From: Nitratireductor soli
GTDB lineage: Bacteria > Pseudomonadota > Alphaproteobacteria > Rhizobiales > Rhizobiaceae
Length of the DNA: 64,000 bases
Assembly (NCBI RefSeq): GCF_001050155.1
Contig: NZ_LFVY01000003.1
Coordinates: forward strand, 186,001-250,000
Reading direction: 5' to 3'
Every line of letters begins with the position of its first letter. Positions within the stretch are counted from its first letter, which is position 1. Shown here in pieces: positions 1-64,000 of this stretch. The translations under genes were made by a program, and so were the position numbers. The notes below the pieces were generated by a model that had not been told where the DNA came from, made no database searches, and worked only from the letters and a program-made list of their open reading frames with translations.

Positions 1-489
1 ACCCCGGGGATCGGCACCACCATCTGCACAGGCAACGGCCGGAAAGCCGATCATGCATTAAGACTGGAAATGGACCACCTCATAGGGGCAGGCCACATCA
101 ACCTCCCCTTGCCATGACAGCACTACCCCGCGGGCCTCGCCACTTCGGTGGTTCCGGCGCACCACTCCAAGTTGGCGCCAGCGCACTTCCTGCCTCACTC
201 GGACAAGGCTCGTCAACAAAGGCCGGTTGGTAAGCTGCTGCGACGCTGGCAATGCATCAAGATCTGTCGAAACGGGCGGAACCTAGGTTCCGCCCAGTGT
301 CAGCTCGGACCAAAGCCGACATTTGCAATTGGGCAGCCTTGCGGTCGATGGTTTTACCTGAGCTGTCCACCTGTCGCTCAAAGGGCTTCCAGGATTCGCC
401 AACAACCTGCTCGTAAGCACCGACAGCGCCCTCGGACGCCATTCGGAGCGCATGCGCCTGAATGCCCATGTCAGCCGCAAATTCGCGCT
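1..489. other. left-edge region without a confident gene
   Basis: No gene can be supported here. Short open frames exist on both strands, the most protein-like being a 70-codon minus-strand frame at 257-469 and a 64-codon minus-strand frame at 58-252, but neither has a clear ribosome binding site nor a family I recognise. The stretch abuts a trbB fragment, so it may be decayed plasmid or integrative-element DNA. That is inference from position only. Confidence 0.4.
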
Positions 490-603
490 TGCGCCGACGC
501 CCTTGGCAACATGATCTGCGACGCGCTCGAAGACCGCACCGTCATCGAGGTGATGCTGAATCCGGATGGCAGTCTCATTGTCGAGCGAACAGGGCAGGAG
601 ATC
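490..603 (+). pseudogene. trbB: trbB fragment (conjugal transfer ATPase, N-terminal remnant)
   Basis: One plus-strand frame holds a block of about 36 residues containing VIEVMLNPDGSL, close to the conserved N-terminal block of TrbB, the VirB11-like secretion ATPase of conjugative plasmids and integrative elements. The frame continues only to a stop at about 670. The Walker A, Walker B and hexamerisation parts of the roughly 320-residue protein are absent, and no start codon with a ribosome binding site precedes the block. It is read as a scar of a lost conjugative element. The block is short, so the call rests on a single conserved motif. Confidence 0.55.
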
Positions 604-682
604 GCGCATCAGACAACGCTACGCGTCGCTTCTTACAAAAATCACTATATAAGATTTGGACAATCAAAATAGGCAATTTTGT

Positions 683-711
683 TTGACATATATCGTATTA
701 TGATTTTTTAT
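683..711 (+). promoter_or_regulatory. putative sigma-70 promoter of the first TRAP operon
   Basis: A TTGACA box at 683-688 is followed after 17 bases by TTTTAT at 706-711. The spacer is AT-rich and partly symmetric (ATATCGTATTATG), which could be an operator, perhaps for the IclR protein at 4945. It lies 43 bases before the dctP start. The boxes are visible in the sequence; their function is inferred. Confidence 0.45.
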
Positions 712-753
712 GGATCTGCTACGTCGATATGACGCGTTTTTTGGGAGGAATTT

Positions 754-1752
754 ATGAAACTGCTTAAAGCCGCCGCTCTTTCTGTCTCGGTCGCCGCACT
801 CAGCGCGGGCGCCGTGTCCGCCGCAGAGATCAAGTTCAGCTACCCGGTTGCCCAGGACAGCACGATGGGGCAGACCGTCACGAAGTTTGCAGAGCTTGTG
901 GAGGAGAAGACCGGCGGGGCCGTCACGGTGCGCCAGTTCCCGCAGGCGCAGATCGGTAATGAGATCCAGTCGATCTCTTCCGCGCAGGGCGGCATCGTCG
1001 AAATGGCGGTGACCACGACTGCAGGTCTGGCCGCCATGGTGCCGGAATTCAATGTCTTCCAGCTTCCCTTCATGTTCGGCAGCTATGAGCAGCTGGACAA
1101 GGTTTCCCGTAGCCCGGTGTCGCAGAAGATTCTGGACAAGATGGAGCCGAACAACCTTGTTGGTCTGTGCTTCTGGGATTACGGCTTCCGCAACATCACC
1201 AACAACAAGCGTCCCGTGACCAAGCTCGAGGATGTGCAGGGGCTGCGCATTCGCACGATCCAGAACAAGGTCTATATCGACGCGCTTTCGGCCATGGGCA
1301 TGAACCCGACGCCGCTGCCTTTCCCGGAAACGTTTACGGCTCTGGAGACCGGCGCGATCGATGGCAATGAGATCGCCAACGATGTCACGCGCTCGACGTC
1401 GTTCTACGAGGTTCAGGACTACCTGACCGAGACCAGGCACTTCACCACCATCTCGGTGGTTTATGCCAGCAAGAAATTCTGGGACAGTCTGGATGCATCC
1501 GCACAGGACGCAGTCCGTGCCGCCTGTGCTGAGAGCTCCGACTACAATCGTGAGATCATCAACGCGACGAGCGGCGAAACCCTCGAATTCCTGAAAGAGA
1601 AGGGCATGCAGATCGACACGATCTCGGCCGAGAACCTTCAGGCCTTCCGCGATGTCGTGAAGCCGGTGGTCGAGGAAGTGAGCTCGCAGCTCGATCAGGA
1701 GATCGTGGCGGAGTTCATGACCGAGATCGAATCTTCGAAGAGCGCCAACTGA
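754..1752 (+). CDS. dctP: TRAP transporter solute-binding protein (DctP family)
   Basis: Periplasmic binding protein of a tripartite ATP-independent importer. Residues 1-23 form a signal peptide ending VSA-AEIKF. The 332-residue length is normal for DctP. The segment GLRIRT at about 163-168 holds the conserved arginine that salt-bridges the substrate carboxylate in this family, and AIDGNE at about 201-206 is the usual second contact region. A ribosome site GGGAGG lies 7 bases before the ATG. The membrane subunits are at 3126 and 3652, separated by a dehydrogenase and a cupin. The neighbouring FAH hydrolase and dehydrogenases suggest a sugar acid as substrate; the exact ligand cannot be read from the sequence. 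Confidence 0.9.
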   Translation: MKLLKAAALSVSVAALSAGAVSAAEIKFSYPVAQDSTMGQTVTKFAELVEEKTGGAVTVRQFPQAQIGNEIQSISSAQGGIVEMAVTTTAGLAAMVPEFNVFQLPFMFGSYEQLDKVSRSPVSQKILDKMEPNNLVGLCFWDYGFRNITNNKRPVTKLEDVQGLRIRTIQNKVYIDALSAMGMNPTPLPFPETFTALETGAIDGNEIANDVTRSTSFYEVQDYLTETRHFTTISVVYASKKFWDSLDASAQDAVRAACAESSDYNREIINATSGETLEFLKEKGMQIDTISAENLQAFRDVVKPVVEEVSSQLDQEIVAEFMTEIESSKSAN

Positions 1753-1761
1753 GCTTGGCTG

Positions 1762-1793
1762 TCCTGCCGCGTGGTTTCGGCCGCGCGGCAGGA
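1762..1793 (+). promoter_or_regulatory. stem-loop after dctP
   Basis: TCCTGCCGCG at 1762-1771 pairs perfectly with CGCGGCAGGA at 1784-1793, giving a 10-bp GC-rich stem with a 12-base loop, starting 9 bases after the dctP stop. There is no run of T after it, so it is less likely a full terminator than an mRNA-protecting or partial-termination hairpin. Such hairpins commonly keep binding-protein transcripts in excess over the rest of an operon. Confidence 0.6.
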
Positions 1794-1835
1794 TGGGCGG
1801 CCGGGCGCTGTGTTTCTCGTGCGTGGGAGAAGTCA

Positions 1836-2579
1836 TTGCTTTTGAAAAACAAGATTACGCTGGTCACCGGTGCTGGGAACCCCGAGGGCATAGGTTTCAC
1901 CGTTGCGCAGACCTTTGTTGCAGAGGGTGCGTCGGTTGTGGTCGTGGACCGTGACGAACGAGCCGTCGAACAGGCCGTAGAGGCACTTGGCGAACGGGCT
2001 GTCGGTGTTGCGGCAGACCTCCGCGATGAGGCTGCCTGCCGGCATGTGTTCGATGTGGCGCGCGAGCGCTTTGGTCGCCTCGATGCTCTGGTGAACAATG
2101 CCGGGATCACCCAACCGCGCAAATTCACCGAAATCACGGCTGCCGATTACGACGCCATTATGGACATCAATCTGCGTGGCACGTTGATGATGACCCAGGG
2201 CGCGCTCGCGATGATGGAAAGCGGCGCATCGATCATCTGCATTGCATCCATTGCAGGGCAGCGCGGCGGCGGCCTGATGGGCGGCGCCCATTACGCGGCA
2301 TCCAAGGGAGCCGTGCTGTCGCTCGTCAAGTCGGTCGCACGCGAAATCTCTCCGAACGGGATTCGCATCAATGCGGTGAACCCGGGCGTCATCATGTCGA
2401 GCATGACGCGCGATTTCTATGATGACGTGCAGACGGCGCGGGTCCTGCCGCAAATCCCGATCGGCCGGTTCGGAGCGCCGCAGGATGTGGCGAATACCTG
2501 CCTTTTCCTCGCGTCAGACCTGTCATCCTACATGACCGGCTCCGCCGTCGATGTGAACGGTGGCATGCACATGAACTGA
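1836..2579 (+). CDS. SDR-family NAD(P)-dependent oxidoreductase
   Basis: Classical short-chain dehydrogenase of about 247 residues. It has the cofactor motif TGAGNPEGIG at about 11-20, NNAG at 87-90, a serine near 138 and the catalytic pair Y153/K157 (YAASK). The start is uncertain: a TTG at 1836 lies just after GGGAGAAG, and a second TTG is at 1842. An upstream TTG at 1755 would add an implausible arginine- and glycine-rich leader. The gene sits between dctP and a cupin in a sugar-acid type cluster, so oxidation of a hydroxyl on a sugar acid is likely, with the substrate unknown. Confidence 0.85.
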   Translation: MLLKNKITLVTGAGNPEGIGFTVAQTFVAEGASVVVVDRDERAVEQAVEALGERAVGVAADLRDEAACRHVFDVARERFGRLDALVNNAGITQPRKFTEITAADYDAIMDINLRGTLMMTQGALAMMESGASIICIASIAGQRGGGLMGGAHYAASKGAVLSLVKSVAREISPNGIRINAVNPGVIMSSMTRDFYDDVQTARVLPQIPIGRFGAPQDVANTCLFLASDLSSYMTGSAVDVNGGMHMN

Positions 2580-2631
2580 GGCGGCGGTTGCCGTCTCGCT
2601 GAATTCAACATCCATCCAACAGGAGATTGTG

Positions 2632-3060
2632 ATGAGTGGACCTGCCGTCCCCGTCGTTACCCGTGCCAATGAGCTTAGCGACAAAACCGGCCAGTCCGGC
2701 GATTGCGTCCGCCGCTCGGGGGTCAGCCCGCAGCACACGCCTGCGACCAAGATCTGGTTTGGCCAGGTTTCCAACGAACCGGGCTTTCGCTCGCCGCCGC
2801 ACCACCACGGCGACGCAGAGACCGGTGGCTACGTTCTCTCCGGCCACGGACGCATCTACTTCGGCGAAGGCTACCGTGAATATGTGGACATGCTGCCCGG
2901 CGACTTCGTGTTCGTGCCGCCCAACATGCCGCATGTAGAAGTCAATATGAGCACTACCGATGAACTGATCTGGCTGACCTGCCGGACGCCGGACAACATC
3001 GTGGTGAACCTGCCGGACGTTCCAGACAGCGACCTGGAAGGCTATCGTCGTCCGGAGTAA
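2632..3060 (+). CDS. cupin-domain protein
   Basis: A single-domain cupin of 142 residues. Cupin motif 1 is visible as HHH at 57-59 with E63 and a following glycine, and motif 2 as PGD at 89-91 with H101, so a metal site of three or four ligands is intact. AGGAG lies 6 bases before the chosen ATG; a GTG one codon upstream is less well placed. Small cupins in sugar-acid clusters are often isomerases or ligand-sensing accessories. The role here is unknown, but it is co-transcribed with TRAP and dehydrogenase genes. Confidence 0.85.
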   Translation: MSGPAVPVVTRANELSDKTGQSGDCVRRSGVSPQHTPATKIWFGQVSNEPGFRSPPHHHGDAETGGYVLSGHGRIYFGEGYREYVDMLPGDFVFVPPNMPHVEVNMSTTDELIWLTCRTPDNIVVNLPDVPDSDLEGYRRPE

Positions 3061-3125
3061 GCGGCCAACGCAGCGCCCCCAACAAGAGGCGCGCGCGTGA
3101 CATTCATGATCCTGGAGGGGGGCCC

Positions 3126-3650
3126 ATGACCAAGCTTATCGAAGCCTATTTCAGACTTCTGAAAATACTGATTGTGGTTTGCCTTGCGGGCATGGTTCTG
3201 CTGGTTTTCGGCAATGTGGTGCTGCGCTACGCCTTCAATTCGGGCATTACGGAGTCCGAGGAGTTTTCGCGCTGGCTCTTCGTCTGGATGGTTTTTCTGG
3301 GGGCGATCGTCGTCTTACGGGAAAATGGCCATCTGGGGCTGGAGTTTGTGGTCAACAGCCTGCCCCGCCCACTCCGCAGGATCTGTCTCGGCCTCGCCCA
3401 TGTTCTGATGATCGTTGCCACCTGGCTGATCATCTCCGGCAGCTACACGCAGTTCCTTCTCAACATGCACACCTATGCGCCGGCGACCGGATTGCCGATC
3501 TCGTTCCTCGTGGGCGTTGGGCTGATCTTCGGGGTGTCCACCGGCGTCATTCTGGTTTGGCGGCTTTACCTGATTGTTGTCGGAAAGCTCGACCGCGTCT
3601 TGACCTTCGATGAAGAGCTGCAGGCTCTCCAGCAGAGTGGGGTGAAGTGA
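3126..3650 (+). CDS. dctQ: TRAP transporter small permease (DctQ family)
   Basis: Small membrane subunit of the TRAP importer, 174 residues with four hydrophobic segments. The family signature of an arginine after the first helix (FGNVVLRYAF) and the SEEFSRWLFVW region are present. It lies 1 base before the large permease gene at 3652, so the two are translated together. A GGAGGGG site precedes the ATG. Together with the dctP product at 754 this makes a complete Na+- or H+-driven importer. Confidence 0.9.
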   Translation: MTKLIEAYFRLLKILIVVCLAGMVLLVFGNVVLRYAFNSGITESEEFSRWLFVWMVFLGAIVVLRENGHLGLEFVVNSLPRPLRRICLGLAHVLMIVATWLIISGSYTQFLLNMHTYAPATGLPISFLVGVGLIFGVSTGVILVWRLYLIVVGKLDRVLTFDEELQALQQSGVK

Positions 3651-3651
3651 A

Positions 3652-4935
3652 ATGACGCTCGGTGTCTTTCTTGTCAGCCTGCTTGGCAGCATGGCGATCG
3701 GCATGCCCATCGCCTATGCACTGATCATGACCGGTATCGCGCTGATGTGGTACCTGGGGTTCTTCGATGCCCAGGTGATCGCGCAGAACCTTTTGAACGG
3801 AGCGGACAGCTTTCCGCTCATGGCGGTTCCGTTCTTCATGCTCGCCGGTGAGGTTATGAATGCGGGCGGCCTGTCGCGCAGGATCGTCAATCTCTCGGTC
3901 GCGGCCGTTGGCCATGTGCGCGGCGGGCTGGGCTATGTGGCCATTCTCGCCGCATTGATCCTGGCAAGTCTCTCGGGCTCGGCAGCGGCCGATGCCGCGG
4001 CCCTTGCGGCAATCCTTGTGCCGATGATGGTGAAGGCTGGACACGATCAGGGGCGCTCGGCCGGGCTTATCGCATCGGCTGGCATTTCCGCCCTCGTCAT
4101 CCCGCCGTCGATTGGCTTCATCCTGATCGGCGTGGTGGGCAATATCTCGATCACGCGCATTTTCATTGCCGGCATCGTGCCCGGTGTCATCATGGCGCTC
4201 GCGCTGACAGTCACCTGGTTTCTGGTGTCGCGGCGTGAAGAGACAGTGACGCGTGAACGCGTGCCATTCTCGGTTGTCATGAAAGAAGCCTGGGCGGGCA
4301 TATGGGCGCTCATGCTGCCGGTCATCATTCTCGTCGGTCTGCGTTTCGGTGTCTTTACGCCGACCGAGGCCGGTGTGATCGCCGCCGTCTATGCGCTCTT
4401 CGTCTCGATGGTCATCTATCGGGAGCTAACCGTGGCGCAGCTCTTCGACGTGTTCCTTGGCGCAGCCAAGACCACCTCAATGGTCATGTTCCTCGTGGCT
4501 GCCGCTCTGGTTTCCAGCTGGATGATCACGATTGCCGGTCTGACCGCGCAGATTGCCGCGCTGGTTGCACCCTTTGCCGATAATCCCATCCTTCTGATGG
4601 CGGCGGTGGTGGCTCTGGTCGTGGTGATTGGCTGCGCGATGGACATGGTGCCGATCATCCTGATCCTCGTCCCCGTCCTGATGCCAACCATCAAGGCGGC
4701 GGGGATCGACCCGGTATACTTCGCAGTGATCTTCATGATCGCGGCGGCGGTTGGCCTGCTGACCCCGCCTGTCGGCAGTGTCCTCAACGTCGTTGCTGGC
4801 GTGGCGCGGATACCGCTCTCGCGGGTCATTCAGGGGGTGGGGCCGTTCATCCTGGCGCAGATCGCCGTGCTTGTTCTTCTTATCCTGTTCCCCGATATCG
4901 TTATCGTACCGGCGAACTTCATTTCTGGAAATTAG
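3652..4935 (+). CDS. dctM: TRAP transporter large permease (DctM family)
   Basis: Large transport subunit, 427 residues, strongly hydrophobic along its length with roughly 12 membrane segments, the usual size for DctM. Conserved pieces include the MLAGEVMNAGGLSRR loop, the SGSAAADAAAL re-entrant region and the LTPPVGSVLNV segment near the C terminus. It starts 1 base after the dctQ stop and is followed 9 bases later by the IclR regulator gene. Confidence 0.92.
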   Translation: MTLGVFLVSLLGSMAIGMPIAYALIMTGIALMWYLGFFDAQVIAQNLLNGADSFPLMAVPFFMLAGEVMNAGGLSRRIVNLSVAAVGHVRGGLGYVAILAALILASLSGSAAADAAALAAILVPMMVKAGHDQGRSAGLIASAGISALVIPPSIGFILIGVVGNISITRIFIAGIVPGVIMALALTVTWFLVSRREETVTRERVPFSVVMKEAWAGIWALMLPVIILVGLRFGVFTPTEAGVIAAVYALFVSMVIYRELTVAQLFDVFLGAAKTTSMVMFLVAAALVSSWMITIAGLTAQIAALVAPFADNPILLMAAVVALVVVIGCAMDMVPIILILVPVLMPTIKAAGIDPVYFAVIFMIAAAVGLLTPPVGSVLNVVAGVARIPLSRVIQGVGPFILAQIAVLVLLILFPDIVIVPANFISGN

Positions 4936-4944
4936 GGACACGTC

Positions 4945-5787
4945 ATGGCTGCGTTGGAAGACGAAACCGAAGGCAAGATGAACAGTCTCGACAAGATGCT
5001 ATCCGTTCTCAACGGATTCAACGAAGACAATCTGATGATTGATGTCGCCCGGGCGGCCGAATTGTCAGGCTCGTCTCGAGCGAGCGCCTATCGGTATCTG
5101 CAGGCGCTGACGCGCTCCGGCCTGCTGACGCCGGCGAGCGGCGGCAGCTACGTGATCGGCTCGCGCGTCATCGAACTGGAAATGCTGAAGCGGGAGAACG
5201 ATCCGCTCCTGCGCGCGGCGCGCTATCTCATCCGCTACTATGCTGATTGCATGGGCATGAACATCATGCTGTGCAGCTATTATGGCGACAAGGTGCTCTG
5301 CGCGGACAATGCATGGCCAGACCACAGCATCCCGGAGATCTACAAGCCCGGCCGCTCCATGCCGATTTTCAAGGGCGCGATGGCCAAGGTCATTCTGGCC
5401 AATCTCTCGCCTTCGCAACTCAAGAGCATCCATTCATGGAATGCCGAGCGCATCCGAGAGAGCGGACTCGGCGCAACGCTGGAAGACTTCCTCGCCCGTA
5501 TGGCGGATATCCGAAGTGCAGGCGTGACGATCACGCAGGGCGAGGTGGTCGAGGGTCTCGTCGGAATAGCCGCGCCGATACTCGATGGTGAAGAGCGCGT
5601 TCTGGGCAGCGTGGTCTTCGTCCTTTCGATCGAACACTTCAACAGTCTCGAAAGTGATGCGCTGGCGCAGGAGATCCGCCACATCGCGTCCGAAATCGAG
5701 CACGGCATTCTTCGCGCCAGCAAGTTTGCCGCAACCGCACCAATCGCGGCAGCGCGTCCGCGCCGCGTTCCCGTCTATCGGGGCTGA
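4945..5787 (+). CDS. IclR-family transcriptional regulator
   Basis: A 280-residue regulator with an N-terminal winged helix (about residues 18-70; the recognition region is SSRASAYRYLQAL) and a C-terminal IclR effector domain. An internal ATG at 4978 is an alternative start. It sits between the TRAP genes and the FAH hydrolase gene, so it is the likely local regulator of this cluster, probably responding to the imported acid or a pathway intermediate. Its operator may be the symmetric AT-rich spacer near 690-705; that is inference. Confidence 0.88.
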   Translation: MAALEDETEGKMNSLDKMLSVLNGFNEDNLMIDVARAAELSGSSRASAYRYLQALTRSGLLTPASGGSYVIGSRVIELEMLKRENDPLLRAARYLIRYYADCMGMNIMLCSYYGDKVLCADNAWPDHSIPEIYKPGRSMPIFKGAMAKVILANLSPSQLKSIHSWNAERIRESGLGATLEDFLARMADIRSAGVTITQGEVVEGLVGIAAPILDGEERVLGSVVFVLSIEHFNSLESDALAQEIRHIASEIEHGILRASKFAATAPIAAARPRRVPVYRG

Positions 5788-5848
5788 GTTGGCCGATCAG
5801 CGAGATCGCCAGCGAAATGCCAGACCCATTCAAGGAGGAGACACACAG

Positions 5849-6691
5849 ATGAAGTTGCTGCGCTATGGGCCAAAAGGGCAGGAAAGGCCTGGTCTGGTCG
5901 ATGCGGATGGTCAGATCCGCGACCTGTCGCAACACATTCCCGACATTGCCGGCGATGTGCTTTCTTCTGCTGGCCTGGCAGCGATTGCTGCACTGGATAC
6001 CGCTTCCCTTCCGCCCGTCGAAGGCTCGCCGCGGATTGGTGCCTGCGTCGGTCAGGTCGGCAAGTTTCTATGCATTGGGCTGAACTTCGCCGACCACGCG
6101 CGGGAGACCGGGAAGGAGCCTCCGAGCGAACCCGTTGTCTTTGCAAAGGCTGTCTCGGCCATTTGCGGCCCCAATGACGATGTCGAGATTCCGCGTGGAT
6201 CGGACCGCACCGACTGGGAAGTCGAGATGGGCGTGGTGATCGGCTCGCGGGCAAAATATGTTTCCGAAGCCGAGGCGATGGACCATGTCGCCGGCTTCTG
6301 CCTTATCAACGACCTTTCCGAACGCCGTTTCCAGTCGGAACGTGGTGGGCAGTGGACGAAGGGCAAGAGTCACGACACGTTCGGTCCGATTGGTCCGTGG
6401 CTTGTAACGCGGGACGAAATTCCCGACGTGCAGGATCTCGACATGTGGCTGGACGTCGATGGCGAACGGCGACAGACCGGCAACACCAGCACGATGATTT
6501 TCGGTGTGGCCGAACTTGTCAGCTACCTCTCCCAGTTCATGACGCTTGAGCCGGGCGATGTCATTTCGTCGGGCACGCCGCCCGGTGTCGGCCTCGGCAT
6601 GAAGCCGCCGACCTTCCTGAAAGAGGGACAGGTTATCCGGCTCGGCATTTCTGGTCTCGGTGAACAGCGCCAGATGATGGTGCAGGCGTGA
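5849..6691 (+). CDS. fumarylacetoacetate hydrolase family protein
   Basis: A 280-residue FAH-family enzyme. The metal-binding region DWEVE (about 122-126), D155 and the lysine in TKGKSHDTFGPIGPW are intact, as expected for a Mg2+-dependent hydrolase or decarboxylase of beta-diketo acids. Close family members with this PIGPW pattern include 2,4-diketo-3-deoxy-L-fuconate hydrolases and enzymes often mislabelled ureidoglycolate lyase. AAGGAGG precedes the ATG. It overlaps the next dehydrogenase gene by 4 bases. That pairing fits a pathway where a dehydrogenase oxidises a 2-keto-3-deoxy acid and this enzyme cleaves it. Confidence 0.88.
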   Translation: MKLLRYGPKGQERPGLVDADGQIRDLSQHIPDIAGDVLSSAGLAAIAALDTASLPPVEGSPRIGACVGQVGKFLCIGLNFADHARETGKEPPSEPVVFAKAVSAICGPNDDVEIPRGSDRTDWEVEMGVVIGSRAKYVSEAEAMDHVAGFCLINDLSERRFQSERGGQWTKGKSHDTFGPIGPWLVTRDEIPDVQDLDMWLDVDGERRQTGNTSTMIFGVAELVSYLSQFMTLEPGDVISSGTPPGVGLGMKPPTFLKEGQVIRLGISGLGEQRQMMVQA

Positions 6692-7494
6692 GCACGGCCT
6701 CCGAATGGCGGGCTCAGATGACGGAACTCTCCGGCAAGGCGGCAATCGTCACCGGCGGCGCGCGCGGTCAGGGGGAGGCGGAAGCGCGCCTTCTGGCCGA
6801 GTGCGGTGCGCAGGTCATGATCTGCGATGTGCTCGTGGATGAAGGAATGGCGCTGGCGGAAGAGCTCGGCGAACGGGCGTGTTTTCGTCAGCTGGACGTG
6901 ACCGATTCGAAAGCGTGGCAAGGCACGGTCGCGGCGATGCGTGAGTGGGCCGGCAGGCTCGATATCCTCGTCAACAATGCGGGCATCATCAATCGCACGC
7001 TGATCGCGACGACGGAACCTGAAGCCTGGCGTCGGCTTCTCGATGTCAATCTGACGGGCGCTTTTCTTGGCATCCGGGCCGCAGCCCCGCAGATGGCGGC
7101 GGGCGGCGGAGGCAGCATCATAAACATCTCCTCCAACTCCGCGTTCTCCGGCCATTCGGATCCGGCCTATACGGCCAGCAAATGGGGGTTGCGCGGTTTG
7201 ACGCGGTCGGCGGCGAACGAGTTTTCGGCGGATCACATCCGCGTAAACGCAGTTTGCCCCGGATTGATCGTGACTGGGCTCAATCGCGGCTCACCGCATC
7301 TGCAGCCAATGATCGACCTGACCCCCGCGGGAAGATCTGGTGATGTCGAGGAGGTTGCACAACTGGTTCTTTATCTCGCCTCAGATGCTTCGAGATTTGT
7401 AACCGGTGAAGACTTCTTAATCGATGGCGGCTTTGTCGCGGGTGCCGCTTATCGGCGCGTCGGCATGGAAACAGGAATCTTGAGGGGAAAGTGA
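6688..7494 (+). CDS. SDR-family oxidoreductase
   Basis: Short-chain dehydrogenase of 268 residues from the GTG that overlaps the hydrolase stop (GTGA). An ATG at 6718 gives a 258-residue form without the extra N-terminal stretch. The cofactor motif TGGARGQG is at about 22-29, NNAG at 96-99 and the catalytic Y161/K165 in YTASK. Translational coupling to the FAH enzyme suggests a shared intermediate, for example 2-keto-3-deoxy sugar-acid oxidation as in the non-phosphorylating L-fucose route. The substrate assignment is inference. Confidence 0.87.
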   Translation: MSTASEWRAQMTELSGKAAIVTGGARGQGEAEARLLAECGAQVMICDVLVDEGMALAEELGERACFRQLDVTDSKAWQGTVAAMREWAGRLDILVNNAGIINRTLIATTEPEAWRRLLDVNLTGAFLGIRAAAPQMAAGGGGSIINISSNSAFSGHSDPAYTASKWGLRGLTRSAANEFSADHIRVNAVCPGLIVTGLNRGSPHLQPMIDLTPAGRSGDVEEVAQLVLYLASDASRFVTGEDFLIDGGFVAGAAYRRVGMETGILRGK

Positions 7495-7647
7495 TCGATT
7501 CTCGTGCTCAAATGCACACGCTGCAACAATTGCTGATTCTCAGTCCATTCAACCGCTTTGTCCAGATAGTCAGCTACCGCTGCTAATTGTAGAAAACTGA
7601 CGATGACAGATTCCCCGAGGGCATCTTCGCTGACATAGCACATAGCG

Positions 7648-8147
7648 ACCGAGACCGGACTGTCGACCAAGATGGCCCGACTTCGGGGACGTGCGCCACG
7701 CGGCGAGCGCTGCCGGGCCAGCGTACCGCATGCCATTGGAAGACCACCACCTTAACAGGCGCGCTGCGGCTGACGGGCATGACCGCCCCCCCGTTCGTCT
7801 ACGACGGCGCCATGAACGGCAACGTCTTCCTGGCATATGTCGAGCAGGTGCTGGTCCCGACCCTGTCGGAGGGCGGCATCGTCGTGATGGGCAACCTGCC
7901 CGCCCACAAGGCCGCCGGCGTTCGCGGCGCGATCGAGGCGGCAGGCGCGAGCTTGCTCTACCTGCCGCCCTACAGTCCCGACTTCGATCCGATTGAGAAC
8001 GCCTTCTCAAAGCTCAAGGCGCTGCTGCGCGCCAAAGCCGAAAGAACCATCGCAGCGCTGTGGGACACCGTCGGATCGGTCCTCGAACTCTTCACTCCCG
8101 CAGAATGCGCAAACTACTTCAAGGCCGCCGGATATGACCTAGATTAA
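7648..8147 (+). pseudogene. IS630-family transposase remnant (N-truncated, frameshifted)
   Basis: The C-terminal part of an IS630-type DDE transposase. Homology runs from about 7648 ([13 protein letters not shown]) and breaks at about 7731, where one base is missing before the HWKTTT block. It resumes in another frame to the stop at 8147. The helix-turn-helix half is absent. Two catalytic acids appear lost: the first block reads TETG instead of DETG, and the second reads [10 protein letters not shown] instead of VVMDNL. The final PIENAF glutamate remains. It is therefore dead and old enough to have drifted. Confidence 0.85.
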
Positions 8148-8183
8148 ACAGGTCCTGACCCTAGGGTCAGGACCTGTTTAATC
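8142..8183. repeat. perfect 42-bp palindrome at an IS630 end (IRR-TA-IRL type junction)
   Basis: Twenty bases at 8142-8161 (starting GATTAAACAGG) and twenty at 8164-8183 are exact reverse complements around a central TA. The left arm begins inside the last codons of the transposase remnant, so it is the right inverted repeat of that element. IS630 elements target and duplicate TA, so the second arm looks like the inverted repeat of a second or tandem copy. It could also fold as a strong hairpin in RNA. Confidence 0.8.
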
Positions 8184-8290
8184 CTGCTGGATTGGTATGA
8201 GTCAATTTGCCTGGAGAGGAGGCGCCAAGTTGTTGGCGGGTGCTGTAGTGATAGCGCCTGACGGTTGCATCCGGCCGCGTTTGCCGCTCG

Positions 8291-8698
8291 TCAATCAGCG
8301 GCCGGGACAGGGCAGCTCATGTCGCCTTCCTCGCAGTCGAGATAGACCTTCAAATCCTCGATCCGGCTCTTCGTCATCGCGTCGAGGCAGGAGGAGGAGA
8401 CGAATGGATACACCGAGCCGCCTTCGACACCCGAGCTGGAGAACTTGCATTCGGCGTCACGGAAACCAATCCAGGCCTTCTGTGTGGAAACGAGGAGCTT
8501 TGCCGTATCGGCGTCGTCCTTGAGCCGGGCTTGAATCTTTCGATAGACCTTGTTCAACTCCGCATCCGAAGCCTTGTAGGCCTTTCCCGCGCAGATGTTC
8601 ATGTCGGTCTGGTTGGTCAGGTCGCCGCAGTTCTGTTCGGCCTGTGCAACGGTGAATGAAGCCAGGAACACGGCGACGGTCGCAATTGGCAGTTTCAT
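8291..8698 (-). CDS. secreted LprI/DUF1311-like protein (lysozyme-inhibitor-like)
   Basis: A small exported protein of 135 residues. Residues 1-20 form a signal peptide ending AQA-EQN, followed by a mature domain with paired cysteines (near 24 and 36, and several after 80) and the CGD..TQ.DMN.C pattern typical of the DUF1311/LprI N-terminal domain. In mycobacteria an LprI protein inhibits lysozyme; most proteobacterial members are uncharacterised. The ATG is chosen because GGAGAG precedes it and the signal peptide starts there. It stands alone, downstream of the IS630 scar. Confidence 0.75.
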   Translation of the reverse strand: MKLPIATVAVFLASFTVAQAEQNCGDLTNQTDMNICAGKAYKASDAELNKVYRKIQARLKDDADTAKLLVSTQKAWIGFRDAECKFSSSGVEGGSVYPFVSSSCLDAMTKSRIEDLKVYLDCEEGDMSCPVPAAD

Positions 8699-8884
8699 AA
8701 TCGCTCTCCAATAAAACAAGCAAGTACAGAGTCCCACCACAACCAATATTACCGTCAGGCCTCATTATCCACTCTGTAACCGGATGTTTCCGCACCGAGG
8801 GAAAAGAACGTTAGCGAATGATAAACTCGATCGCCCCACTAGGACATGGAACGGAACGCCGGTTCCACAAAGCGATCGATTGGT

Positions 8885-9337
8885 CTAACGGTCGATGCGC
8901 GTCGACAGGATGATCGAGCTCATGGTCCGGTCGACACCCTTCAAGGCGCCGATCGTATCGATCACCGCGTCCAGCTCGGCCACCGAAGGCGCCTCGACGA
9001 CGATGATCATGTCGAACGAGCCCGATACGGAGTGCAACGCGCGCACGGCCGGCAATTTCTCCATCGCTCCGATCACCTCCGCCGACAGTTTCGGCGACAC
9101 CGTGACAAGCAGATGCGCGCGGATCTGTGCCGCGTCGTATTCGCCCGACAGCCGCACGGCGTAGCCGGCGATGGTGCCGCTGCGCTCCAGGCGTTCGAGC
9201 CGGCTTTGCGCCGTCGAACGCGAGATGCCCAGCCGGCGGGCGATTTCCGACACCGACATGCGCGCATTCTCGCGCAGCAGGGCGATCACAGCGCGCTCGG
9301 AGTCTGGTATCGTCATATTGCTGAAACTCTCCATCAT
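8885..9337 (-). CDS. Lrp/AsnC-family transcriptional regulator
   Basis: A 150-residue feast/famine regulator: N-terminal helix-turn-helix (MSVSEIARRLGISRSTAQSRL, about 27-47) and a C-terminal RAM ligand-binding domain. It is divergent from the dehydrogenase gene at 9437 with 99 bases between starts, the usual arrangement for an Lrp protein controlling an amino-acid gene. An effector such as lysine is plausible given the neighbour. Confidence 0.88.
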   Translation of the reverse strand: MMESFSNMTIPDSERAVIALLRENARMSVSEIARRLGISRSTAQSRLERLERSGTIAGYAVRLSGEYDAAQIRAHLLVTVSPKLSAEVIGAMEKLPAVRALHSVSGSFDMIIVVEAPSVAELDAVIDTIGALKGVDRTMSSIILSTRIDR

Positions 9338-9436
9338 TTTGCGTGAAAGTAGCAGTCATATTACGCACAACGCATCTTCATTTCAACGTTGCCCTCGGCG
9401 ACCATGGTCCGACACATGGAATCGAAAGGGCATGGG

Positions 9437-10537
9437 ATGAAACAGATCGTAGTGACGGGCGCCGGGCGGATCGGCGCGACAATTGCCGGTATGCTGGCCG
9501 CCTCGGGCGATTATTCGGTTACCGTCGCCGACCGCTCCGCCGAGCAACTCGCCACCCTGCCCGCTCATCCGGGGATCGTCGGCGTGGAGGTCGATCTGTC
9601 CGACACCGGCGCGCTGGCGACGGTCCTTGAAGGCAAGTTCGCCGTGCTCAACGCCGCGCCTTACCATCTGACCGTGCCGATCGCCGAAGCGGCGGCCAAA
9701 GCCGGCACCCACTATCTCGACCTGACCGAGGACGTGAAGAGCACGCGCCGGGTGAAGGAGATCGCCGCGGCAGCGGGCACGGCCTTCATTCCGCAATGCG
9801 GCCTGGCGCCGGGTTTCATCACCATCGCCGCCAACTCGCTGGCCCGGCGCTTCGATGCGTTGCACGATGTGAAGATGCGCGTCGGCGCGCTGCCACAGTT
9901 TCCCGCCAATGCATTGAACTACAATCTGACCTGGTCGCCCGAAGGCGTGATCAACGAGTATTGCGAGCCCTGCGAGGCGATCGTCGATGGCCAGTTGAAA
10001 GAGGTGGCGCCGATGGAGGGGCTTGAGGAGTTCTCCCTCGACGGCGTGCGCTACGAGGCGTTCAACACCTCCGGCGGCCTGGGCTCCATCTGCCAGTCAC
10101 TCGCCGGACGCGTGCGCAATCTGAACTACCGCACCATCCGCTACCCCGGCCATGCGGCGATCATGAAGATCCTGCTCAACGATCTACGCCTGTCGGAGCG
10201 CCGCGATCTCCTGAAGGAACTGTTCGAGCACGCGCTGCCGGCGACGATGCAAGACGTCGTGGTGATCTTTGTCACCATAACAGGCTTGAAGAATGGCCGC
10301 CTGCTGCAGGAGAGCTACGCCAACACGGTGCATGCCGATCCGGCCGGCCCCGGCGCCCACAGCGCCATCCAGAAGACGACCGCCGCCGGCATCTGCACGG
10401 TGCTCGACCTGCTCGCCGCCGGCCTGCTGCCGGCAAAGGGATTGGTGCAGCAGGAAGACATCGCGCTGGATGATTTCCTCGCCAACCGTTTCGGCCGCAC
10501 CTATCTGCCAGAGGATCGTACCGCCCGCGCAGCCTGA
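9437..10537 (+). CDS. saccharopine/lysine dehydrogenase family protein
   Basis: A 366-residue protein with an N-terminal Rossmann fold (VTGAGRIGATIAGML, about 6-20) and the saccharopine-dehydrogenase C-terminal domain, including QCGLAPGF and the HPAF-type pocket region. The length and the lack of a second lobe resemble bacterial lysine 6-dehydrogenase more than fungal saccharopine reductase, but substrate residues cannot be settled by eye. The start follows AAAGGG. A divergent Lrp gene and nearby exporters at 10681 and 13174 support an amino-acid role. Confidence 0.8.
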   Translation: MKQIVVTGAGRIGATIAGMLAASGDYSVTVADRSAEQLATLPAHPGIVGVEVDLSDTGALATVLEGKFAVLNAAPYHLTVPIAEAAAKAGTHYLDLTEDVKSTRRVKEIAAAAGTAFIPQCGLAPGFITIAANSLARRFDALHDVKMRVGALPQFPANALNYNLTWSPEGVINEYCEPCEAIVDGQLKEVAPMEGLEEFSLDGVRYEAFNTSGGLGSICQSLAGRVRNLNYRTIRYPGHAAIMKILLNDLRLSERRDLLKELFEHALPATMQDVVVIFVTITGLKNGRLLQESYANTVHADPAGPGAHSAIQKTTAAGICTVLDLLAAGLLPAKGLVQQEDIALDDFLANRFGRTYLPEDRTARAA

Positions 10538-10680
10538 GAAAACAGGATGGTTGAACGCCTCTTGCCCTGAAGCGGTGGAAGCTGCGCGGAATGCCGCCCC
10601 GCCGGGAGAAAAGCACTGGCCGTACCGTTTGCGCCGCATGTGACATTGCGCGCCAGTGCGGGCGTTCATAAGGTCGCGCG

Positions 10681-11589
10681 ATGACCGCTGACCGCCCGCT
10701 TCTCGGCATTCTCCTGATGATCGGCTTTTGCGCGGTCGCTCCGATGGGCGATTCGATCGCCAAGCTGCTGGGCGAGACCGTCCCGTTGATCCAGCTTCTC
10801 GCCGTGCGGTTCGCCGCGCAGGTCGTCTTCCTGTTCCCGATCATCTGGTGGAGCGGCACGCGCCTCGCCATGAGTCCGCGCGCGATGCGCCTGACAGTCC
10901 TGCGCACGATCCTGCAGATCATCGGTATCGGCGCCATGTTCCTGTCGCTACGCTACCTGCCGCTGGCCGATGCAGTGGCGATCGCCTTCGTCATGCCGTT
11001 CATCATGCTGGCGCTTGGAAAATTCTTCCTCGGCGAAGCCGTCGGCCCGCGGCGGCTGACCGCCTGCACGGTGGGTTTCGCCGGCACGCTTCTCGTCGTA
11101 CAGCCGAGCTTTGCGACGGTCGGCGCGCCGGCTTTCCTGCCGCTGCTGGTGGCGGTTACCTTCGCCGCCTACATGCTCGTCACGCGGCAAATCGCCCGCG
11201 AAGCGGACCCACTGGCGTTGCAGGCCGTCAGCGGCCTGTTCGCGACCGTCGGGCTGGCCGTGCTGCTGCTCGCCAATGTGGGGCTCGACCTGCCAGCCTT
11301 GAAGCTCGTCAGGCCCGACCTGCGCGAAGCGCTCCTGCTCATCGGCGCGGGCTTCCTCGGCACCTTCGCCCATCTCCTGATGACCTGGTCGCTGCGCTTC
11401 GCGCCGTCGACGACGGTGGCGCCGATCCAGTATCTGGAAATCCCCTTCGCCACGGCGATCGGCTGGCTGGTGTTTCGCGACCTGCCCAACGGGCTGGCGG
11501 CGATCGGCATCGCCATCACCATGGCGGCAGGCCTCTACATCGTCTTCCGCGAGCGCGCGCAATCGAAGCCGCTTCCCGCGCAGGTCTGA
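10681..11589 (+). CDS. EamA/DMT-superfamily transporter
   Basis: A 302-residue membrane protein with about ten hydrophobic helices arranged as two EamA repeats (roughly 10-140 and 155-290). The pattern at the end of repeat two (PIQYLEIPFATAIGWLVFRDLP) is typical. Members export amino acids, purines or other metabolites. It follows the lysine-dehydrogenase-like gene by 143 bases and may export a related metabolite; the substrate is unknown. Confidence 0.88.
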   Translation: MTADRPLLGILLMIGFCAVAPMGDSIAKLLGETVPLIQLLAVRFAAQVVFLFPIIWWSGTRLAMSPRAMRLTVLRTILQIIGIGAMFLSLRYLPLADAVAIAFVMPFIMLALGKFFLGEAVGPRRLTACTVGFAGTLLVVQPSFATVGAPAFLPLLVAVTFAAYMLVTRQIAREADPLALQAVSGLFATVGLAVLLLANVGLDLPALKLVRPDLREALLLIGAGFLGTFAHLLMTWSLRFAPSTTVAPIQYLEIPFATAIGWLVFRDLPNGLAAIGIAITMAAGLYIVFRERAQSKPLPAQV

Positions 11590-11644
11590 CGCTCTTCCAG
11601 CCATGCCACGCGAACCGACGCGGGACCTCGCGCAGCCGGCGCCG

Positions 11645-12487
11645 TCAATGCGCCAGAAGCAGCGGCACGGGCACGGTTGCCAGCATGGAACGCGTGACGC
11701 CGCCCAGCACCGCCTCGCGGAAACGCGAATGAACGAAAGCGCCCATCACCAGAAGCTCGACCCTTTCGGCGGCGACAAAGGCGGTCAAACGGCCGGCCAC
11801 GTCGCCATCCGGCGCGGCGAGAGTTTCAAGGACAACGGCGGAAATGCCGTGCCTGGCGAGATAGGCCGCAAGATCCGCTCCGCGGGCCATGCGCGACAGG
11901 TCCTTCTCGCCGGTCACCGAGACAACGAACACCGCCCCCGCTCCTTGAAGGAAGGAAATCGCCCCATCCACGGCACGCGCCGCGCGCGCGCTCCCATCCC
12001 ACGCGACCGCCACGCGCCGCGGTTGCGGATTGCTGCCGGCTGGCGGTATCAGCAGAACGGGCCGACCGCTGTCGAACAGCACATGCTCGACGGCATCGCT
12101 GTGCGCGGCGCCAACCGCCTCCGGCGCATCGAGAATGCAGACGTCGTTGACCCGTGCACGGCGGGCGAGGCTTGCCGCCCGCGGCTCCAGCCGGGACAGG
12201 GCCGGTTCGCTGACGCAATCGACGCCAGCCGCCGCCGCCTTTCGCGCCGCGGCGCGCGCCGTCTCGCCAGTCATCCTTTCCAGCGCCTCCAGTTCGCCTT
12301 TCAGAGCGAAAGCGACGGAGCCCCCCGTCCTCGAAATGGGCAGGTAGACGGCCGGTGGCATGGTGCACACGGTCAGGCAGGACTCGTGCCTTTTCGCCAG
12401 CGCCACCGCGTAGTCCAGCGCCGGCGTTGTCTCGAAGGACGGCTGCGCCTCGAGACCGACGAGAATGCATTTCGGTTGATCGGCCAT
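11645..12487 (-). CDS. universal stress protein (tandem UspA domains)
   Basis: A 280-residue cytoplasmic protein with two Usp folds. The second half carries a VAWDGSARAARAVDGA start and a VMGAFVHSRFREAVLGG ATP-binding-like loop ending in VTRSML. GGAG is 7 bases before the chosen ATG; a GTG seven codons upstream is possible. Tandem UspA proteins are induced by starvation, oxidative or membrane stress. It is a single-gene unit convergent with the EamA gene. Confidence 0.85.
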   Translation of the reverse strand: MADQPKCILVGLEAQPSFETTPALDYAVALAKRHESCLTVCTMPPAVYLPISRTGGSVAFALKGELEALERMTGETARAAARKAAAAGVDCVSEPALSRLEPRAASLARRARVNDVCILDAPEAVGAAHSDAVEHVLFDSGRPVLLIPPAGSNPQPRRVAVAWDGSARAARAVDGAISFLQGAGAVFVVSVTGEKDLSRMARGADLAAYLARHGISAVVLETLAAPDGDVAGRLTAFVAAERVELLVMGAFVHSRFREAVLGGVTRSMLATVPVPLLLAH

Positions 12488-12686
12488 CAGTTGCTCCGTG
12501 ATCGCCACCGCCGATCCTGCAAGGTACGGATCGTCATCGGTGTTGCGAGGACAGATTAGCAGGCTTCGGCGATCCGGACTTGATGCGGATCAAGAATGGG
12601 CGGACCCTGCGTGCCCGGGATTGATCCTCGTCAAGGCGAAGGCCTCTTCCAGTGGCCAGGATCGAACGAAAAGGAAGGGACGCGCA

Positions 12687-13073
12687 ATGACAACCGTATC
12701 GGAACTTTCTCCCAGATTCCGCCATGTCCGGCTGGAACTTGCCCGCGAGAAGGGCCACCCGCTGGGCGATCACGAGGAAGGCTACGACCTCCTCGTGCCG
12801 CTCGATGCCGAGGGGCGTCTCGATGCAGTGGAATGGAAGAAGCATCAGATGCAATGCCGCGTCCGCCTCTTCCGGCCCAATGCCGAGGACCGGATCGGCC
12901 GCCTGCGCCGCAAGCCGGGCGGACAATGGTATTTCGACTACGAGGAAGGAGAGCGCGACGACGAGATCGGCTTCCGTCTCGGCGAGGAACGCTTCGTGCA
13001 GGGCGAGTATGTGTCGATCGCCCGTGACGGCAAGATGCACACTTTCCAGATCAAGCTGGTCGAGCGGCTGTAG
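12687..13073 (+). CDS. conserved hypothetical protein, 128 residues
   Basis: An acidic/basic soluble protein with no signal peptide or membrane segment. Its sequence alternates charged stretches (EDRIGRLRRKPGGQW, YEEGERDDEIGF) in what looks like a small beta-rich fold. AAGGAAGGGA lies just upstream of the ATG. I do not recognise a named family. It is a single gene between the usp gene and a LysE exporter gene. An in-frame start at 12498 would add an unlikely Arg/Ser-rich leader. Confidence 0.7.
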   Translation: MTTVSELSPRFRHVRLELAREKGHPLGDHEEGYDLLVPLDAEGRLDAVEWKKHQMQCRVRLFRPNAEDRIGRLRRKPGGQWYFDYEEGERDDEIGFRLGEERFVQGEYVSIARDGKMHTFQIKLVERL

Positions 13074-13173
13074 CCGCGGCGCGCCGGCGGAGCGGCGATT
13101 CACACTGCCCCTTGGCGCGACGCCGGCTTTTGTTCTAGGCTTGCGGCGGTTCCGCTCAAGGATTGAAATCTCC

Positions 13174-13782
13174 ATGATCGCCTGGTCGATCTTCCTGCCG
13201 GCCTGTTTTGCACTCAACTGCGCACCCGGGCCCAACAACATGCTGACCTTCGCCAATGCGGCGCGACTGGGTTTCGTGCCGGCGCTTCTTGGTGGACTGG
13301 GACGGCTGCCGGCATTCGCCCTGTTGATCCTCGTCACCATTGTCGGGCTCGGCGCCGTGCTGGCGGCCTCGGCAACCGCCTTCGCGGTCGTCAAGCTCGT
13401 CGGCGCGGTGTATCTCATCTATGTCGGCATACAGTTCTGGCGCAAGGCGCGGGCGTTGGCCGCCGCGCGGTCACTCGACAAGGCACTTGGCACCCTGATG
13501 CGGCGCGACTTCATGATGGCGATCAGCAATCCGAAGGCGATTGCCGTTTTCACCGCCTTCTTCCCGCAGTTCATCAATACGTCGGCGCCTGCCTGGAAGC
13601 AGCTTGCCGCCATGGGCGGTGCGTTCCTGCTGCTGGAGGTGGCAGCGGTTGTGCTTTATGTCGTTGCCGGCGTCGTCCTGGGAAGGATGCTGAAGTCGGA
13701 ACGCGTGTTCGTCCATCTCAATCGGCTGGTCGGCAGCGTGCTGATCGTCTCCGGCGGCACCATGGCTTTCGCCCGGTCTTGA
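13174..13782 (+). CDS. LysE-family amino-acid exporter
   Basis: A 202-residue membrane protein of the LysE/RhtB family: five to six hydrophobic helices and the N-terminal PGPNNMLTFANAARLGF signature at about 19-35. Members export basic or neutral amino acids or homoserine lactones. A start at 13174 gives the normal family length. Its presence close to the Lrp and lysine-dehydrogenase-like genes hints at lysine or related export. Confidence 0.88.
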   Translation: MIAWSIFLPACFALNCAPGPNNMLTFANAARLGFVPALLGGLGRLPAFALLILVTIVGLGAVLAASATAFAVVKLVGAVYLIYVGIQFWRKARALAAARSLDKALGTLMRRDFMMAISNPKAIAVFTAFFPQFINTSAPAWKQLAAMGGAFLLLEVAAVVLYVVAGVVLGRMLKSERVFVHLNRLVGSVLIVSGGTMAFARS

Positions 13783-13954
13783 CAAATGCTGCGGATTGCC
13801 GCGGTTCGAACCCTTTCCTTCGCACCTGCAACATGCTTTATTCCGCCCGCCAGTTCCGGCGCCTCCTCCCGGCGTAGGAGCCCAGCCAACCCAACCCGAA
13901 AGCCACCTGCCCTCTCCTGGGGCGGGCGCAGCTTTGTTGTCGAAGGATTGATCC

Positions 13955-14497
13955 ATGACGGTTAGAAAAGTTCCAGACGTCACGTTCCGCACCCGCGTGC
14001 GCGATGAGGCCATCGAAGGCCCGAACCCCTATCGCTGGGAAGACAAGACCACCGCCGATTATTTCGCCGGCAAGCGTGTTGTCCTGTTCTCGCTGCCGGG
14101 TGCCTTCACGCCCACCTGCTCGACTTTCCAGCTGCCCGATTTCGAAAAGCTCTATGCCGAGTTCCAGGCGCAGGGCATCGACGAGATCTACTGCGTCTCC
14201 GTCAACGACGCCTTCGTCATGAATGCCTGGGGCAAGACGCAAGGGTTGAAGAACGTCAAGCTCATCCCCGACGGGTCGGGTGAATTCACCCGCAAGATGG
14301 GCATGCTGGTCGCCAAGGACAATCTCGGCTTCGGCATGCGCTCCTGGCGCTACGCGGCCGTCATCGACAACGGCATCGTCGAGAAGTGGTTCGAGGAAGA
14401 GGGCTTCTCGGACAATTGCGACAGCGATCCCTATGGCGTTTCCTCGCCACAGAACATTCTGGAAAACCTGAAGGCCGGCGACGCGGTCGCCGCCTGA
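13955..14497 (+). CDS. peroxiredoxin (Prx5/glutaredoxin-dependent type)
   Basis: A 180-residue thiol peroxidase with the catalytic motif PGAFTPTCS (about 49-57; peroxidatic cysteine near 56), preceded by LFSLPGAF, diagnostic of the Prx5 group that uses glutathione or glutaredoxin. The C-terminal half has the DNLGFGMRSWRYA region. It reduces hydrogen and alkyl peroxides in the cytoplasm. It is convergent with gnd and shares a terminator-like stem with it. Confidence 0.9.
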   Translation: MTVRKVPDVTFRTRVRDEAIEGPNPYRWEDKTTADYFAGKRVVLFSLPGAFTPTCSTFQLPDFEKLYAEFQAQGIDEIYCVSVNDAFVMNAWGKTQGLKNVKLIPDGSGEFTRKMGMLVAKDNLGFGMRSWRYAAVIDNGIVEKWFEEEGFSDNCDSDPYGVSSPQNILENLKAGDAVAA

Positions 14498-14512
14498 GCC
14501 TGAGATGATCGT

Positions 14513-14546
14513 TCTCCCTCGCCCTGGGATGACCGGGTGAGGGAGA
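14513..14546. terminator. bidirectional terminator-like hairpin between peroxiredoxin and gnd
   Basis: TCTCCCTCGCCC at 14513-14524 pairs with GGGTGAGGGAGA at 14535-14546, a 12-bp stem with one G-T wobble and a 10-base loop, followed on the plus side by CGTCTTCTTC. It lies in the gap between two convergent stop codons. Confidence 0.65.
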
Positions 14547-14554
14547 CGTCTTCT

Positions 14555-15982
14555 TCACTCCGCCGCCGCGTCGATGATGGCAGGCCACCTGCCGTGCAGA
14601 TCGCTGCCTCGGCCCTCGATCTCGAAACCATGCGCGCCGAAAAAATCGCGCTGGCCCTGGATCAGGTTCGCCGTGCCCTGCGCCTGGCGGCTGCCGTCGA
14701 AGTAAGACAGCGCCGAGGACAGGCAGATGAGCGGCAGCTCGCCCATCGCGCCGGCGGCCACGACGCGGCGCAGCGCCGGGTGGCAATCCTTCATGACCTG
14801 GACGAAATCCGGCACCATCAGAAGATTGGTCGAGGCGTCGCTCGCGAAAGCCGTCGCCATCTGGTCGAGGAAGCGCGAGCGGATGATGCAGCCGGCGCGC
14901 CATATCCTGGCAATGGTGGCGAGATGCAGGCCCCAGCCGTTTTGCTCCGCGGCACGGGCGATGACGGAGAAGCCTTGCGTGTAGGAGACGATCTTGCCCG
15001 CCAGAAGGGCCTTCTCGAGATCGTCTATGGTTACAGCAATACTGCCCCTGCCCGGCTTGCCGTAGATCCTTTCCGCCGCGATGCGCTCGTCCTTGCGTGC
15101 CGAGATGGCGCGCGCCGCGACCGCGCCCTCAATGGCCGTTGCCGGCACGCCGAGCTCCTGGGCGGCGATCGCCGACCACACGCCGGTGCCCTTCTGGCCG
15201 GCCTTGTCGAGGATCAGTTCCACCAGTGGCCGGCCGGTCTCGCCGTCGGTTGCTTCCAGAACCAACCCGGTGATCTCGATCAGATAGGAGTTCAGCGGAC
15301 CCGCGTTCCAGCGCTTGAAGACGGCGGCTGAGGCGGCTGCATCCATGCCCAGCCCGTCGCGCATGACGCCGTAGATTTCGGCGATCATCTGCATGTCGCC
15401 ATATTCGATGCCGTTGTGGATCGTCTTGACGAAATGGCCGGCGCCGCCTTCGCCCAGCCAGGCGCAGCAGCTCTCACCCTCGAAGTCGGCGGCGATCGCC
15501 TTCAGCACCGGCTCGGCGTTGTGCCACTCCTCCTTGGAACCGCCGACCATGATCGACGGACCGTGCCGCGCACCCTCCGCGCCGCCCGAAACGCCGACGC
15601 CCAGATAGCCGATGCCCTCCGGCCGCAATGCGTCGAAGCGGCGCTGTGTGTCGCTGGACAGCGAATTGCCGCATTCGATGATGGCGTCACCCTTGTCGAG
15701 CAGCGGCAGAAGCTGGGCGATCATGTCGTCCACCGGCTTGCCGGCCTTGACCATGATGATGATCGAGCGGGGTGTCCTGAGCGACCGGACGAAGGCGGTG
15801 AGGTCGGCCTCGGGCAGGGTTCGCCCGTCGAGCCCCTGCTGGCGGGCCGCCACCATGAAATCCTCGATCTTGGCAACCGAACGATTGTTGACGGCAACCG
15901 TATAGCCCTTCTCGGCGATGTTGAGCGCCAAGTTCGCTCCCATGACGCCCAGGCCGATAAGGCCGATATCCGCTTTCGACAT
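14555..15982 (-). CDS. gnd: 6-phosphogluconate dehydrogenase (decarboxylating)
   Basis: A 475-residue enzyme of the pentose phosphate pathway that converts 6-phosphogluconate and NADP+ to ribulose 5-phosphate, CO2 and NADPH. The Rossmann motif GLGVMGANLALN is at about 8-19, and the substrate loop VSGGAEGARHGPSIM and the catalytic lysine region HFVKTIHNGIEYGDMQ follow in order. The length matches the long GndA-type enzymes. It is a single gene with no operon partner. Confidence 0.95.
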   Translation of the reverse strand: MSKADIGLIGLGVMGANLALNIAEKGYTVAVNNRSVAKIEDFMVAARQQGLDGRTLPEADLTAFVRSLRTPRSIIIMVKAGKPVDDMIAQLLPLLDKGDAIIECGNSLSSDTQRRFDALRPEGIGYLGVGVSGGAEGARHGPSIMVGGSKEEWHNAEPVLKAIAADFEGESCCAWLGEGGAGHFVKTIHNGIEYGDMQMIAEIYGVMRDGLGMDAAASAAVFKRWNAGPLNSYLIEITGLVLEATDGETGRPLVELILDKAGQKGTGVWSAIAAQELGVPATAIEGAVAARAISARKDERIAAERIYGKPGRGSIAVTIDDLEKALLAGKIVSYTQGFSVIARAAEQNGWGLHLATIARIWRAGCIIRSRFLDQMATAFASDASTNLLMVPDFVQVMKDCHPALRRVVAAGAMGELPLICLSSALSYFDGSRQAQGTANLIQGQRDFFGAHGFEIEGRGSDLHGRWPAIIDAAAE

Positions 15983-16145
15983 TGCACACTCTCTTAATCA
16001 GACGATTCCCGGAGCGTCACTATGGACCATGGCGAGGGCCGATGCATCCCCGCCGATCAAGCCCAACCAGGCGATTGCTGAGTGCGGACAGAGCCATTGG
16101 AGCGCCGGCCATTGCAGGCCGGCGCTCCCGTTCGTCAGAGCTGGT

Positions 16146-16481
16146 TTAGCTGGACAGTCCGGCAACCAAACCTGCAGCGACACCTCCAGCGATTGCGCCG
16201 AGCGCCACGCCGCCTGCCGCACCGCCCGCCGTTCCCACGGCTGCACCGATGGTTGCGCCAAGTCCGGCGCCTGCTATCGTCCCGACGGGAGTAAAAGCCG
16301 TGCCGACCACCCCACCGATCACCGCGCCGGCAGCCGTGCCGATTCCAGCGCCGATCGGGCTGCCGACAGCGACCCCCAATCCACCGCCGGCGATCGCCGA
16401 CCCGAGCATTGAAGCACCACCGCCACCAAAGCTAATCGGTGCATGCATATCATCATCACGAGCATCAAAAACGATCATCAT
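16146..16481 (-). CDS. glycine-zipper small protein (possible membrane-inserting or bacteriocin-like peptide)
   Basis: A 111-residue protein, over half glycine and alanine. After a short acidic leader (MMIVFDARDDDMHAPI) comes FGGGGA and then repeated G-x3-G/A zipper steps, giving about three long hydrophobic hairpin-like segments to the C terminus. AGGAG precedes the double ATG. Glycine zippers occur in class II bacteriocins, pore-formers, and outer-membrane or phage proteins. The leader-plus-GGGG pattern makes a bacteriocin worth testing, but no maturation or immunity gene is visible nearby. Confidence 0.6.
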   Translation of the reverse strand: MMIVFDARDDDMHAPISFGGGGASMLGSAIAGGGLGVAVGSPIGAGIGTAAGAVIGGVVGTAFTPVGTIAGAGLGATIGAAVGTAGGAAGGVALGAIAGGVAAGLVAGLSS

Positions 16482-17340
16482 TCAAATCTCCTGGATACAA
16501 TCTGGGGTTTTCTTTGAATCTCCCCGCCGATAATTGCCGGACCCAACGATCCGGCGGCTCAAATGGCATGAACGACAGCGCCGTTCATGCCTATACGTCC
16601 TCCTTGCACAACTCTCGCATGAAGGCCGCTCCTTACCGCGCCCCATCCGAGCACGGAAACAGTATAAGTAAATAACATCAGATTCAGTTAGATAAAAATA
16701 TTATATGTTATATACTTCTTTATTTACATCATAAATTATATCACAAATACTTATGGTTGATTTGTTATATATCAACTTCAAGACTTCATACTGAAAGATT
16801 ATTTCTTTATCGGCGTATGTCAACTATGATTTCTTTTTGCAATACACCAGCCGGGAAAAGGTACTTTTCATTGATCCCGAAGGCGCGCGCCAATGTGGTC
16901 AACTGGGCTCGAACTACTGGCATTTTCCGCGCCGGCAGTGCCGCGATGAGGCTTGGCGCGGCCTGATGCGCAGCGATCGGTTCGGATTTGGTCTGTGCGA
17001 TTGATGCTGCTTGCCGATTTCGGCGTCGCGACAAGGATTTTGGCGGATTTCACCGTCATGCGGGCCGCAGTTCGCCCCTGGTGCCCAACGAAGCGGGTGA
17101 GATTATAGGCGAGGTTGGCCGTACCAATCTTCGTCCTGGCCCGCGCGATACCGATGGTGCGCACGAACAGGCCCATACGGAACTTCTGCTGCCCGAGCGG
17201 CGAATCACAACGACAGTGAATCAGAAATGCGCCGAGATGGGGGGCTTCGAAGTGTCCTGCTGCTGGTTTCGTGGACACAGAGATAGGGCATTTGGACTGC
17301 CCCTAGCCCGGTAGACAGGCCCCGCCTATCCTTTGAGCAT
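16482..17340. other. mixed intergenic region with an AT-rich patch and IS debris
   Basis: No intact gene is supported. From about 16660 to 16850 the base composition falls far below the surroundings, with long A/T runs and TATATA-like stretches. This is the upstream side of the glycine-zipper gene. From about 16960 the sequence becomes GC-rich and contains an IS5-type transposase fragment on the minus strand and the left end of an IS3-type element. Confidence 0.55.
17060..17235 (-). pseudogene. IS5-family transposase C-terminal fragment
   Basis: On the minus strand a frame encodes KFRMGLFVRTIGIARARTK followed by IGTANLAYNLTRFVGHQGRTA. This matches the well-conserved C-terminal end of IS5-group transposases (R-x-IG-x-xRA-x-TKIG-x-AN-x-AYN). 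The DDE core is absent, so only a scar remains. Boundaries are approximate. Confidence 0.6.
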
Positions 17341-17352
17341 AGGAGGCAGCTT

Positions 17353-17485
17353 GTGAGTACACAGAGATTTACCCCAGAATTTAAAGAAGAAGCCGTTCGG
17401 CAGGTGGTTGAACGTGGCTATGGTGTTCCGGATGTCGGAGCGCGTTTGGGTGTGTCGGCGCATAGTCTGTACAAATGGGCATCAT
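17353..17485 (+). pseudogene. IS3-family OrfA fragment
   Basis: The first about 45 codons encode RFTPEFKEEAVRQVVERGYG and LGVSAHSLYKWA, the helix-turn-helix start of IS3-family OrfA. GGAGGC precedes the GTG start. Homology stops abruptly at about 17485, and the frame then reads into unrelated sequence to a stop at 17565. OrfB and the rest of the element are missing. The break lies about 125 bases upstream of nadQ. Confidence 0.8.
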
Positions 17486-17611
17486 CTGTCTGGATCGCAC
17501 CGCTAACGCGATCGCCTGCCTCGTCGCCGTCTTGCTCCGGTGTTTCACAGCGCTGCTTGCCCTGATACACCCTCGTACCAGCGGCGCCTTTGGGTGGCAT
17601 ACGAGGTTGGA

Positions 17612-18550
17612 ATGAACGCGAGCGACGACATCGACATGCGCCACGAAGTGGAGGTGGAGCTGATCGCCCTGGTGGCGGCAATGGCCGAGAGCCAACCCGT
17701 GGCGTTGACCGTCAGGCAAGGAACCGCCCTGCCCTCCGGCCCGTTCGAGCTTGGGCATCGTTCCCTCCAGGAGGGGCTTCGCGGCTGGGTGAGGCAGCAG
17801 ACGGGGCATCCGCTCGGTTACATCGAGCAGCTCTATACGTTCGCCGACCGCGACCGCATCGCCAACGGACAGACGCGTCGCACCATCTCCATCAGCTATC
17901 TGGGTCTTACCCACGACGACGGCGCCGAGCGCAAACAGGACTGGCGAGGCTGGTACAGCTATTTTCCCTGGGAAGATCACCGGTCCGAGCCGCCCCCGGT
18001 CATCGGGCACACCATCCTGCCGCAGTTGCAAGCCTGGGCCGAAAACGGTGGCGCGGTGGCACGCGAGACGCGGTGGCACCGCACAGCGCTCGCCTTCGGG
18101 TTCGACGGTCGCCCCTGGAACGAGGAACTGGTGCTGCAGCGCTACGAACTGCTTTACGAGGCCGGCCTCGTGGCGGAAGCACTTCGTGGGCACGGCGGCG
18201 GCCATGAGGCACCGCTGCCGGGATGGGAGATGCTGGCCGATCACCGTCGTATCCTGGCGACGGGCATTGCGAGGCTGCGCACCAAGATCAAATACCGTCC
18301 CGTCGTCTTCGAGCTGATGCCGCCGGAATTCACGCTCCTGCAACTGCAGCGCACGGTCGAGGCGCTCGCCGGGAGGCTGGTCCACAAGCAGAATTTCAGG
18401 CGGCTGATTGAACAGCAGGAACTGGTCGAGGAGACGGGTCAGACCACCGCCGAGACCGGCGGACGGCCCGCCAAGCTGTTCCGCTTCCGTCCTGCGGTGC
18501 TGGTGGAGCGAACTGCCGCAGGCACGAAACTGCCAATAGCGCGGGCTTGA
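17612..18550 (+). CDS. nadQ: NadQ-type transcriptional regulator of NAD biosynthesis
   Basis: A 312-residue protein of the alphaproteobacterial NadQ family (COG4111): a degenerate Nudix-like N-terminal domain without a catalytic Nudix box, and a C-terminal winged helix (about 230-305, with TLLQLQRTVEALAGR and KQNFRRLIE). By family precedent it senses a nicotinamide nucleotide and represses the nadABC operon directly downstream. An ATG at 17612 follows GAGG. The frame is open further upstream into DNA scarred by an IS3 fragment, so the native promoter may have been altered. The next gene, nadA, starts 65 bases after the stop. Confidence 0.85.
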   Translation: MNASDDIDMRHEVEVELIALVAAMAESQPVALTVRQGTALPSGPFELGHRSLQEGLRGWVRQQTGHPLGYIEQLYTFADRDRIANGQTRRTISISYLGLTHDDGAERKQDWRGWYSYFPWEDHRSEPPPVIGHTILPQLQAWAENGGAVARETRWHRTALAFGFDGRPWNEELVLQRYELLYEAGLVAEALRGHGGGHEAPLPGWEMLADHRRILATGIARLRTKIKYRPVVFELMPPEFTLLQLQRTVEALAGRLVHKQNFRRLIEQQELVEETGQTTAETGGRPAKLFRFRPAVLVERTAAGTKLPIARA

Positions 18551-18556
18551 CATCTC

Positions 18557-18603
18557 TTATGCTCATAGTAAGCATATATATGTTATACTCGTTTTGAGCA
18601 TAA
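18557..18603 (+). promoter_or_regulatory. putative NadQ operator upstream of nadA
   Basis: TTATGCTCA at 18557-18565 and its exact reverse complement TGAGCATAA at 18595-18603 flank an AT-rich centre. An additional AGCATA half-site at 18571-18576 forms TATGCT-N7-AGCATA with the first arm. The site lies between nadQ and nadA, immediately before the nadA ribosome site (AAAGGAG). Symmetry and position fit the autoregulated NadQ operator; binding is inferred. Confidence 0.7.
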
Positions 18604-18615
18604 AGGAGACCAGGC

Positions 18616-19590
18616 ATGCTCGATGCGCCAGCACCAATGGATGTGCTCTATGAAAAGGTGAAGCGCGTGATTCCGTCGGTCGAATGGCCGGTCTTTGTCG
18701 AAGACATTGATGCAATTCTCGAGCTGAAACGGCAGCGCAAGGCCGTCATCCTGGCGCACAATTACCAGACGCCGGAGATATTCCACTGCGTGGCCGACAT
18801 CGTCGGAGACAGCCTGGCGCTCGCCCGCAAGGCGGCCGGCACCGAAGCCGACGTGATCCTGCTTGCCGGCGTGCATTTCATGGCCGAGACGGCGAAGCTG
18901 CTCAATCCCGAGAAGACCGTGCTCATCCCGGATTTGGAAGCCGGCTGCTCGCTGGCCGAATCCGTTACCGCCGAAGACGTCCGCCTCTTGCGACAACGCT
19001 TTCCCGGTATTCCGATCGTCACCTATGTCAACACGTCTGCCGCCGTGAAGGCGGAGTCCGACATCTGCTGCACGTCGGGCAATGCGCGCGCGGTCGTGGA
19101 ATCGCTGGGTGTGCCGCGCGTCATCATGCTGCCCGACGAATATCTAGCAAGGAACATTGCCGCCGAGACCAATGTCGAGGTCATCGCATGGACAGGTCAT
19201 TGCGAGGTTCACGAGCGCTTCACGGCCGATGATATTCGCGAACTGCGCGATACCCATCCCGATATCATTGTCCTCGCCCATCCCGAATGCCCGCCCGAGG
19301 TGGTCACCGAGGCGGACTTTTCCGGTTCGACGGCTGCCATGTCGGACTATGTGGAACGACAAAAGCCGCGGCACGTGGTGCTGATGACGGAATGCTCGAT
19401 GAGCGACAACGTCGCGGTGGCGCATCCGGACGTCGAGTTCGTGCGCCCGTGCAATCTCTGCCCGCATATGAAGCGGATCACGCTCGCCAATATCCGCGCC
19501 GCACTCGAGGAAAACCGGCACGAAATATCGATTGATCCGCGGATCGCCAGGCGCGCACGAAGCGCCGTCGAAAGGATGCTCGCCATATGA
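18616..19590 (+). CDS. nadA: quinolinate synthase A
   Basis: A 324-residue [4Fe-4S] enzyme condensing iminoaspartate with dihydroxyacetone phosphate to quinolinate. The three cluster cysteines are placed as in the family: C111 (AGCSLAES), C196 (TGHCEVH) and C282 (NLCPHMK), spaced 85 and 86 residues. The substrate motifs AHNYQ and [10 protein letters not shown] are present. GGAG precedes the ATG. It overlaps the nadB remnant start (ATGA). The enzyme looks intact although its usual partner NadB does not. Confidence 0.95.
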
Positions 19591-19757
19591 AACGTGATTT
19601 CGGGACGCTTGCCGGCCGACCGGTGACCGACGGCGGCGGCTTGGCCGGGCTGATGACGGCGCCGCATCTCGCGCCGGAACCGGTGGTGCTGATCTCCAGG
19701 CTGGCGGCGCGGGCGCTTGCTGACACGCCGGCCCTGTGCCTTGAACGGAGCGCCTGA
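19587..19757 (+). pseudogene. nadB: nadB remnant (L-aspartate oxidase, large internal deletion)
   Basis: A 56-codon frame overlaps nadA by 4 bases, exactly where nadB normally starts, and encodes LAGRPVTDGGGLAGLMTA followed by PHLAPEPVVLISR. This is the N-terminal FAD-binding start of alphaproteobacterial NadB. It then runs straight into a short tail and stops 1 base before nadC. About 450 residues of the roughly 500-residue enzyme are missing, and the dinucleotide-binding start reads VTDGGGLAG instead of V-I/V-V/I-GGG. It cannot make iminoaspartate. The deletion is in frame, so nadC translation is preserved. Confidence 0.85.
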
Positions 19758-19758
19758 G

Positions 19759-20619
19759 ATGATGCGAATCTCGCCCCTTCCCTCGATCATCATCGAGCCG
19801 ATCGTTCGCGCCGCCCTTCTGGAAGACCTTGGCGGGGCGGGCGACCTGACCAGCGATGCGATTGTCCCCCTCGAGTTCCCGGCTGTGGCGACATTGACGG
19901 CGCGGCAGCCGGGCATTGTCGCGGGTCTCGACGTCGCCGCGCTGGCCTTCAGTCTCATCGACCCATCGATCAAAATGGCAGTCGCGTTGCCAGACGGCAG
20001 CGCGGTCGCGGCGGGCGAGACGATCGCCACAATGAGTGGCCGCGCGCGCGGCCTGCTCACCGCCGAACGCACGGCGCTGAACTTCCTCTGCCACTTGAGC
20101 GGTATCGCCACCGCGACGGCGATGCTGGTCGAGGCAGTGCACGGACACAAGGCAAGGATCGTCTGCACCCGCAAGACGACGCCCGGCCTGCGCGCACCGG
20201 AGAAACATGCTGTGCGGGCGGGTGGCGGCTCCAATCACCGTTTCGGCCTTGATGACGCAATCCTCGTCAAGGACAATCACATCGCCATTGCCGGTGGTGT
20301 TCGCCAGGCGGTCGGGCGTGCGCGAGCCAATGCCGGTCACATGGTCAAGATCGAGGTCGAGGTCGACACCCTCTCCCAGCTCGAAGAGGTTCTGGGGCTC
20401 GCCGTCGATGCGGTGCTCCTCGACAATATGCCCCTGGACGAACTCGCACGCGCCGTGATGATCGCGGACGGCCGCGTGGTCACAGAGGCCTCCGGCAGCA
20501 TCACCGCAGCGACCGCGGCAGCCGTTGCCGCCACCGGCGTCGACCTGATCTCCGTCGGCTGGCTCACCCACAGCGCGCCGATCCTCGACATCGGACTGGA
20601 CATTGTAGCCGTCGACTAA
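19759..20619 (+). CDS. nadC: nicotinate-nucleotide diphosphorylase (quinolinate phosphoribosyltransferase)
   Basis: A 286-residue enzyme converting quinolinate and PRPP to nicotinate mononucleotide. Family blocks appear in order: ALLEDLGGAGDLTSDA, ERTALNFLCHLSGIAT, the active-site CTRKTTPGLR with EKHAVRAGGGSNHR, KDNH, and the C-terminal SVGWLTHS. It begins 1 base after the nadB remnant stop, so it remains in the nadA operon. Confidence 0.94.
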   Translation: MMRISPLPSIIIEPIVRAALLEDLGGAGDLTSDAIVPLEFPAVATLTARQPGIVAGLDVAALAFSLIDPSIKMAVALPDGSAVAAGETIATMSGRARGLLTAERTALNFLCHLSGIATATAMLVEAVHGHKARIVCTRKTTPGLRAPEKHAVRAGGGSNHRFGLDDAILVKDNHIAIAGGVRQAVGRARANAGHMVKIEVEVDTLSQLEEVLGLAVDAVLLDNMPLDELARAVMIADGRVVTEASGSITAATAAAVAATGVDLISVGWLTHSAPILDIGLDIVAVD

Positions 20620-20808
20620 ACGTTCGTCATGGCCTGTAAGCGCTGCCTGATGGCAACAAACCAGGTGCGGCGCACCGGCATTCACACAATGATTCGAAGG
20701 CGTTGTAATCGGAACCTTTGCTGCCTGTCAGGATGAAGCCAACATGGCGTCCTTGACCGTCCGCCTGCCTTGCTCTGCGGGGACGCTGCAGGCAGAAGCG
20801 CCGGAGCG

Positions 20809-21594
20809 TTATGGCCGCGTGTCCTTTGGCTGCGCGGCAACGGTCTGAAGCAACGTGCGCGCCGATCCGACGAGAAGGCCCACATCGACCGCGCCGGCAA
20901 CGAAACGATAGCCCCAATCGCGGTAGCGCACGGCGTCTTCAGCCTTTGTCGCGAGAATACCGGGAACCTTGCCGGCCGCCGCGATGCGATCGGCGGCTGC
21001 CCGGATCGCTTCCTGGACGTCGGGGTGGGCCGGGTTGCCGAGATGTCCCATCGAGGCCGAGAGATCGGACGGGCCGATGAAAACACCGTCGACGCCATCC
21101 ACCGCCGCTATCTCCTCCAGCCGCGCCATTGCCTGCGTGGTCTCGATCTGGACGAGCACGCAGATCTCGGCGTTTGCCTTCTTGAGATAGTCCGACGCCA
21201 TGCCGTAGCGACTGGCGCGGGTGGAGCCGGCAACCCCGCGGATGCCTTCCGGCGGATAGCGCGTCGCACGCACGGCGGCCTCCGCCTCCTCCGGTGTCTC
21301 GATAAAGGGCACGAGCACGGTCTGGACTCCGATGTCGAGCAGCTTCTTGATCAAGACCTTGTCGTTCCATGCAGGCCGCGCCACGGCGGACGCCGTACCG
21401 ACAGCAGCCGCCTGGAGGATCGGCTGCAGACCGGCGATCTCGATTGGCGAATGCTCGGTGTCGAACAGCATCCAGTCGAAGCCGACGAGCGATAGCGCCT
21501 CGGCGGCGACGGGGCTCGCAAGCGTGCTCCACAGACCCCACTGCGTCTCGCCGGCCAGGAGCCGCGCCTTGAAGCGGTTTTCCGGCATTGTCAT
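20809..21594 (-). CDS. hpaI: HpcH/HpaI-family aldolase
   Basis: A 261-residue class II pyruvate aldolase, the last step of homoprotocatechuate-type meta-cleavage (4-hydroxy-2-oxoheptanedioate to pyruvate and succinate semialdehyde). Present are WGLWSTLASPVAAE, the DWMLFDTEHSP metal-site approach, QIETTQAMARLEEI and FIGPSDLSASMG with its substrate-binding serine/aspartate. The start overlaps the hydratase stop (ATGA). It is the distal gene of the minus-strand aromatic operon. Confidence 0.9.
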   Translation of the reverse strand: MTMPENRFKARLLAGETQWGLWSTLASPVAAEALSLVGFDWMLFDTEHSPIEIAGLQPILQAAAVGTASAVARPAWNDKVLIKKLLDIGVQTVLVPFIETPEEAEAAVRATRYPPEGIRGVAGSTRASRYGMASDYLKKANAEICVLVQIETTQAMARLEEIAAVDGVDGVFIGPSDLSASMGHLGNPAHPDVQEAIRAAADRIAAAGKVPGILATKAEDAVRYRDWGYRFVAGAVDVGLLVGSARTLLQTVAAQPKDTRP

Positions 21595-22373
21595 ACGAAC
21601 TGCACCGCGACCGAGCCGAGCGGACCGAAATCGGCATGCAACGTGTCGCCCTTCGCCGCCCAGACGGGCCGCGTGAAGGAGCCCGACAGCATCAGGTGGC
21701 CGGGTTCGAGCGTCGTGCCGAAGGGGGCGAGCTTGTTGGCGAGCCAGGCGATCGCCATGGCCGGGTGACCGAGAACGCCGGCGGCAAGCCCGGTCTCCTC
21801 GATCTCGGAATTGCGGTAGAACACCGCGCCGACCCAGCGCAGGTCGACCGCGTCAGGGCGCACCGGCCGGCCGCCGAGCACGATCGCGGCGGCTGCGCCA
21901 TTGTCGGCCACGGTGTCGTAGATCCTGCGCGGCTCGGTGACGCGCGCGTCGATAATCTCGATCGAGGGCACCACCCATTCGGTGGCGCGCAGCACATCGA
22001 CGAGGCCGATGCCGGGGCCTTTCAGCGGCTCCTTCAGGATGAAGGTCAGTTCCGGCTCGACGCGCGGCACACAGAAGGAATCGAACGGCACCTTGGCGCC
22101 GTCGGAGAAGACCTGGTCATCGAAGAGATAGCCGTAATCCGGCTCGTCGATCTTGGACGACGCCTGCATCGCCTTCGAGGTCAGGCCGATCTTGTGGCCG
22201 ACGATCTTTCGCCCGGCCTTGACGCGCTCGGCGGCGACGGCCGACGAGATCGCGTAGGAATCCTCGATCTGGATGTCCGGGAACATCTCGGAGGGACGCA
22301 GGCCCTGCTTCTTGGTGCGGTGGCTTTCGAGCAGGGAGGCGACCGCCTCCGCGCGTTGGGCTTCGGTGAGCAT
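21591..22373 (-). CDS. hpaH: 2-oxo-hept-3-ene-1,7-dioate hydratase
   Basis: A 260-residue member of the MhpD/HpaH hydratase-decarboxylase family. Motifs include KIGLTSKAMQ, the metal ligands in VEPELTFIL, and VVPSIEIIDAR near residue 140. It hydrates the double bond of 2-oxohept-3-enedioate to give the substrate of HpaI encoded next. It starts 7 bases after the dehydrogenase gene and overlaps hpaI by 4 bases. Confidence 0.9.
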   Translation of the reverse strand: MLTEAQRAEAVASLLESHRTKKQGLRPSEMFPDIQIEDSYAISSAVAAERVKAGRKIVGHKIGLTSKAMQASSKIDEPDYGYLFDDQVFSDGAKVPFDSFCVPRVEPELTFILKEPLKGPGIGLVDVLRATEWVVPSIEIIDARVTEPRRIYDTVADNGAAAAIVLGGRPVRPDAVDLRWVGAVFYRNSEIEETGLAAGVLGHPAMAIAWLANKLAPFGTTLEPGHLMLSGSFTRPVWAAKGDTLHADFGPLGSVAVQFV

Positions 22374-22380
22374 GATGTCC

Positions 22381-23835
22381 TCAGAGCTTGATGCAGACGT
22401 TGCGGAGTTCGGAATAGAACTCCATGGAATGGATGCCGCCCTCGCGGCCGATGCCGCTCGCCTTCGAGCCGCCGAAGGGCGTCCTGAGATCGCGCAGGAA
22501 CCAGCAATTGACCCAGGTGATGCCGACCTCGACTTCGGCCGCCACACGATGCGCCCGCGTCAGATTCTCCGTCCAGATCGAGGTGGCGAGCCCGTAGGGC
22601 GAGTTGTTGGCGAGTTCGATCGCCTCCTCCTCGGTGTCGAACGGGGTGAGATGCGTGCAGGGGCCGAAAATCTCCTCGGTGATGATCGGCGATGTTTCCG
22701 GCAGACCGGTCCAGACGGTCGGTTCCACCCAGTAGCCGCCCTCGTAGCCCTGCAAGTCGGGCACGCCGCCGCCGACGATCACGTTGGCGCCTTCGGCACG
22801 GGCCTTGTCGTAGTAGGAGAGAACCTTGGCGCGGTGCTCGGCCGAGATCAGCGGCCCCATCGTCGTCGTCTTGTCGAAGGGATCGCCGAAGCGGTAGCCG
22901 CGCGCCTTGTCGGCAAGGCCTTCCGCGACCCGGTCGAAGATGCCGCGCTGCACATAGATGCGCTCGGTGCCGAGGCAAACCTGGCCACTATTGGCGAAGC
23001 AGGCGCGGCCGATGCCTTCCATCGTCTTGTCGAAGTCGGCGTCGTCGAAGATGATGCCGGGATTCTTGCCGCCGAGTTCGAGCGAGATCGGGCGCACGCC
23101 GCGCGCGGCGGCCGCCATGATCGCCTCGCCGGTGCGGGTCTCGCCGGTAAACGTGATGCCATCGACATCCCGGTGCGTGGTCAGGAACTCGCCGGCGCAA
23201 CCCGGGCCACGTCCATGAACAACGTTGTAGACGCCGGCCGGGATGCCGACCTCGTTCATCACTTCGCCCAGAAGCGTCGCCGTCGCCGGCGTTTCCTCTG
23301 AAGGCTTGACGACGACGGTGTTGCCGCAGGCAAGCGCCGGCGCCACCTTCCAGGTCATCAGGAGCAGCGGCAGGTTCCATGGGCAGATGACGGCGATGAC
23401 GCCGCGCGGCGTGCGCATGGCATAGTTCAGCGCCCCGGCCCCGTCCGGTGTCGGCAGGGCAAAGCTCTCGGTGCCGAGCGTCGCCACCTGGTCGGCGAAG
23501 ACATTGAAATTCGCGGCACCGCGCGGAATGTCGATGTGACTCGCGATCGAGCGCGGTTTGCCGGTGTCGCGGATCTCTGCGGCAAGGAAATCTTCGAAGC
23601 GGGCGTTGATGCCGTCGGCGAGCTTGCGCAGCAGGCCGATGCGTTCGGGCACGCTCATGCGGCCCCACGGGCCTTTCAGCGCCGCGCGCGCTGCACCGAC
23701 CGCCTGGTCGACCTGCGCCTTGTCGGCGGCGCGGATCTCGCCGATCACCTCGCCGGTGGTCGGAAAGTGGTTGGCAAAGCCGTCACCCCGGCCCGGGACG
23801 AACTGGCCGTCGATGAAGTTCCTGAATTCGGTCAC
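22381..23835 (-). CDS. hpaE: 5-carboxymethyl-2-hydroxymuconate semialdehyde dehydrogenase
   Basis: A 484-residue NAD-dependent aldehyde dehydrogenase. The catalytic glutamate is in ISLELGGKNPG and the nucleophilic cysteine in FANSGQVCLGTER; the NAD-binding FTGETRTGEAI is between. The GTG at 23835 (NVTEFRNFI) gives the family length and overlaps the upstream aldolase gene by 4 bases. It oxidises the ring-cleavage semialdehyde. The HpaE assignment rests on its hpaH and hpaI neighbours as well as overall similarity. Confidence 0.88.
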   Translation of the reverse strand: MTEFRNFIDGQFVPGRGDGFANHFPTTGEVIGEIRAADKAQVDQAVGAARAALKGPWGRMSVPERIGLLRKLADGINARFEDFLAAEIRDTGKPRSIASHIDIPRGAANFNVFADQVATLGTESFALPTPDGAGALNYAMRTPRGVIAVICPWNLPLLLMTWKVAPALACGNTVVVKPSEETPATATLLGEVMNEVGIPAGVYNVVHGRGPGCAGEFLTTHRDVDGITFTGETRTGEAIMAAAARGVRPISLELGGKNPGIIFDDADFDKTMEGIGRACFANSGQVCLGTERIYVQRGIFDRVAEGLADKARGYRFGDPFDKTTTMGPLISAEHRAKVLSYYDKARAEGANVIVGGGVPDLQGYEGGYWVEPTVWTGLPETSPIITEEIFGPCTHLTPFDTEEEAIELANNSPYGLATSIWTENLTRAHRVAAEVEVGITWVNCWFLRDLRTPFGGSKASGIGREGGIHSMEFYSELRNVCIKL

Positions 23836-24524
23836 GTTGCGCTGCCCTTTTCTTGCGGAGCCTTTTCCGGGTCTGCCGCTGTCAGATAATCCCACATGCG
23901 TTCGACGATGCGCCCGGCCCTGGTCGCCCGCTCGGCCGCAGCCTCCGGCGCGATTACGGGCGCGTCCGCCAGCCCGGCCATCCGGGCGGCAAGCTCCACC
24001 CGGCACATGTCTTCGAGATACCAGGCGAGCACCGTCGCCTCCTCGAGGCTCGCCCCCGCCGTCACCGCGCCGTTACCGCGCATCAGCAGGCCGGCGCTCA
24101 CTCCCATCGCGTCGACCGCGCCCTCGGCGCGGGCATCGTCGCGGATCAGCTGGACATCATTCCAAAGCCCTACTTTCGGGGCGAAATAGGTCCCGAATCC
24201 GTGACGCATGGCCGGCACGGTCGAGGCCGCGCCGAGCGCCATCGCGTTGGGGCCCATGAAGCGCACCACGCCCTTGGCCTCGGGTCGGCGTCGGTAGATC
24301 TGCTGGTGCAGCCGCACCTCGCCGAGCACGCCTTCGGGCAGCGGCCCCTCGACCGGCACCTCGACGCAGACAGCACCCGGCGCGATCAGCCCCATCGGCT
24401 CGGGCGGGCAGACGAGAAAGCGCTTCGTATCGATGCGCGCAGAACAATGGCCGTAGGCATGAACGAGGTTCGCGCGGGCAAGCGCGCGGGCAGCCAGCCG
24501 GACGGTGAGAGAGAGGTCCTGCAT
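23832..24524 (-). CDS. class II aldolase/adducin-fold protein with altered metal site
   Basis: A 230-residue protein of the class II aldolase/adducin fold: the N-terminal GHCSARID block aligns with GNISVR, and the glutamate near 69 (EVRLHQQIY) is kept. The usual zinc pair HxH is replaced by RFM at about 88-90 (VVRFMGPNAMAL), and the third histidine block reads RGNGAVTAG instead of RNHG. It therefore cannot bind Zn2+ as L-fuculose-phosphate aldolase does. Homologues occur in meta-cleavage clusters with the same variant as far as I recall, so a different chemistry or a decarboxylase role is possible. Confidence 0.75.
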   Translation of the reverse strand: MQDLSLTVRLAARALARANLVHAYGHCSARIDTKRFLVCPPEPMGLIAPGAVCVEVPVEGPLPEGVLGEVRLHQQIYRRRPEAKGVVRFMGPNAMALGAASTVPAMRHGFGTYFAPKVGLWNDVQLIRDDARAEGAVDAMGVSAGLLMRGNGAVTAGASLEEATVLAWYLEDMCRVELAARMAGLADAPVIAPEAAAERATRAGRIVERMWDYLTAADPEKAPQEKGSAT

Positions 24525-24528
24525 CGCG

Positions 24529-25404
24529 CTACCTGTCTTCGCCCTTGCTGTCGCCGAACGCCGCGATGCGCGGCGCCGCGCCCCACTTGCAGAAACCCTT
24601 CGGCTCGAAATGGAACTGCCGGTCGCGCCACAGCGGCTCGTCGTGGATCTCGCAGACCCCTGTCGAGTACTCGAACGTCATCCCGTCCGGTCCGGTGAAG
24701 TAGAGGAACTCCGCCGAGGAGGTTGGGTGCTGGCCGGGGCCGAAGGTGACGTTGACCTGGTTATCGGAGACGAAATTGAACGAGCGCTGGATGTCGTCCG
24801 TGCCGCCGACCTGATGGTTGATGTGCTGGATTCCCGCCTTGTGGAAGGGAAATAGCGCGATCGAATGGTGGATCGTGCCGAGCCGCATCAGCGGTGCATC
24901 GCCGATGCGGTCGGAGACGCGGGCGTTGCAGACGCGGGTCCAGAAGGCTTCGTCGCGGGCGGCGTCGGTGGTGCACAGGCCCACATGCGAGAAGCCGGTA
25001 ATGCCGGCGTCGCGGGTGCCGTGGTAGCGGCGGCCGGTCGTCTCGGGGCGCACCACGAACTCGATGGCGTTGCCGGTCGGGTCGCGGAAGCCGATGAACT
25101 CGCGCACCAGCCGCGCCTCGCATTCCTGGCGCGTGCCGTAATGGACATGATGGCCGAGCGCTTCCAGCGTGGCGGCGGCCGTCTGCAGGTCCTTGCCGCG
25201 GCCGAGTTCGAAGGCGGTCACCTGGTCGCCCGGATCGCCCTCGACATAGCACAGCGTATGGGCGCGCTCATCGGACTTGAAATAGGTCGCGCCGCGGCGG
25301 CGCTCGGAAACCTCGAGGCCGAGGATGTTGGTGGCAAACCATTCCGCGCCAGCCAGATCCTTGGTGCCGAGGCGGCAGTAGACGACGTCCTTCAGTTCGA
25401 TCAT
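24529..25404 (-). CDS. type I extradiol dioxygenase (VOC superfamily), catalytic copy
   Basis: A 291-residue two-domain vicinal-oxygen-chelate protein like catechol 2,3-dioxygenases. In the C-terminal domain the Fe(II) ligands are visible: H140 (FSHVGL), H194 (GIQHINHQVGG; H197 is the alternative) and E245 (TFEYSTG). The spacing is close to the XylE/BphC families. It should open the ring of a catecholic acid next to its hydroxyls to feed HpaE, HpaH and HpaI. It overlaps the paralogue gene upstream by 4 bases. The substrate could be homoprotocatechuate or another catechol. Confidence 0.85.
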   Translation of the reverse strand: MIELKDVVYCRLGTKDLAGAEWFATNILGLEVSERRRGATYFKSDERAHTLCYVEGDPGDQVTAFELGRGKDLQTAAATLEALGHHVHYGTRQECEARLVREFIGFRDPTGNAIEFVVRPETTGRRYHGTRDAGITGFSHVGLCTTDAARDEAFWTRVCNARVSDRIGDAPLMRLGTIHHSIALFPFHKAGIQHINHQVGGTDDIQRSFNFVSDNQVNVTFGPGQHPTSSAEFLYFTGPDGMTFEYSTGVCEIHDEPLWRDRQFHFEPKGFCKWGAAPRIAAFGDSKGEDR

Positions 25405-26264
25405 CGCGCATCTCCTCCGAGGAACTCCGGCTGCTCGGTTACCGAGCCCCACATTCCGTGGCTCTGCGCGGTGTCGGCGAACTGGCGCGGGCCGCGCGCT
25501 TCGATCTGCGGGCCCTTCTCCATGCCGGTCATGTAGCTCATCAAGAGGCCGCGAGGTCCGCGCGTCGTCACGTACATGGCGCCGGAGGCGGCCTGCCGGT
25601 CCGGGCCGGCGACGACGGGAAGCTGGCTCTTCTGGATGAAGTACCAGTTGCGCATCAAGCTGTCCTTCGCATCGACCTCGAAGGCGGCGCCGAGGATGCC
25701 GTCGCGGGCGGACGGATAGAGCGCGATGCGGTGGTGCGCCTCGTCGAGCGACAGATAGGCAACCTCGCCCACCCAATCGGAAACCGTGAGACCGAGGCCC
25801 TTGACGAAGAATATCTCGTTCGCCGCCACGTCGGTGCAGGCAAGCTGGACGGCGCTGAAATCGGTGATGCCGGCATCGCGCGGACCGTGGTAGCGCCAGC
25901 CGGACTCCAGCGGCCGCCAGACGATCTCGACGGTCACGCCGTTCGGTGCGATCACCGCAAGCACGGCCTTGGCCTGACGCTGGCGCGCCGCGTCGGCATT
26001 GAGGAAGGCGGGCGCGTATCCGATCGTCTCGAGCCGCGCCTTGAGCGCGCCGAGATCCTCCTCGCGCGCCACGGTGAGCGCGATCGCCTCGCCGTCGCCT
26101 GCCGTCGAAAGGCAAAGCGCGTAGTTGCGGTCGTCGGAGCGGAACATGGCGCGCGCATCGTCGCGGTCGGCAGGCTGGAGGCCGAAAACGTCCCGTGCAA
26201 AGCGCGCGGCTTCGTCGAGATTGTCGACGTTCACACGCAGGTATCGAAGGTCACGGTATTTCAT
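25401..26264 (-). CDS. extradiol-dioxygenase-fold paralogue lacking metal ligands
   Basis: A 287-residue VOC protein clearly paralogous to its downstream neighbour (shared YHG-x-RDAGIT-x-FS, HH-x-IAL, GP-x-G-x4-Y-x-TG). Aligning the two, the three iron ligands become A138, G192 and S243, so it should not bind catalytic iron. The start at 26264 is the second of two ATG codons, 6 bases after AGGAG. The 4-base overlap with the active copy suggests matched amounts, as for a structural partner subunit, chaperone or substrate binder. That role is inference. Confidence 0.8.
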   Translation of the reverse strand: MKYRDLRYLRVNVDNLDEAARFARDVFGLQPADRDDARAMFRSDDRNYALCLSTAGDGEAIALTVAREEDLGALKARLETIGYAPAFLNADAARQRQAKAVLAVIAPNGVTVEIVWRPLESGWRYHGPRDAGITDFSAVQLACTDVAANEIFFVKGLGLTVSDWVGEVAYLSLDEAHHRIALYPSARDGILGAAFEVDAKDSLMRNWYFIQKSQLPVVAGPDRQAASGAMYVTTRGPRGLLMSYMTGMEKGPQIEARGPRQFADTAQSHGMWGSVTEQPEFLGGDAR

Positions 26265-26285
26265 CATCGGCTCCTTGCATTCGGT

Positions 26286-26313
26286 GCGCACGGGCGGCGG
26301 GCCGCCCATGCGC
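26286..26313 (-). promoter_or_regulatory. stem-loop after the second dctP
   Basis: GCGCACGGGCGG (26286-26297) and CCGCCCATGCGC (26302-26313) form a 12-bp stem with one wobble and a 4-base loop, 19 bases after the dctP stop on the minus strand and before the VOC gene. It is similar in place and strength to the hairpins after the other binding-protein genes. Confidence 0.6.
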
Positions 26314-26331
26314 GGGTCCAAAGTCGGAAAC

Positions 26332-27300
26332 TCACATGCCGGAGGCTTCGGCTTCAAGCTCCTTGAGGAGTGGCGCTTCCTCGCGCCAGCGGGCATACCA
26401 CTGGTCGATGGCACCGCCGAACCAGTCGCGACCGACTTCGGTCACCGGAACCTTGGTCGTCTCGAGCTTGGCGCGGTAGTCGGCGTCGATCTGGGCATAG
26501 CTGGCGACCATCGTATCGAGCCTGGTGGCGAAGACTTCCTGGACGACCGCGCGGTCGGCTTCCGCGATCGTGCCCCATTTGCGGCCGGACGCGATCGCCG
26601 CCATCGGGAACATCATGTGGTTGGAGATGGTGATCGAGCCGGCGTGGTCGAAATACTTCGAGTTCCAGGTGCCCTCGACGTCGATCTGCATGCCATCGAC
26701 CTGGCCGTTGGCGAAAGCGTCGTAGAGCGCGGGCAGCGGCATCGGCGTCGGCGCGGCGCCAAGGCCTTCCCAGAAGGCGAGTTCGGGCGCGAAGGGGATG
26801 GTGCGGATCTTCTTTCCCTTCAGATCCTCTACCGTCTTGGTCTCGCCGCGGGTGACGATCATCCGCATGCCGGCCATGCCCCAGCCGAGACCGGTGAGGC
26901 CGAAATTGTTCATGTCCTCGAGCAGCTTCGTCGCTGTCTTGCCCTTAAGCAGCTCACGTGCGCCTGCGACGTCCTTGACGATGTAGGGCGCGAGGAAGAT
27001 GCCGTAATTGGGATCACGGTTGGCGAACTCGCCGAGCGTGAAGAAGGCGAAGTCCATCGCTCCGGTCTGGAGCTGCTGGAGCATCTGCGCCTCGTTGCCG
27101 AGCTGGCCCGAGGGGAAGATCAGGATGTCGACCCGGCCTTCGGTGCGGGTCTTGATTTCCTCGGCTGCGGCGGTCGCGGTCACCGTCCATTGGTGCGGCG
27201 GCGGCGTAATCAGCCCGAGCCGGTACTGCTCGGCAGCCGCCGTGCCGGCGGTCATTGTCAGAATGGATGCCGCAAGCGCGGCGCCTGTGAAGCGTTGCAT
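26332..27300 (-). CDS. dctP: TRAP transporter solute-binding protein (DctP family)
   Basis: A 322-residue periplasmic binding protein with a signal peptide (about 1-23, ending TAAAEQ). The DctP pattern DLKGKKIRT at about 160-168 carries the carboxylate-binding arginine. It heads the meta-cleavage operon (dctP, two VOC genes, aldolase-like, hpaE, hpaH, hpaI), so the ligand is probably an aromatic carboxylate or a precursor. Its membrane partners are encoded upstream at 28358-30198 in a separate transcription unit on the same strand. Confidence 0.88.
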   Translation of the reverse strand: MQRFTGAALAASILTMTAGTAAAEQYRLGLITPPPHQWTVTATAAAEEIKTRTEGRVDILIFPSGQLGNEAQMLQQLQTGAMDFAFFTLGEFANRDPNYGIFLAPYIVKDVAGARELLKGKTATKLLEDMNNFGLTGLGWGMAGMRMIVTRGETKTVEDLKGKKIRTIPFAPELAFWEGLGAAPTPMPLPALYDAFANGQVDGMQIDVEGTWNSKYFDHAGSITISNHMMFPMAAIASGRKWGTIAEADRAVVQEVFATRLDTMVASYAQIDADYRAKLETTKVPVTEVGRDWFGGAIDQWYARWREEAPLLKELEAEASGM

Positions 27301-27363
27301 GTCCTACCTCCCCATTTCACTCAACCGTGCAGATGTGTGGGTTGCCGGTCGTGGCCTTATAAA

Positions 27364-27404
27364 ATATCGATATCCCGTCACAACACAAGAAAATATCGAT
27401 ATTT
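27364..27404. promoter_or_regulatory. paired ATATCGATAT sites upstream of dctP
   Basis: ATATCGATAT at 27364-27373 and AAATATCGATATTT at 27391-27404 are perfect palindromes about 27 bases apart in a strikingly AT-rich gap before the second dctP. The same motif recurs at 30248-30289, upstream of dctQ and the GntR gene. It is a probable shared operator, most simply for the GntR/FCD protein at 30357. Confidence 0.7.
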
Positions 27405-27431
27405 CCTTCAAAAAGAAATTTTATCGTTATT

Positions 27432-28361
27432 TCAACGGCTTTCGTCTCGCTCCCGGTTCATCTGTGCCACGAGCTCAAGGATCACAGGCATGGTCGCATC
27501 GCGATCCGCAGCGATTTTCGCCAGCGGCGGCAGGTTCGCCGCCTCGTAGGTGCGCGCAATCGTTTCGCAGGTGCCGGCATCGAGCACCGGCGCGCCGAGA
27601 TCATCGAACAGCGCCTGGAACTGCGGACCGAGCGCGTCGAGGAAGCCTGCCATGCCGCGCTCGGCGCCAGCGAGCGCGAAGACGCTCATCGGACCGAGCC
27701 GGCACCAGCGCGGCGCCAGCGCTTCGGTCACCGCGCGCTCGGTATCCTCGAGGCTCGCCGCACCCGTGGCGACGAGATGAACGGCTTCGCGCCAGAGCGC
27801 CGCCTGCAGGCGGTTGACGAGATGGCCGGCGACCGGCTTCTTCAACTCCAGCACCGTCTTGCCCATCGCCTCATAGATTGCGCGGGCCCTGGCCATCGTT
27901 TCCGGCGTGGTCGCCGCGCCGCCGGCGATCTCGACCACCGGCATCAGGTAGGGCGGGTTGCAGGGATGCCCGATCAGGAGGCGGTCCGGCCGCACCAACC
28001 CCTCCCCGATCGCGTCTGCGGTGAAGCTCGACGACGACGAGGCAATGATCGTGTCCGGCCCTATTTTTCGTTCGATGTCGGCGAGGGCGCGCCGCTTCAG
28101 CTCGAGATTTTCAGGCAGCGCTTCCTGGATGAGATCGACGCCGCCCTCCGGGAGGATCGCCACCACAACCGGTGGCGCTGCTTCGGCAGCGAGGTTGCCG
28201 AGCTGGGTCAGAACGACACGCGCCCGCTCCCAGGTGGACATGACGCGCGCGGCGGCGCCCGGATCGGGATCGACGACGCGTGTTGCGCAGCCCGCACCCG
28301 CGAATGCCGCCGCCCAGCCGGCACCGATCAGCCCGCCGCCGATGACCGCCACGCTGGTCAT
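27432..28361 (-). CDS. 3-hydroxyacyl-CoA dehydrogenase-family protein (L-gulonate dehydrogenase/carnitine dehydrogenase type)
   Basis: A 309-residue NAD-dependent dehydrogenase with VIGGGLIGAGWAAAFAGAG at about 5-23, the catalytic histidine in IGHPCNPPYLMPVVEI and the C-terminal helical domain. The single short format is typical of lambda-crystallin, L-gulonate and L-carnitine dehydrogenases rather than true fatty-acid enzymes. It overlaps the TRAP permease gene by 4 bases, so it probably acts on the imported hydroxy acid. The substrate is unknown. Confidence 0.83.
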   Translation of the reverse strand: MTSVAVIGGGLIGAGWAAAFAGAGCATRVVDPDPGAAARVMSTWERARVVLTQLGNLAAEAAPPVVVAILPEGGVDLIQEALPENLELKRRALADIERKIGPDTIIASSSSSFTADAIGEGLVRPDRLLIGHPCNPPYLMPVVEIAGGAATTPETMARARAIYEAMGKTVLELKKPVAGHLVNRLQAALWREAVHLVATGAASLEDTERAVTEALAPRWCRLGPMSVFALAGAERGMAGFLDALGPQFQALFDDLGAPVLDAGTCETIARTYEAANLPPLAKIAADRDATMPVILELVAQMNRERDESR

Positions 28362-29632
28362 TGCAGCGCGGCCCCGAGGCCCGTTGAGAGCAGCGGGAAC
28401 AGAGATAGAGCCACAATGACAAGCGCGACGGCGAGGAAGAAGGGCATGATCAGCCGCGCCAGGCGCTCGGCCCGGACCCCGCCCATCAGCGCCGCGGTGA
28501 ACAGGCCGGTGCCGACCGGCGGCGTCAGGAGACCCGCCGTCAGATTCAGGCAGACGATGACGCCAAACTGAAACGGGTCGATGCCGTAGACGCCCGTCGC
28601 CACCGGCAGGAACACCGGCACGACGAGGATGATCGCCGGGATCGGGTCGGTTACCGTACCGAGGAAGAGCAGGATCAGGTTGATCATCAGCAGGAAGACG
28701 ATCGGCGATGTCGTCAGCGACTGCACCCAGGCCGCGACGATGGCCGGCACGTTCTCGAAGGTGATGACCCAGGAGAAGAGTCCGGCGGCGGCGATCAGGA
28801 ACAGCACGACCGCCGAGGAGGCCGCCGCCCGCATGAAGGCCGGCCAGATATCCTTCACCGACATCTCGCGATAGACGAACATGCCGACGATGACGGCGGC
28901 CACCGAGGCAATGGCGGCCGCTTCCGTCGGCGTCGCGATGCCGCCGAGGATCGAGCCTATGATGACGACGGGTATGGCCGCTGCCGGCAGCGCGTCGCGG
29001 ATCGCGATGGCGCGCTGACGCACCGCCAGTTTCTCGCTGCGCGGAAAGTTGTGCTTGTGCCCGAGCCAGGCGATGACGGCGAGGAAGGCAAAGAACAGGA
29101 TGAGGCCGGGCACGATGCCGGCGATGAAGAGATCGCCGATCGGAAGCTGGGCGATGACGCCGAAAATGATGAACATCATCGAGGGCGGAATGATCGGCGC
29201 CAGCATGCCGCCGGCCGCGGTGATCGCCACCGAGACGTCGCGCGGATAGCCGGCGCGCTCCATTTCGGGGACGGCGATGCGCGACATGATGGTGATCTGC
29301 GCCACGGTCGAGCCGAGGATCGAAGCCATCATCATGTTGGCGACCAGATTGACATAGGCGAGCCCGCCGCGCACCGAGCCGAGCAGCGCCATGGCGAAGG
29401 CCATCAGCCGCCGGCCGATCCCGCCCTCGTTCATGAACTCGCCGAGCAGGATGAAGAGCGGCAGCGCCAGCAGGCCGTAGTTCTCGAGGCCGCCGAAGAA
29501 CTGCTGCGGAAAGCTCTGGAACAGGATGGTGTTGCCGCTCGCAAGAATGATGACGATGGCGAGCGCCATCAGTGCGAAGGCGATCGGCACGCCGACGATC
29601 AGGAAGGCGAGAAAGAACCCACCGCCGATCAT
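28358..29632 (-). CDS. dctM: TRAP transporter large permease (DctM family)
   Basis: A 424-residue membrane protein with about twelve helices and the DctM blocks ILLGEFMNEGGIGRRLM, ANMMMASILGSTVAQ and LLTPPVGTGLF. It overlaps the dctQ stop by 4 bases at its start and the dehydrogenase gene by 4 bases at its end, giving a tight dctQ-dctM-dehydrogenase unit. It pairs with the dctP product at 26332. Confidence 0.92.
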   Translation of the reverse strand: MIGGGFFLAFLIVGVPIAFALMALAIVIILASGNTILFQSFPQQFFGGLENYGLLALPLFILLGEFMNEGGIGRRLMAFAMALLGSVRGGLAYVNLVANMMMASILGSTVAQITIMSRIAVPEMERAGYPRDVSVAITAAGGMLAPIIPPSMMFIIFGVIAQLPIGDLFIAGIVPGLILFFAFLAVIAWLGHKHNFPRSEKLAVRQRAIAIRDALPAAAIPVVIIGSILGGIATPTEAAAIASVAAVIVGMFVYREMSVKDIWPAFMRAAASSAVVLFLIAAAGLFSWVITFENVPAIVAAWVQSLTTSPIVFLLMINLILLFLGTVTDPIPAIILVVPVFLPVATGVYGIDPFQFGVIVCLNLTAGLLTPPVGTGLFTAALMGGVRAERLARLIMPFFLAVALVIVALSLFPLLSTGLGAALQ

Positions 29633-30198
29633 TGCGCGCGCTCCGAAACGGCACCGAAGCGGGCGAAAACATGCACCAGACCGGTCAGGCAGAAGACGGG
29701 AAGGATGAGCCAGAACCAGACCTTGCGAACGCCGAGCGTCGTCGTCGGTTCCTGGTAGAGGAAGTTGAAGCTCTCGCGTGAATAGGCCTGCAGGCTCTCG
29801 GCCGAAAGCACCCCGAGCGGGTCGAACCAGTTCCACAGCATCCAGGCGAGGAGCGCGAACAGACCGAGCAGGATCGTATCGACGACGCGCGACAATGCCG
29901 TGCTGATGCGCTCGCCCATCGCGTCGGAAATCAGCGTGACGGCAATGTGCTGGCGGCGCGCGAGCCCGAGGGATGCGCCGGCGAATGCACCGAGAACCAT
30001 CAGGTAGACGGCAAGCTCGTCCGTCCAGATCAGCGGACGGCCGAAGGCGCGGGACACGACATTGGCAAGCAGAAGACCCAGAATGGCGGCGACGATCGCG
30101 CCCGCAAAACGCGCCTCGACCCAGGCGACTGCATCGCTCATCCGCAACAACCGGCCGCGAATCCCATTGCTTTCGTCAGCCCTCCCCGGCGCAGCCAT
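29629..30198 (-). CDS. dctQ: TRAP transporter small permease (DctQ family)
   Basis: A 189-residue membrane protein with four hydrophobic segments and the DctQ pattern NVVSRAFGRPLIWTDELAVYLM. The start is placed at the ATG in MAAPGRAD, where GGGAGA lies 5 bases upstream; a start two codons earlier overlaps the ribosome site. It is the first gene of the unit, facing the GntR gene across an AT-rich promoter region. Confidence 0.87.
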   Translation of the reverse strand: MAAPGRADESNGIRGRLLRMSDAVAWVEARFAGAIVAAILGLLLANVVSRAFGRPLIWTDELAVYLMVLGAFAGASLGLARRQHIAVTLISDAMGERISTALSRVVDTILLGLFALLAWMLWNWFDPLGVLSAESLQAYSRESFNFLYQEPTTTLGVRKVWFWLILPVFCLTGLVHVFARFGAVSERAQ

Positions 30199-30247
30199 AC
30201 ACATCTCCCTTGCCTGCAATCCGCCATTGGCGATCAAGACGCCAATG

Positions 30248-30289
30248 AATATCGATATTTTTGCAGTGTCAAACAAAAGATCGATATTA
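30248..30289. promoter_or_regulatory. ATATCGATAT-type sites between dctQ and the GntR gene
   Basis: AATATCGATATT at 30248-30259 is a perfect palindrome, and GATCGATATTAT at 30278-30289 is a partial copy. Both lie in the 158-base gap between the divergent dctQ and gntR starts. They match the pair upstream of dctP at 27364-27404. The sites are visible; the regulator assignment is inference. Confidence 0.68.
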
Positions 30290-30356
30290 TTGCGCTTTTG
30301 TCCAATTGGCGTATGCTTCGTGAAAGGCTATCAAACCATGGGCAGGAGGCTTGGGC

Positions 30357-31064
30357 TTGAACGTCATCGATCCACAGGGTCCAGAGAAGACCATCGCGGA
30401 GCGCGCCTATCGCACGATCCGGGAAGACATCGTGTCCGGCGTCCTGAGGCCAGGCGAGAAGCTGAAGATCGTCATCCTGCGAGAGCGTTACGGCTTCGGC
30501 GCAGCACCCCTGCGGGAGGCGCTGTCGCGGCTTTCCGGTGATCATCTCGTCAACGTCATGGGCCAGCGCGGTTTCGTCGTCGCGCCGATCTCCGTGCGCG
30601 ACGCCGCCGAAATCGGCGACCTGCGCAAGCTGCTCGAGGTCGAGGCGCTGACACGCTCGATCCCGCGCGGCGATACGGCATGGGAGGAGCGGCTGATCAC
30701 CACTTATCACCGCCTGTCGCGGCTCGAGACCGGCGAGAATCAGGGCATCGACGCGCTCGACCTCTGGGAGAAGCACAACTCCGCCTTTCACGACGCCACC
30801 GTCGCGGCCTGCGATTCCGTGTGGCTGCTTCGGCTGCGCGAACAACTCTTCCGCCAGCACGAGCGTTACCGTCGGTTCAGCCGTATAAGAACTGTCTGGA
30901 CTCGCGACATCCACGCTGAGCACGAGGCGATCTTCGAGGCGGCAATGTCACGGGATGTGGAGGGGGCGGCCGGAATCATATCCGAGCATGTTCAACGAAC
31001 GACCGATGCTGTCATTGCTGCGCTATCGCCGAACGGTCTTCGCGTCGATGTGCATGCCCCCTAG
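30357..31064 (+). CDS. GntR-family regulator (FCD/FadR subfamily)
   Basis: A 235-residue regulator with an N-terminal winged helix (RTIREDIVSGVLRPGEKLK then RERYGFGAAPLREALSRLSG) and a C-terminal all-helical FCD domain with the metal-binding D/H set (HNSAFHDA, HAEHEAIFEA). The TTG at 30357 is chosen because AGGAGG lies 7 bases upstream; another TTG at 30351 is too close. It is divergent from dctQ and probably controls the aromatic TRAP cluster. Confidence 0.87.
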   Translation: MNVIDPQGPEKTIAERAYRTIREDIVSGVLRPGEKLKIVILRERYGFGAAPLREALSRLSGDHLVNVMGQRGFVVAPISVRDAAEIGDLRKLLEVEALTRSIPRGDTAWEERLITTYHRLSRLETGENQGIDALDLWEKHNSAFHDATVAACDSVWLLRLREQLFRQHERYRRFSRIRTVWTRDIHAEHEAIFEAAMSRDVEGAAGIISEHVQRTTDAVIAALSPNGLRVDVHAP

Positions 31065-31166
31065 ATCGGTTCACCGTTTCATGGAAACGCTGTCCCACTC
31101 TATCTCATTGCTTTTCGGCATTGGTGCGGACGTCAAGTGATTCCACCAGGCTGCAAGATGCTATAG
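31061..31166. repeat. intergenic repeat, copy 1
   Basis: A roughly 106-base sequence beginning CTAGATCGGTTCACCGTTTC recurs with clear similarity at 61611-61717. Shared blocks are GTTTCATGGAAACGCTG, the TCTATCTC segment, TGCGGACGTCA and GTGATTCCACC. It overlaps the GntR stop codon region. This copy has degraded stems compared with copy 2. It resembles the short mobile mosaic repeats of rhizobia. Confidence 0.8.
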
Positions 31167-31257
31167 AGCCGGGACGGCACACGGCGTAGGTTCAGAAGCG
31201 GCCCCGCCCTTGCCGGTCGCGGCAATGAGAGGAAGCGGCTTCCCGCCTCTGCTCTGG

Positions 31258-32349
31258 CTATTCACAGATGGCGATCGAACCGCGTTCGACGAAATCGGCC
31301 CGCATCATTACGGAGCGTCCTCGGCTGTCGGTGCCTTCGACCCGTTCCAGAAGCATGGTCGCGGCTTGCTCGCCCATGGCAAGGCGCGGCTGGGCCATGG
31401 TGGAAATGCCAGGCGAAAGAAAGCTCATCCACTCCAGATCGTCGAAACACACCAGCGAGAGGTCGCCCGGCACTGAGAGCCCGGCTGCAGAGATCGCGCC
31501 CATGACGCCTTCCGACATGGTGCCATCGGTCGCAAACACCGCCGTCGGCCGGTCAGAACGATCAAGCAACTCGCGCGCGACGGCCTGCGCTGCCTGGGCC
31601 GAATAGGCGCCCACACGACGGATCAGCGAGATCTCGACCTCCAGACCAGACTGCCGGTGCGCGCGCAGATAGCCGAGCAAGCGTTGCCAGCTGGGAAAGA
31701 GCGTGTCGGTCGATAGAACCTCGCCCGCAAGCCCGCGCTTGAGCAAGGCCTCCAGTCCGCCCTCCTGGTCTTCGAGCATCTCGCCGACGAGCCCGATGCG
31801 ACGGTGACCGGCGGACACCAGTGCAGACACCGCACGCTCGGCGGCTGCGATGTTGTCGATGGCCACGCGGTCCACCTCCAACCCCGCAACACTGCGGTCG
31901 AGCAGGACGAGCGGCAGACCGGCTGCCTGAAGGTCTCGCAAATGGTGTGCGTAGCGCGTGTCACAAGGCGAGACGATCAACCCGTCCACCTGCTTTTCCA
32001 TCAGCAGGTTGACCGCGCGGATTTCCTTGTCGAGGTTCTCGTCGGAATTGACGATCAGCAACCCGAAGTCCCGACTTTCGGCCACATCGGCAATGCCGCG
32101 CAGGATCGAGGCGTAGAACGGGTTTTGGATGTCGCCGGCGACGACGCCGATCGTGCGCGTCTTGCCTGTGATGAGGCTGCGGGCAAGTGCATTGGTGCGG
32201 TAGCCCAGTTTGCGCGCAGCCTGCATGACCTGTTCGCGCGTCTTGGCCTTGGCATAACCGTAGTCGCCGAGGACGCGGCCGGCAGTGGCGGTCGACACGC
32301 CCGCCAGCCGGGCCACATCCGCAATCGTCGCTTTGGGTTTCTTGGCCAC
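31258..32349 (-). CDS. LacI-family transcriptional regulator
   Basis: A 363-residue regulator with a LacI helix-turn-helix at 8-30 (IADVARLAGVSTATAGRVL), hinge helix ALARSL near 54 and a periplasmic-binding-protein-like sensor domain (GVVAGDIQNPFYASIL, GLIVSPCD, LVLLDR). The GTG start follows GGGGAG at 9 bases. It lies downstream of the ornithine-cyclodeaminase-like gene on the same strand and may control the fructosamine-type genes here; the ligand is unknown. Confidence 0.88.
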   Translation of the reverse strand: MAKKPKATIADVARLAGVSTATAGRVLGDYGYAKAKTREQVMQAARKLGYRTNALARSLITGKTRTIGVVAGDIQNPFYASILRGIADVAESRDFGLLIVNSDENLDKEIRAVNLLMEKQVDGLIVSPCDTRYAHHLRDLQAAGLPLVLLDRSVAGLEVDRVAIDNIAAAERAVSALVSAGHRRIGLVGEMLEDQEGGLEALLKRGLAGEVLSTDTLFPSWQRLLGYLRAHRQSGLEVEISLIRRVGAYSAQAAQAVARELLDRSDRPTAVFATDGTMSEGVMGAISAAGLSVPGDLSLVCFDDLEWMSFLSPGISTMAQPRLAMGEQAATMLLERVEGTDSRGRSVMMRADFVERGSIAICE

Positions 32350-32437
32350 AGTGTGCCGCTCCCCTACCCGCCGACCACCCCGGTCCGCCCTTGCGTAATG
32401 GCAGGAAATGCTTTTGCAAGCGATGCCATTTTTCGCG

Positions 32438-33373
32438 TCACGCCGCGTTATTCAGAGCGATTGCAGTAAAGACATCGAGATGTGCCCCACCGACATTCTT
32501 GAAGATGGTGATCTCGTCAGCCGACTGCCGGCCCTTCGCTTTTGCCTGCGCGAGTTCGAAATGGTCGCCGGCAATCGCGTCCCCGCTGACAACACCGGAG
32601 GCGAGTGCCGGCCCAAGATCGCCCGTGCTCTCCATGCCGCGCCGCGTATCGACGAAGATGCGGGCGCGGGCAAGGGCCTCGTCGTCGGTCTCGCGCAGGC
32701 TCGTCATATAGGCGCCGACGAGGTCGAGATGCGTGCCGGGCTTCAAAAGCGCGCCCCTGACCAGCGTGCGGTCGGACATCGTCACGCAGGTGATGACGTC
32801 GGCCTGTGCCACCGCTGTGTCGATGTCGGCCACCGCCTTTGCATCCACGTTCTCGCTGCGCAGCCCGTCTGCGACCGCCTCGGCCTTGAGAGCAGTGCGG
32901 TTCCAGATCAGCACGCGCTTCAGCGACGGCCGCGCGGCCATGTGGGCGGCGGCAAAGTGCGGCGCGAGAGCCCCCGCACCGACCACCAGCAGCACCTCCG
33001 CGTCGTTGCGAGCAAGCAGTGATGCGGCAAGCGCGGAATCGCCGGCAGTCTTGCGCGCGGTCATCGCTGCGCCATCGGCCACCAGCAGCGGTGCGCCTGT
33101 TGCGCCATCGAACATCGCGACAAGCCCCTGTACGTTGGGCTGCGGCGGCGTCAGCTGCTCGTTGCCTTGGAAGACGCCGACCATCTTGACTGCGACGGGA
33201 CCGCCCGGCACCCATCCCGGCAGCGTGATGAACTGGTTGCCGCCGCCGGCTGGATCGTTCTGAACCACGACGTCGGAGACAGGCATCGCACCGCGATGCG
33301 CCTGCGAGAAGGCCTTGATGAGATAGGGCCAGGGCAAAGCGGCATGGACCGCGGCAGCGTCAAAGACCTTCAT
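32438..33373 (-). CDS. ornithine cyclodeaminase/mu-crystallin family protein
   Basis: A 311-residue NAD(P)-dependent protein of the OCD/mu-crystallin fold: MTARKTAGDSALAA (substrate lysine/arginine region), the Rossmann motif VVGAGALAPHFAAAH and DLVGAYMTSLRETD. The family includes ornithine cyclodeaminase, alanine dehydrogenase and ketimine reductases. It is the third gene of a sis-gntR-ocd unit. In opine and Amadori catabolism, OCD-like enzymes process the released amino acid, which fits the neighbours. Confidence 0.85.
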   Translation of the reverse strand: MKVFDAAAVHAALPWPYLIKAFSQAHRGAMPVSDVVVQNDPAGGGNQFITLPGWVPGGPVAVKMVGVFQGNEQLTPPQPNVQGLVAMFDGATGAPLLVADGAAMTARKTAGDSALAASLLARNDAEVLLVVGAGALAPHFAAAHMAARPSLKRVLIWNRTALKAEAVADGLRSENVDAKAVADIDTAVAQADVITCVTMSDRTLVRGALLKPGTHLDLVGAYMTSLRETDDEALARARIFVDTRRGMESTGDLGPALASGVVSGDAIAGDHFELAQAKAKGRQSADEITIFKNVGGAHLDVFTAIALNNAA

Positions 33374-33402
33374 GGCGTTTCCTCGTCGTCCCTGGTCAGG
33401 GC

Positions 33403-34107
33403 TCAGTTCTTCACGGCGAGCGTGACCAGGTGGCAGGGCGTTACGGTTTGCGACAGCGCAAGCGGATTGCCCGCTGCGTCAAGCACCAGCTTATCAATGC
33501 GATAAACGGGTTCGGTGGTCGAGACGCCAAGCAATTCCGCCTCCGACGCACGGGCGAAACCGACATCGATCAGGCGTTCGGCCCCGGCAGGCTCGACACC
33601 ATAGGCCCTGCGCAGGGTGGCAAAGAAGCTCTTGCCCGCCACCACCGGGCTGTGTGCATCCGCGAAGCGTTCGGCATCGAAGTAGAGCGTTTCCAGTGTC
33701 ATAGCCCGGTCGTCCATCTCGAGCAGGCGAAGAAAGCGGATGAGACGAGATGCCTGAAGCCGGGCCGCAATGACCGGCGCATCGGGCTGGTCCTCGCTGT
33801 CGAGGACGCGGTGCCCAGCCTTGCGGCCCTGACCTTCCACCACATCGGCAAAACCCGACAGCGAAATCGTCTGCTGCATCTTGCGCGGCGCGACCAGCGT
33901 GCCCCTGCCCTGCTGGCGGATGAGCAAGCCTTCCGCGCACAGTTCGCCGACCGCCCGGCGCAGTGTGATGCGGCTGACGCCATAGGTCTCACACAGTTCG
34001 AATTCGGACGGCAGGAAGCTTCCTTCGGCCAGACGGCCAGCCCCGATCTCGGACAGGATCCTGCGTCGGACCTGTTCGTAGAGCGGCAAGAGACCGTCAT
34101 GTGCCAT
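33403..34107 (-). CDS. GntR-family regulator (HutC/UTRA subfamily, FrlR-like)
   Basis: A 234-residue regulator with a winged helix (YEQVRRRILSEIGAGRL, YGVSRITLRRAVGEL) and a C-terminal UTRA effector domain ending in VYRIDKLVLDAAGNPLALSQT. FrlR of fructoselysine operons belongs to this subfamily. It lies 7 bases after the SIS deglycase gene and 29 bases before the OCD gene, so it is co-transcribed with the catabolic genes. It likely binds the AT-rich divergent region at 35120-35240. Confidence 0.87.
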   Translation of the reverse strand: MAHDGLLPLYEQVRRRILSEIGAGRLAEGSFLPSEFELCETYGVSRITLRRAVGELCAEGLLIRQQGRGTLVAPRKMQQTISLSGFADVVEGQGRKAGHRVLDSEDQPDAPVIAARLQASRLIRFLRLLEMDDRAMTLETLYFDAERFADAHSPVVAGKSFFATLRRAYGVEPAGAERLIDVGFARASEAELLGVSTTEPVYRIDKLVLDAAGNPLALSQTVTPCHLVTLAVKN

Positions 34108-34114
34108 TGTCGCC

Positions 34115-35119
34115 TCAGTAGTCGGACAGCTTCTTCATGTAGCGGCGGCCATCCAGCATGACCTGATTGCGGAAGCCGGCCACCTTATAGATGAAGCGCC
34201 ACAGTGTGTCGAAGAAGATAAGCGGCACGGCATTGCCCCTGAAACGCTCGTCGATGCCGGACAGATCCAGCTTTGCCGCATCCAGCACGAGGATGTTTTC
34301 GGCCTTGCCGAAGCGGTGCAGGAACTCGTCTGCGCGTTCATCAAGCGCGCGGGTGGAGCCGAGCCCCTTCATGAGGACGAAGCAGCGCGTATCGTCGAGA
34401 ACCTCAAACGGGCCGTGGAAGAATTCGTTGGAGTGGATCGCCTGGCTGTTGATCCACTGCATTTCCATCAGCACACAAATTGCGAAGGAGTAGGCAGCCC
34501 CGTAGCTTGCGCCCGACGCCATGGTGTAGACGACGTCCTGCTGCGCAAAGTGCTCGGCATAACGGTCCCACAGCGGCGCGAAGGTTTCCTGCGCGCTGTC
34601 GATGGCCGCCTGGAGATTGCAAAGGCTGTCGATCAGCGGTTCGGTCAGGTCCTCGCCGCCCGTGCCTGCAACGAGGCCCATGACGATCTGGTAGATGACC
34701 GAATAGTTGCTGTGACGAGCGTCGATGGGCACACCGGTGGTGTAGGGCGCCTCGAACCTGATCGGATAGTGCACCGCAGCGCCAAGCGGCGAACCGGGCT
34801 CGACGGTGAGGCCGATGGTCACCGCCCCCTTTTCACGCGCAAACTTCGCGGCAGCGGTCGTCTCCTTCGTCGTGCCAGTCATCGAGCACAGGACGACAAG
34901 CGTGTCCGGGCCGAGGCGCCTGGGCGCACGCGCTACGAATTCGGCCGCGTTGTAGACGTCGGACGGCAGCGCACCGTGCTGGTCGAGCATGAACTTGGCC
35001 GGGTGCATGATCGACAGCGAGCCCCCGCAGGCGACGAAGAAGACATGGCGCAGCGCCGCGAGATCGATGGCGGATAGCGCAGCCGAGACGGCCGGATGGA
35101 AGCGGTCGGGAAGAGGCAT
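34115..35119 (-). CDS. SIS-domain sugar isomerase, FrlB-like fructosamine-6-phosphate deglycase
   Basis: A 334-residue protein with two SIS domains, the format of FrlB and of the isomerase half of glucosamine-6-phosphate synthase. Phosphosugar-binding loops are CGGSLSIM (about 32-39) and SMTGTTKET (about 79-87). The HSNEFFHGPFEVLDD block resembles FrlB, which splits fructoselysine 6-phosphate into glucose 6-phosphate and lysine. The adjacent divergent PfkB kinase would make the phosphorylated substrate. The exact Amadori compound is not determined. Confidence 0.82.
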   Translation of the reverse strand: MPLPDRFHPAVSAALSAIDLAALRHVFFVACGGSLSIMHPAKFMLDQHGALPSDVYNAAEFVARAPRRLGPDTLVVLCSMTGTTKETTAAAKFAREKGAVTIGLTVEPGSPLGAAVHYPIRFEAPYTTGVPIDARHSNYSVIYQIVMGLVAGTGGEDLTEPLIDSLCNLQAAIDSAQETFAPLWDRYAEHFAQQDVVYTMASGASYGAAYSFAICVLMEMQWINSQAIHSNEFFHGPFEVLDDTRCFVLMKGLGSTRALDERADEFLHRFGKAENILVLDAAKLDLSGIDERFRGNAVPLIFFDTLWRFIYKVAGFRNQVMLDGRRYMKKLSDY

Positions 35120-35240
35120 TGGCAGACACCTTTTTTATAAGATGACATAAGACATATTAATTTTATCGCCCGAGTGTCAAGCAGCCGTTGACAAAGTGTG
35201 CGATTTTCTGCGAACGTTCTCACATTGTCACACAGATGAG
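35120..35240. promoter_or_regulatory. divergent promoter region of the deglycase and kinase genes
   Basis: The 121-base gap between the divergent SIS and PfkB starts contains an AT-rich stretch with the near-direct repeats ATAAGATGACA and ATAAGACAT at 35137-35157, then TTAATTTTAT. Such repeated AT-rich half-sites are usual for GntR/UTRA operators. No perfect palindrome is seen, so the operator call is tentative. Confidence 0.45.
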
Positions 35241-36155
35241 ATGCCGGTGTCACGATCCGCCCCCAGAATCCTTGCCTTCAGCGACAATGTCGTGGACTGC
35301 TACCGCGACCAGCAGTTGATGTTTCCCGGCGGCAACTGCGTGAACCATGCCGTCTTCGCAAAACGCTTCGGCGCGCAGACCGCCTATGCAGGTGCGGTAT
35401 CGGACGACGCGGCCGGCCGCGCCATCCGCGACGCCCTCGTGGCGGAAGGAGTGGAGACACCGCTGCTGCGCCACCTGCCAGGGCAGACCGCCTATTGCGT
35501 GATTGCGACGCAAGGCGGTGAGCGGAACTTCGTCGGCGCCAATCTGGGCGTCTCGATCATCGCCCCCTCGCCTGCCGATCTCGCCTGGATGAAGACGGCC
35601 GATGCCGTCCACACCGGTCGCTCGAGCCATGTCGACGCATGGCTGGCGCATTTTGCCTCGCTGACGCGCGTTTCTTACGATTTTGCAACCATCCGCGCGG
35701 AAGATCGCATCGCGAGCCTGGCGCCATATAGTTTCCTGGCCGGTTTTTCCGGTGGTGACCTCAGTCGCGACGAAGCCCGCGACATCGCCGGCATGGCATT
35801 GCGGCACGGGGCCAAATGGGCCGTGATCACGCGCGGCGGCAACGGCGCGCTGCTGGCGGGTCCCGATGGCGTGTTCGAGGCGCCGGCAGTGTCCGTTCAG
35901 CCGGTGGATACACTAGGCGCGGGCGACACCTTCATTGCCCGCACGCTCGTCGGCCTGCTGCGCGGCGAGACGCCGGAGATCATCCTGATGGCTGCGGCCG
36001 AGGCTGCGGCACAGACGTGTCTCTCGCCAGGCGCGTTCGGCTATGGCGTGCCGATGGCAGTAGACCTTTCGTGCATGCTCACCATCGACCAGATCTACGC
36101 CACGACCCGTCCGGTGATCGGCCCCGAGGCCGCGTCGGCCATGACAACCGTGTGA
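35241..36155 (+). CDS. PfkB-family sugar kinase, FrlD-like
   Basis: A 304-residue kinase. The PfkB signatures are the N-terminal MFPGGNCVNHAVFAKRFG and the C-terminal VDTLGAGDTFIA, with the catalytic aspartate in GAGD. The short form and the early GGN motif resemble fructoselysine 6-kinase FrlD. An ATG at 35241 is preferred over an upstream one that adds a poorly conserved leader. It is divergent from the deglycase gene and followed 92 bases later by a TRAP transporter, giving import, phosphorylation and deglycation in one locus. Confidence 0.85.
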   Translation: MPVSRSAPRILAFSDNVVDCYRDQQLMFPGGNCVNHAVFAKRFGAQTAYAGAVSDDAAGRAIRDALVAEGVETPLLRHLPGQTAYCVIATQGGERNFVGANLGVSIIAPSPADLAWMKTADAVHTGRSSHVDAWLAHFASLTRVSYDFATIRAEDRIASLAPYSFLAGFSGGDLSRDEARDIAGMALRHGAKWAVITRGGNGALLAGPDGVFEAPAVSVQPVDTLGAGDTFIARTLVGLLRGETPEIILMAAAEAAAQTCLSPGAFGYGVPMAVDLSCMLTIDQIYATTRPVIGPEAASAMTTV

Positions 36156-36247
36156 GGAAAGCGGAGGAAAACGTTCTCACATACCCAGAAAATGCCCGGA
36201 ACTAGCCAACCAGAACCAACGGGAAAAACTCAACAGGAGGACCAGCA

Positions 36248-37255
36248 ATGAACCAGTTCATCTCATCTGCCCGGCTGCTTGCAGCCACCGCGGCCGTCAC
36301 GGCAATGCTGAGCGGGCTGCCGGGTGCGGCCATCGCGCAGGACGTGACCATCCGCATCGCCACCGTGAACGCCCCCACCAGCGAATCCTGGAAAGGCGTG
36401 ATGGCGACCGCCGAGCGCGTGACCGAGCGCACCGAAGGCCGTGTGAAGTTCGAGGGCTTCCCATCGGGGCAACTGGGCACGACGACGGACTCAATCGAGC
36501 AGGCGAGCCAGGGCTTGCCGATCATGACCTTCACCTCGGCCTCGTTCCTTTCGGGTTTCGGCGTGCCGGAAATGTCGATCGTCGAAGGCCCATTCGTCGT
36601 CTCCAATATCGACGAGGCCGAGACGCTGGCTTTCTCCGACCTGATGCAGGGCTATTATGACCGCCTCGCCGAGGCAGCCGGCATCCGCGTTGTCGCGATC
36701 AACTGGTTCGACGGCCCGCGCCACATGATCGGCAATGCGGGCTACGCCTCGCCGGAAGACCTTCAGGGCGTGCGCATGCGCGTGCCGCCGGTCGAGACCT
36801 GGCTGAAGACGTTCGAGCCGCTTGGCGTGATCGCCACCACCGTGGAAGCGGCCGAAGTCTATTCCGCGCTGTCGCAGGGCGTCGTCACGGCGGCCGAAAG
36901 TCCGCTAACGGGCCTGCGCGCCTCCAAATGGCCTGAGGTCGCCAAGGAAATCACCCTGACCGGCCACTTCAACCTCTTCACCGGCTGGGTGATGAGCGAG
37001 ACCGCCTTCCGGCAGATGAACGAGGATGATCGTGACATACTGCTCGAGGAATTCCGCAAGGGCGGTCAGGACCTGACGGAGATTTCCGCCAATCTCGAAG
37101 CCGAGATCCGCAAGGAGTTCGAGGAGGCCGGGGTCACCTTCCACGAAGCAGACATCGACGCCTACCGCAAGGCCACGGCAAGTTTCTACACGAGCTTCCC
37201 GGACTGGCCGGAAGGGCTCTATGATCAGGTACGGGCTGCAGCCACGGGCAACTGA
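36248..37255 (+). CDS. dctP: TRAP transporter solute-binding protein (DctP family)
   Basis: A 335-residue periplasmic binding protein with a signal peptide (about 1-30, ending AIAQD). The DctP block DLQGVRMRVPPVETW near 172-187 holds the ligand arginine. CAGGAGGA precedes the ATG. It follows the FrlD-like kinase gene, so a glycated amino acid or similar zwitterionic acid is a candidate ligand, unusual for TRAP systems, which mostly take carboxylates. The substrate is inferred from context. Confidence 0.9.
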   Translation: MNQFISSARLLAATAAVTAMLSGLPGAAIAQDVTIRIATVNAPTSESWKGVMATAERVTERTEGRVKFEGFPSGQLGTTTDSIEQASQGLPIMTFTSASFLSGFGVPEMSIVEGPFVVSNIDEAETLAFSDLMQGYYDRLAEAAGIRVVAINWFDGPRHMIGNAGYASPEDLQGVRMRVPPVETWLKTFEPLGVIATTVEAAEVYSALSQGVVTAAESPLTGLRASKWPEVAKEITLTGHFNLFTGWVMSETAFRQMNEDDRDILLEEFRKGGQDLTEISANLEAEIRKEFEEAGVTFHEADIDAYRKATASFYTSFPDWPEGLYDQVRAAATGN

Positions 37256-37264
37256 TGTCCGTAT

Positions 37265-37291
37265 CCGGACGGGCTCACACGACCCGTCCGG
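37265..37291 (+). promoter_or_regulatory. stem-loop after the third dctP
   Basis: CCGGACGGG (37265-37273) pairs with CCCGTCCGG (37283-37291): a 9-bp perfect stem with a 9-base loop, then CTTTCCC, starting 9 bases after the dctP stop and before dctQ. It is the third example in this window of a hairpin right after a binding-protein gene. Confidence 0.62.
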
Positions 37292-37324
37292 CTTTCCCTG
37301 CAGCCGTTGGAGGCGGTTGAGACA

Positions 37325-37795
37325 ATGAGGCCTTGGCGCGCGCTGATCGACTTTCTGGGCATGACGCTGCCTGCACTCCTGCTTGCCGCGCTGGTGACGA
37401 TCGTCATGGCCGACGTGATCGCGCGCAACTTCTTCGCCATGTCGATCATGTGGGCGCAGGAGATGGCGGTGATCCTGCTGGGCGCGACGGTCTGGCTTGG
37501 CCTGTCGGGGGCCGCCATGCAGGGACAACTCTTCGGCATCTCGCTCTTCGTCGACCGGCTGCCCTCGCGCGCAGCCGGCTATGCCAGGCTGCTGGCCGAT
37601 CTACTGGTTCTGTTGATCGCCGCAGAGGTTATCCGAGCCGCCGTCGCCCAGATTTCCACGGCACGCTTCACGACCTTCCTGACGCTCGGCTGGCCGAAGT
37701 GGATCATGGCTGCCATGCTCGCTCTGGGCATGGGGCTCGTCATCGTCGGGCGCCTCCTGTCATTGGCCGACCGCTACAGGAACCAGCGCCCGTGA
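37325..37795 (+). CDS. dctQ: TRAP transporter small permease (DctQ family)
   Basis: A 156-residue membrane protein with four hydrophobic helices and the DctQ pattern VIARNFFAMSIMWAQEMAV. GGAGG is 11 bases before the ATG; an in-frame TTG at 37307 overlaps that ribosome site and is unlikely. It overlaps the dctM start by 4 bases (GTGA). Confidence 0.87.
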   Translation: MRPWRALIDFLGMTLPALLLAALVTIVMADVIARNFFAMSIMWAQEMAVILLGATVWLGLSGAAMQGQLFGISLFVDRLPSRAAGYARLLADLLVLLIAAEVIRAAVAQISTARFTTFLTLGWPKWIMAAMLALGMGLVIVGRLLSLADRYRNQRP

Positions 37796-39066
37796 CCATC
37801 GTCGCTATCGTTTTCCTCATTCTGCTCGTTCTCGGTCTGCCGATCGGCTTCGTCATGCTGGGCGCATCGATGGCCTATTTCGCGATCAACCCGATGATGG
37901 CGAGCCTCGTCGCGCAGCGCATGTCGTCCGGGCTCGAATCCTTCCCGCTGCTGGCTATACCGCTCTTCATCGTGGCGGGCGCGGCAATGGCACGTGGCGG
38001 GATTGCCGACCGCCTCTACGCCTTCTGCGAAACACTTGTGGGCCACTGGCGCGGCGGCCTGGCGCAGATCGCCGTGCTGAATTCGGTCTTCATGGGTGCA
38101 ATGTCAGGCTCGGCCAACGCCGATGCGGCCATCGATGCACGCACCATCGTGCCCGTCATGCGCGCGCGCGGTTATTCCAACGCCTACGGGTCGGTGGTGA
38201 GCGCGGCCTCGTCCATGATCGCGCCGATCATGCCGCCCAGCATCGCGCTGATCGTGTATGGACTTTTGACCAACACCTCCATTGGCCGTCTGTTCATCGG
38301 CGGTGTCGTGCCGGCCTGCCTGATTGCAATCGCACTGATGCTGACCGTGCGCTGGACGGCAAAGCGGATGAACCTCGCACCCGCTCGCGAAACGCGCGCG
38401 GGATCGCGCGAGGTGCTGAGGAACGCACGGGCGGCGCTATGGGCGCTGGCGATGCCGGTTATGCTGCTTCTGGGATTGCGCAGTGGCTGGTTTACGCCCA
38501 CCGAACTGGGCGCGGTTGCGGCGGTGTATGCCTTTCTCGTCGGCTTGCTTGTCTATCGCGGATTGAACCTGCGCGAGACCCTGTCGCTCTTTTCCGAATC
38601 TGCCGTCACCACGGCCGGCGTGTTGTTCATTGTCGCATCGGCGTCCGTCTTCTCACTCATCCTGAGCCTGGAGCAGGTGCCTCAGCAATTGATCACAGCG
38701 CTGCTTGCGGTCTCGGAGAACAGGTATGTGGTGCTGCTGGTCATCAACCTCGGCCTTCTGATTCTGGGAACCGTCTTCGAAGGCCTGGCGATCATCGTGA
38801 TCCTCGGACCGCTGCTGGTTCAGGTGGCTCAAAGCCTGGGCATCGATCCCGTGCATCTGGGTGTGGTGCTTGTCTTCAACACCACCATCGGATCGCTGAC
38901 CCCGCCGGTGGGAACCGTTATGTTCACGGTCTGCTCGATCACCCGCTGCTCGATAGAGGACTTTTCCAAGGCATTCTTGCCGTTCCTTGCAGCCGCGATA
39001 GGCGTATTGTTGCTCCTTACCTACGTCCCGGCGCTGGTGACTTTTCTTCCCAATCTGTTGTTTTGA
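37792..39066 (+). CDS. dctM: TRAP transporter large permease (DctM family)
   Basis: A 424-residue membrane protein with about twelve helices and the DctM signatures FIVAGAAMARGGIADRLY, MGAMSGSANADAAID and GSLTPPVGTVMFTV. A GTG start overlaps the dctQ stop. It completes the third TRAP system, beside the Amadori-type kinase and deglycase genes. Confidence 0.92.
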   Translation: MTIVAIVFLILLVLGLPIGFVMLGASMAYFAINPMMASLVAQRMSSGLESFPLLAIPLFIVAGAAMARGGIADRLYAFCETLVGHWRGGLAQIAVLNSVFMGAMSGSANADAAIDARTIVPVMRARGYSNAYGSVVSAASSMIAPIMPPSIALIVYGLLTNTSIGRLFIGGVVPACLIAIALMLTVRWTAKRMNLAPARETRAGSREVLRNARAALWALAMPVMLLLGLRSGWFTPTELGAVAAVYAFLVGLLVYRGLNLRETLSLFSESAVTTAGVLFIVASASVFSLILSLEQVPQQLITALLAVSENRYVVLLVINLGLLILGTVFEGLAIIVILGPLLVQVAQSLGIDPVHLGVVLVFNTTIGSLTPPVGTVMFTVCSITRCSIEDFSKAFLPFLAAAIGVLLLLTYVPALVTFLPNLLF

Positions 39067-39393
39067 AGCGGTCAGAGGCGTGACAGCCAAGGCAAACAGC
39101 GATCTGTGGCGCAGCTCCGAATTCCGCAGAAGGGAGCCCTTGTCAAGCGCTTTATAAATATCTGTATCTGCTGTTAGATTCAGCTTTATACAAGGGTTCA
39201 ACACACGCAACTCCGCGGCTCCAGGAGAATCAGCCGCCCATGAAGTTTCGGGTCATTCGGTTCAGATTGCAAAAGCCGCTGATGAGCCGTACCGGCGGCT
39301 TGTCGCCGATTGCGCCGTGGGGCGGGTGGGCTGGATCCCCACCCATTCCTCGATCGTCGAGCAGGCGCTGCTACGCGTCAGAAACAGCACTGT
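39067..39393. other. 327-base gap between dctM and the LacI gene
   Basis: No gene is supported. A 64-codon plus-strand frame at 39240-39434 with a GGAG before its ATG has an unremarkable Ser/Arg-rich product and runs into the LacI gene. In another frame a start-less stretch ends with GWIPTHSSIVEQALLRV before a stop at about 39395 and could be the tail of a lost gene. An AT-rich patch near 39150-39190 could be a promoter. Confidence 0.4.
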
Positions 39394-40398
39394 TTAGCGA
39401 GACCGTGGCGCTTTGTCGGTCGTCGAGCGAATGATCAGATGTGTTTCCAGCACGTAGGAAGCATCGCGCACCGCCTGCGACTGCAGCACCTCCATGAGCA
39501 GGGAAATCGCCAGTTTACCGGCTTCGATCGAGCGGCTGGACACGGTCGTCAGGCTCGGCACGGTCAGCGGTCCGAGCGCATCGTCACAGCCGACCACGGA
39601 GAATTCGCGCGGAACACTGACACCCCGCGCCGAAAGGCCGACCAATATGCCCTGCGCCGTCACGTCATCGAAGGCGATGGCGGCCGTCGCGCCCTTGGCG
39701 AGAATCGCATCGACCGCCTGCAAACCCGCATCGAAGCTCGGCACGCTGGCTGAAACGAAACTCAACTCCAGCCCAAGTTTCTGCGACGCCTTGCGCACTG
39801 CGGCACGACGCTGCTTGTTCGACCAGGATGTGGAGGGACCACTGACATAGACGATGTTGCGGTGGCCCAGATCCGCCAGATGCTTCGTGGCTTCGGCGAT
39901 GCCGGTGCCGCTGTCGATCAACACCTTTGGAATGCCCTTCACGTCCCGGTTTATCAGGACGAGCGGGCGCAGCAACGCGTGCGCGGCGATGCGCTCGTCG
40001 GAAAGGCGGGGCGACGCCAGAACGATGCCCTCGACCTGCCCTGAGAAACGGCCGAGCAACTGGTCCTCCTTCTCCGGGTCCTCATCGGAATTGCCGAGAA
40101 ACACGCAAAAGTCCGACCGGTCTGCCTCCACCTGCGCAGCGCGGATCATTGGCGGGAAGAAGGGGTTGGCGACATCGGGAACGATGAGCGCCACATTGCC
40201 GTAGCGCCCTGTGCTGAGCGCGCGCGCCGTATGGTTCGGCACGTAACCGAGCTTTTCAGCGGCTGCCTTGATGCGCTCGACCGTCTCCCGGCTCAGCATG
40301 GCGGGTCGCGTATAGGCGCGTGAAACGCTGGAGCGCGCCACCCCGGCTTCCTTCGCCACCTGACTGATCGTCACGGCGCCTCTACGTTCCGCTGCCAC
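39394..40398 (-). CDS. LacI-family transcriptional regulator of the amino-sugar regulon
   Basis: A 334-residue regulator with a LacI helix-turn-helix (VTISQVAKEAGVARSSVSRAY near 9-29), hinge ARALSTG and sugar-binding domain (ALIVPDVANPFFPPMI, SFDAGLQAVDAILAKGATAAIAFDD). The GTG at 40398 has GAGGG just upstream; a TTG at 40410 is possible. It is divergent from the nagB-like gene, with a perfect LacI-type palindrome TGCAACCGGTTGCA at 40472-40485 between them. The same palindrome precedes the ABC operon, so it likely controls both. Confidence 0.88.
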   Translation of the reverse strand: MAAERRGAVTISQVAKEAGVARSSVSRAYTRPAMLSRETVERIKAAAEKLGYVPNHTARALSTGRYGNVALIVPDVANPFFPPMIRAAQVEADRSDFCVFLGNSDEDPEKEDQLLGRFSGQVEGIVLASPRLSDERIAAHALLRPLVLINRDVKGIPKVLIDSGTGIAEATKHLADLGHRNIVYVSGPSTSWSNKQRRAAVRKASQKLGLELSFVSASVPSFDAGLQAVDAILAKGATAAIAFDDVTAQGILVGLSARGVSVPREFSVVGCDDALGPLTVPSLTTVSSRSIEAGKLAISLLMEVLQSQAVRDASYVLETHLIIRSTTDKAPRSR

Positions 40399-40466
40399 GC
40401 CTGCCCTCAAACCTGGAGATTGTCATCGGCACAAGATGCACCGCCGCGAGGCGGCAGGCAACCAGT

Positions 40467-40485
40467 TGACGTGCAACCGGTTGCA
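40467..40485 (+). promoter_or_regulatory. LacI-family operator within the nagB-operon promoter
   Basis: TTGACG at 40467-40472 looks like a -35 box and is directly joined to the perfect 14-base palindrome TGCAACCGGTTGCA at 40472-40485, which would lie in the promoter spacer. A near-identical arrangement is at 44587-44607 before the sugar-binding-protein gene. The CG centre and spacing are typical of LacI-family sites. Confidence 0.78.
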
Positions 40486-40562
40486 CAGCATAGTGCGCTC
40501 ATTGTTGTTCTACTCTGCCGCAAGGCCCTGCGCTCGGCAGGTGCAATCTTCGGAGACCTGAT

Positions 40563-41354
40563 TTGTCGCAAAGCCACGCCGCGCTCCAGCCAATCCCGCT
40601 CGTTGATCGAAGCGTCGAAAAGCTCACCGTCTTGACGTTTGCCGACCGCGATGAAATGGGCGCCGCGGCGGCAACCGACATCGCCCGGGCGCTGCGCGAA
40701 CGGCTTGCCGCCCGAGAGAGCGTGCGCGTCATCTTCGCATCCGCCCCGAGCCAGGCACCGATGATCGAGCGGCTCCGCGCCATGCCCGATATCGACTGGT
40801 CCCGCGTGACAGCCTTTCACATGGACGAGTTCATCGGCCTGGCACCGGATGCCCCACAGCGCTTTGCGCACTGGCTCGACCGGCACATCTTCAATGCCCT
40901 CCCGCTTGCCGCCGTGCACCGCATCGACCCCGGCAACGCCCCGGAAGCCGAGGCGCGCCGCTACACCGCGCTGCTCAACGAAGCGCCGATCGATTTCGTG
41001 TGCCTCGGCATCGGCGTTAACGGGCACATCGCCTTCAACGATCCGCCCATCGCGGATTTCGACGACCCGCTGGACGTGAAGCGCGTGGAGCTCGACGCGG
41101 TCTGCCGTCAGCAGCAATATGACGATGGCGGTTTCGAGAGCCTGGATGCCGTGCCGCGCACCGCGCTGACGCTGACCGTTCCCAGACTGTTGCGCGCCGA
41201 CCGTCTGTTCTGCATCGTGCCCGGCGCGCACAAGCGGGATGCCGTGCGCGGCGCGCTGTACGGTGCGCAAACGACCGCATGCCCGGCGAGCATTTTGCGC
41301 GAGCATGAAAACTGCACACTCTATCTGGACAGGGAGGCCGACCCCGATGCCTGA
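40563..41354 (+). CDS. nagB: glucosamine-6-phosphate deaminase/isomerase family protein
   Basis: A 263-residue NagB-like enzyme that converts an amino-sugar 6-phosphate to a ketose phosphate and ammonia. The catalytic HMDEFIGL (aspartate near 88) and GIGVNGHIAFNDP (histidine near 148) blocks are intact, as is DAVPRTALTLTV. A TTG start at 40563 follows CGGAG. It overlaps the SIS gene by 8 bases. It is one of a diverged NagB subgroup, so the natural substrate may be an amino-sugar phosphate other than glucosamine 6-phosphate. Confidence 0.85.
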   Translation: MSQSHAALQPIPLVDRSVEKLTVLTFADRDEMGAAAATDIARALRERLAARESVRVIFASAPSQAPMIERLRAMPDIDWSRVTAFHMDEFIGLAPDAPQRFAHWLDRHIFNALPLAAVHRIDPGNAPEAEARRYTALLNEAPIDFVCLGIGVNGHIAFNDPPIADFDDPLDVKRVELDAVCRQQQYDDGGFESLDAVPRTALTLTVPRLLRADRLFCIVPGAHKRDAVRGALYGAQTTACPASILREHENCTLYLDREADPDA

Positions 41355-42117
41355 GATCGACGCCGACGCGATTTGCGCAGACTATCTGGCAACGAGCCAT
41401 GCCTTGATGCAGCGGATCCTTGTCGAGGAACGCGACCCGCTGGACAGCGCCGCCGAACGGCTCGCCGCGCAGATCGAAGCCGACCGGCTGGTGCATATTT
41501 TCGGCCCCGGTGGCCATTCCAACCTTGCCAGTCAGGAAGTCTTTTTCCGCGCCGGAGGCCTGATGCACATGAGCGCCATTCTGGACGAGGGCACATTGCT
41601 CTCGAACGGTGCGCTGCGCTCCATGGCCATCGAGCGCACACCGGGATATGGCCGCGTCGTCATCACCGATGCGCGGCTTGGCGAAGGCGACGTTCTGATC
41701 CTCGCGAATGCCTATGGCATCAACGCAGCCCTGATCGACGCGGCGCTGGAAGCGCGCGCCCGTGGTGTCTTCCTGATCGGCGTGAGCTCGCGAGAACACG
41801 CAGAGAGCACGAGCGCGGATCATCCCGCGCGCCACCCGGGAAAGAAGAACCTGCACGATGTGGTCGACATCGCCGTCGACACGAAAGTGCCCATCGGCGA
41901 TGCCGTGGTGAGCCTGCCGGGAATGAGCGAGAACATCTCGGCCATCTCCACCTTCGCCAACGCGTTTTCCCTGAACTGCCTTGTGATCCGGACCGTGGCC
42001 AAACTGCTGGAGCGCGGTGTCGAACCGCCGGTCTGGCGCAGCGGCAACGCACCGGGTGGCGACGAGGCCAACGCCCGCTTCATCGCCCGCTTCCGCGATC
42101 GGGTGCGCGCGCTGTGA
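41347..42117 (+). CDS. SIS-domain phosphosugar-binding protein
   Basis: A 256-residue protein with one SIS domain (phosphosugar loops FGPGGHSNLASQEVFFRAGG near 49-68 and ISTFANAF). It resembles the UPF0309 group that accompanies amino-sugar genes; some SIS proteins are isomerases and others only sense phosphosugars. The ATG overlaps the nagB tail by 8 bases, and its stop overlaps the nagA GTG. Such coupling implies it acts on the same phosphorylated amino sugar. The precise reaction is unknown. Confidence 0.82.
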   Translation: MPEIDADAICADYLATSHALMQRILVEERDPLDSAAERLAAQIEADRLVHIFGPGGHSNLASQEVFFRAGGLMHMSAILDEGTLLSNGALRSMAIERTPGYGRVVITDARLGEGDVLILANAYGINAALIDAALEARARGVFLIGVSSREHAESTSADHPARHPGKKNLHDVVDIAVDTKVPIGDAVVSLPGMSENISAISTFANAFSLNCLVIRTVAKLLERGVEPPVWRSGNAPGGDEANARFIARFRDRVRAL

Positions 42118-43265
42118 GCGCGGAAACCACCATCGCCGGGCGCGATCCCGCCGCCGGGAGCGGCATCGCCGTCACGATCCGCGACGGGCGGATCGCCGCC
42201 ATCGTCGAGACGGCAGTCGATGACGGCGAATACCTCGCCCCCGGCCTGGTCGACCTGCAGGTCAACGGCTATGCCGGGATCGACCTGAACGATGGCAATC
42301 TGACGCCGAGAAGCGTCATGGAGCTGAGCCGCGTGATGGCCGCGCTTGGCGTCACCACCTATCTGCCGACCCTGGTGACAGGCGCGCAGGAGCGGCTGCT
42401 CGACGCGCTTGCGGCCATCGCCACGGCGCGCCGCCAAGACACGCTTTGCGCACGCATGATCCCCGGCGTGCACATGGAAGGCCCGAGCATCGCGCCGGAG
42501 GACGGGCCGCGCGGCGCCCATCCGGCCGAGCATGTCAGGGCGCCCTCGCTCGACGAGTTCGCAGACTGGCAGAAGGCAAGCGGCGACCTCGTCCGCCTCG
42601 TGACCCTGGCGCCGGAATATGAAAACGCACCGGCTTATATCCGCGCGCTCACCGGCAAAGGCATTCATGTGGCCATCGGCCATTCCGCCGCCACGCCGGA
42701 TGAGGTGCACGCCGCCGCAGAGGCTGGCGCACGCCTTTCAACGCATCTGGGCAATGGCGCCGCCGCGCTCATGCCGCGCCACCCGAACCTGATCTGGGCG
42801 CAGCTTGCCGACGACCGGCTGACCGCCACCTTCATCGCCGACGGGCACCACCTGCCGGCCGACACGTTCAAGACCATGCTGCGCGCCAAGGGTCTCGATC
42901 ATGCCGTGCTCGTCTCCGACAGCGTCACGCTGGCAGGCATGGAACCCGGCATCTACCGGCAGGCGATCGGCGGCGAGGTCGAGGTGCGCGCGGATGGCCG
43001 CGTGGGCATTGCTGGAACCCCCTATCTGGCCGGGGCCGGCCTGCCACTGATCGCCAACGTTCCCATCGCCATGCGCATGGCGAACCTGTCGCTGGCGCAG
43101 GCGTTGCGGCTCGCCACAGCGAACCCGGGCGCGTTTGTCGACGGCCGTGGCGTGATGAAGCTCGGCGCACCGGCCGACCTGATCCGCTTCACCATCGATG
43201 AGAAAAGCGGGGAGTTCGATCTGAAGAGCGTGTTCGCGCAAGGCGAAGAGGTGTTTCACGCATGA
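42114..43265 (+). CDS. nagA: N-acetylglucosamine-6-phosphate deacetylase family protein
   Basis: A 383-residue amidohydrolase. Metal and active-site blocks are in order: LVDLQVNGYAGID, GVHMEGPSIAPEDGPRGAH (Glu ligand), AIGHSAATPDE (His), STHLGNGA (His), IADGHHLP and the catalytic aspartate in LVSDSVTLAG. It deacylates an N-acyl amino-sugar 6-phosphate before the NagB step. Two blocks differ from classical NagA (HLGNGA instead of HLFNAM; VSDSV instead of VTDA), suggesting a modified acyl or sugar specificity. It overlaps the genes on both sides by 4 bases. Confidence 0.88.
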   Translation: MSAETTIAGRDPAAGSGIAVTIRDGRIAAIVETAVDDGEYLAPGLVDLQVNGYAGIDLNDGNLTPRSVMELSRVMAALGVTTYLPTLVTGAQERLLDALAAIATARRQDTLCARMIPGVHMEGPSIAPEDGPRGAHPAEHVRAPSLDEFADWQKASGDLVRLVTLAPEYENAPAYIRALTGKGIHVAIGHSAATPDEVHAAAEAGARLSTHLGNGAAALMPRHPNLIWAQLADDRLTATFIADGHHLPADTFKTMLRAKGLDHAVLVSDSVTLAGMEPGIYRQAIGGEVEVRADGRVGIAGTPYLAGAGLPLIANVPIAMRMANLSLAQALRLATANPGAFVDGRGVMKLGAPADLIRFTIDEKSGEFDLKSVFAQGEEVFHA

Positions 43266-44524
43266 TCCGCGCCGGGGTCGCCATTGTCGATATCACGCCG
43301 CCTGCGGGACTGCCGCTTTCCGGCTTCGCCGCCCGCACGCTGCCGGCGACCGGAGCCAACGACCCGCTGACGGTACGTGCCCTGGCCGTCAACGATACGG
43401 CGATGGTGGTTGCCGACGTTATCGGCCTGCATGGGAAGATGAGCGCCCGTATCCGCGGCCGCTGCGCCCTGCCCGATGCCCATGTCATCATCAGCGCGCT
43501 CCACAATCACGGCGGACCGGTTTCCATGGCCGGACGTCTCACCATCGACACGGACAAGGCCTATCTGCAACGGCTGGAAGATGCCTGTGTCGAGGCGATC
43601 GACCGTGCCTTCGCCGCGCAAAGGCCGGCAACCCTCTCGGTCGGCCCGGGAAACGACCCCGATATCGCGCGCAATCGCCGCCATGGGGACGGCCCCGTCG
43701 ACCGGGCCCTGCCGCTCCTGCGCGTGCGCGACGCAAACGGTGACATGATCGCCGTGATGACGGGCTATGCCTGCCATCCGGTCGTGTTGGGCGCCGACAA
43801 CCGGCTTTGGACCGCGGACTATCCGCATTATGTGCGCGCCGCGCTCGAAACCGCCTATCCCGGTGCTGCCGCGCTGTTCGTGACGGGATGCGTGGGAGAC
43901 GCCAACACCGGCCACAGCGCGCATGCCTCGATCAGTCTTGCCGCCAACCCCGACCGCAGTTTCGCCGCCGCCAAACGGATCGGCGAGGCGATTGCAGAGG
44001 CAGCGCTGCAAGCCCCCGAACACCCGCTCGGCGCGCATGTGGCGGTTTATGAGGCGGAGGTCGCGCTTCCGTTCGAGCCTCGCGAAACCGAAACCCCCGC
44101 GCAACTGGCCGCGCGCTGGCAATCCGAACGCACCGAAGCCGCGCCTGCCCAGGCCGCCCTGCTCGACGCGTGGATCCATTGGGCGCAAACCATCGCGCTG
44201 GAACCGGCAGTCCCATTGAGAGGCCGGGTTTGCGTACTCGACTGGGGCGGCATGCCGATTATCGGCCTGCCGGGAGAAATTTTTGCCGCAACCGCGCTCG
44301 ATCTGCGCGCGGCGCACGGACCTGGACCGGCCTTCATCGCCGGGTTTGCCGAAGACAATCCAGGCTACATCCCACCGCGCCAGGAATATGCCTTTGGTGG
44401 ATACGAGGTCGATGAGGCCCATCGCTATTACGGCCAGCCGGCAAGCTTTGCACCCGGTTGCGCCGAGGCGCTGGCCGACACGGCAGTCGTCCTTCTCAAG
44501 AAAACGCAGTCTGACAGGAGGTAG
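43262..44524 (+). CDS. neutral/alkaline ceramidase-family protein (cytoplasmic)
   Basis: A 420-residue protein of the neutral/alkaline non-lysosomal ceramidase N-terminal domain family. It begins GVAIVDITPPAGLPLSGFA and contains the zinc-binding HNHGG (H81, H83) and CHPVVLG near 168. It has no signal peptide, unlike secreted ceramidases, and is shorter than the roughly 650-residue enzymes. Positioned directly after nagA with a 4-base overlap, it may be a zinc amidase for an N-acyl sugar rather than for lipid. That function is inference. Confidence 0.75.
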   Translation: MIRAGVAIVDITPPAGLPLSGFAARTLPATGANDPLTVRALAVNDTAMVVADVIGLHGKMSARIRGRCALPDAHVIISALHNHGGPVSMAGRLTIDTDKAYLQRLEDACVEAIDRAFAAQRPATLSVGPGNDPDIARNRRHGDGPVDRALPLLRVRDANGDMIAVMTGYACHPVVLGADNRLWTADYPHYVRAALETAYPGAAALFVTGCVGDANTGHSAHASISLAANPDRSFAAAKRIGEAIAEAALQAPEHPLGAHVAVYEAEVALPFEPRETETPAQLAARWQSERTEAAPAQAALLDAWIHWAQTIALEPAVPLRGRVCVLDWGGMPIIGLPGEIFAATALDLRAAHGPGPAFIAGFAEDNPGYIPPRQEYAFGGYEVDEAHRYYGQPASFAPGCAEALADTAVVLLKKTQSDRR

Positions 44525-44586
44525 AGGGAACGACGGCCGCAAGCGCCCGACGCGTGGCCGGTCATGTCAACGCAACAGGACGGCGG

Positions 44587-44607
44587 CTTGACGCGCAACC
44601 GGTTGCA
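44587..44607 (+). promoter_or_regulatory. LacI-family operator within the ABC-operon promoter
   Basis: TTGACG at 44587-44592 is followed by CGCAACCGGTTGCA at 44594-44607. Its core GCAACCGGTTGC is identical to that of the site before nagB at 40472-40485, and again it lies just after the -35-like box. It precedes the sugar-binding-protein start by about 60 bases. Confidence 0.78.
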
Positions 44608-44667
44608 TGGCAATTTTTCATCGGGAACGAATTTGCAGTCTGCTCATGTCGAAAGGGAGAACAAGAG

Positions 44668-45990
44668 ATGAGAGCGTACAGGTCCAAGAACCAGAAATCC
44701 GGAAACTCCAGCCTCACCGCGCGCATGGCCGCCCTGTCGCTGACAGCGGCGTTCACCGCTGTTTCCGGCACCGCATTCGCCCAGACCATCAATGTCTGGA
44801 GCGGCTATCCCGAGATGGCCCCGTTCTACGAGCATGTGGCCGAATCCCTGAAAGAGAAGTATCCCGACCTCAAGGTCAACGTCGAAGCGATCGCGCTGCG
44901 TGAGCACGAGAAGCGCATCGCGCTTGGCCTGACATCGGGCTCCGCCGGCGTCACGGTGATCGAGCTCGCGGGCTCCACGGCCAGCCGCTACATCGAGAAC
45001 GACCTGCTGCCGGCAGCGCCGGAAGCCGTGGCCAACTTCGTCACCGACAAGGACAATTTCGGTGAATTCTTCGTCGACGCCGCCAGCAAGAACGGCACGG
45101 TCTACGGCGTCCCGCTGTTTCGCGGCCAGGGCGCACTCTTCTACAATGTCGACATGTTCGAGGCGGCAGGGCTGAAAGAACCCCCGCAGACCATGGAAGC
45201 CTACACGGACTATGCCGAAAAGCTTACCCAGCGCGATGCGAACGGCAAAGCCACGGTTTCGGGTTGGAGCCTGCGCCTTTCCGGCGGTGGCCAGGGCATT
45301 GCGGAGAAGTTCTGGATCAACCTGTTCCAGTATGACGGCTCCGTCATCGAGGAAGTAAGCGACGGCAAGTGGAAAGCCAACTACGCCAATGAGGCGGGCC
45401 GCAAGGCGCTGAAGCAGTATCTGCAGAACGTGCATGTGCTGAAGACCGTGACGCCGGAAATGCCCGCCGATGCGGAAGCGTTCGAGCGCGGCCAGACGGC
45501 CATGTTCATTCGTGAATCCTGGGTCATCGCGGACATTGCCGCCAAGGCGCCCGACCTCAACTATGCAACCGCGCCGCTTCCGGCGGGCTCCATCGCCCTG
45601 CCGGCCAACCTTTACGTGAACACCGTCGAGGGTGAAGATGCGGAGGCTGCATGGGCCTATGTCCAGGCTGCCAACGAACCGGACAACCTCGTCTGGCTTC
45701 TCGACAATGTCGGCTGGCTGCCCAACCGTTCGGGCGTCGACTACGGCGTGGTCACGGAAAAGGTTCCCGCCTACGCAGCGTTTGTCGACTACCCGGCTGA
45801 CTACAAGTTCTTCACCCTGCCGGCCATCGGCCCGATCGAAGAGGTTCTGACGCGGCTTGCCGCCCAGCTCAGCAGTGCCTATGGCAACCCCTCGCTGGCG
45901 GAAGACGATGCCGCTATCGACGCGATGCTTGCCAGCGCCGCCGAGGAAACGAACAACATCCTGAAGCGCGAAGGCCTTCTCGCCGAGTAG
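44668..45990 (+). CDS. ABC sugar transporter solute-binding protein (MalE/UgpB type)
   Basis: A 440-residue periplasmic sugar-binding protein with an unusually long charged leader (MRAYRSKNQKSGNSSLT) and then a hydrophobic core ending AFAQ, cleaved near residue 39. The mature protein follows the family-1 extracellular binding fold (YGVPLFRGQGALFYNVDMF, ERGQTAMFIRESWV). It is the first gene of an importer operon with two permeases and an ATPase. It is followed by a strong hairpin at 46017-46040, which should keep its message in excess. Its ligand is probably an amino sugar- or uronate-containing saccharide, by context. Confidence 0.9.
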   Translation: MRAYRSKNQKSGNSSLTARMAALSLTAAFTAVSGTAFAQTINVWSGYPEMAPFYEHVAESLKEKYPDLKVNVEAIALREHEKRIALGLTSGSAGVTVIELAGSTASRYIENDLLPAAPEAVANFVTDKDNFGEFFVDAASKNGTVYGVPLFRGQGALFYNVDMFEAAGLKEPPQTMEAYTDYAEKLTQRDANGKATVSGWSLRLSGGGQGIAEKFWINLFQYDGSVIEEVSDGKWKANYANEAGRKALKQYLQNVHVLKTVTPEMPADAEAFERGQTAMFIRESWVIADIAAKAPDLNYATAPLPAGSIALPANLYVNTVEGEDAEAAWAYVQAANEPDNLVWLLDNVGWLPNRSGVDYGVVTEKVPAYAAFVDYPADYKFFTLPAIGPIEEVLTRLAAQLSSAYGNPSLAEDDAAIDAMLASAAEETNNILKREGLLAE

Positions 45991-46016
45991 GCGCTCCATC
46001 GATACTCTCTAACCTC

Positions 46017-46040
46017 GGAAGCGGCGTCCGCGCCGCTTCC
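46017..46040 (+). promoter_or_regulatory. stem-loop after the sugar-binding-protein gene
   Basis: GGAAGCGGCG (46017-46026) and CGCCGCTTCC (46031-46040) form a perfect 10-bp stem with a 4-base TCCG loop, 26 bases after the binding-protein stop and before the first permease gene. No T run follows. It fits differential expression of binding protein over membrane parts. Confidence 0.68.
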
Positions 46041-46083
46041 GGCCAGTGATTTGAGCCGGTGACTTCAGGCGGACGGGAAACAG

Positions 46084-46971
46084 ATGCTGCAACAAAAGAG
46101 ATGGCGCTTTGCCATTCTGGCAATCCTGCCGACCCTGGCGATCTTTGCCTGGGTGCGCATGTACCCGATCGCCGAGACATTGCGGCTCAGCCTGCATCAA
46201 TGGGACATCCTGTCGAAGAACAAGCCGTTCATCGGCCTGGCGAATTTCCGCGAGCTTTTCCAGGATCAGCTCTTCCTGAGCGCACTGATCAACACGTCGA
46301 TCATCGCGTTCGGCGTGGTCATCCTGACCGTTCCCACGGCGATGGTCATCGCCGCCCTTATCCATCACCGGACGCAGTCACGCTTTTCCGGCTTCTACGA
46401 GACCGCCGTCTTCATTCCGCACGTCGTCTCGCTGGTGCCGGCGGCGATGGCGTGGAAATGGATCTTCGACGCCAGGCTCGGGCCGCTCAACGCCCTCCTC
46501 GAATTCTTCGGAATCCCGGCGCAAGCCTGGCTTTTCGATCCCGTTCTTTCGGTGATCTGCATCATCATCCTGTGTTCCTGGCAGGCACTTGGCTACGCGG
46601 TGCTGATCTATCTCGTCGGCTTCAAGAACCTTCCGGTTTCGCTGTTCGAGGCAGCCAAGCTCGATGGCGCTTCCGGTGTCCAGCGCTTCCGGTATGTCTC
46701 GATGCCCATGCTCAAGCCGATCACGCTCTACGTGTCGGTCGTCACGCTCATCTCGGGGTTCAATGTCTATGCCCAGGCCTTCGTGCTCGCCTCGGATTCT
46801 CAGGGCGCGCCCGGCAGGCAGGTTCGCGTGCTGGTGCTCGACATGCTTGAAAACAGCTTCCGCAACTACCGCGTCGGCTACGCAGCCTCCGAGGCCGTCA
46901 TACTCCTGGCCATCGTTCTGGTGCTGACGCTCATCCAGTTCGGCCTGCTCAGGGAAAAGGGACGGTCATGA
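46084..46971 (+). CDS. ABC sugar transporter permease (UgpA type)
   Basis: A 295-residue inner-membrane permease with six helices. The EAA coupling loop for the ATPase is EAAKLDGASGVQRFRYV near 193-209. It overlaps the second permease gene by 4 bases. Members of this subfamily import oligosaccharides, glycerol phosphates or uronate glycosides. Confidence 0.92.
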   Translation: MLQQKRWRFAILAILPTLAIFAWVRMYPIAETLRLSLHQWDILSKNKPFIGLANFRELFQDQLFLSALINTSIIAFGVVILTVPTAMVIAALIHHRTQSRFSGFYETAVFIPHVVSLVPAAMAWKWIFDARLGPLNALLEFFGIPAQAWLFDPVLSVICIIILCSWQALGYAVLIYLVGFKNLPVSLFEAAKLDGASGVQRFRYVSMPMLKPITLYVSVVTLISGFNVYAQAFVLASDSQGAPGRQVRVLVLDMLENSFRNYRVGYAASEAVILLAIVLVLTLIQFGLLREKGRS

Positions 46972-47849
46972 CGGATATAGCAGTCAAGGCAACGGACCGG
47001 ACGAGCAGCGGCGGGCGCATGAAAGCGCGCGGCAAGCTCATCGATTTCGCCATCGATATCTTCCTGTTCGGCTTCTCCATCATGATGATCCTGCCGCTGG
47101 CGTTCCTCATCTCGAACGCCTTCAAGACGCCGCAGGAAATGCTGGCATGGCCGCCGCGCCTCATTCCGTCCGACCCGACGCTGGAGAACTTCCGTTCCGT
47201 GCTGGCGGACACGCCGCTGCTGCGCTGGATCTTCAACAGCATCGCCTTCGCCAGCCTGTCCATGGTGGCGATCGTCATGACCTCGGCCATCGCCGGCTAT
47301 GTGCTGGCGAAGTTTCCGTTCCGCTCGCTCAACATCATCTTCATGCTGATCCTCGCCACGGCCATCGTGCCGTTCGAGGTCTACATGATCCCGCTCTATT
47401 TCCAGGCGCAGATGCTGGGGGTTCTGAATTCCCTCTGGGGCCTGCTGTTGGGCTATCTGGTGATGAGTTTCGGCATCTTTCTGATCCGCCAGAACGTCAT
47501 GCATTCCATCCCCGATGAACTGCTCGAAGCAGCACGCATCGACGGCGCCGGAGAGTTCTGGATATTCTGGAAGATCGTGCTGCCGCTGCTGCGTGGCGCG
47601 CTTGGCGCGCTGGCCGTGCTGGCCTTCTTCCAGGCCTGGACCTCCTTCGCATGGCCGATGATCGTGGCGACGACGCGCGAGAGCTACACGATCGAGGTCG
47701 GCCTTGCCCTGTTCCAGACCGGCTTCACGGTCGATCTCGGCCGGTTGAGCGCCGCCTCCGCCGCCGTGCTCGTGCCCTCCATCACGCTGTTCGTCATCCT
47801 GCGCCGCAACTTCGTGCAGGGCGTCGCCAGCACGGGGATGAAGGAATGA
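46968..47849 (+). CDS. ABC sugar transporter permease (UgpE/MalG type)
   Basis: A 293-residue inner-membrane permease with six helices and the coupling loop EAARIDGAGEFWIFWKI near 184-200. It has a cytoplasmic N-terminal tail of about 25 residues. It overlaps the preceding permease gene and the following AGE-family gene by 4 bases each. Confidence 0.92.
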   Translation: MTDIAVKATDRTSSGGRMKARGKLIDFAIDIFLFGFSIMMILPLAFLISNAFKTPQEMLAWPPRLIPSDPTLENFRSVLADTPLLRWIFNSIAFASLSMVAIVMTSAIAGYVLAKFPFRSLNIIFMLILATAIVPFEVYMIPLYFQAQMLGVLNSLWGLLLGYLVMSFGIFLIRQNVMHSIPDELLEAARIDGAGEFWIFWKIVLPLLRGALGALAVLAFFQAWTSFAWPMIVATTRESYTIEVGLALFQTGFTVDLGRLSAASAAVLVPSITLFVILRRNFVQGVASTGMKE

Positions 47850-49087
47850 CCGCGGTGGATGCCTTCTTCCCCGAGGCGGCCGCCCGCTACGCGGCCGCCA
47901 ATGCCGGCACGCTGAACTGGATGCTGGACCGGCCCGCACTGGGAAGCGGTTTCCTCAACACCAAGGTGAACAGCCTGACGCTGGCCGACTACGGCGACGC
48001 CGACGGCCTGCGCGGTCCGGACTACATCTATGGCTGGATCCAGGGGCGCGGGCTCGAGGCGCTCGTGACCCACGCCGCCTTCTTCGGGACCCGCGACACT
48101 GCCCTCGCCCGACGGCTTGATCAGGCCGGGCGGAGGCTCTTCGGGCTGCTCAAGGATCTGCGTTCGCGCGATGGTCACGTCTATTTCCGCTATGACAGCG
48201 GCCTCGAACCCGTGCGCGCGGCCGAAGATGGCACGGTGAGCCGCCAGCCGCCGGCAGGCGACGTCTTCACCTATTCCGACGCCTTCGCCGCCAAGGGACT
48301 TGTCGCCGCAGCCGCGCGCTACACACCCGAGGAACTGCCTGAACATCTTCGGTATCTCGCCGATGTGATTGCTGCCATCGAAGACAATCGTTTCCAGATG
48401 AATGAGGAGAAACCGCTTGGCGCAGAAGCGCTTGCCGCGCAGCCGGACGATTTTGGCCCGCGCATGATCCTGCTCGGGGCGGCCGGCATGCTGGCGCGTT
48501 GCGGCCTTGGCGAACATGCCGGCGATGCCCAGGGCTTCATCGATCATGTCGTCGCGCGCCATCTGGACCCGGAAACCGGGTTGCTGCGCAACGAACCCGG
48601 CGGAGATGCCTGCAATGTCGGGCACGGCATCGAGTTTGCCGGTTTCGCGCTCGACCACGCCCCGGTTCAAGGCAACCCGGCGCTGGTCTCTCTGCTCGAA
48701 CGCATCCTGATCGCCTCTTTCCGGGCGAGCTTTGCCGAATGCGGGCTTCACCTCACCGTGTCGGTTTCCAACGGCGAGAAGCTCAGCCCGTACCGGCCCT
48801 GGTGGTCGCTGCCGGAAACGATCCGGACCGCCGCCCTCGCCCACCGGCTGACGGGCAATGCGGATGCACTCGCCATCTGGAAAGAAGCGGACGCCGCCTT
48901 CTTCGAACACTACTGGCGCGGCGCGCCGCCCATCGCCTACCAGACACGCACCGCCGATGGCCCCACGGACTACGTGCCGGCCACGCCCGATCTCGACCCC
49001 GGATACCACACCGGTCTCAGCCTCCTTGCCGCAATCCATGCCGCGGAGGCCATCTCAACGTCATTTTCCGCTCACGCATCGAGGTAA
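47846..49087 (+). CDS. N-acylglucosamine 2-epimerase (AGE)-family alpha/alpha-barrel protein
   Basis: A 413-residue cytoplasmic protein with the AGE/cellobiose-epimerase superfamily pattern: GPDYIYGWIQGRGLEALV near 52-69, the histidine block VGHGIEFAGFALDHA near 256-270 and DPGYHTGLSLLAAI near 388-401. Relatives isomerise N-acetylglucosamine to N-acetylmannosamine, epimerise disaccharides or, in glucuronyl hydrolases, cleave unsaturated uronides. Which applies is not clear. It is embedded between the permease and ATPase genes, so it acts on the imported sugar early in the pathway. Confidence 0.78.
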   Translation: MTAVDAFFPEAAARYAAANAGTLNWMLDRPALGSGFLNTKVNSLTLADYGDADGLRGPDYIYGWIQGRGLEALVTHAAFFGTRDTALARRLDQAGRRLFGLLKDLRSRDGHVYFRYDSGLEPVRAAEDGTVSRQPPAGDVFTYSDAFAAKGLVAAAARYTPEELPEHLRYLADVIAAIEDNRFQMNEEKPLGAEALAAQPDDFGPRMILLGAAGMLARCGLGEHAGDAQGFIDHVVARHLDPETGLLRNEPGGDACNVGHGIEFAGFALDHAPVQGNPALVSLLERILIASFRASFAECGLHLTVSVSNGEKLSPYRPWWSLPETIRTAALAHRLTGNADALAIWKEADAAFFEHYWRGAPPIAYQTRTADGPTDYVPATPDLDPGYHTGLSLLAAIHAAEAISTSFSAHASR

Positions 49088-49089
49088 CC

Positions 49090-50151
49090 ATGGCATCGGT
49101 CGACATCCAGGATGTTCGCAAATTCTACGGACAGCTCGAAACCATCAAGGGCGTGACGGTCGATGTGCCGGACGGCGCATTCGTGGTTCTGGTCGGTCCC
49201 TCGGGCTGCGGCAAGTCAACGCTTCTGCGCATGATCGCCGGGCTGGAAGACATTTCCGGCGGCACGATCAGCATCGGCGGACGGGTCATCAACGACGTGG
49301 AGCCCAAGCATCGCGATATCGCGATGGTGTTCCAGAACTATGCGCTCTATCCGCACATGACCATTGCGGAGAACATGGGCTTTTCGCTTCGGCTCGCCAA
49401 GCGCTCCAAGGAGGAGATCGACCAGCGCGTGCGTGAGGCGGCGGGCATCCTCGGCCTCGCCGACTATCTCGACCGCTATCCGCGCCAGCTCTCCGGCGGC
49501 CAGCGCCAGCGCGTGGCCATGGGCCGCGCCATCGTGCGCGACCCGCAGGTCTTCCTGTTCGACGAACCGCTCTCCAACCTCGACGCCAAGCTTCGGGTCC
49601 AGATGCGCGCCGAACTCAAGGACATTCACGCCCGGCTCAAGACCACCACCGTCTATGTGACGCATGACCAGATCGAGGCCATGACCATGGCCGACCGCAT
49701 CGTCGTCATGCGCGACGGCATCGTGGAACAGGTCGGGCCGCCGCTGGACCTTTACGACCGTCCGAACAACACCTTCGTGGCGAGCTTCATCGGCTCGCCC
49801 TCGATGAACCTTCTGGAAGGCGTCATCACGGAGGCGAGGGAGAGCGTGCGCGTCGAGGGTGGTGCGGAATTGCCCTTTGAGGGCGCACCGCCCGCGACGG
49901 GCAAGGTGGTTTACGGCATCCGGCCCGAACACCTCCGTCTTGCCGGCGACGGCGAAGGCTTCGAGGCGATTGCCACGAATGTGGAACCGACGGGTTCGGA
50001 AACCCTGGTTCAGGTGCGCCTGGGCGGGCAGATCGTTTCGGCCCAGTTGCGCGAGCGCGTGAACATCCGCGCGGGCGACACCGTGCGCTTGAGCGCGCAA
50101 CCGGACAAGGCGCATCTTTTCGACGCGGGGACGAGCCAGAGGCTCGGCTAG
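49090..50151 (+). CDS. ABC sugar transporter ATP-binding protein (UgpC/MsmK type)
   Basis: A 353-residue ATPase: Walker A GPSGCGKST near 37-45, Q-loop FQNYALYPHMT, signature LSGGQRQR, Walker B VFLFDEPLSNLDAK, and a C-terminal TOBE domain (about 240-350) with GIRPEHLRL. It energises the two permeases encoded upstream. The C-terminal domain of this group can also bind regulatory proteins. Confidence 0.94.
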   Translation: MASVDIQDVRKFYGQLETIKGVTVDVPDGAFVVLVGPSGCGKSTLLRMIAGLEDISGGTISIGGRVINDVEPKHRDIAMVFQNYALYPHMTIAENMGFSLRLAKRSKEEIDQRVREAAGILGLADYLDRYPRQLSGGQRQRVAMGRAIVRDPQVFLFDEPLSNLDAKLRVQMRAELKDIHARLKTTTVYVTHDQIEAMTMADRIVVMRDGIVEQVGPPLDLYDRPNNTFVASFIGSPSMNLLEGVITEARESVRVEGGAELPFEGAPPATGKVVYGIRPEHLRLAGDGEGFEAIATNVEPTGSETLVQVRLGGQIVSAQLRERVNIRAGDTVRLSAQPDKAHLFDAGTSQRLG

Positions 50152-50156
50152 CCGCG

Positions 50157-51617
50157 ATGCCGTCCCGTCTCAGCCTCACCCAGTTCGCAAACCTGCCGGT
50201 AGGCGTTGACCGCCCGGCCTATGATCCACACACGGTCACGCCAGGCATCGTGCATGTCGGCGTCGGCGCGTTTCATCGCGCCCATCAGGCCGCCTATGTG
50301 GATGCCTGCCTCGCCGATGGAGACCTCGGCTGGGGCATCCTCGGCGTCTCCCTTCGCAGCCCGGCCATGCGCGACGCACTTGCGCCGCAGGATTGGCTCT
50401 ACACGCTGGCGACAGGGCACGCCTCCGGCGAAAAGCTGGCCGTGATCGGTTCCCTGACGCAGATTCTGGTCGCGCCTGAGGATCCGGAAGCGGTCATCGC
50501 CGCCATGGCCCGGCCCGAAACGCGCCTCGTCACACTCACGGTGACGGAGAAAGCCTATCCCCGAAAACCGGATGGCAGCCTCGACACTGGCGACCCGACC
50601 GTCGCCGCGGACCTCGCCAACCCGTCGCGCCCGGTCGGCATTCTCGGTTTTCTCGTCGAGGCTCTTGCGTGGCGCCATGCCGCCGGCGTGCCGCCGTTCA
50701 CCGTTCTTTCGTGCGACAACCTGCCGGCCAACGGCGCGACGCTGCGCAGACTCGCGATCGCCTTCGCGGCCCTGCGCGACCCGGCGCTGGCCCGACATGT
50801 CGAGCGGGATGTCGCGTTTCCCTCCAGCATGGTGGACCGCATCGTTCCGGCAACGACGGACGCCGACCGGCTACGCATCGCGCAGGCTCTCGGCGTGGAA
50901 GACGCCTGGCCCGTCGTCACCGAACCCTTCATGCAATGGGTCGTGGAAGACAATTTTCCGCTGGGCCGGCCGGCCTGGGAACGCCACGGCGTTGAGATGG
51001 TCGCCGACGTCGCTCCCTTCGAGGAGATGAAGCTCCGGCTCCTGAACGGCGCGCATTCCGCACTCGCCTATGCGGGACAGCTCCTCGGTCGCGAGACGGT
51101 TGCCGATGCCATCGCCGATCCCCTGATCCAATGCTTCGTCCAGGGATTGTGGCGTGAATCCGCCGAGACCCTGTCGGGCGGGGCCGGGCTTGCGCCGGAT
51201 GCATACACCGCGCGGCTTGCCGAGCGCTTCGCCAATCCGGCGCTGCGCCATCGCACCGCGCAGATCGCCAATGACGGCTCGCAGAAACTGCCGCAGCGTT
51301 TCATCAGCCCGCTGCTCGAACGGCTCGAAGCGGGCAGGAGCGCGCCGCATCTCGCCGCCGGCATCGCACTGTGGATTGCAGCGCTTTCCCGCCGGAGCGA
51401 TCCGCCCGCATTCACCGATCCGCTCGATGAACGGTTGAAAGCGGCATTCGCGGAAACCGGCGAACCCACAGAAACAGTCGCTGCGATCCTGAAGGCGGCC
51501 GGTTTCAACGACGCCGACAGCTACCTCCCGGCCGTTGCGGCAGCCTATCGGCGCATGAAGGAAGACGGCATCGCCGAGGCGCTTGCGCATTGCTCTCAAG
51601 GAGACACGACACGATGA
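50157..51617 (+). CDS. uxuB: fructuronate reductase/mannitol dehydrogenase family
   Basis: A 486-residue polyol dehydrogenase of the long-chain mannitol family. It starts with GIVHVGVGAFHRAHQAAY (nucleotide-binding, about 31-48), then LRSPAMRDAL, and has the catalytic KLRLLNGAHSALAYAG block near 291-306 with the family lysine. The link to mannonate dehydratase (overlap 4 bases) identifies it as the fructuronate reductase that makes D-mannonate rather than as a mannitol enzyme. Confidence 0.9.
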   Translation: MPSRLSLTQFANLPVGVDRPAYDPHTVTPGIVHVGVGAFHRAHQAAYVDACLADGDLGWGILGVSLRSPAMRDALAPQDWLYTLATGHASGEKLAVIGSLTQILVAPEDPEAVIAAMARPETRLVTLTVTEKAYPRKPDGSLDTGDPTVAADLANPSRPVGILGFLVEALAWRHAAGVPPFTVLSCDNLPANGATLRRLAIAFAALRDPALARHVERDVAFPSSMVDRIVPATTDADRLRIAQALGVEDAWPVVTEPFMQWVVEDNFPLGRPAWERHGVEMVADVAPFEEMKLRLLNGAHSALAYAGQLLGRETVADAIADPLIQCFVQGLWRESAETLSGGAGLAPDAYTARLAERFANPALRHRTAQIANDGSQKLPQRFISPLLERLEAGRSAPHLAAGIALWIAALSRRSDPPAFTDPLDERLKAAFAETGEPTETVAAILKAAGFNDADSYLPAVAAAYRRMKEDGIAEALAHCSQGDTTR

Positions 51618-52774
51618 AGCAGACCTGGCGCTGGTTCGGTCCCGATGACCCGGTGACGCTCGCGCATGTGCGGCAGGCAGGCGCCACGGGCGTCGTCACC
51701 GCCCTGCATCATCTCAATGATGGACGGGCCTGGCCGCAGGACGAGATCGACAAGCGCAAGCGCAAAATCGAGGATGCCGGCCTCGACTGGTCCGTCGTCG
51801 AAAGCATCATCGTGCATGAGCACGTCAAGACGCGCAGCGGCGACTTCCGCGCCCTGATCGACAATTACAAGACCTCGATCCGCAATGTCGCCCGCGCCGG
51901 CGTGCGCACCGTCTGCTACAACTTCATGGCCATCACCGACTGGACGCGCACGGATCTCGATTACCCGATGCCGCATGGCGGCACTGCGCTGCGCTTCGAC
52001 GCGGTGGAATTCTGCGTCTACGACGTTTTCGTTCTCAAGCGTGCGGGTGCGGAGGCGGATCATCCGGCCGAGCGCATGGCCGCTGCGCGCGAACGTCTCA
52101 AGACGATGAGCGAAAGCGATCTGGCGCGTCTCGAGCGCAATCTCATCGAATGGGTTCCGGCGCGCGAGTTCGTCTACGACCGCCAAAGCTTCGGGCGCAT
52201 GCTCGACACCTATCGCGATGTCTCAGCCGATGGCCTGCGCGAGAACCTCGCAGAATTTCTGCAAGCGATCCTGCCGGTCGCGGAGGAGGAAGGCGTGGCG
52301 ATGGCAATCCATCCCGACGACCCCCCCTTTCCGCTCTTCGGCCTGCCGCGCATCGTCTCGACACAGGACGACCTGCAGGCACTGCTTGCCGGCACGCCCT
52401 CGCCGGCCAACGGAGTGACTTTCTGCACGGGCTCGCTGGGTGCAAACGCGGCCAACGATCTGCCCGCTATGGCCGAGGCGCTGGGACCCAATATTCACTT
52501 CGTCCATTTGCGCAATGTCACCCGCGAAGCCGACGGGTCCTTCCACGAAGCCGAGCACCTGGACGGCGATACCGACATGATTGTAGTGGTGGCCGCATTG
52601 TTGCGCGAAGAGCGACGGCGCGGCACCCAGATACCCATGCGCCCGGACCACGGGCACGCCATTCTTGACGATCTCGGCAAGCGCGTGAATCCGGGCTACT
52701 CCGCCATCGGCAGGCTCAAAGGGTTGGCCGAGCTGCGCGGCGTCATGCGAACCCTCGAGAAAGTCGGGTACTGA
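51614..52774 (+). CDS. uxuA: mannonate dehydratase
   Basis: A 386-residue enzyme that dehydrates D-mannonate to 2-keto-3-deoxygluconate. Blocks include the MKQTWRWFGPDDPV start, AGVRTVCYNFMAITDWTR, MAIHPDDPPFPLFGLPRI with metal-binding His/Asp, FCTGSLGA and IPMRPDHGHAILDD. It is the last gene of the LacI-controlled operon. Hexuronate isomerase (UxaC) and KDG kinase are not in this window. Confidence 0.95.
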   Translation: MKQTWRWFGPDDPVTLAHVRQAGATGVVTALHHLNDGRAWPQDEIDKRKRKIEDAGLDWSVVESIIVHEHVKTRSGDFRALIDNYKTSIRNVARAGVRTVCYNFMAITDWTRTDLDYPMPHGGTALRFDAVEFCVYDVFVLKRAGAEADHPAERMAAARERLKTMSESDLARLERNLIEWVPAREFVYDRQSFGRMLDTYRDVSADGLRENLAEFLQAILPVAEEEGVAMAIHPDDPPFPLFGLPRIVSTQDDLQALLAGTPSPANGVTFCTGSLGANAANDLPAMAEALGPNIHFVHLRNVTREADGSFHEAEHLDGDTDMIVVVAALLREERRRGTQIPMRPDHGHAILDDLGKRVNPGYSAIGRLKGLAELRGVMRTLEKVGY

Positions 52775-52778
52775 CTGA

Positions 52779-52798
52779 CCGGCGTTTCCAATCGCCGG
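52779..52798. terminator. weak terminator-like hairpin after uxuA
   Basis: CCGGCG (52779-52784) and CGCCGG (52793-52798) form a 6-bp GC stem with an 8-base loop in the short gap between the convergent uxuA and AraC-type genes. No T run follows, so termination here is only plausible. Confidence 0.4.
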
Positions 52799-52855
52799 AA
52801 CGGCATCTCATGAGTGTCGTGAAACGTGCCCCAGCCCAGCGAGTTTCAGTTTCGG

Positions 52856-53812
52856 TTATTGTGCCGAAGCCATCCGCCGTCGGTACTCACCGGGTGCGCA
52901 CCCCACCTGCTGTTTGAAGAGGCGCGAGAAATGCGCCACGTCGCCAAAACCGCGACGGAAGCAGATCTCGGCAATCGACAATTTCGTTCCGGAAGCGCGC
53001 AGATCCGCTTTCACTGCCTCGATGCGCAGGTCGCGTACCCACTGCCCCAATGTGCGTTCGGTGTCGCGGAACAGTTCATGCAGATAGCGCACGGAAATGC
53101 CGCAGCACCGCGCGATCAGGTCGGGGTCGAGCTCGCGCCGGTGTAGATTGGCGCGGACGAAATGCTCGACGCGGCTCAAATGTCCGGCGCGAACCGAGGA
53201 GCCACCCGAAGTCAGGGTGCGCTCATCGGCATGGATCGACAGCGCGAGCAGGTCGACGAGCTGCAGGCCGACCGCCTCGCGCGCCTCCTCTCCCATCGCT
53301 TCGAAGCGCTGCGGGATATGGTGGAGCATATCCACGAAGAGGCCGGAAATCCCGCCTCGCGCCATGAACTGCATGCCGCAGAAACGGTCCGGCGCACGAA
53401 TGCGGCCGCTAAGCGCCGACGCCTCGACCTTCATGACCCAGAGGTCCGCGCGCGCGCTGTAACTGAATTCATAGGGCTCGTGACTGCGCTCTATGATGTA
53501 GCCGCCCGGCTTGCAATAAACCTCCCGCCCGGACTGGGCGAAATAGACTTCCGAGCGCACAGGAATGGTGATCAGCAGGTGCTCCTGCTCGTTGCAGGCA
53601 AGATGACGCTGAAGACGATGGTAGGAGAGCGCCTCGGAGCGCAGGCGCGAGAGCGACACGCCGCCAAGCAACCACTCCTCGAGCCGGCCGCCGAATTGCT
53701 CCGGCTCTCTGAAACGAAGATCGAGCGGGAAATAAGCCTGCGCAATCGCCTGGTGCCAGTGCACGCTGCGATTTGCAGGATCAACACCGCCTGTCGAAAT
53801 CAGTGTCTTCAT
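52856..53812 (-). CDS. AraC-family transcriptional regulator
   Basis: A 318-residue regulator with an AraC-binding-like N-terminal domain (about 1-190) and two C-terminal helix-turn-helices (PDLIARCCGISVRYLHELF and KLSIAEICFRRGFGDVAHFSR, followed by FKQQVGCAPGEYRR). The ATG at 53812 is used because GGGAG precedes it and upstream codons look non-coding. It is divergent from hyuB, so it probably activates the hydantoinase genes. The inducer is unknown. Confidence 0.88.
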   Translation of the reverse strand: MKTLISTGGVDPANRSVHWHQAIAQAYFPLDLRFREPEQFGGRLEEWLLGGVSLSRLRSEALSYHRLQRHLACNEQEHLLITIPVRSEVYFAQSGREVYCKPGGYIIERSHEPYEFSYSARADLWVMKVEASALSGRIRAPDRFCGMQFMARGGISGLFVDMLHHIPQRFEAMGEEAREAVGLQLVDLLALSIHADERTLTSGGSSVRAGHLSRVEHFVRANLHRRELDPDLIARCCGISVRYLHELFRDTERTLGQWVRDLRIEAVKADLRASGTKLSIAEICFRRGFGDVAHFSRLFKQQVGCAPGEYRRRMASAQ

Positions 53813-54030
53813 CCCAGCAATCTCCCATGAAGAGAGTATGACAGACCGGGCTCGAGCACAAATGCATGCGCGCGATTGTGCGCTCACCGACAATAAAACC
53901 CGCACTCACACGCAAAGACATCCGCCGCCCGACATTCCTACTGTGGATGCCGGAGCAAAAACAAACAGGACTATGTGGAGGAGGTTCGTGCGCGCACGGC
54001 GGATTCCGCTCGTCCGTGAAAGGCACGAGG

Positions 54031-55809
54031 ATGGAAAAGATCGTCACAAAGCCGAACGCCAGCGACAAGTCCGAGGTCGACCCGATCACGCTCTCCGTGG
54101 TGCGCGGCATTCTCGAAACAACACAGCGCGAGATGACGCTGTCGCTTGAAAAGACCGCCCGGTCGAGTGTTTTCAACCTGGCACACGACTATTCGACGGC
54201 GCTTTTCAACGCGACACCGGAGATGATCCTGCAGGGGCAGGACATCCCGATCCACCTGGGATCGCTCATTCCCGCCATGAAGGTGGTGGCCAACTATTTT
54301 GCCGACGACATCCATGAAGGCGACCTGTTCCTGCACAACGATCCTGCCTATGGCGGCAGCCACGCCATCGATGTCTGCATGTACAAGCCGGTTTTCTACA
54401 AGGGCAAGCTGGTCTTCTGGACCGTCTGCAAGGGGCACCTGACCGACATCGGCGGCCCGGTGCCGGCAGGCTACAATCCGGAGGCCAAGGAAATCTATGC
54501 CGAGTGCCTGCGCATCCCGCCCATCAGGATCTGGGACAAGGGCAAGCCGCGCAACGACCTGCTCAACATGCTCCTGACCAACATGCGGGCGCGGCGCGAC
54601 CAGGAAGGCGATTTCAACGCGCTGATCGGCGCCTGCCAGGTGGGCGAACGCAACCTGACCCGCATGCTCGACAAATATGGCGAGGAACAGGTTGACGCCT
54701 GCATCGCGGAACTGCTCGCCATGGCCGAGCGCCAGATGCGCACGCTGATCAGGTCCGTGCCTGACGGCAGCTATGAGGGAACCGCTGTGCTCGAGGATGC
54801 GGGCCACGGTTTCGGCGATTTCGACATCACGGCGAGGGTCACAATCAAAGACGACAACTGCCACATCGAGATATCGAGCCCGCCGCAAATCCCCTACTTC
54901 ATCAATTCCTACGAGGGAAATTCCTATTCGGGCGTGTATCTCGGCCTGATGATGTTCGCGCAGCTCCCACCGCCCTACAATGAAGGGCTTTATCGCTGCG
55001 TAAGCGTGAACATGGGGCCGAAGGGCACGTTGTGCAATGCCAAGGAACCGGCGCCGCACATGAACTGCACCACGACGCCGATGGAGACGCTGACGGACGC
55101 CGTGCGGCTTGCTTTCGAGCAGGCAGTGCCATCCAAGGTCGCCGCCTCCTGGGGGCACGCCAACGGCCTGAACGTGGCCGGCTGGGACAAGCGCCACGAC
55201 GAGGAATACGTGACCATGGTGCTGGCCACCATCATCTCCGGCGCGGGCGCGACGCCGCAGCAGGACGGATGGCACGCCTGCGGACCGGAATGCTGCTTTG
55301 GCGCGCTGACCTCCGGCGATGTGGAGCTTCTCGAACACTCCTATCCGATCATCATCCACCGCTACTCGCTGATGACCGACAGCGGCGGCGCGGGCATGTA
55401 TCGCGGCGGTTCCGGAACCGCCTGGGAGGTCGAGCCGCTCGACAGCGAAATGACCTTCATCATGTTCGGCGAAGGACGGCGCATCCCCGCGCTCGGAGCG
55501 GCCGGTGCGGCTTCCAAGATGATCGACACGAAGGTCGGCCGGCTGGAGCTGAAGCGTGACGGCCAGATCGAAACGATCCGCGACAACACGATCGGCGTCA
55601 TCAAACCCGGCGAGACGGTGACCAACATGAACCCCGGCGGCGGCGGCTATGGCGACCCGATGAAGCGACCCGTGGAGAAGGTGCTGGCGGACATCTCGCT
55701 CGGTCTGGTCTCCATCGAGGGCGCGCGGCGCGACTATGGCGTGGTCATCGAGAATGCAGAAACCCTGAAGGTCGATCTGGACGCAACGCACAAGCTGCGT
55801 GCCGCCTGA
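54031..55809 (+). CDS. hyuB: N-methylhydantoinase B/5-oxoprolinase B-type subunit
   Basis: A 592-residue HyuB-family protein, half of an ATP-dependent amidohydrolase that opens hydantoin-like or oxoproline rings. The family blocks DPITLSVVRGILETTQREM, QGQDIPIHLGSL, DLFLHNDPAYGGSHAID and GGGGYGDPMKRP are in order. An upstream ATG at 53866 would add a basic leader without conservation; ATG 54031 is preferred. hyuA follows, overlapping the stop in one possible start. The exact lactam or ureide is unknown. Confidence 0.92.
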   Translation: MEKIVTKPNASDKSEVDPITLSVVRGILETTQREMTLSLEKTARSSVFNLAHDYSTALFNATPEMILQGQDIPIHLGSLIPAMKVVANYFADDIHEGDLFLHNDPAYGGSHAIDVCMYKPVFYKGKLVFWTVCKGHLTDIGGPVPAGYNPEAKEIYAECLRIPPIRIWDKGKPRNDLLNMLLTNMRARRDQEGDFNALIGACQVGERNLTRMLDKYGEEQVDACIAELLAMAERQMRTLIRSVPDGSYEGTAVLEDAGHGFGDFDITARVTIKDDNCHIEISSPPQIPYFINSYEGNSYSGVYLGLMMFAQLPPPYNEGLYRCVSVNMGPKGTLCNAKEPAPHMNCTTTPMETLTDAVRLAFEQAVPSKVAASWGHANGLNVAGWDKRHDEEYVTMVLATIISGAGATPQQDGWHACGPECCFGALTSGDVELLEHSYPIIIHRYSLMTDSGGAGMYRGGSGTAWEVEPLDSEMTFIMFGEGRRIPALGAAGAASKMIDTKVGRLELKRDGQIETIRDNTIGVIKPGETVTNMNPGGGGYGDPMKRPVEKVLADISLGLVSIEGARRDYGVVIENAETLKVDLDATHKLRAA

Positions 55810-55837
55810 TCCCACCCGATTCAAGGACACGAAACCC

Positions 55838-57916
55838 ATGGACAGCAAATATCGTCTCGGCATCGATGCCGGCGGCACCTTCACCGACTTCGTTCTTGCC
55901 GAACAGACCGGCGGCAGCCGCCTCTACAAGACCCTCTCCACTCCGGCCGATCCCACGCAGGCGATCCGCAACGGGCTGGCGCTGATCGCAGAAGATCTGG
56001 GCGTCGCGCTGGAGGAGATCATCCCCAACTGCGACCTGTGCATCAACGGCACGACGGTTGGTCTCAACGCGCTCATCCAGCACAAGGGCGCGCGCACCGG
56101 CCTGATCTGCACCGCAGGCCACGAAGATTCCATCGAGATCCGCAACGGCCACAAGGAGGATGGCTATCGCTACGACGCGGAATATCCGCCGGCGGTCATG
56201 CTGGTGCCGCGCAATCTGCGCAAGGGCGTGCGCGAGCGGGTGCTTTCAAACGGCGCGATCCGTACCCCGATGCAGGAGGACGATGTGCGGGAAGCCTGCC
56301 GCGCCTTCATCGAGAAGGGCGTCGAATCCGTCGCCATCTCCTTCGTCTGGTCTGTGCTGAGGCCGGAGCACGAACGGCGCGCGGCGGAAATCGTGCGTGA
56401 AATGATGCCGGATACACAGGTAACGGTCGGCTCGGAACTCTATCCGCAGGTGCGCGAGTACACCCGCACCTCGACCGCGATCACAAACGCCTATCTGGGG
56501 CCGATCCTGAAGAGCTATGTGACGGCGGTCGACGCCTATTTCCGCTCGCTTGGCGCGAAATCGCCGGTGCGCTACTTCCAGTCCAATGGTGGCCTGGCGG
56601 TGGGCGAGATCATGGCCGATCGCTCGGTCTACGCCATCAATTCGGGTCCTGCCTCCGCGCCCCGCGCGGGCCTGCATGTGACGGAACCTTTCGACGGCAA
56701 GAACGTGATCACCGTCGATATGGGCGGCACCTCCTTCGACATCACGCTCACCTATGACGGTGTGACCAATCTCAGCAAGAACATCGACTTCCTGCGCTAT
56801 CGCATCGGCGTGCCGATGATCCAGGTGGAAACGCTCGGCGCCGGTGGCGGTTCGATCGGCTGGATCGACGAAATGGGCCTGCTGCAAATGGGGCCGCAGA
56901 GCGCCGGGTCCGATCCGGGTCCGGCCTGCTACAGCCGGGGAGGCGTCGAGCCCACCACAACGGATGTGAACCTCGCGCTTGGTTATCTGAGTCCCGAAGG
57001 GCTGGTCGGCGGGAGGTTGCCGCTCGACAAGACGAAGGCGGAGCAAGCGATCCGCACGAAGATCGCCACGCCGTTGAATCTGAGCCTCGAAAAGGCTGCC
57101 TACGGCATGTTCACCATCGTCAACGCCAACATGGTCAACGGCATCCGCCGCGTTTCCATCGAGCGCGGCTATGATCCCCGCGACTTCGTGCTGGTGTGTG
57201 CGGGCGGCGCGACGGGCGCACACATCACCGCCATCGCGCGCGAGATGGGCATCACGCGCATCATCGTTCCCAAGCTTGCCTCGGGCCTGTGCGCCTTCGG
57301 CCAGATCATCTCGGACGTGAAATACAATCACATGGCCACCTGCCCGGTGCGGCTCGACAGCGACGAGGCCTATGAACGGGTGAACGCGCTGTTCAGGCAG
57401 ATCGAGGATGAAGGACGTCCGCGCCTCAGAAGCGACGGGTTCACCGATGACCGCATCCACATCCAGCGTAGTCTCGAGATGCGCTATGTGGGACAGGTGC
57501 ATGAATGCACGGTCGACGTGGAAACCTTCGACATCAATGCCGACACGGTCGAGCGGTTGAAGGACGCCTTCCACCGTCGCCACGAGCAGCTCTACACCTA
57601 TAGCGAGCCCAACAACACGGTCGAGGTGGTGAACATTGAGAGCACGCTTTACGGCGTGGTGAGCAAGCCTGGCACCATCCCGCTTGCGGCCGGCGGCGAC
57701 ACCGACGCCGCCCTCAAGGGAACGCGGATGGCAATCTTCTCCCGCGAGGGAGAACGCATCCGCACACCGGTCTATGACGGTACGAGGCTCGGGGCCGGCG
57801 ACCGCATCGAGGGACCTGCGATCATCGAGGAAGTAACGACGACGGTGGTGGTGGAGCCTGGCTGGACCGCCGATCTACATGAAAGCGGCTCCTACGTGAT
57901 CACAGCTTCGAAGTGA
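55838..57916 (+). CDS. hyuA: N-methylhydantoinase A/5-oxoprolinase A-type subunit
   Basis: A 692-residue HyuA-family ATPase subunit with the actin-like fold: phosphate-1 loop GIDAGGTFTDFVL near 7-19, phosphate-2 DMGGTSFDITL near 295-305 and the glycine-rich GAGGGSIGW and CAGGATGAH segments. Together with HyuB it cleaves a cyclic amide at the cost of ATP. AAGGA lies 11 bases before the ATG; an earlier start at 55799 overlaps hyuB. It is convergent with the asparaginase gene. Confidence 0.93.
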   Translation: MDSKYRLGIDAGGTFTDFVLAEQTGGSRLYKTLSTPADPTQAIRNGLALIAEDLGVALEEIIPNCDLCINGTTVGLNALIQHKGARTGLICTAGHEDSIEIRNGHKEDGYRYDAEYPPAVMLVPRNLRKGVRERVLSNGAIRTPMQEDDVREACRAFIEKGVESVAISFVWSVLRPEHERRAAEIVREMMPDTQVTVGSELYPQVREYTRTSTAITNAYLGPILKSYVTAVDAYFRSLGAKSPVRYFQSNGGLAVGEIMADRSVYAINSGPASAPRAGLHVTEPFDGKNVITVDMGGTSFDITLTYDGVTNLSKNIDFLRYRIGVPMIQVETLGAGGGSIGWIDEMGLLQMGPQSAGSDPGPACYSRGGVEPTTTDVNLALGYLSPEGLVGGRLPLDKTKAEQAIRTKIATPLNLSLEKAAYGMFTIVNANMVNGIRRVSIERGYDPRDFVLVCAGGATGAHITAIAREMGITRIIVPKLASGLCAFGQIISDVKYNHMATCPVRLDSDEAYERVNALFRQIEDEGRPRLRSDGFTDDRIHIQRSLEMRYVGQVHECTVDVETFDINADTVERLKDAFHRRHEQLYTYSEPNNTVEVVNIESTLYGVVSKPGTIPLAAGGDTDAALKGTRMAIFSREGERIRTPVYDGTRLGAGDRIEGPAIIEEVTTTVVVEPGWTADLHESGSYVITASK

Positions 57917-57934
57917 GCGGCAAGCCGCAGGCAA

Positions 57935-58930
57935 TCAGATAGCCGATATGCCCGCGGCACGCTCGAAATCGCGCCGGAACTGGTCCATCCCTTCTGCCCG
58001 CCCCAGAAGAACGGACGCCAGGATACGGGCCTTGAGGCCGCTCAGGTCTCCGGAGAACATGACGCCCGCATCCGCGAGATCCTTGCCGCCGCTGCCGCCG
58101 CCATAGATGGGACGAGTCCGACCCTCATGACAGCGCGAGGCGACGATGACGGGAACGCCCCGTTCGACGATCGGCGCGATCGCATCGGCAAAACCGTTGG
58201 GTGCATTGCCCCGGCCGAATGCCTCAATAACCACGGCGCGCGCACCGCGTGCGACGGCAAATTCCAGAAAGGCGGGAGAACTGCCCATCGCGAGCTTCAT
58301 CAGCTCGACTTCGGGCACCACCTCTTGCGCATCGACGTGAAAGCGCTGAGCGGGTTTACGGTAGACGAAGACATTCTTGCCATCCACCTCGCCGAGCTTG
58401 CCGTAGCCGTTCGAGCGGAACGTGTCGACGCGGGACGTGTGCGCCTTGGTCACCTCGCGCCCGGCATGGATATCCTGCTCGAAGACAATGACTGCGCCAA
58501 GCCCGCGCGCCTGCGGGGACGCCGCAACCCGCACGGCTTCTGCGATGTTGCGCGGACCATCCGTGTCCGGATCGCCGGCATGGCGCTGCGCGCCGGTGAA
58601 GACCACCGGCTTGTTGCTCGTGACGAGGAGGTCGGCCATATAGCAACTCTCCTCCATCGTATCCGTGCCATGCGTGACGACCACACCGTCGCACTCGGCG
58701 TCGGCGAGAACAGTATCGATGTGCTGCGCCAGCGAGAACGCCAATGGCAGATCGAAGGCGAAGCTGCCCACCGAACAGAAATCGTCCACCTCGATATCGA
58801 TGCCTTCAAGCGGATCGTGCAGGCGCGCCTTGAGCTCGGCGCCGCTCACATTGGCGACCACCCGGTCAGAGCCTTCCTTGCGGCTGGAGGCGATGGTGCC
58901 ACCGGTGGTGATCAGTCTGATTTTGCTCAT
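57935..58930 (-). CDS. L-asparaginase family protein
   Basis: A 331-residue amidohydrolase with the two catalytic threonine signatures: TTGGTIASSR at 8-17 and VVTHGTDTMEES at about 84-95, plus the lysine and tyrosine region. No signal peptide is seen, so it is cytoplasmic (type I-like location). It lies between the hydantoinase and ABC binding-protein genes and could hydrolyse asparagine, glutamine or a pathway amide such as an N-carbamoyl or succinamate product. Confidence 0.9.
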   Translation of the reverse strand: MSKIRLITTGGTIASSRKEGSDRVVANVSGAELKARLHDPLEGIDIEVDDFCSVGSFAFDLPLAFSLAQHIDTVLADAECDGVVVTHGTDTMEESCYMADLLVTSNKPVVFTGAQRHAGDPDTDGPRNIAEAVRVAASPQARGLGAVIVFEQDIHAGREVTKAHTSRVDTFRSNGYGKLGEVDGKNVFVYRKPAQRFHVDAQEVVPEVELMKLAMGSSPAFLEFAVARGARAVVIEAFGRGNAPNGFADAIAPIVERGVPVIVASRCHEGRTRPIYGGGSGGKDLADAGVMFSGDLSGLKARILASVLLGRAEGMDQFRRDFERAAGISAI

Positions 58931-58931
58931 A

Positions 58932-60185
58932 TCAGGATGCGTTCCGCATAAGGCCGTTCTTATCGGCCGGTTCCCTCACCAGTTCCGCCCAGCGGCGGAC
59001 CAGATAGTTGTGCTCGTCCATGGTGGTGTTCCAGAGAGCGATGTGCGAGGCGCGGTTCCAGTAGGAGCCGCCGGAGCGCAGTGCGCCGGGCTGGATGGCC
59101 GGGCTTCCCTCGGGATCGTTCAGCGCCGCCCGCGCTTCTTTCCCATCATACCAGTAATCCCATTCCTCGGCCCGCAGATGCTCGCGAACCCGCTCCGGAA
59201 CGGACATGTAATAGCCCTGTCGCGCAACGACGGAACCAGGCCAGCCGGAGATGAACCAGTTGAGATAGGCATAGCCCTGATCCAGCCGGTTGCCTTCGAG
59301 ATGGCGGGCAAGACAAAGCCCGCCATGCCAGGCGCGATAGCCTTCCACCGGCACAGCCTGACGGGTGCGCAGGTGACGGCTCTTCAACTGCACCGCGCTT
59401 GGCGACCACATGCTGGCGATCCACACATCACCGCGCTCCATCATTCTCGTGGCTTCCTGCGTGGTGCGCCAAAAGGAGGTGAAATGGCCGCCGGCCTTCA
59501 ACTCCAGAGCCAGATCGATCAGTTCGTCGATCTCCTCGATGCTCATATTGCCGAGATCCTTGAAGCTCATCTTCTTGGCGGCGCGCGCCGCAAGGGCGAT
59601 GTCGAAAATGCCGATGGCCGGTTCGTCAACGATGGAAACATGCCCGCGCCAGCGGGGATGCAAAAGCTCGGCCCATGAGCGCACTTCCGTATCCACATCG
59701 ATGCCGGTGACTGTCTGGTTAATGCCGAAGGAATCGAAATTGTGCACCGTCGGCAGCATCGAAATATGCGGCGTGGGCGCGGAGGATAGCGAATTGTCCT
59801 GCTGAACATAAAGTCGCGTGACCGGCGCATCACCGAAGCCCACAGGCGCCGAGGCATTGATGCAGCCCTTCTTGGTGAGATCGCTCACCTCGTTCCACAG
59901 ATCGATGCGTTCCAGGTCGATCCTTTGAACGGCGCGCCAGTGCCACACGATATCGAGGTTGTGAAAGCACTGGTCGTAAATGTCGTAGCGCTCCGGCTCG
60001 GTGGCCGCGATGCGCTGCGCCGTGACGAAATCATGCTGCTCGAAAACAAGCGCGAAGCCGAGATCCTTTTCGGCGCGTTCCTGAAGTTGGCGATAGGGCG
60101 TGACCTCCGTGCACAGCACGCGCAACGGCGCTGACTTGCGCATATGAACCGCCGGCGCTGCAGGCTTACCTTTGATCCTGCTCAC
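58932..60185 (-). CDS. PotD-like extracellular solute-binding protein without a signal peptide
   Basis: A 417-residue protein with the spermidine/putrescine-type binding fold: PLRVLCTEVTPYRQL start, YDIYDQCFHN, SWAELLHPRWRGHVSIVDEPAIGIFD and AYLNWFISGWPGSV. No hydrophobic signal sequence is present from the GTG start or from an internal ATG at 60143, so export by Sec is not expected. It may be a cytoplasmic ligand-binding or sensory paralogue, or the true start lies elsewhere. It ends 1 base before the asparaginase gene start. Confidence 0.75.
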   Translation of the reverse strand: MSRIKGKPAAPAVHMRKSAPLRVLCTEVTPYRQLQERAEKDLGFALVFEQHDFVTAQRIAATEPERYDIYDQCFHNLDIVWHWRAVQRIDLERIDLWNEVSDLTKKGCINASAPVGFGDAPVTRLYVQQDNSLSSAPTPHISMLPTVHNFDSFGINQTVTGIDVDTEVRSWAELLHPRWRGHVSIVDEPAIGIFDIALAARAAKKMSFKDLGNMSIEEIDELIDLALELKAGGHFTSFWRTTQEATRMMERGDVWIASMWSPSAVQLKSRHLRTRQAVPVEGYRAWHGGLCLARHLEGNRLDQGYAYLNWFISGWPGSVVARQGYYMSVPERVREHLRAEEWDYWYDGKEARAALNDPEGSPAIQPGALRSGGSYWNRASHIALWNTTMDEHNYLVRRWAELVREPADKNGLMRNAS

Positions 60186-60194
60186 ACCCGCACC

Positions 60195-61277
60195 TCATCC
60201 TGCCTGCCGCAATGGCGTCTGGCGCGGCCCCAGCACTTTTTCGGATAGGCCGTTGAAGACATGAAACGAACTTTCGATGCGCGCGGGATCGAGCCCGTCG
60301 ACAATGAACACGATGCGCGACTGGCGGCGTTCATCCGGCCAGGCCGACATGTGAACCGGCGGATGAACGAGACGCTGAACGCCATGAATCGCCACCGGCC
60401 GATCCTCGCCCTCGATATCAAGGATACCCTTGACGCGGAAGACCCGGTCTCCGTGGCGGTTGAGCAGCATGGCGAGCCACATGCCGAACGCCGTCCAGTC
60501 GATCCGCTCCTCGATCACCATGGAGAAGGAGCGAACCGACGAATGGGCGTGGTGGTGCCCCTCCCCGTTCTCCTCATGAAGGTGGTGGGTCTGGGTGTCG
60601 AACCGGCCTGCGACCGAGAGCGCTTCGCGCAGCCATTCCTCGCTGCGCTCTACCGAGGCATCGACCAGGAAATCGTCGATGCGCGCCTCCTGCGCGATGA
60701 CCCGGCGCGCGGCGGGATTGAGCCGGCTAAGCGCAGCGTGCAGCGCATCGGTGTCGATGGCCTCCTCCATGTCGGTCTTGGTGATGACGACAACGTCGGC
60801 AGCGCCCACCTGCCGCACGGCTTCCAGCCGCTCGGCAAGCTGATTGGCGCCATTCACCGCATCGACCGTGACCACCACATTGGCAATCGAGAAGTGGCTG
60901 CGCAGGACCGGGTGCGACTGGATGGTGGAAAGCACCGGAAAGGGATCGGCCAGCCCCGTCGTCTCGATGACAACGCGTTCGAACCAGGGAATTTCTCCAC
61001 GATTGCGCTGGGAATCGAGCTTTTGCAGCGCATCCGCCACCTCGCCGCGCACCGTGCAGCACAGGCAGCCGGATTTCAGAAGAACGACATTGTCGTCGAT
61101 CCGGTCAAGCAGGTGATGATCGAGCCCCACTTCGCCGAACTCGTTGATCAGCACGGCGGCATTGGCCATTGCTGGATCTGAGAGAAGCCGCTGCAGAAGG
61201 GTCGTCTTTCCGGACCCAAGAAAGCCGGTGAGCAGGTTCACCGGCGTGAGATTGGCCGCGCGCGGCTCAGTCGCCAT
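60195..61277 (-). CDS. CobW/COG0523-family GTPase (metal chaperone type)
   Basis: A 360-residue G3E GTPase. Walker A GFLGSGKTT is at 18-26, the metal-binding CLCC at 71-74, switch ETTGLADP near 120, the NKxD equivalent TKTD near 166, and a histidine-rich HHLHEENGEGHHHAH loop near 232-246, then the CobW C-terminal domain. These proteins deliver zinc or cobalt to client enzymes. The clients here could be the neighbouring amidohydrolases. It overlaps the small Cys-rich gene by 11 bases. Confidence 0.9.
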   Translation of the reverse strand: MATEPRAANLTPVNLLTGFLGSGKTTLLQRLLSDPAMANAAVLINEFGEVGLDHHLLDRIDDNVVLLKSGCLCCTVRGEVADALQKLDSQRNRGEIPWFERVVIETTGLADPFPVLSTIQSHPVLRSHFSIANVVVTVDAVNGANQLAERLEAVRQVGAADVVVITKTDMEEAIDTDALHAALSRLNPAARRVIAQEARIDDFLVDASVERSEEWLREALSVAGRFDTQTHHLHEENGEGHHHAHSSVRSFSMVIEERIDWTAFGMWLAMLLNRHGDRVFRVKGILDIEGEDRPVAIHGVQRLVHPPVHMSAWPDERRQSRIVFIVDGLDPARIESSFHVFNGLSEKVLGPRQTPLRQAG

Positions 61278-61599
61278 GACGCTGCCTCAAACGATCGAGG
61301 AAATCCGGATCGAGGGGATCGAAATCACGCCCCGTCATGGCTTCCGCCTCGGGCCATAGGTGCGCCAGGCTTTCAAAGACCCGGCTGTTGCCGGTAGGAT
61401 TGGAAAGCACATAGGATGTTCCCTGCCATTCGGCGAGTTTGAGACGATGCGGTTCAAGCAGCGCATTGGCAAGCTTCATGCGGTTGGCTGCCTCCCGCCG
61501 GCGGCTCAGCCGATCCGTGTTGCGCGTATAGACGCCGGGCCGCGCGACGGCGCTGGTCCAGTGGTCGTCGCATCCGAGAATGCCGCAAAGCGAACACAT
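61267..61599 (-). CDS. small Cys-rich conserved protein linked to CobW GTPase
   Basis: A 110-residue protein starting MCSLCGILGCDDHW, with a C-x2-C-x4-C-x2-H cluster that could bind zinc or be a metal-transfer partner of the CLCC site in the GTPase encoded next. The rest is a helical acidic domain (LAEWQGTSYVLSNPTG, GRDFDPLDPDFL). GGAGAGACGGC precedes the ATG. I do not recognise a named family. Overlap with the GTPase gene implies joint translation. Confidence 0.75.
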   Translation of the reverse strand: MCSLCGILGCDDHWTSAVARPGVYTRNTDRLSRRREAANRMKLANALLEPHRLKLAEWQGTSYVLSNPTGNSRVFESLAHLWPEAEAMTGRDFDPLDPDFLDRLRQRHGD

Positions 61600-61610
61600 G
61601 CCGTCTCTCC

Positions 61611-61717
61611 CTAGACCGGTTCAGCGTTTCATGGAAACGCTGAACCGGTCTATCTCTTTGTTTTTCCGCATTTATGCGGACGTCAGGTGATTCCACCTGA
61701 CTGCAAAATGCTCTATG
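61611..61717. repeat. intergenic repeat, copy 2
   Basis: A roughly 107-base element related to 31061-31166. It contains GACCGGTTCAGCGTTTC (61615-61631) pairing with GAAACGCTGAACCGGTC (61634-61650), a near-perfect 17-bp stem, then TTTATGCGGACGTCAGGTG and a second stem around GTCAGGTG/CACCTGAC (61682-61702). Copy 1 keeps the second half but has lost the perfect first stem. Confidence 0.85.
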
Positions 61718-61722
61718 GTGCG

Positions 61723-61815
61723 ATCCTAACAGATGGCACCCATCTGTTAGGATGCACCACCAGATCAATAGCTTGTGGGCTGACTTATCGAAACAGATGG
61801 GGACCATCTGTTTCG
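61723..61815. repeat. two tandem hairpins sharing an AACAGATGG core
   Basis: ATCCTAACAGATGG (61723-61736) pairs with CCATCTGTTAGGAT (61740-61753), loop 3. CGAAACAGATGG (61789-61800) pairs with CCATCTGTTTCG (61804-61815), loop 3. Both contain AACAGATGG and are flanked by further complementary bases (GTGC/GCAC and TGAC/GTCA). They directly follow intergenic repeat copy 2, as if a second repeat type had inserted beside it. Confidence 0.75.
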
Positions 61816-61835
61816 GTCAGGCCACTAGGATATGT

Positions 61836-61859
61836 GCGGGGCGGCCTGCACCGCCCCGC
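61836..61859. terminator. GC-rich hairpin at the end of the polysaccharide-deacetylase gene
   Basis: GCGGGGCGG (61836-61844) and CCGCCCCGC (61851-61859) form a 9-bp stem with a 6-base loop, starting 6 bases beyond the deacetylase stop. It is probably the terminator or 3-prime stabiliser of the minus-strand transcript, though no U tract is obvious. Confidence 0.55.
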
Positions 61860-61865
61860 TGGCAA

Positions 61866-62747
61866 TCACTTCTTGCGTGGACTGCGCTTTGCGAAGTCGT
61901 TGGCCATCTCGTCCATGGTGACGAAACGAACGCCCTCATGCCCCTTCATGTGCTCGAAGAGACGCTCGAGCATCAAGAGCACCTGCGGGCGGCCGGAGAC
62001 GTCCGGGTGGATCGTCATCGGGAAAACCGCATAGTCCATTTCGCGATAGACCCAGTCGAACTGGTCACGCCACATTTGCTCGATGTCCCGCGGATTGACG
62101 AAGCCATGGCTGTTCGGCGACTTCTTGATGAACATCATGGGCGGCAGGTCATCGAGATACCAGTTGGCCGGGATCTCGATCAGATCCGTTTCCTCGCCCC
62201 GCTCAAGCGGTTTCATCCAGTCGGATGGCCTGGCCGAATAGTCGATCTTCGTCCACTTGTCGCCGACACGCACATAATAGGGCGTGAAGTCATTGTGCAT
62301 CAGAGAATGATCGTACTTGATGCCCTTCTTCAGAAGCAGCTCGTTGGTGACGTTGGAGAACTCCCACCAGGGCGCCACGTAGCCTGTAGGCCTGCGGCCC
62401 GAAAGCCGGGTAATCAGGTCGATCGAGGTGTCGAGCACTTCCTCTTCCTGTTCCGGCGTCATGGCGATGGGATTTTCATGGCTGTAGCCGTGAATGCCGA
62501 TCTCATGTCCCGCATCCGCCACCGCTTTCATCTGGTCGGGAAAGGTCTCGATAGAATGGCCGGGAATGAACCAGGTCGTGCGAATGTCGAGCCGGTCAAA
62601 CAACTTCAGCAGACGGGGCGAGCCGACCTCGCCGGAGAACATGCCACGAGAGATATCGTCGGGGGAATCCTCGCCGCCATACGAGCCGAGCCAGCCCGCG
62701 ACGGCGTCGACGTCAATGCCGAAGCCGACCAGAATTTCTTTTGCCAT
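61866..62747 (-). CDS. polysaccharide deacetylase family protein (PuuE/allantoinase-like)
   Basis: A 293-residue cytoplasmic NodB-fold hydrolase with the catalytic/metal aspartates in GFGIDVDAV (D12, D14) and the zinc HGYSH motif (H86, H90). Domain order is close to the metal-independent allantoinase PuuE and to peptidoglycan or amide deacetylases of the same subclass. GGGAG precedes the ATG at 62747. Its place among hydantoinase, asparaginase and polyamine-type transporter genes supports a ring-opening amidohydrolase role rather than cell-wall action. Confidence 0.82.
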
Positions 62748-62798
62748 ATTCACAAACTCCCTTGTTGAGATCCGTTCAGAGCCTTGCGGCCCGGTTGG

Positions 62799-63887
62799 TC
62801 ACCCCTGCCCGACCAGCGTCACGCGGTCGGAAGGACAGTCGACGACAACCGCATCGCCGATGGCGAGTTGCATGAGCACCTCATTATCGGTGCTGGTCTG
62901 GACGTCGACGCTCTGCCTTCCGTCGAGATCCACCTTGAAGTGCCCGACGCTTCCGACGGCGTGCTTCATCGATACCGTGCCGTGCAATCGGTTTTCGCCG
63001 ATGCCGGCAGCAGCGCTCGCTGGCTGGATGCGCATGGCCTCCGCCGGGATCGCGGCCAGCACCACTGCGTCGGAAGCCATGGAGGCGGCATAGCGCCCGC
63101 GAATACGGCCGAATGCCGTGTCGACCGACGCCATCTCGCCTTCGACCGTCGGATTCACTCCCTCGATGATGGCGTTGGAGCCGATGAAGCGGGCCACGAA
63201 CTCGGTCGCCGGCGCGGCGTAGACTTCGTGCGGCGTGCCGATCTGTTCAACACGTCCACGGTTCATGACCACGATGCGGTCCGACAGGCCGAGCGCCTCG
63301 GACTGGGCGTGTGTGACGAAAACGAAGGTGATGCCGAGTTCGCGCTGCAAGAGCTTCAGCTCGTTCTGGATAACGCGCCGCAAATTGGCGTCGAGTGCGC
63401 CGAGCGGTTCGTCGAGCAGGAGAATGTCGGGTTCAACCACGAGACCCCGGGCAAGCGCGATGCGCTGACGCTGGCCGCCCGAAAGCCTGTCGGCCTTGCG
63501 ATCGGCGAATTCGCTCAAGCCGAACATGTCCATGATGCGGTCGACCTTGGCCTTCTTGTCGGCCGCGGAAAGCCCTTTCACGTCGAGCCCAAAACCGATG
63601 TTCTGGCGCACCGTCATATGCGGGAAGAGCGCGTAGTTCTGGAAAATCATCGAGGTCGGACGCTTTTCGGGCGGCGTTGTCGAGACGTTCTTGCCCTTGA
63701 TGAGAATGTCGCCGTTCGAGATGGCCTCGAAGCCGGCGATCATGCGCAGCGTCGTGGACTTGCCGCAGCCCGAGGGCCCGAGGAAGGCGACGAACTCGCC
63801 CGGCTCCACGACCAGGTCGAAATCGGATACGGCGACCGTCCCGTCCGGGTAGGTCTTGCCGACGCCTGTGAGTTGAAGATCGTACAT
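62799..63887 (-). CDS. ABC transporter ATP-binding protein (PotA/UgpC type)
   Basis: A 362-residue ATPase: Walker A GPSGCGKST near 37-45, FQNYALFPHMT, LSGGQRQR, Walker B DILLLDEPLGALDANL, and a TOBE domain at the C terminus ending VTLVGQG. ATG 63887 (MYDLQLTGVGKTYPDG) is the family start; an upstream in-frame ATG adds an unlikely leader. It likely serves the polyamine-type importer whose other genes lie beyond the right edge. Confidence 0.92.
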   Translation of the reverse strand: MYDLQLTGVGKTYPDGTVAVSDFDLVVEPGEFVAFLGPSGCGKSTTLRMIAGFEAISNGDILIKGKNVSTTPPEKRPTSMIFQNYALFPHMTVRQNIGFGLDVKGLSAADKKAKVDRIMDMFGLSEFADRKADRLSGGQRQRIALARGLVVEPDILLLDEPLGALDANLRRVIQNELKLLQRELGITFVFVTHAQSEALGLSDRIVVMNRGRVEQIGTPHEVYAAPATEFVARFIGSNAIIEGVNPTVEGEMASVDTAFGRIRGRYAASMASDAVVLAAIPAEAMRIQPASAAAGIGENRLHGTVSMKHAVGSVGHFKVDLDGRQSVDVQTSTDNEVLMQLAIGDAVVVDCPSDRVTLVGQG

Positions 63888-63967
63888 GGCTCGTCCGATG
63901 TCCCTGCCGGTGTGTTCGAGAGCCGCACCGGGATCGCGTGAGCGGCCCCGATGCGGCGTTGATTGCG

Positions 63968-64000
63968 TCAAGCGTTGAGGAACTCGTCCCAGCGCTGGAT
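63968..64000 (-). CDS. C-terminal end of a gene cut by the right edge
   Basis: The minus strand reads IQRWDEFLNA followed by a TGA at 63968-63970. A tryptophan-containing helix near the C terminus is common in PotD/PotF-type binding proteins, and the neighbour is a PotA-type ATPase gene, so a solute-binding protein is likely. Only ten residues are visible, so the product is not established. Confidence 0.4.
   Translation of the reverse strand: MQRWDEFLNA

Follow-up and report, generated by a model that had tools for sequence, protein, structure and literature searches.

The question raised by this locus is whether the NAD biosynthesis pathway of Nitratireductor soli continues after its first enzyme, L-aspartate oxidase (NadB), has been lost from an otherwise intact operon, and what could then supply iminoaspartate to quinolinate synthase (NadA). 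The window, which is the whole stretch of 64,000 nucleotides of N. soli DNA that was analysed, carries nadQ, nadA and nadC with a short remnant of nadB between the last two. The features of the operon are given below.

17612–18550, + strand: nadQ, presumed repressor of NAD biosynthesis, 312 aa from its ATG (ORF open from 17540)
18557–18577, + strand: second, imperfect NadQ operator-like site, 2 mismatches to the consensus given in PMC5343134
18583–18603, + strand: NadQ operator, 0 mismatches to TTATRCTCNNNNTGAGYATAA, from the same consensus
18616–19590, + strand: nadA, quinolinate synthase, 324 aa, intact (TIGR00550, 319 bits; NF006878, 354 bits; both over cut-off)
19587–19757, + strand: nadB remnant, 56 codons, product of an in-frame internal deletion, 4-base overlap (ATGA) with nadA
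19587–19700, + strand: part of the remnant aligning with the NadB N-terminus, 38 codons; the V/I/L-class positions 14, 15 and 26 are T, D and P
19746–19757, + strand: original 3' end of nadB, CGGAGCGCCTGA, with the likely Shine-Dalgarno sequence CGGAG of nadC 8 bases before its ATG
19759–20619, + strand: nadC, nicotinate-nucleotide diphosphorylase, 286 aa, intact (TIGR00078, 314 bits, over cut-off)

The nadQ product matched the Pfam domain NrtR_WHD (PF21906; E=2.6e-22) and was 59–74% identical to the nadA-adjacent genes of the nearest rhizobial loci; the name and role of NadQ are those described in PMC5343134. A scan of the whole window for NadQ sites with up to 3 mismatches returned 4 matches, all at 18557–18577 and 18583–18603, compared with 0.04 expected by chance. 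Both nadA and nadC are the sole copies in the N. soli genome and lie on contig C23. Just upstream of nadQ, a transposase gene fragment of the IS66/IS3 type (HTH_Tnp_1) could be seen at 17353–17565 (+), and another of the IS630 type occurs at 7779–8147 (+). Next to nadC, a meta-cleavage type cluster occupies 20809–24006 and 25401–26414 on the − strand; it includes an HpaI-like and an HpaH-like gene, both just under the cut-off, a 2-hydroxymuconic semialdehyde dehydrogenase gene over its cut-off and, farther away, a weak extradiol-dioxygenase-like gene.

The first-pass annotation had described the frame at 19587 as a nadB cut to 56 codons at its normal place, and this was borne out: the ORF is present, its stop lies one base ahead of the nadC ATG (19759), and approximately 89% of the gene is gone. 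Residues 6–40 of the remnant matched the L-aspartate oxidase model NF005701 with 26.6 bits (E=1.9e-6), and a Pfam search of the remnant assigned no family. When the remnant was compared with 107 loci by tblastn, it aligned with the NadB N-terminus of rhizobial nad operons, examples being Mesorhizobium (L028), with 63% identity across 38 aa, and Aminobacter (L033), with 76% across 34 aa; judged by these alignments, a chance resemblance to NadB is very unlikely. The remnant itself does not qualify as an L-aspartate oxidase, as its score is far from the curated cut-off of 528 bits, 3 of the 12 conserved columns of the dinucleotide-binding N-terminus are changed, and the rest of the flavoprotein, including the active site and the C-terminal domains, is absent.

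Comparison of the final 12 bases of the remnant with the 3' ends of intact nadB genes from 13 relatives revealed a match of 12/12 in 2 and of at least 11/12 in 6 of them, and the remnant end was the sole one reaching 11 among the 880 TGA-ended 12-mers on the + strand of the window. Judged by this match, the last 12 bases are the genuine nadB 3' end, and their retention implies that about 450 codons were removed from the middle of the gene in frame. This rules out a simple 3' truncation; the in-frame deletion proposed earlier can thus be refined to an internal one in which nadB has kept its own last bases. Within the limits of the assembly, the deletion is real and is more precise than first described. 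In a free local alignment, the last 60 bases of the remnant never scored above the shuffle maximum against any of the 13 intact nadB genes (e.g. 32 versus 37 for L096), so at the 3' side a nadB origin is shown for the last 12 bases only, and the codons between codon 38 and these bases had no assignable match. The motif CGGAGYGCCTGA, with 1 mismatch allowed, was found once in the whole window against 1.63 expected and is thus not rarer than chance; it is telling solely through its position at the frame end. The same motif followed by ATG within 8 bases was present at 13 of the 212 loci searched, corresponding to 8 distinct places after repeats of the own genome, of the congener G009 and of two others had been pooled by reading. 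From its position, CGGAG at the remnant end is probably the nadC ribosome-binding site.

A full-length nadB elsewhere in the genome had been named as one observation that would overturn this picture. The N. soli assembly is 5.1 Mb long in 58 contigs, 99.48% complete and 0.3% contaminated, and a family search of it found no nadB over the cut-off. The best candidate, which scored 349.5 bits and so stayed below the cut-off of 452.75, was rejected since it is SdhA, which scored 910.7 bits with TIGR01816 (cut-off 727.35). Besides SdhA, the search gave two matches of about 20 bits; the remnant was not among them, so very short pieces could escape it. In the congener G003, nadB-model matches to a likely SdhA gene (C2:569429–571049) were split in two, resembling a broken frame.

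The state of the remnant was then set against that of its operon partners. A column was taken as conserved when its residue was shared by 95% or more of the other rows, with V, I and L pooled; departures were counted per row, and rows below the identity or length limits set in the script were left out. Among the 12 conserved NadB columns, the remnant differs at 3 (14 to T, 15 to D and 26 to P), compared with at most one departure in each of the 91 other NadB rows. The NadA of the window departs at 0 of 143 columns (57 rows), NadC at 1 of 113 (38 rows; V/I/L class to M) and NadQ at 1 of 124 (30 rows); a stricter first version of the test gave 0/97, 1/88 and 1/84, respectively. Together with the equivalog matches of NadA and NadC over their cut-offs, this assigns the two proteins to quinolinate synthase and quinolinate phosphoribosyltransferase, and the earlier statement that both carry all key residues is supported at the level of conserved columns. 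Fisher's test of the remnant against NadA and NadC together (3/12 versus 1/256), which takes columns as independent, yielded p=2.7e-4; with the two adjacent changes taken as one event, the value was 4.5e-3. The pN/pS values of nadA in pairs with the window (0.18–0.22) lay inside the range of intact-operon pairs (0.15–0.23), and those of nadC (0.26–0.38) were within or slightly above it (0.17–0.35). For the nadB N-terminus, where only 36–39 codons could be compared, window pairs gave 0.46–0.85 against 0.30–0.52. These results can be read as drift of the remnant over a time when nadA and nadC did not drift. By this unequal decay, nadA and nadC appear to have remained under selection after the loss of nadB, an argument for a pathway that still runs, on another source of iminoaspartate.

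Candidates for such a source were found by a profile search of the genome, which revealed two aspartate dehydrogenase (AspDH) homologues.

Contig C33, 88264–88896: AspDH homologue
Contig C57, 96371–97015: AspDH homologue

The search for nadX suggested in the first-pass annotation thus succeeded in part, as two NadX-like proteins are present; neither of them reached the cut-off of the NadX model TIGR03855 (159.2 and 144.6 bits against 206.55). Both exceeded the 177-bit cut-off of the AspDH subfamily model NF009828, with 241.6 and 251 bits, and contain the Asp_DH_C domain, and the C33 protein also passed the equivalog NF009827 (229.7 bits; cut-off 226). A sequence search against solved structures aligned the C33 protein with those of Thermotoga maritima (1J5P/1H2H) and A. 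fulgidus (2DC1). The His at the position of residue 189 of 2DC1, which we take to be catalytic in AspDHs, is kept in both proteins, and on these grounds both fall in the general AspDH family. Both also carry a GxGxxA motif, which PMC5554190 ties to NADPH preference in one enzyme. Neither gene lies beside nad genes. The C33 gene sits behind the gene of a thiamine-diphosphate enzyme (PRK07064 model over cut-off) and before an aldehyde dehydrogenase-like gene (by eye), and the C57 gene adjoins branched-chain-type ABC transporter-like genes (by eye), about 13 kb from a 3-hydroxyanthranilate dioxygenase gene; these neighbours, mostly judged by eye, look catabolic. The region of that dioxygenase on C57 (L141:13021–20000 and L134) also holds FAD monooxygenase-like, alpha/beta hydrolase, aldehyde dehydrogenase and DapA-like genes amid LysR regulator- and ABC transporter-like genes (by eye), and is perhaps a catabolic cluster. 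In a tree of AspDH proteins, from which three short rows (L119, L121 and L210) were left out, the C33 protein groups with the copies of five congeners; one step out are the proteins of G052, a genome without nadB, and of Chelativorans, in which nadB is present.

Within the genus, the nad operon is patchy, and most members are without it. Among the 10 genomes searched, own included, nadA was found in 2 and nadC in the same 2, namely N. soli and G009, so that 8 lack both, and only G009 had a nadB over the cut-off. In G009, the operon is an intact nadQ-nadA-nadB-nadC with other neighbours (judged by eye), and the NadA tree neither supported nor excluded a sister relation between it and the operon of the window. 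A nicotinate phosphoribosyltransferase (NAPRTase, pncB) over the cut-off is present in all 10, which provides a salvage route. AspDH-like genes occur in 9 of the 10 genomes and thus in 8 of the 9 congeners, and of these 8 only G009 has nadA or nadC. With AspDH-like genes in 7 congeners that have neither gene, NAD synthesis cannot be the usual role of these enzymes, and recruitment is possible.

A wider survey was conducted on 60 genomes, own included, of which 32 have nadA. In 29 of these nadB is present (28 over the cut-off, and G025 just under it with 445.6 bits beside nadA), in G044 it runs off the contig end, and 2 have none, i.e. N. soli and G052, a genome of the same order with a clean nadQ-nadA-nadC operon (L197:4779–7943). 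A NadA scan of named genomes gave at least 590 places, and among the best 80 of these nadC could be seen at 66; the gap between nadA and nadC was below 20 bases at 5 of the 66 (L044, L045, L049, L082 and L083) and at least 1,419 bases at the other 61. The five loci belong to two Reyranella metagenome-assembled genomes (MAGs), Acidisphaera sp. S103, a Spirochaetales MAG and a Proteobacteria MAG. No nadB over the cut-off was found in the five genomes, four of which, as MAGs, are weak evidence of absence. The best flavoprotein match of Acidisphaera (L155) was below the nadB cut-off and had no family match at the coordinates used. At a further locus, L052 of Ornithinimicrobium sediminis (Actinomycetota), the NadQ, NadA and NadC homologues are close to alphaproteobacterial ones, which may reflect transfer or contamination.

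AspDH was present in 6 of the 7 genomes with nadA and without nadB, 5 of which had been chosen because their operon lacks nadB, compared with 9 of 34 with both genes (p=0.006). In this count, G044 was left out, G025 and G067 (449.4 bits), with genes just under the cut-off next to nadA, were taken as having nadB, and G068 and G069 were taken as without AspDH. The value changed to p=0.014 without the own genome and to 0.035 when Reyranella was also counted once; inclusion of the weak matches of G068 (66 bits) and G069 (21 bits) gave 11/34 and p=0.014, 0.029 and 0.062. In the unselected 60 genomes, the proportions were 2/2 and 7/29 (p=0.077), and when the His was demanded they became 3/7 and 9/34 (p=0.40). 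The association of AspDH with nadB absence is suggestive at best. This His is replaced by S, V or Q in all four Reyranella AspDH-like proteins (L160, L161, L165 and L166) and in L158 of G063, where it is Q. The presence of AspDH as proof of replacement was rejected, considering its occurrence in 9 of the 10 genus genomes and the loss of the wider enrichment once the His is required.

The reading that we hold to be a shade better than even is that nadB was lost in frame, that nadA and nadC are still selected, and that iminoaspartate comes from another enzyme, for which the C33 or C57 AspDH is the best guess. Replacement of NadB by another enzyme is plausible and, of the readings considered, the likeliest. 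By this mechanism, the deletion would have kept the nadA-overlapping start and the last codons with the likely nadC ribosome-binding site, so NadQ-controlled nadA and nadC could still be made. The remnant, having no catalytic part, may at most help to carry translation over from nadA to nadC as a short bridge. Selection on nadA and nadC after the loss is suggested by the unequal decay, and one of the two AspDHs, as the best guess, would supply the iminoaspartate of NadA by oxidising L-aspartate with NAD(P)+, as expected from homology. The non-orthologous replacement put forward at first pass therefore gains from the undecayed nadA and nadC beside a decayed remnant and from the two AspDH homologues; it loses from their scores below the TIGR03855 cut-off, from congener AspDH genes that mostly occur without nadA and nadC, and from the salvage route. 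A further step, which we offer tentatively and consider rather unlikely, is that the operon has been caught midway in the change from an O2-using aspartate oxidase to an unlinked AspDH, with the remnant as a 56-codon bridge carrying the nadC ribosome-binding site and the clean nadA-nadC operons as the end point.

The main rival is salvage auxotrophy, a substantial possibility that we nevertheless rate well below even: nadB was lost recently, the de novo route is dead, NAD is made from nicotinate or nicotinamide, and the surviving nadA and nadC are leftovers yet to decay. The NAPRTase in every genome of the genus and the lack of nadA and nadC in 8 of the 10, which suggests a genus generally without the pathway, agree with this, as does the loss of nadA or nadB with a need for niacin in Shigella and E. 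coli, as described in PMC8207962 and PMC7373316. The three changed positions of the remnant, against none in NadA and one in NadC, fit poorly with a dead pathway, except if they arose as a single burst that accompanied or preceded a recent deletion; should the deletion be recent, little can be concluded from the conservation of nadA and nadC. The NadQ operator is intact as well, and a perfect site would count for a continuing pathway. NadC could also have been kept for quinolinate that does not come from NadA, such as quinolinate taken up from the surroundings or formed after cleavage of 3-hydroxyanthranilate. The product of 3-hydroxyanthranilate 3,4-dioxygenase closes to quinolinate spontaneously, and the C57 gene for this enzyme is over its cut-off; this would leave the equal conservation of NadA unexplained, and the congeners G005, G006 and G007 have a dioxygenase over the cut-off without nadC, so the enzyme looks catabolic. 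We rate this explanation as improbable. An assembly or sequencing error, or a mixed culture, is conceivable for a draft in 58 contigs and is the least probable of all, as a collapse would not place substitutions at conserved residues of the remnant or join the ends in frame with the true nadB 3' end, and the two matches of about 20 bits were all that the genome search gave besides SdhA, very short pieces aside.

The locus may be compared with several known systems. Operons of the type nadQ-nadA-nadB-nadC in Mesorhizobium, Rhizobium, Chelativorans and G009 share with it the gene order, a NadQ-type regulator, a nadB start at the nadA end and, in most, a GGAG near the nadB 3' end before nadC; they differ in their full-length nadB of about 500 codons. 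Among 237 plasmid records matching positions 19100–20300 of the window, none covers 80% of this interval in one place, so none has the short junction. The nadA-nadC operons of G052, Reyranella, Acidisphaera sp. S103 and the Spirochaetales and Proteobacteria MAGs resemble the window in their gap of less than 20 bases and in having no nadB over the cut-off, but they belong to other lineages, no nadB remnant could be seen in them, and nadQ was not found in L045 and L082. In T. maritima, NadX, an aspartate dehydrogenase of the TM1643 type, replaces NadB in NAD synthesis. N. soli has in common with it an AspDH homologue, nadA and nadC without nadB, whereas its AspDH genes are not adjacent to the nad operon, fall short of the NadX cut-off and occur also in congeners without nadA and nadC. 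The inactivation of nadA or nadB in Shigella and E. coli (PMC8207962 and PMC7373316) entails the same loss of the aspartate-to-quinolinate step; the need for niacin was tested there, and N. soli differs in its conserved operon partners. Among the matches listed in a literature search, which covered titles and the starts of abstracts mostly from outside subscription journals, none dealt with nadB loss in a nadQ operon with AspDH replacement. The replacement of NadB by NadX and the loss of nadB are already known; what is new is an in-frame, expression-sparing remnant beside conserved partners.

The locus offers a clear test of how a cofactor pathway gets by once its first enzyme is gone. A strain that needs niacin would make it a case of the ordinary early decay of an operon. 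If growth without niacin is seen, the substitute for nadB should be one of the two named genes, and a comparable solution may be expected for the other nadA-nadC operons without nadB; calling such genomes niacin auxotrophs for want of nadB would then be wrong.
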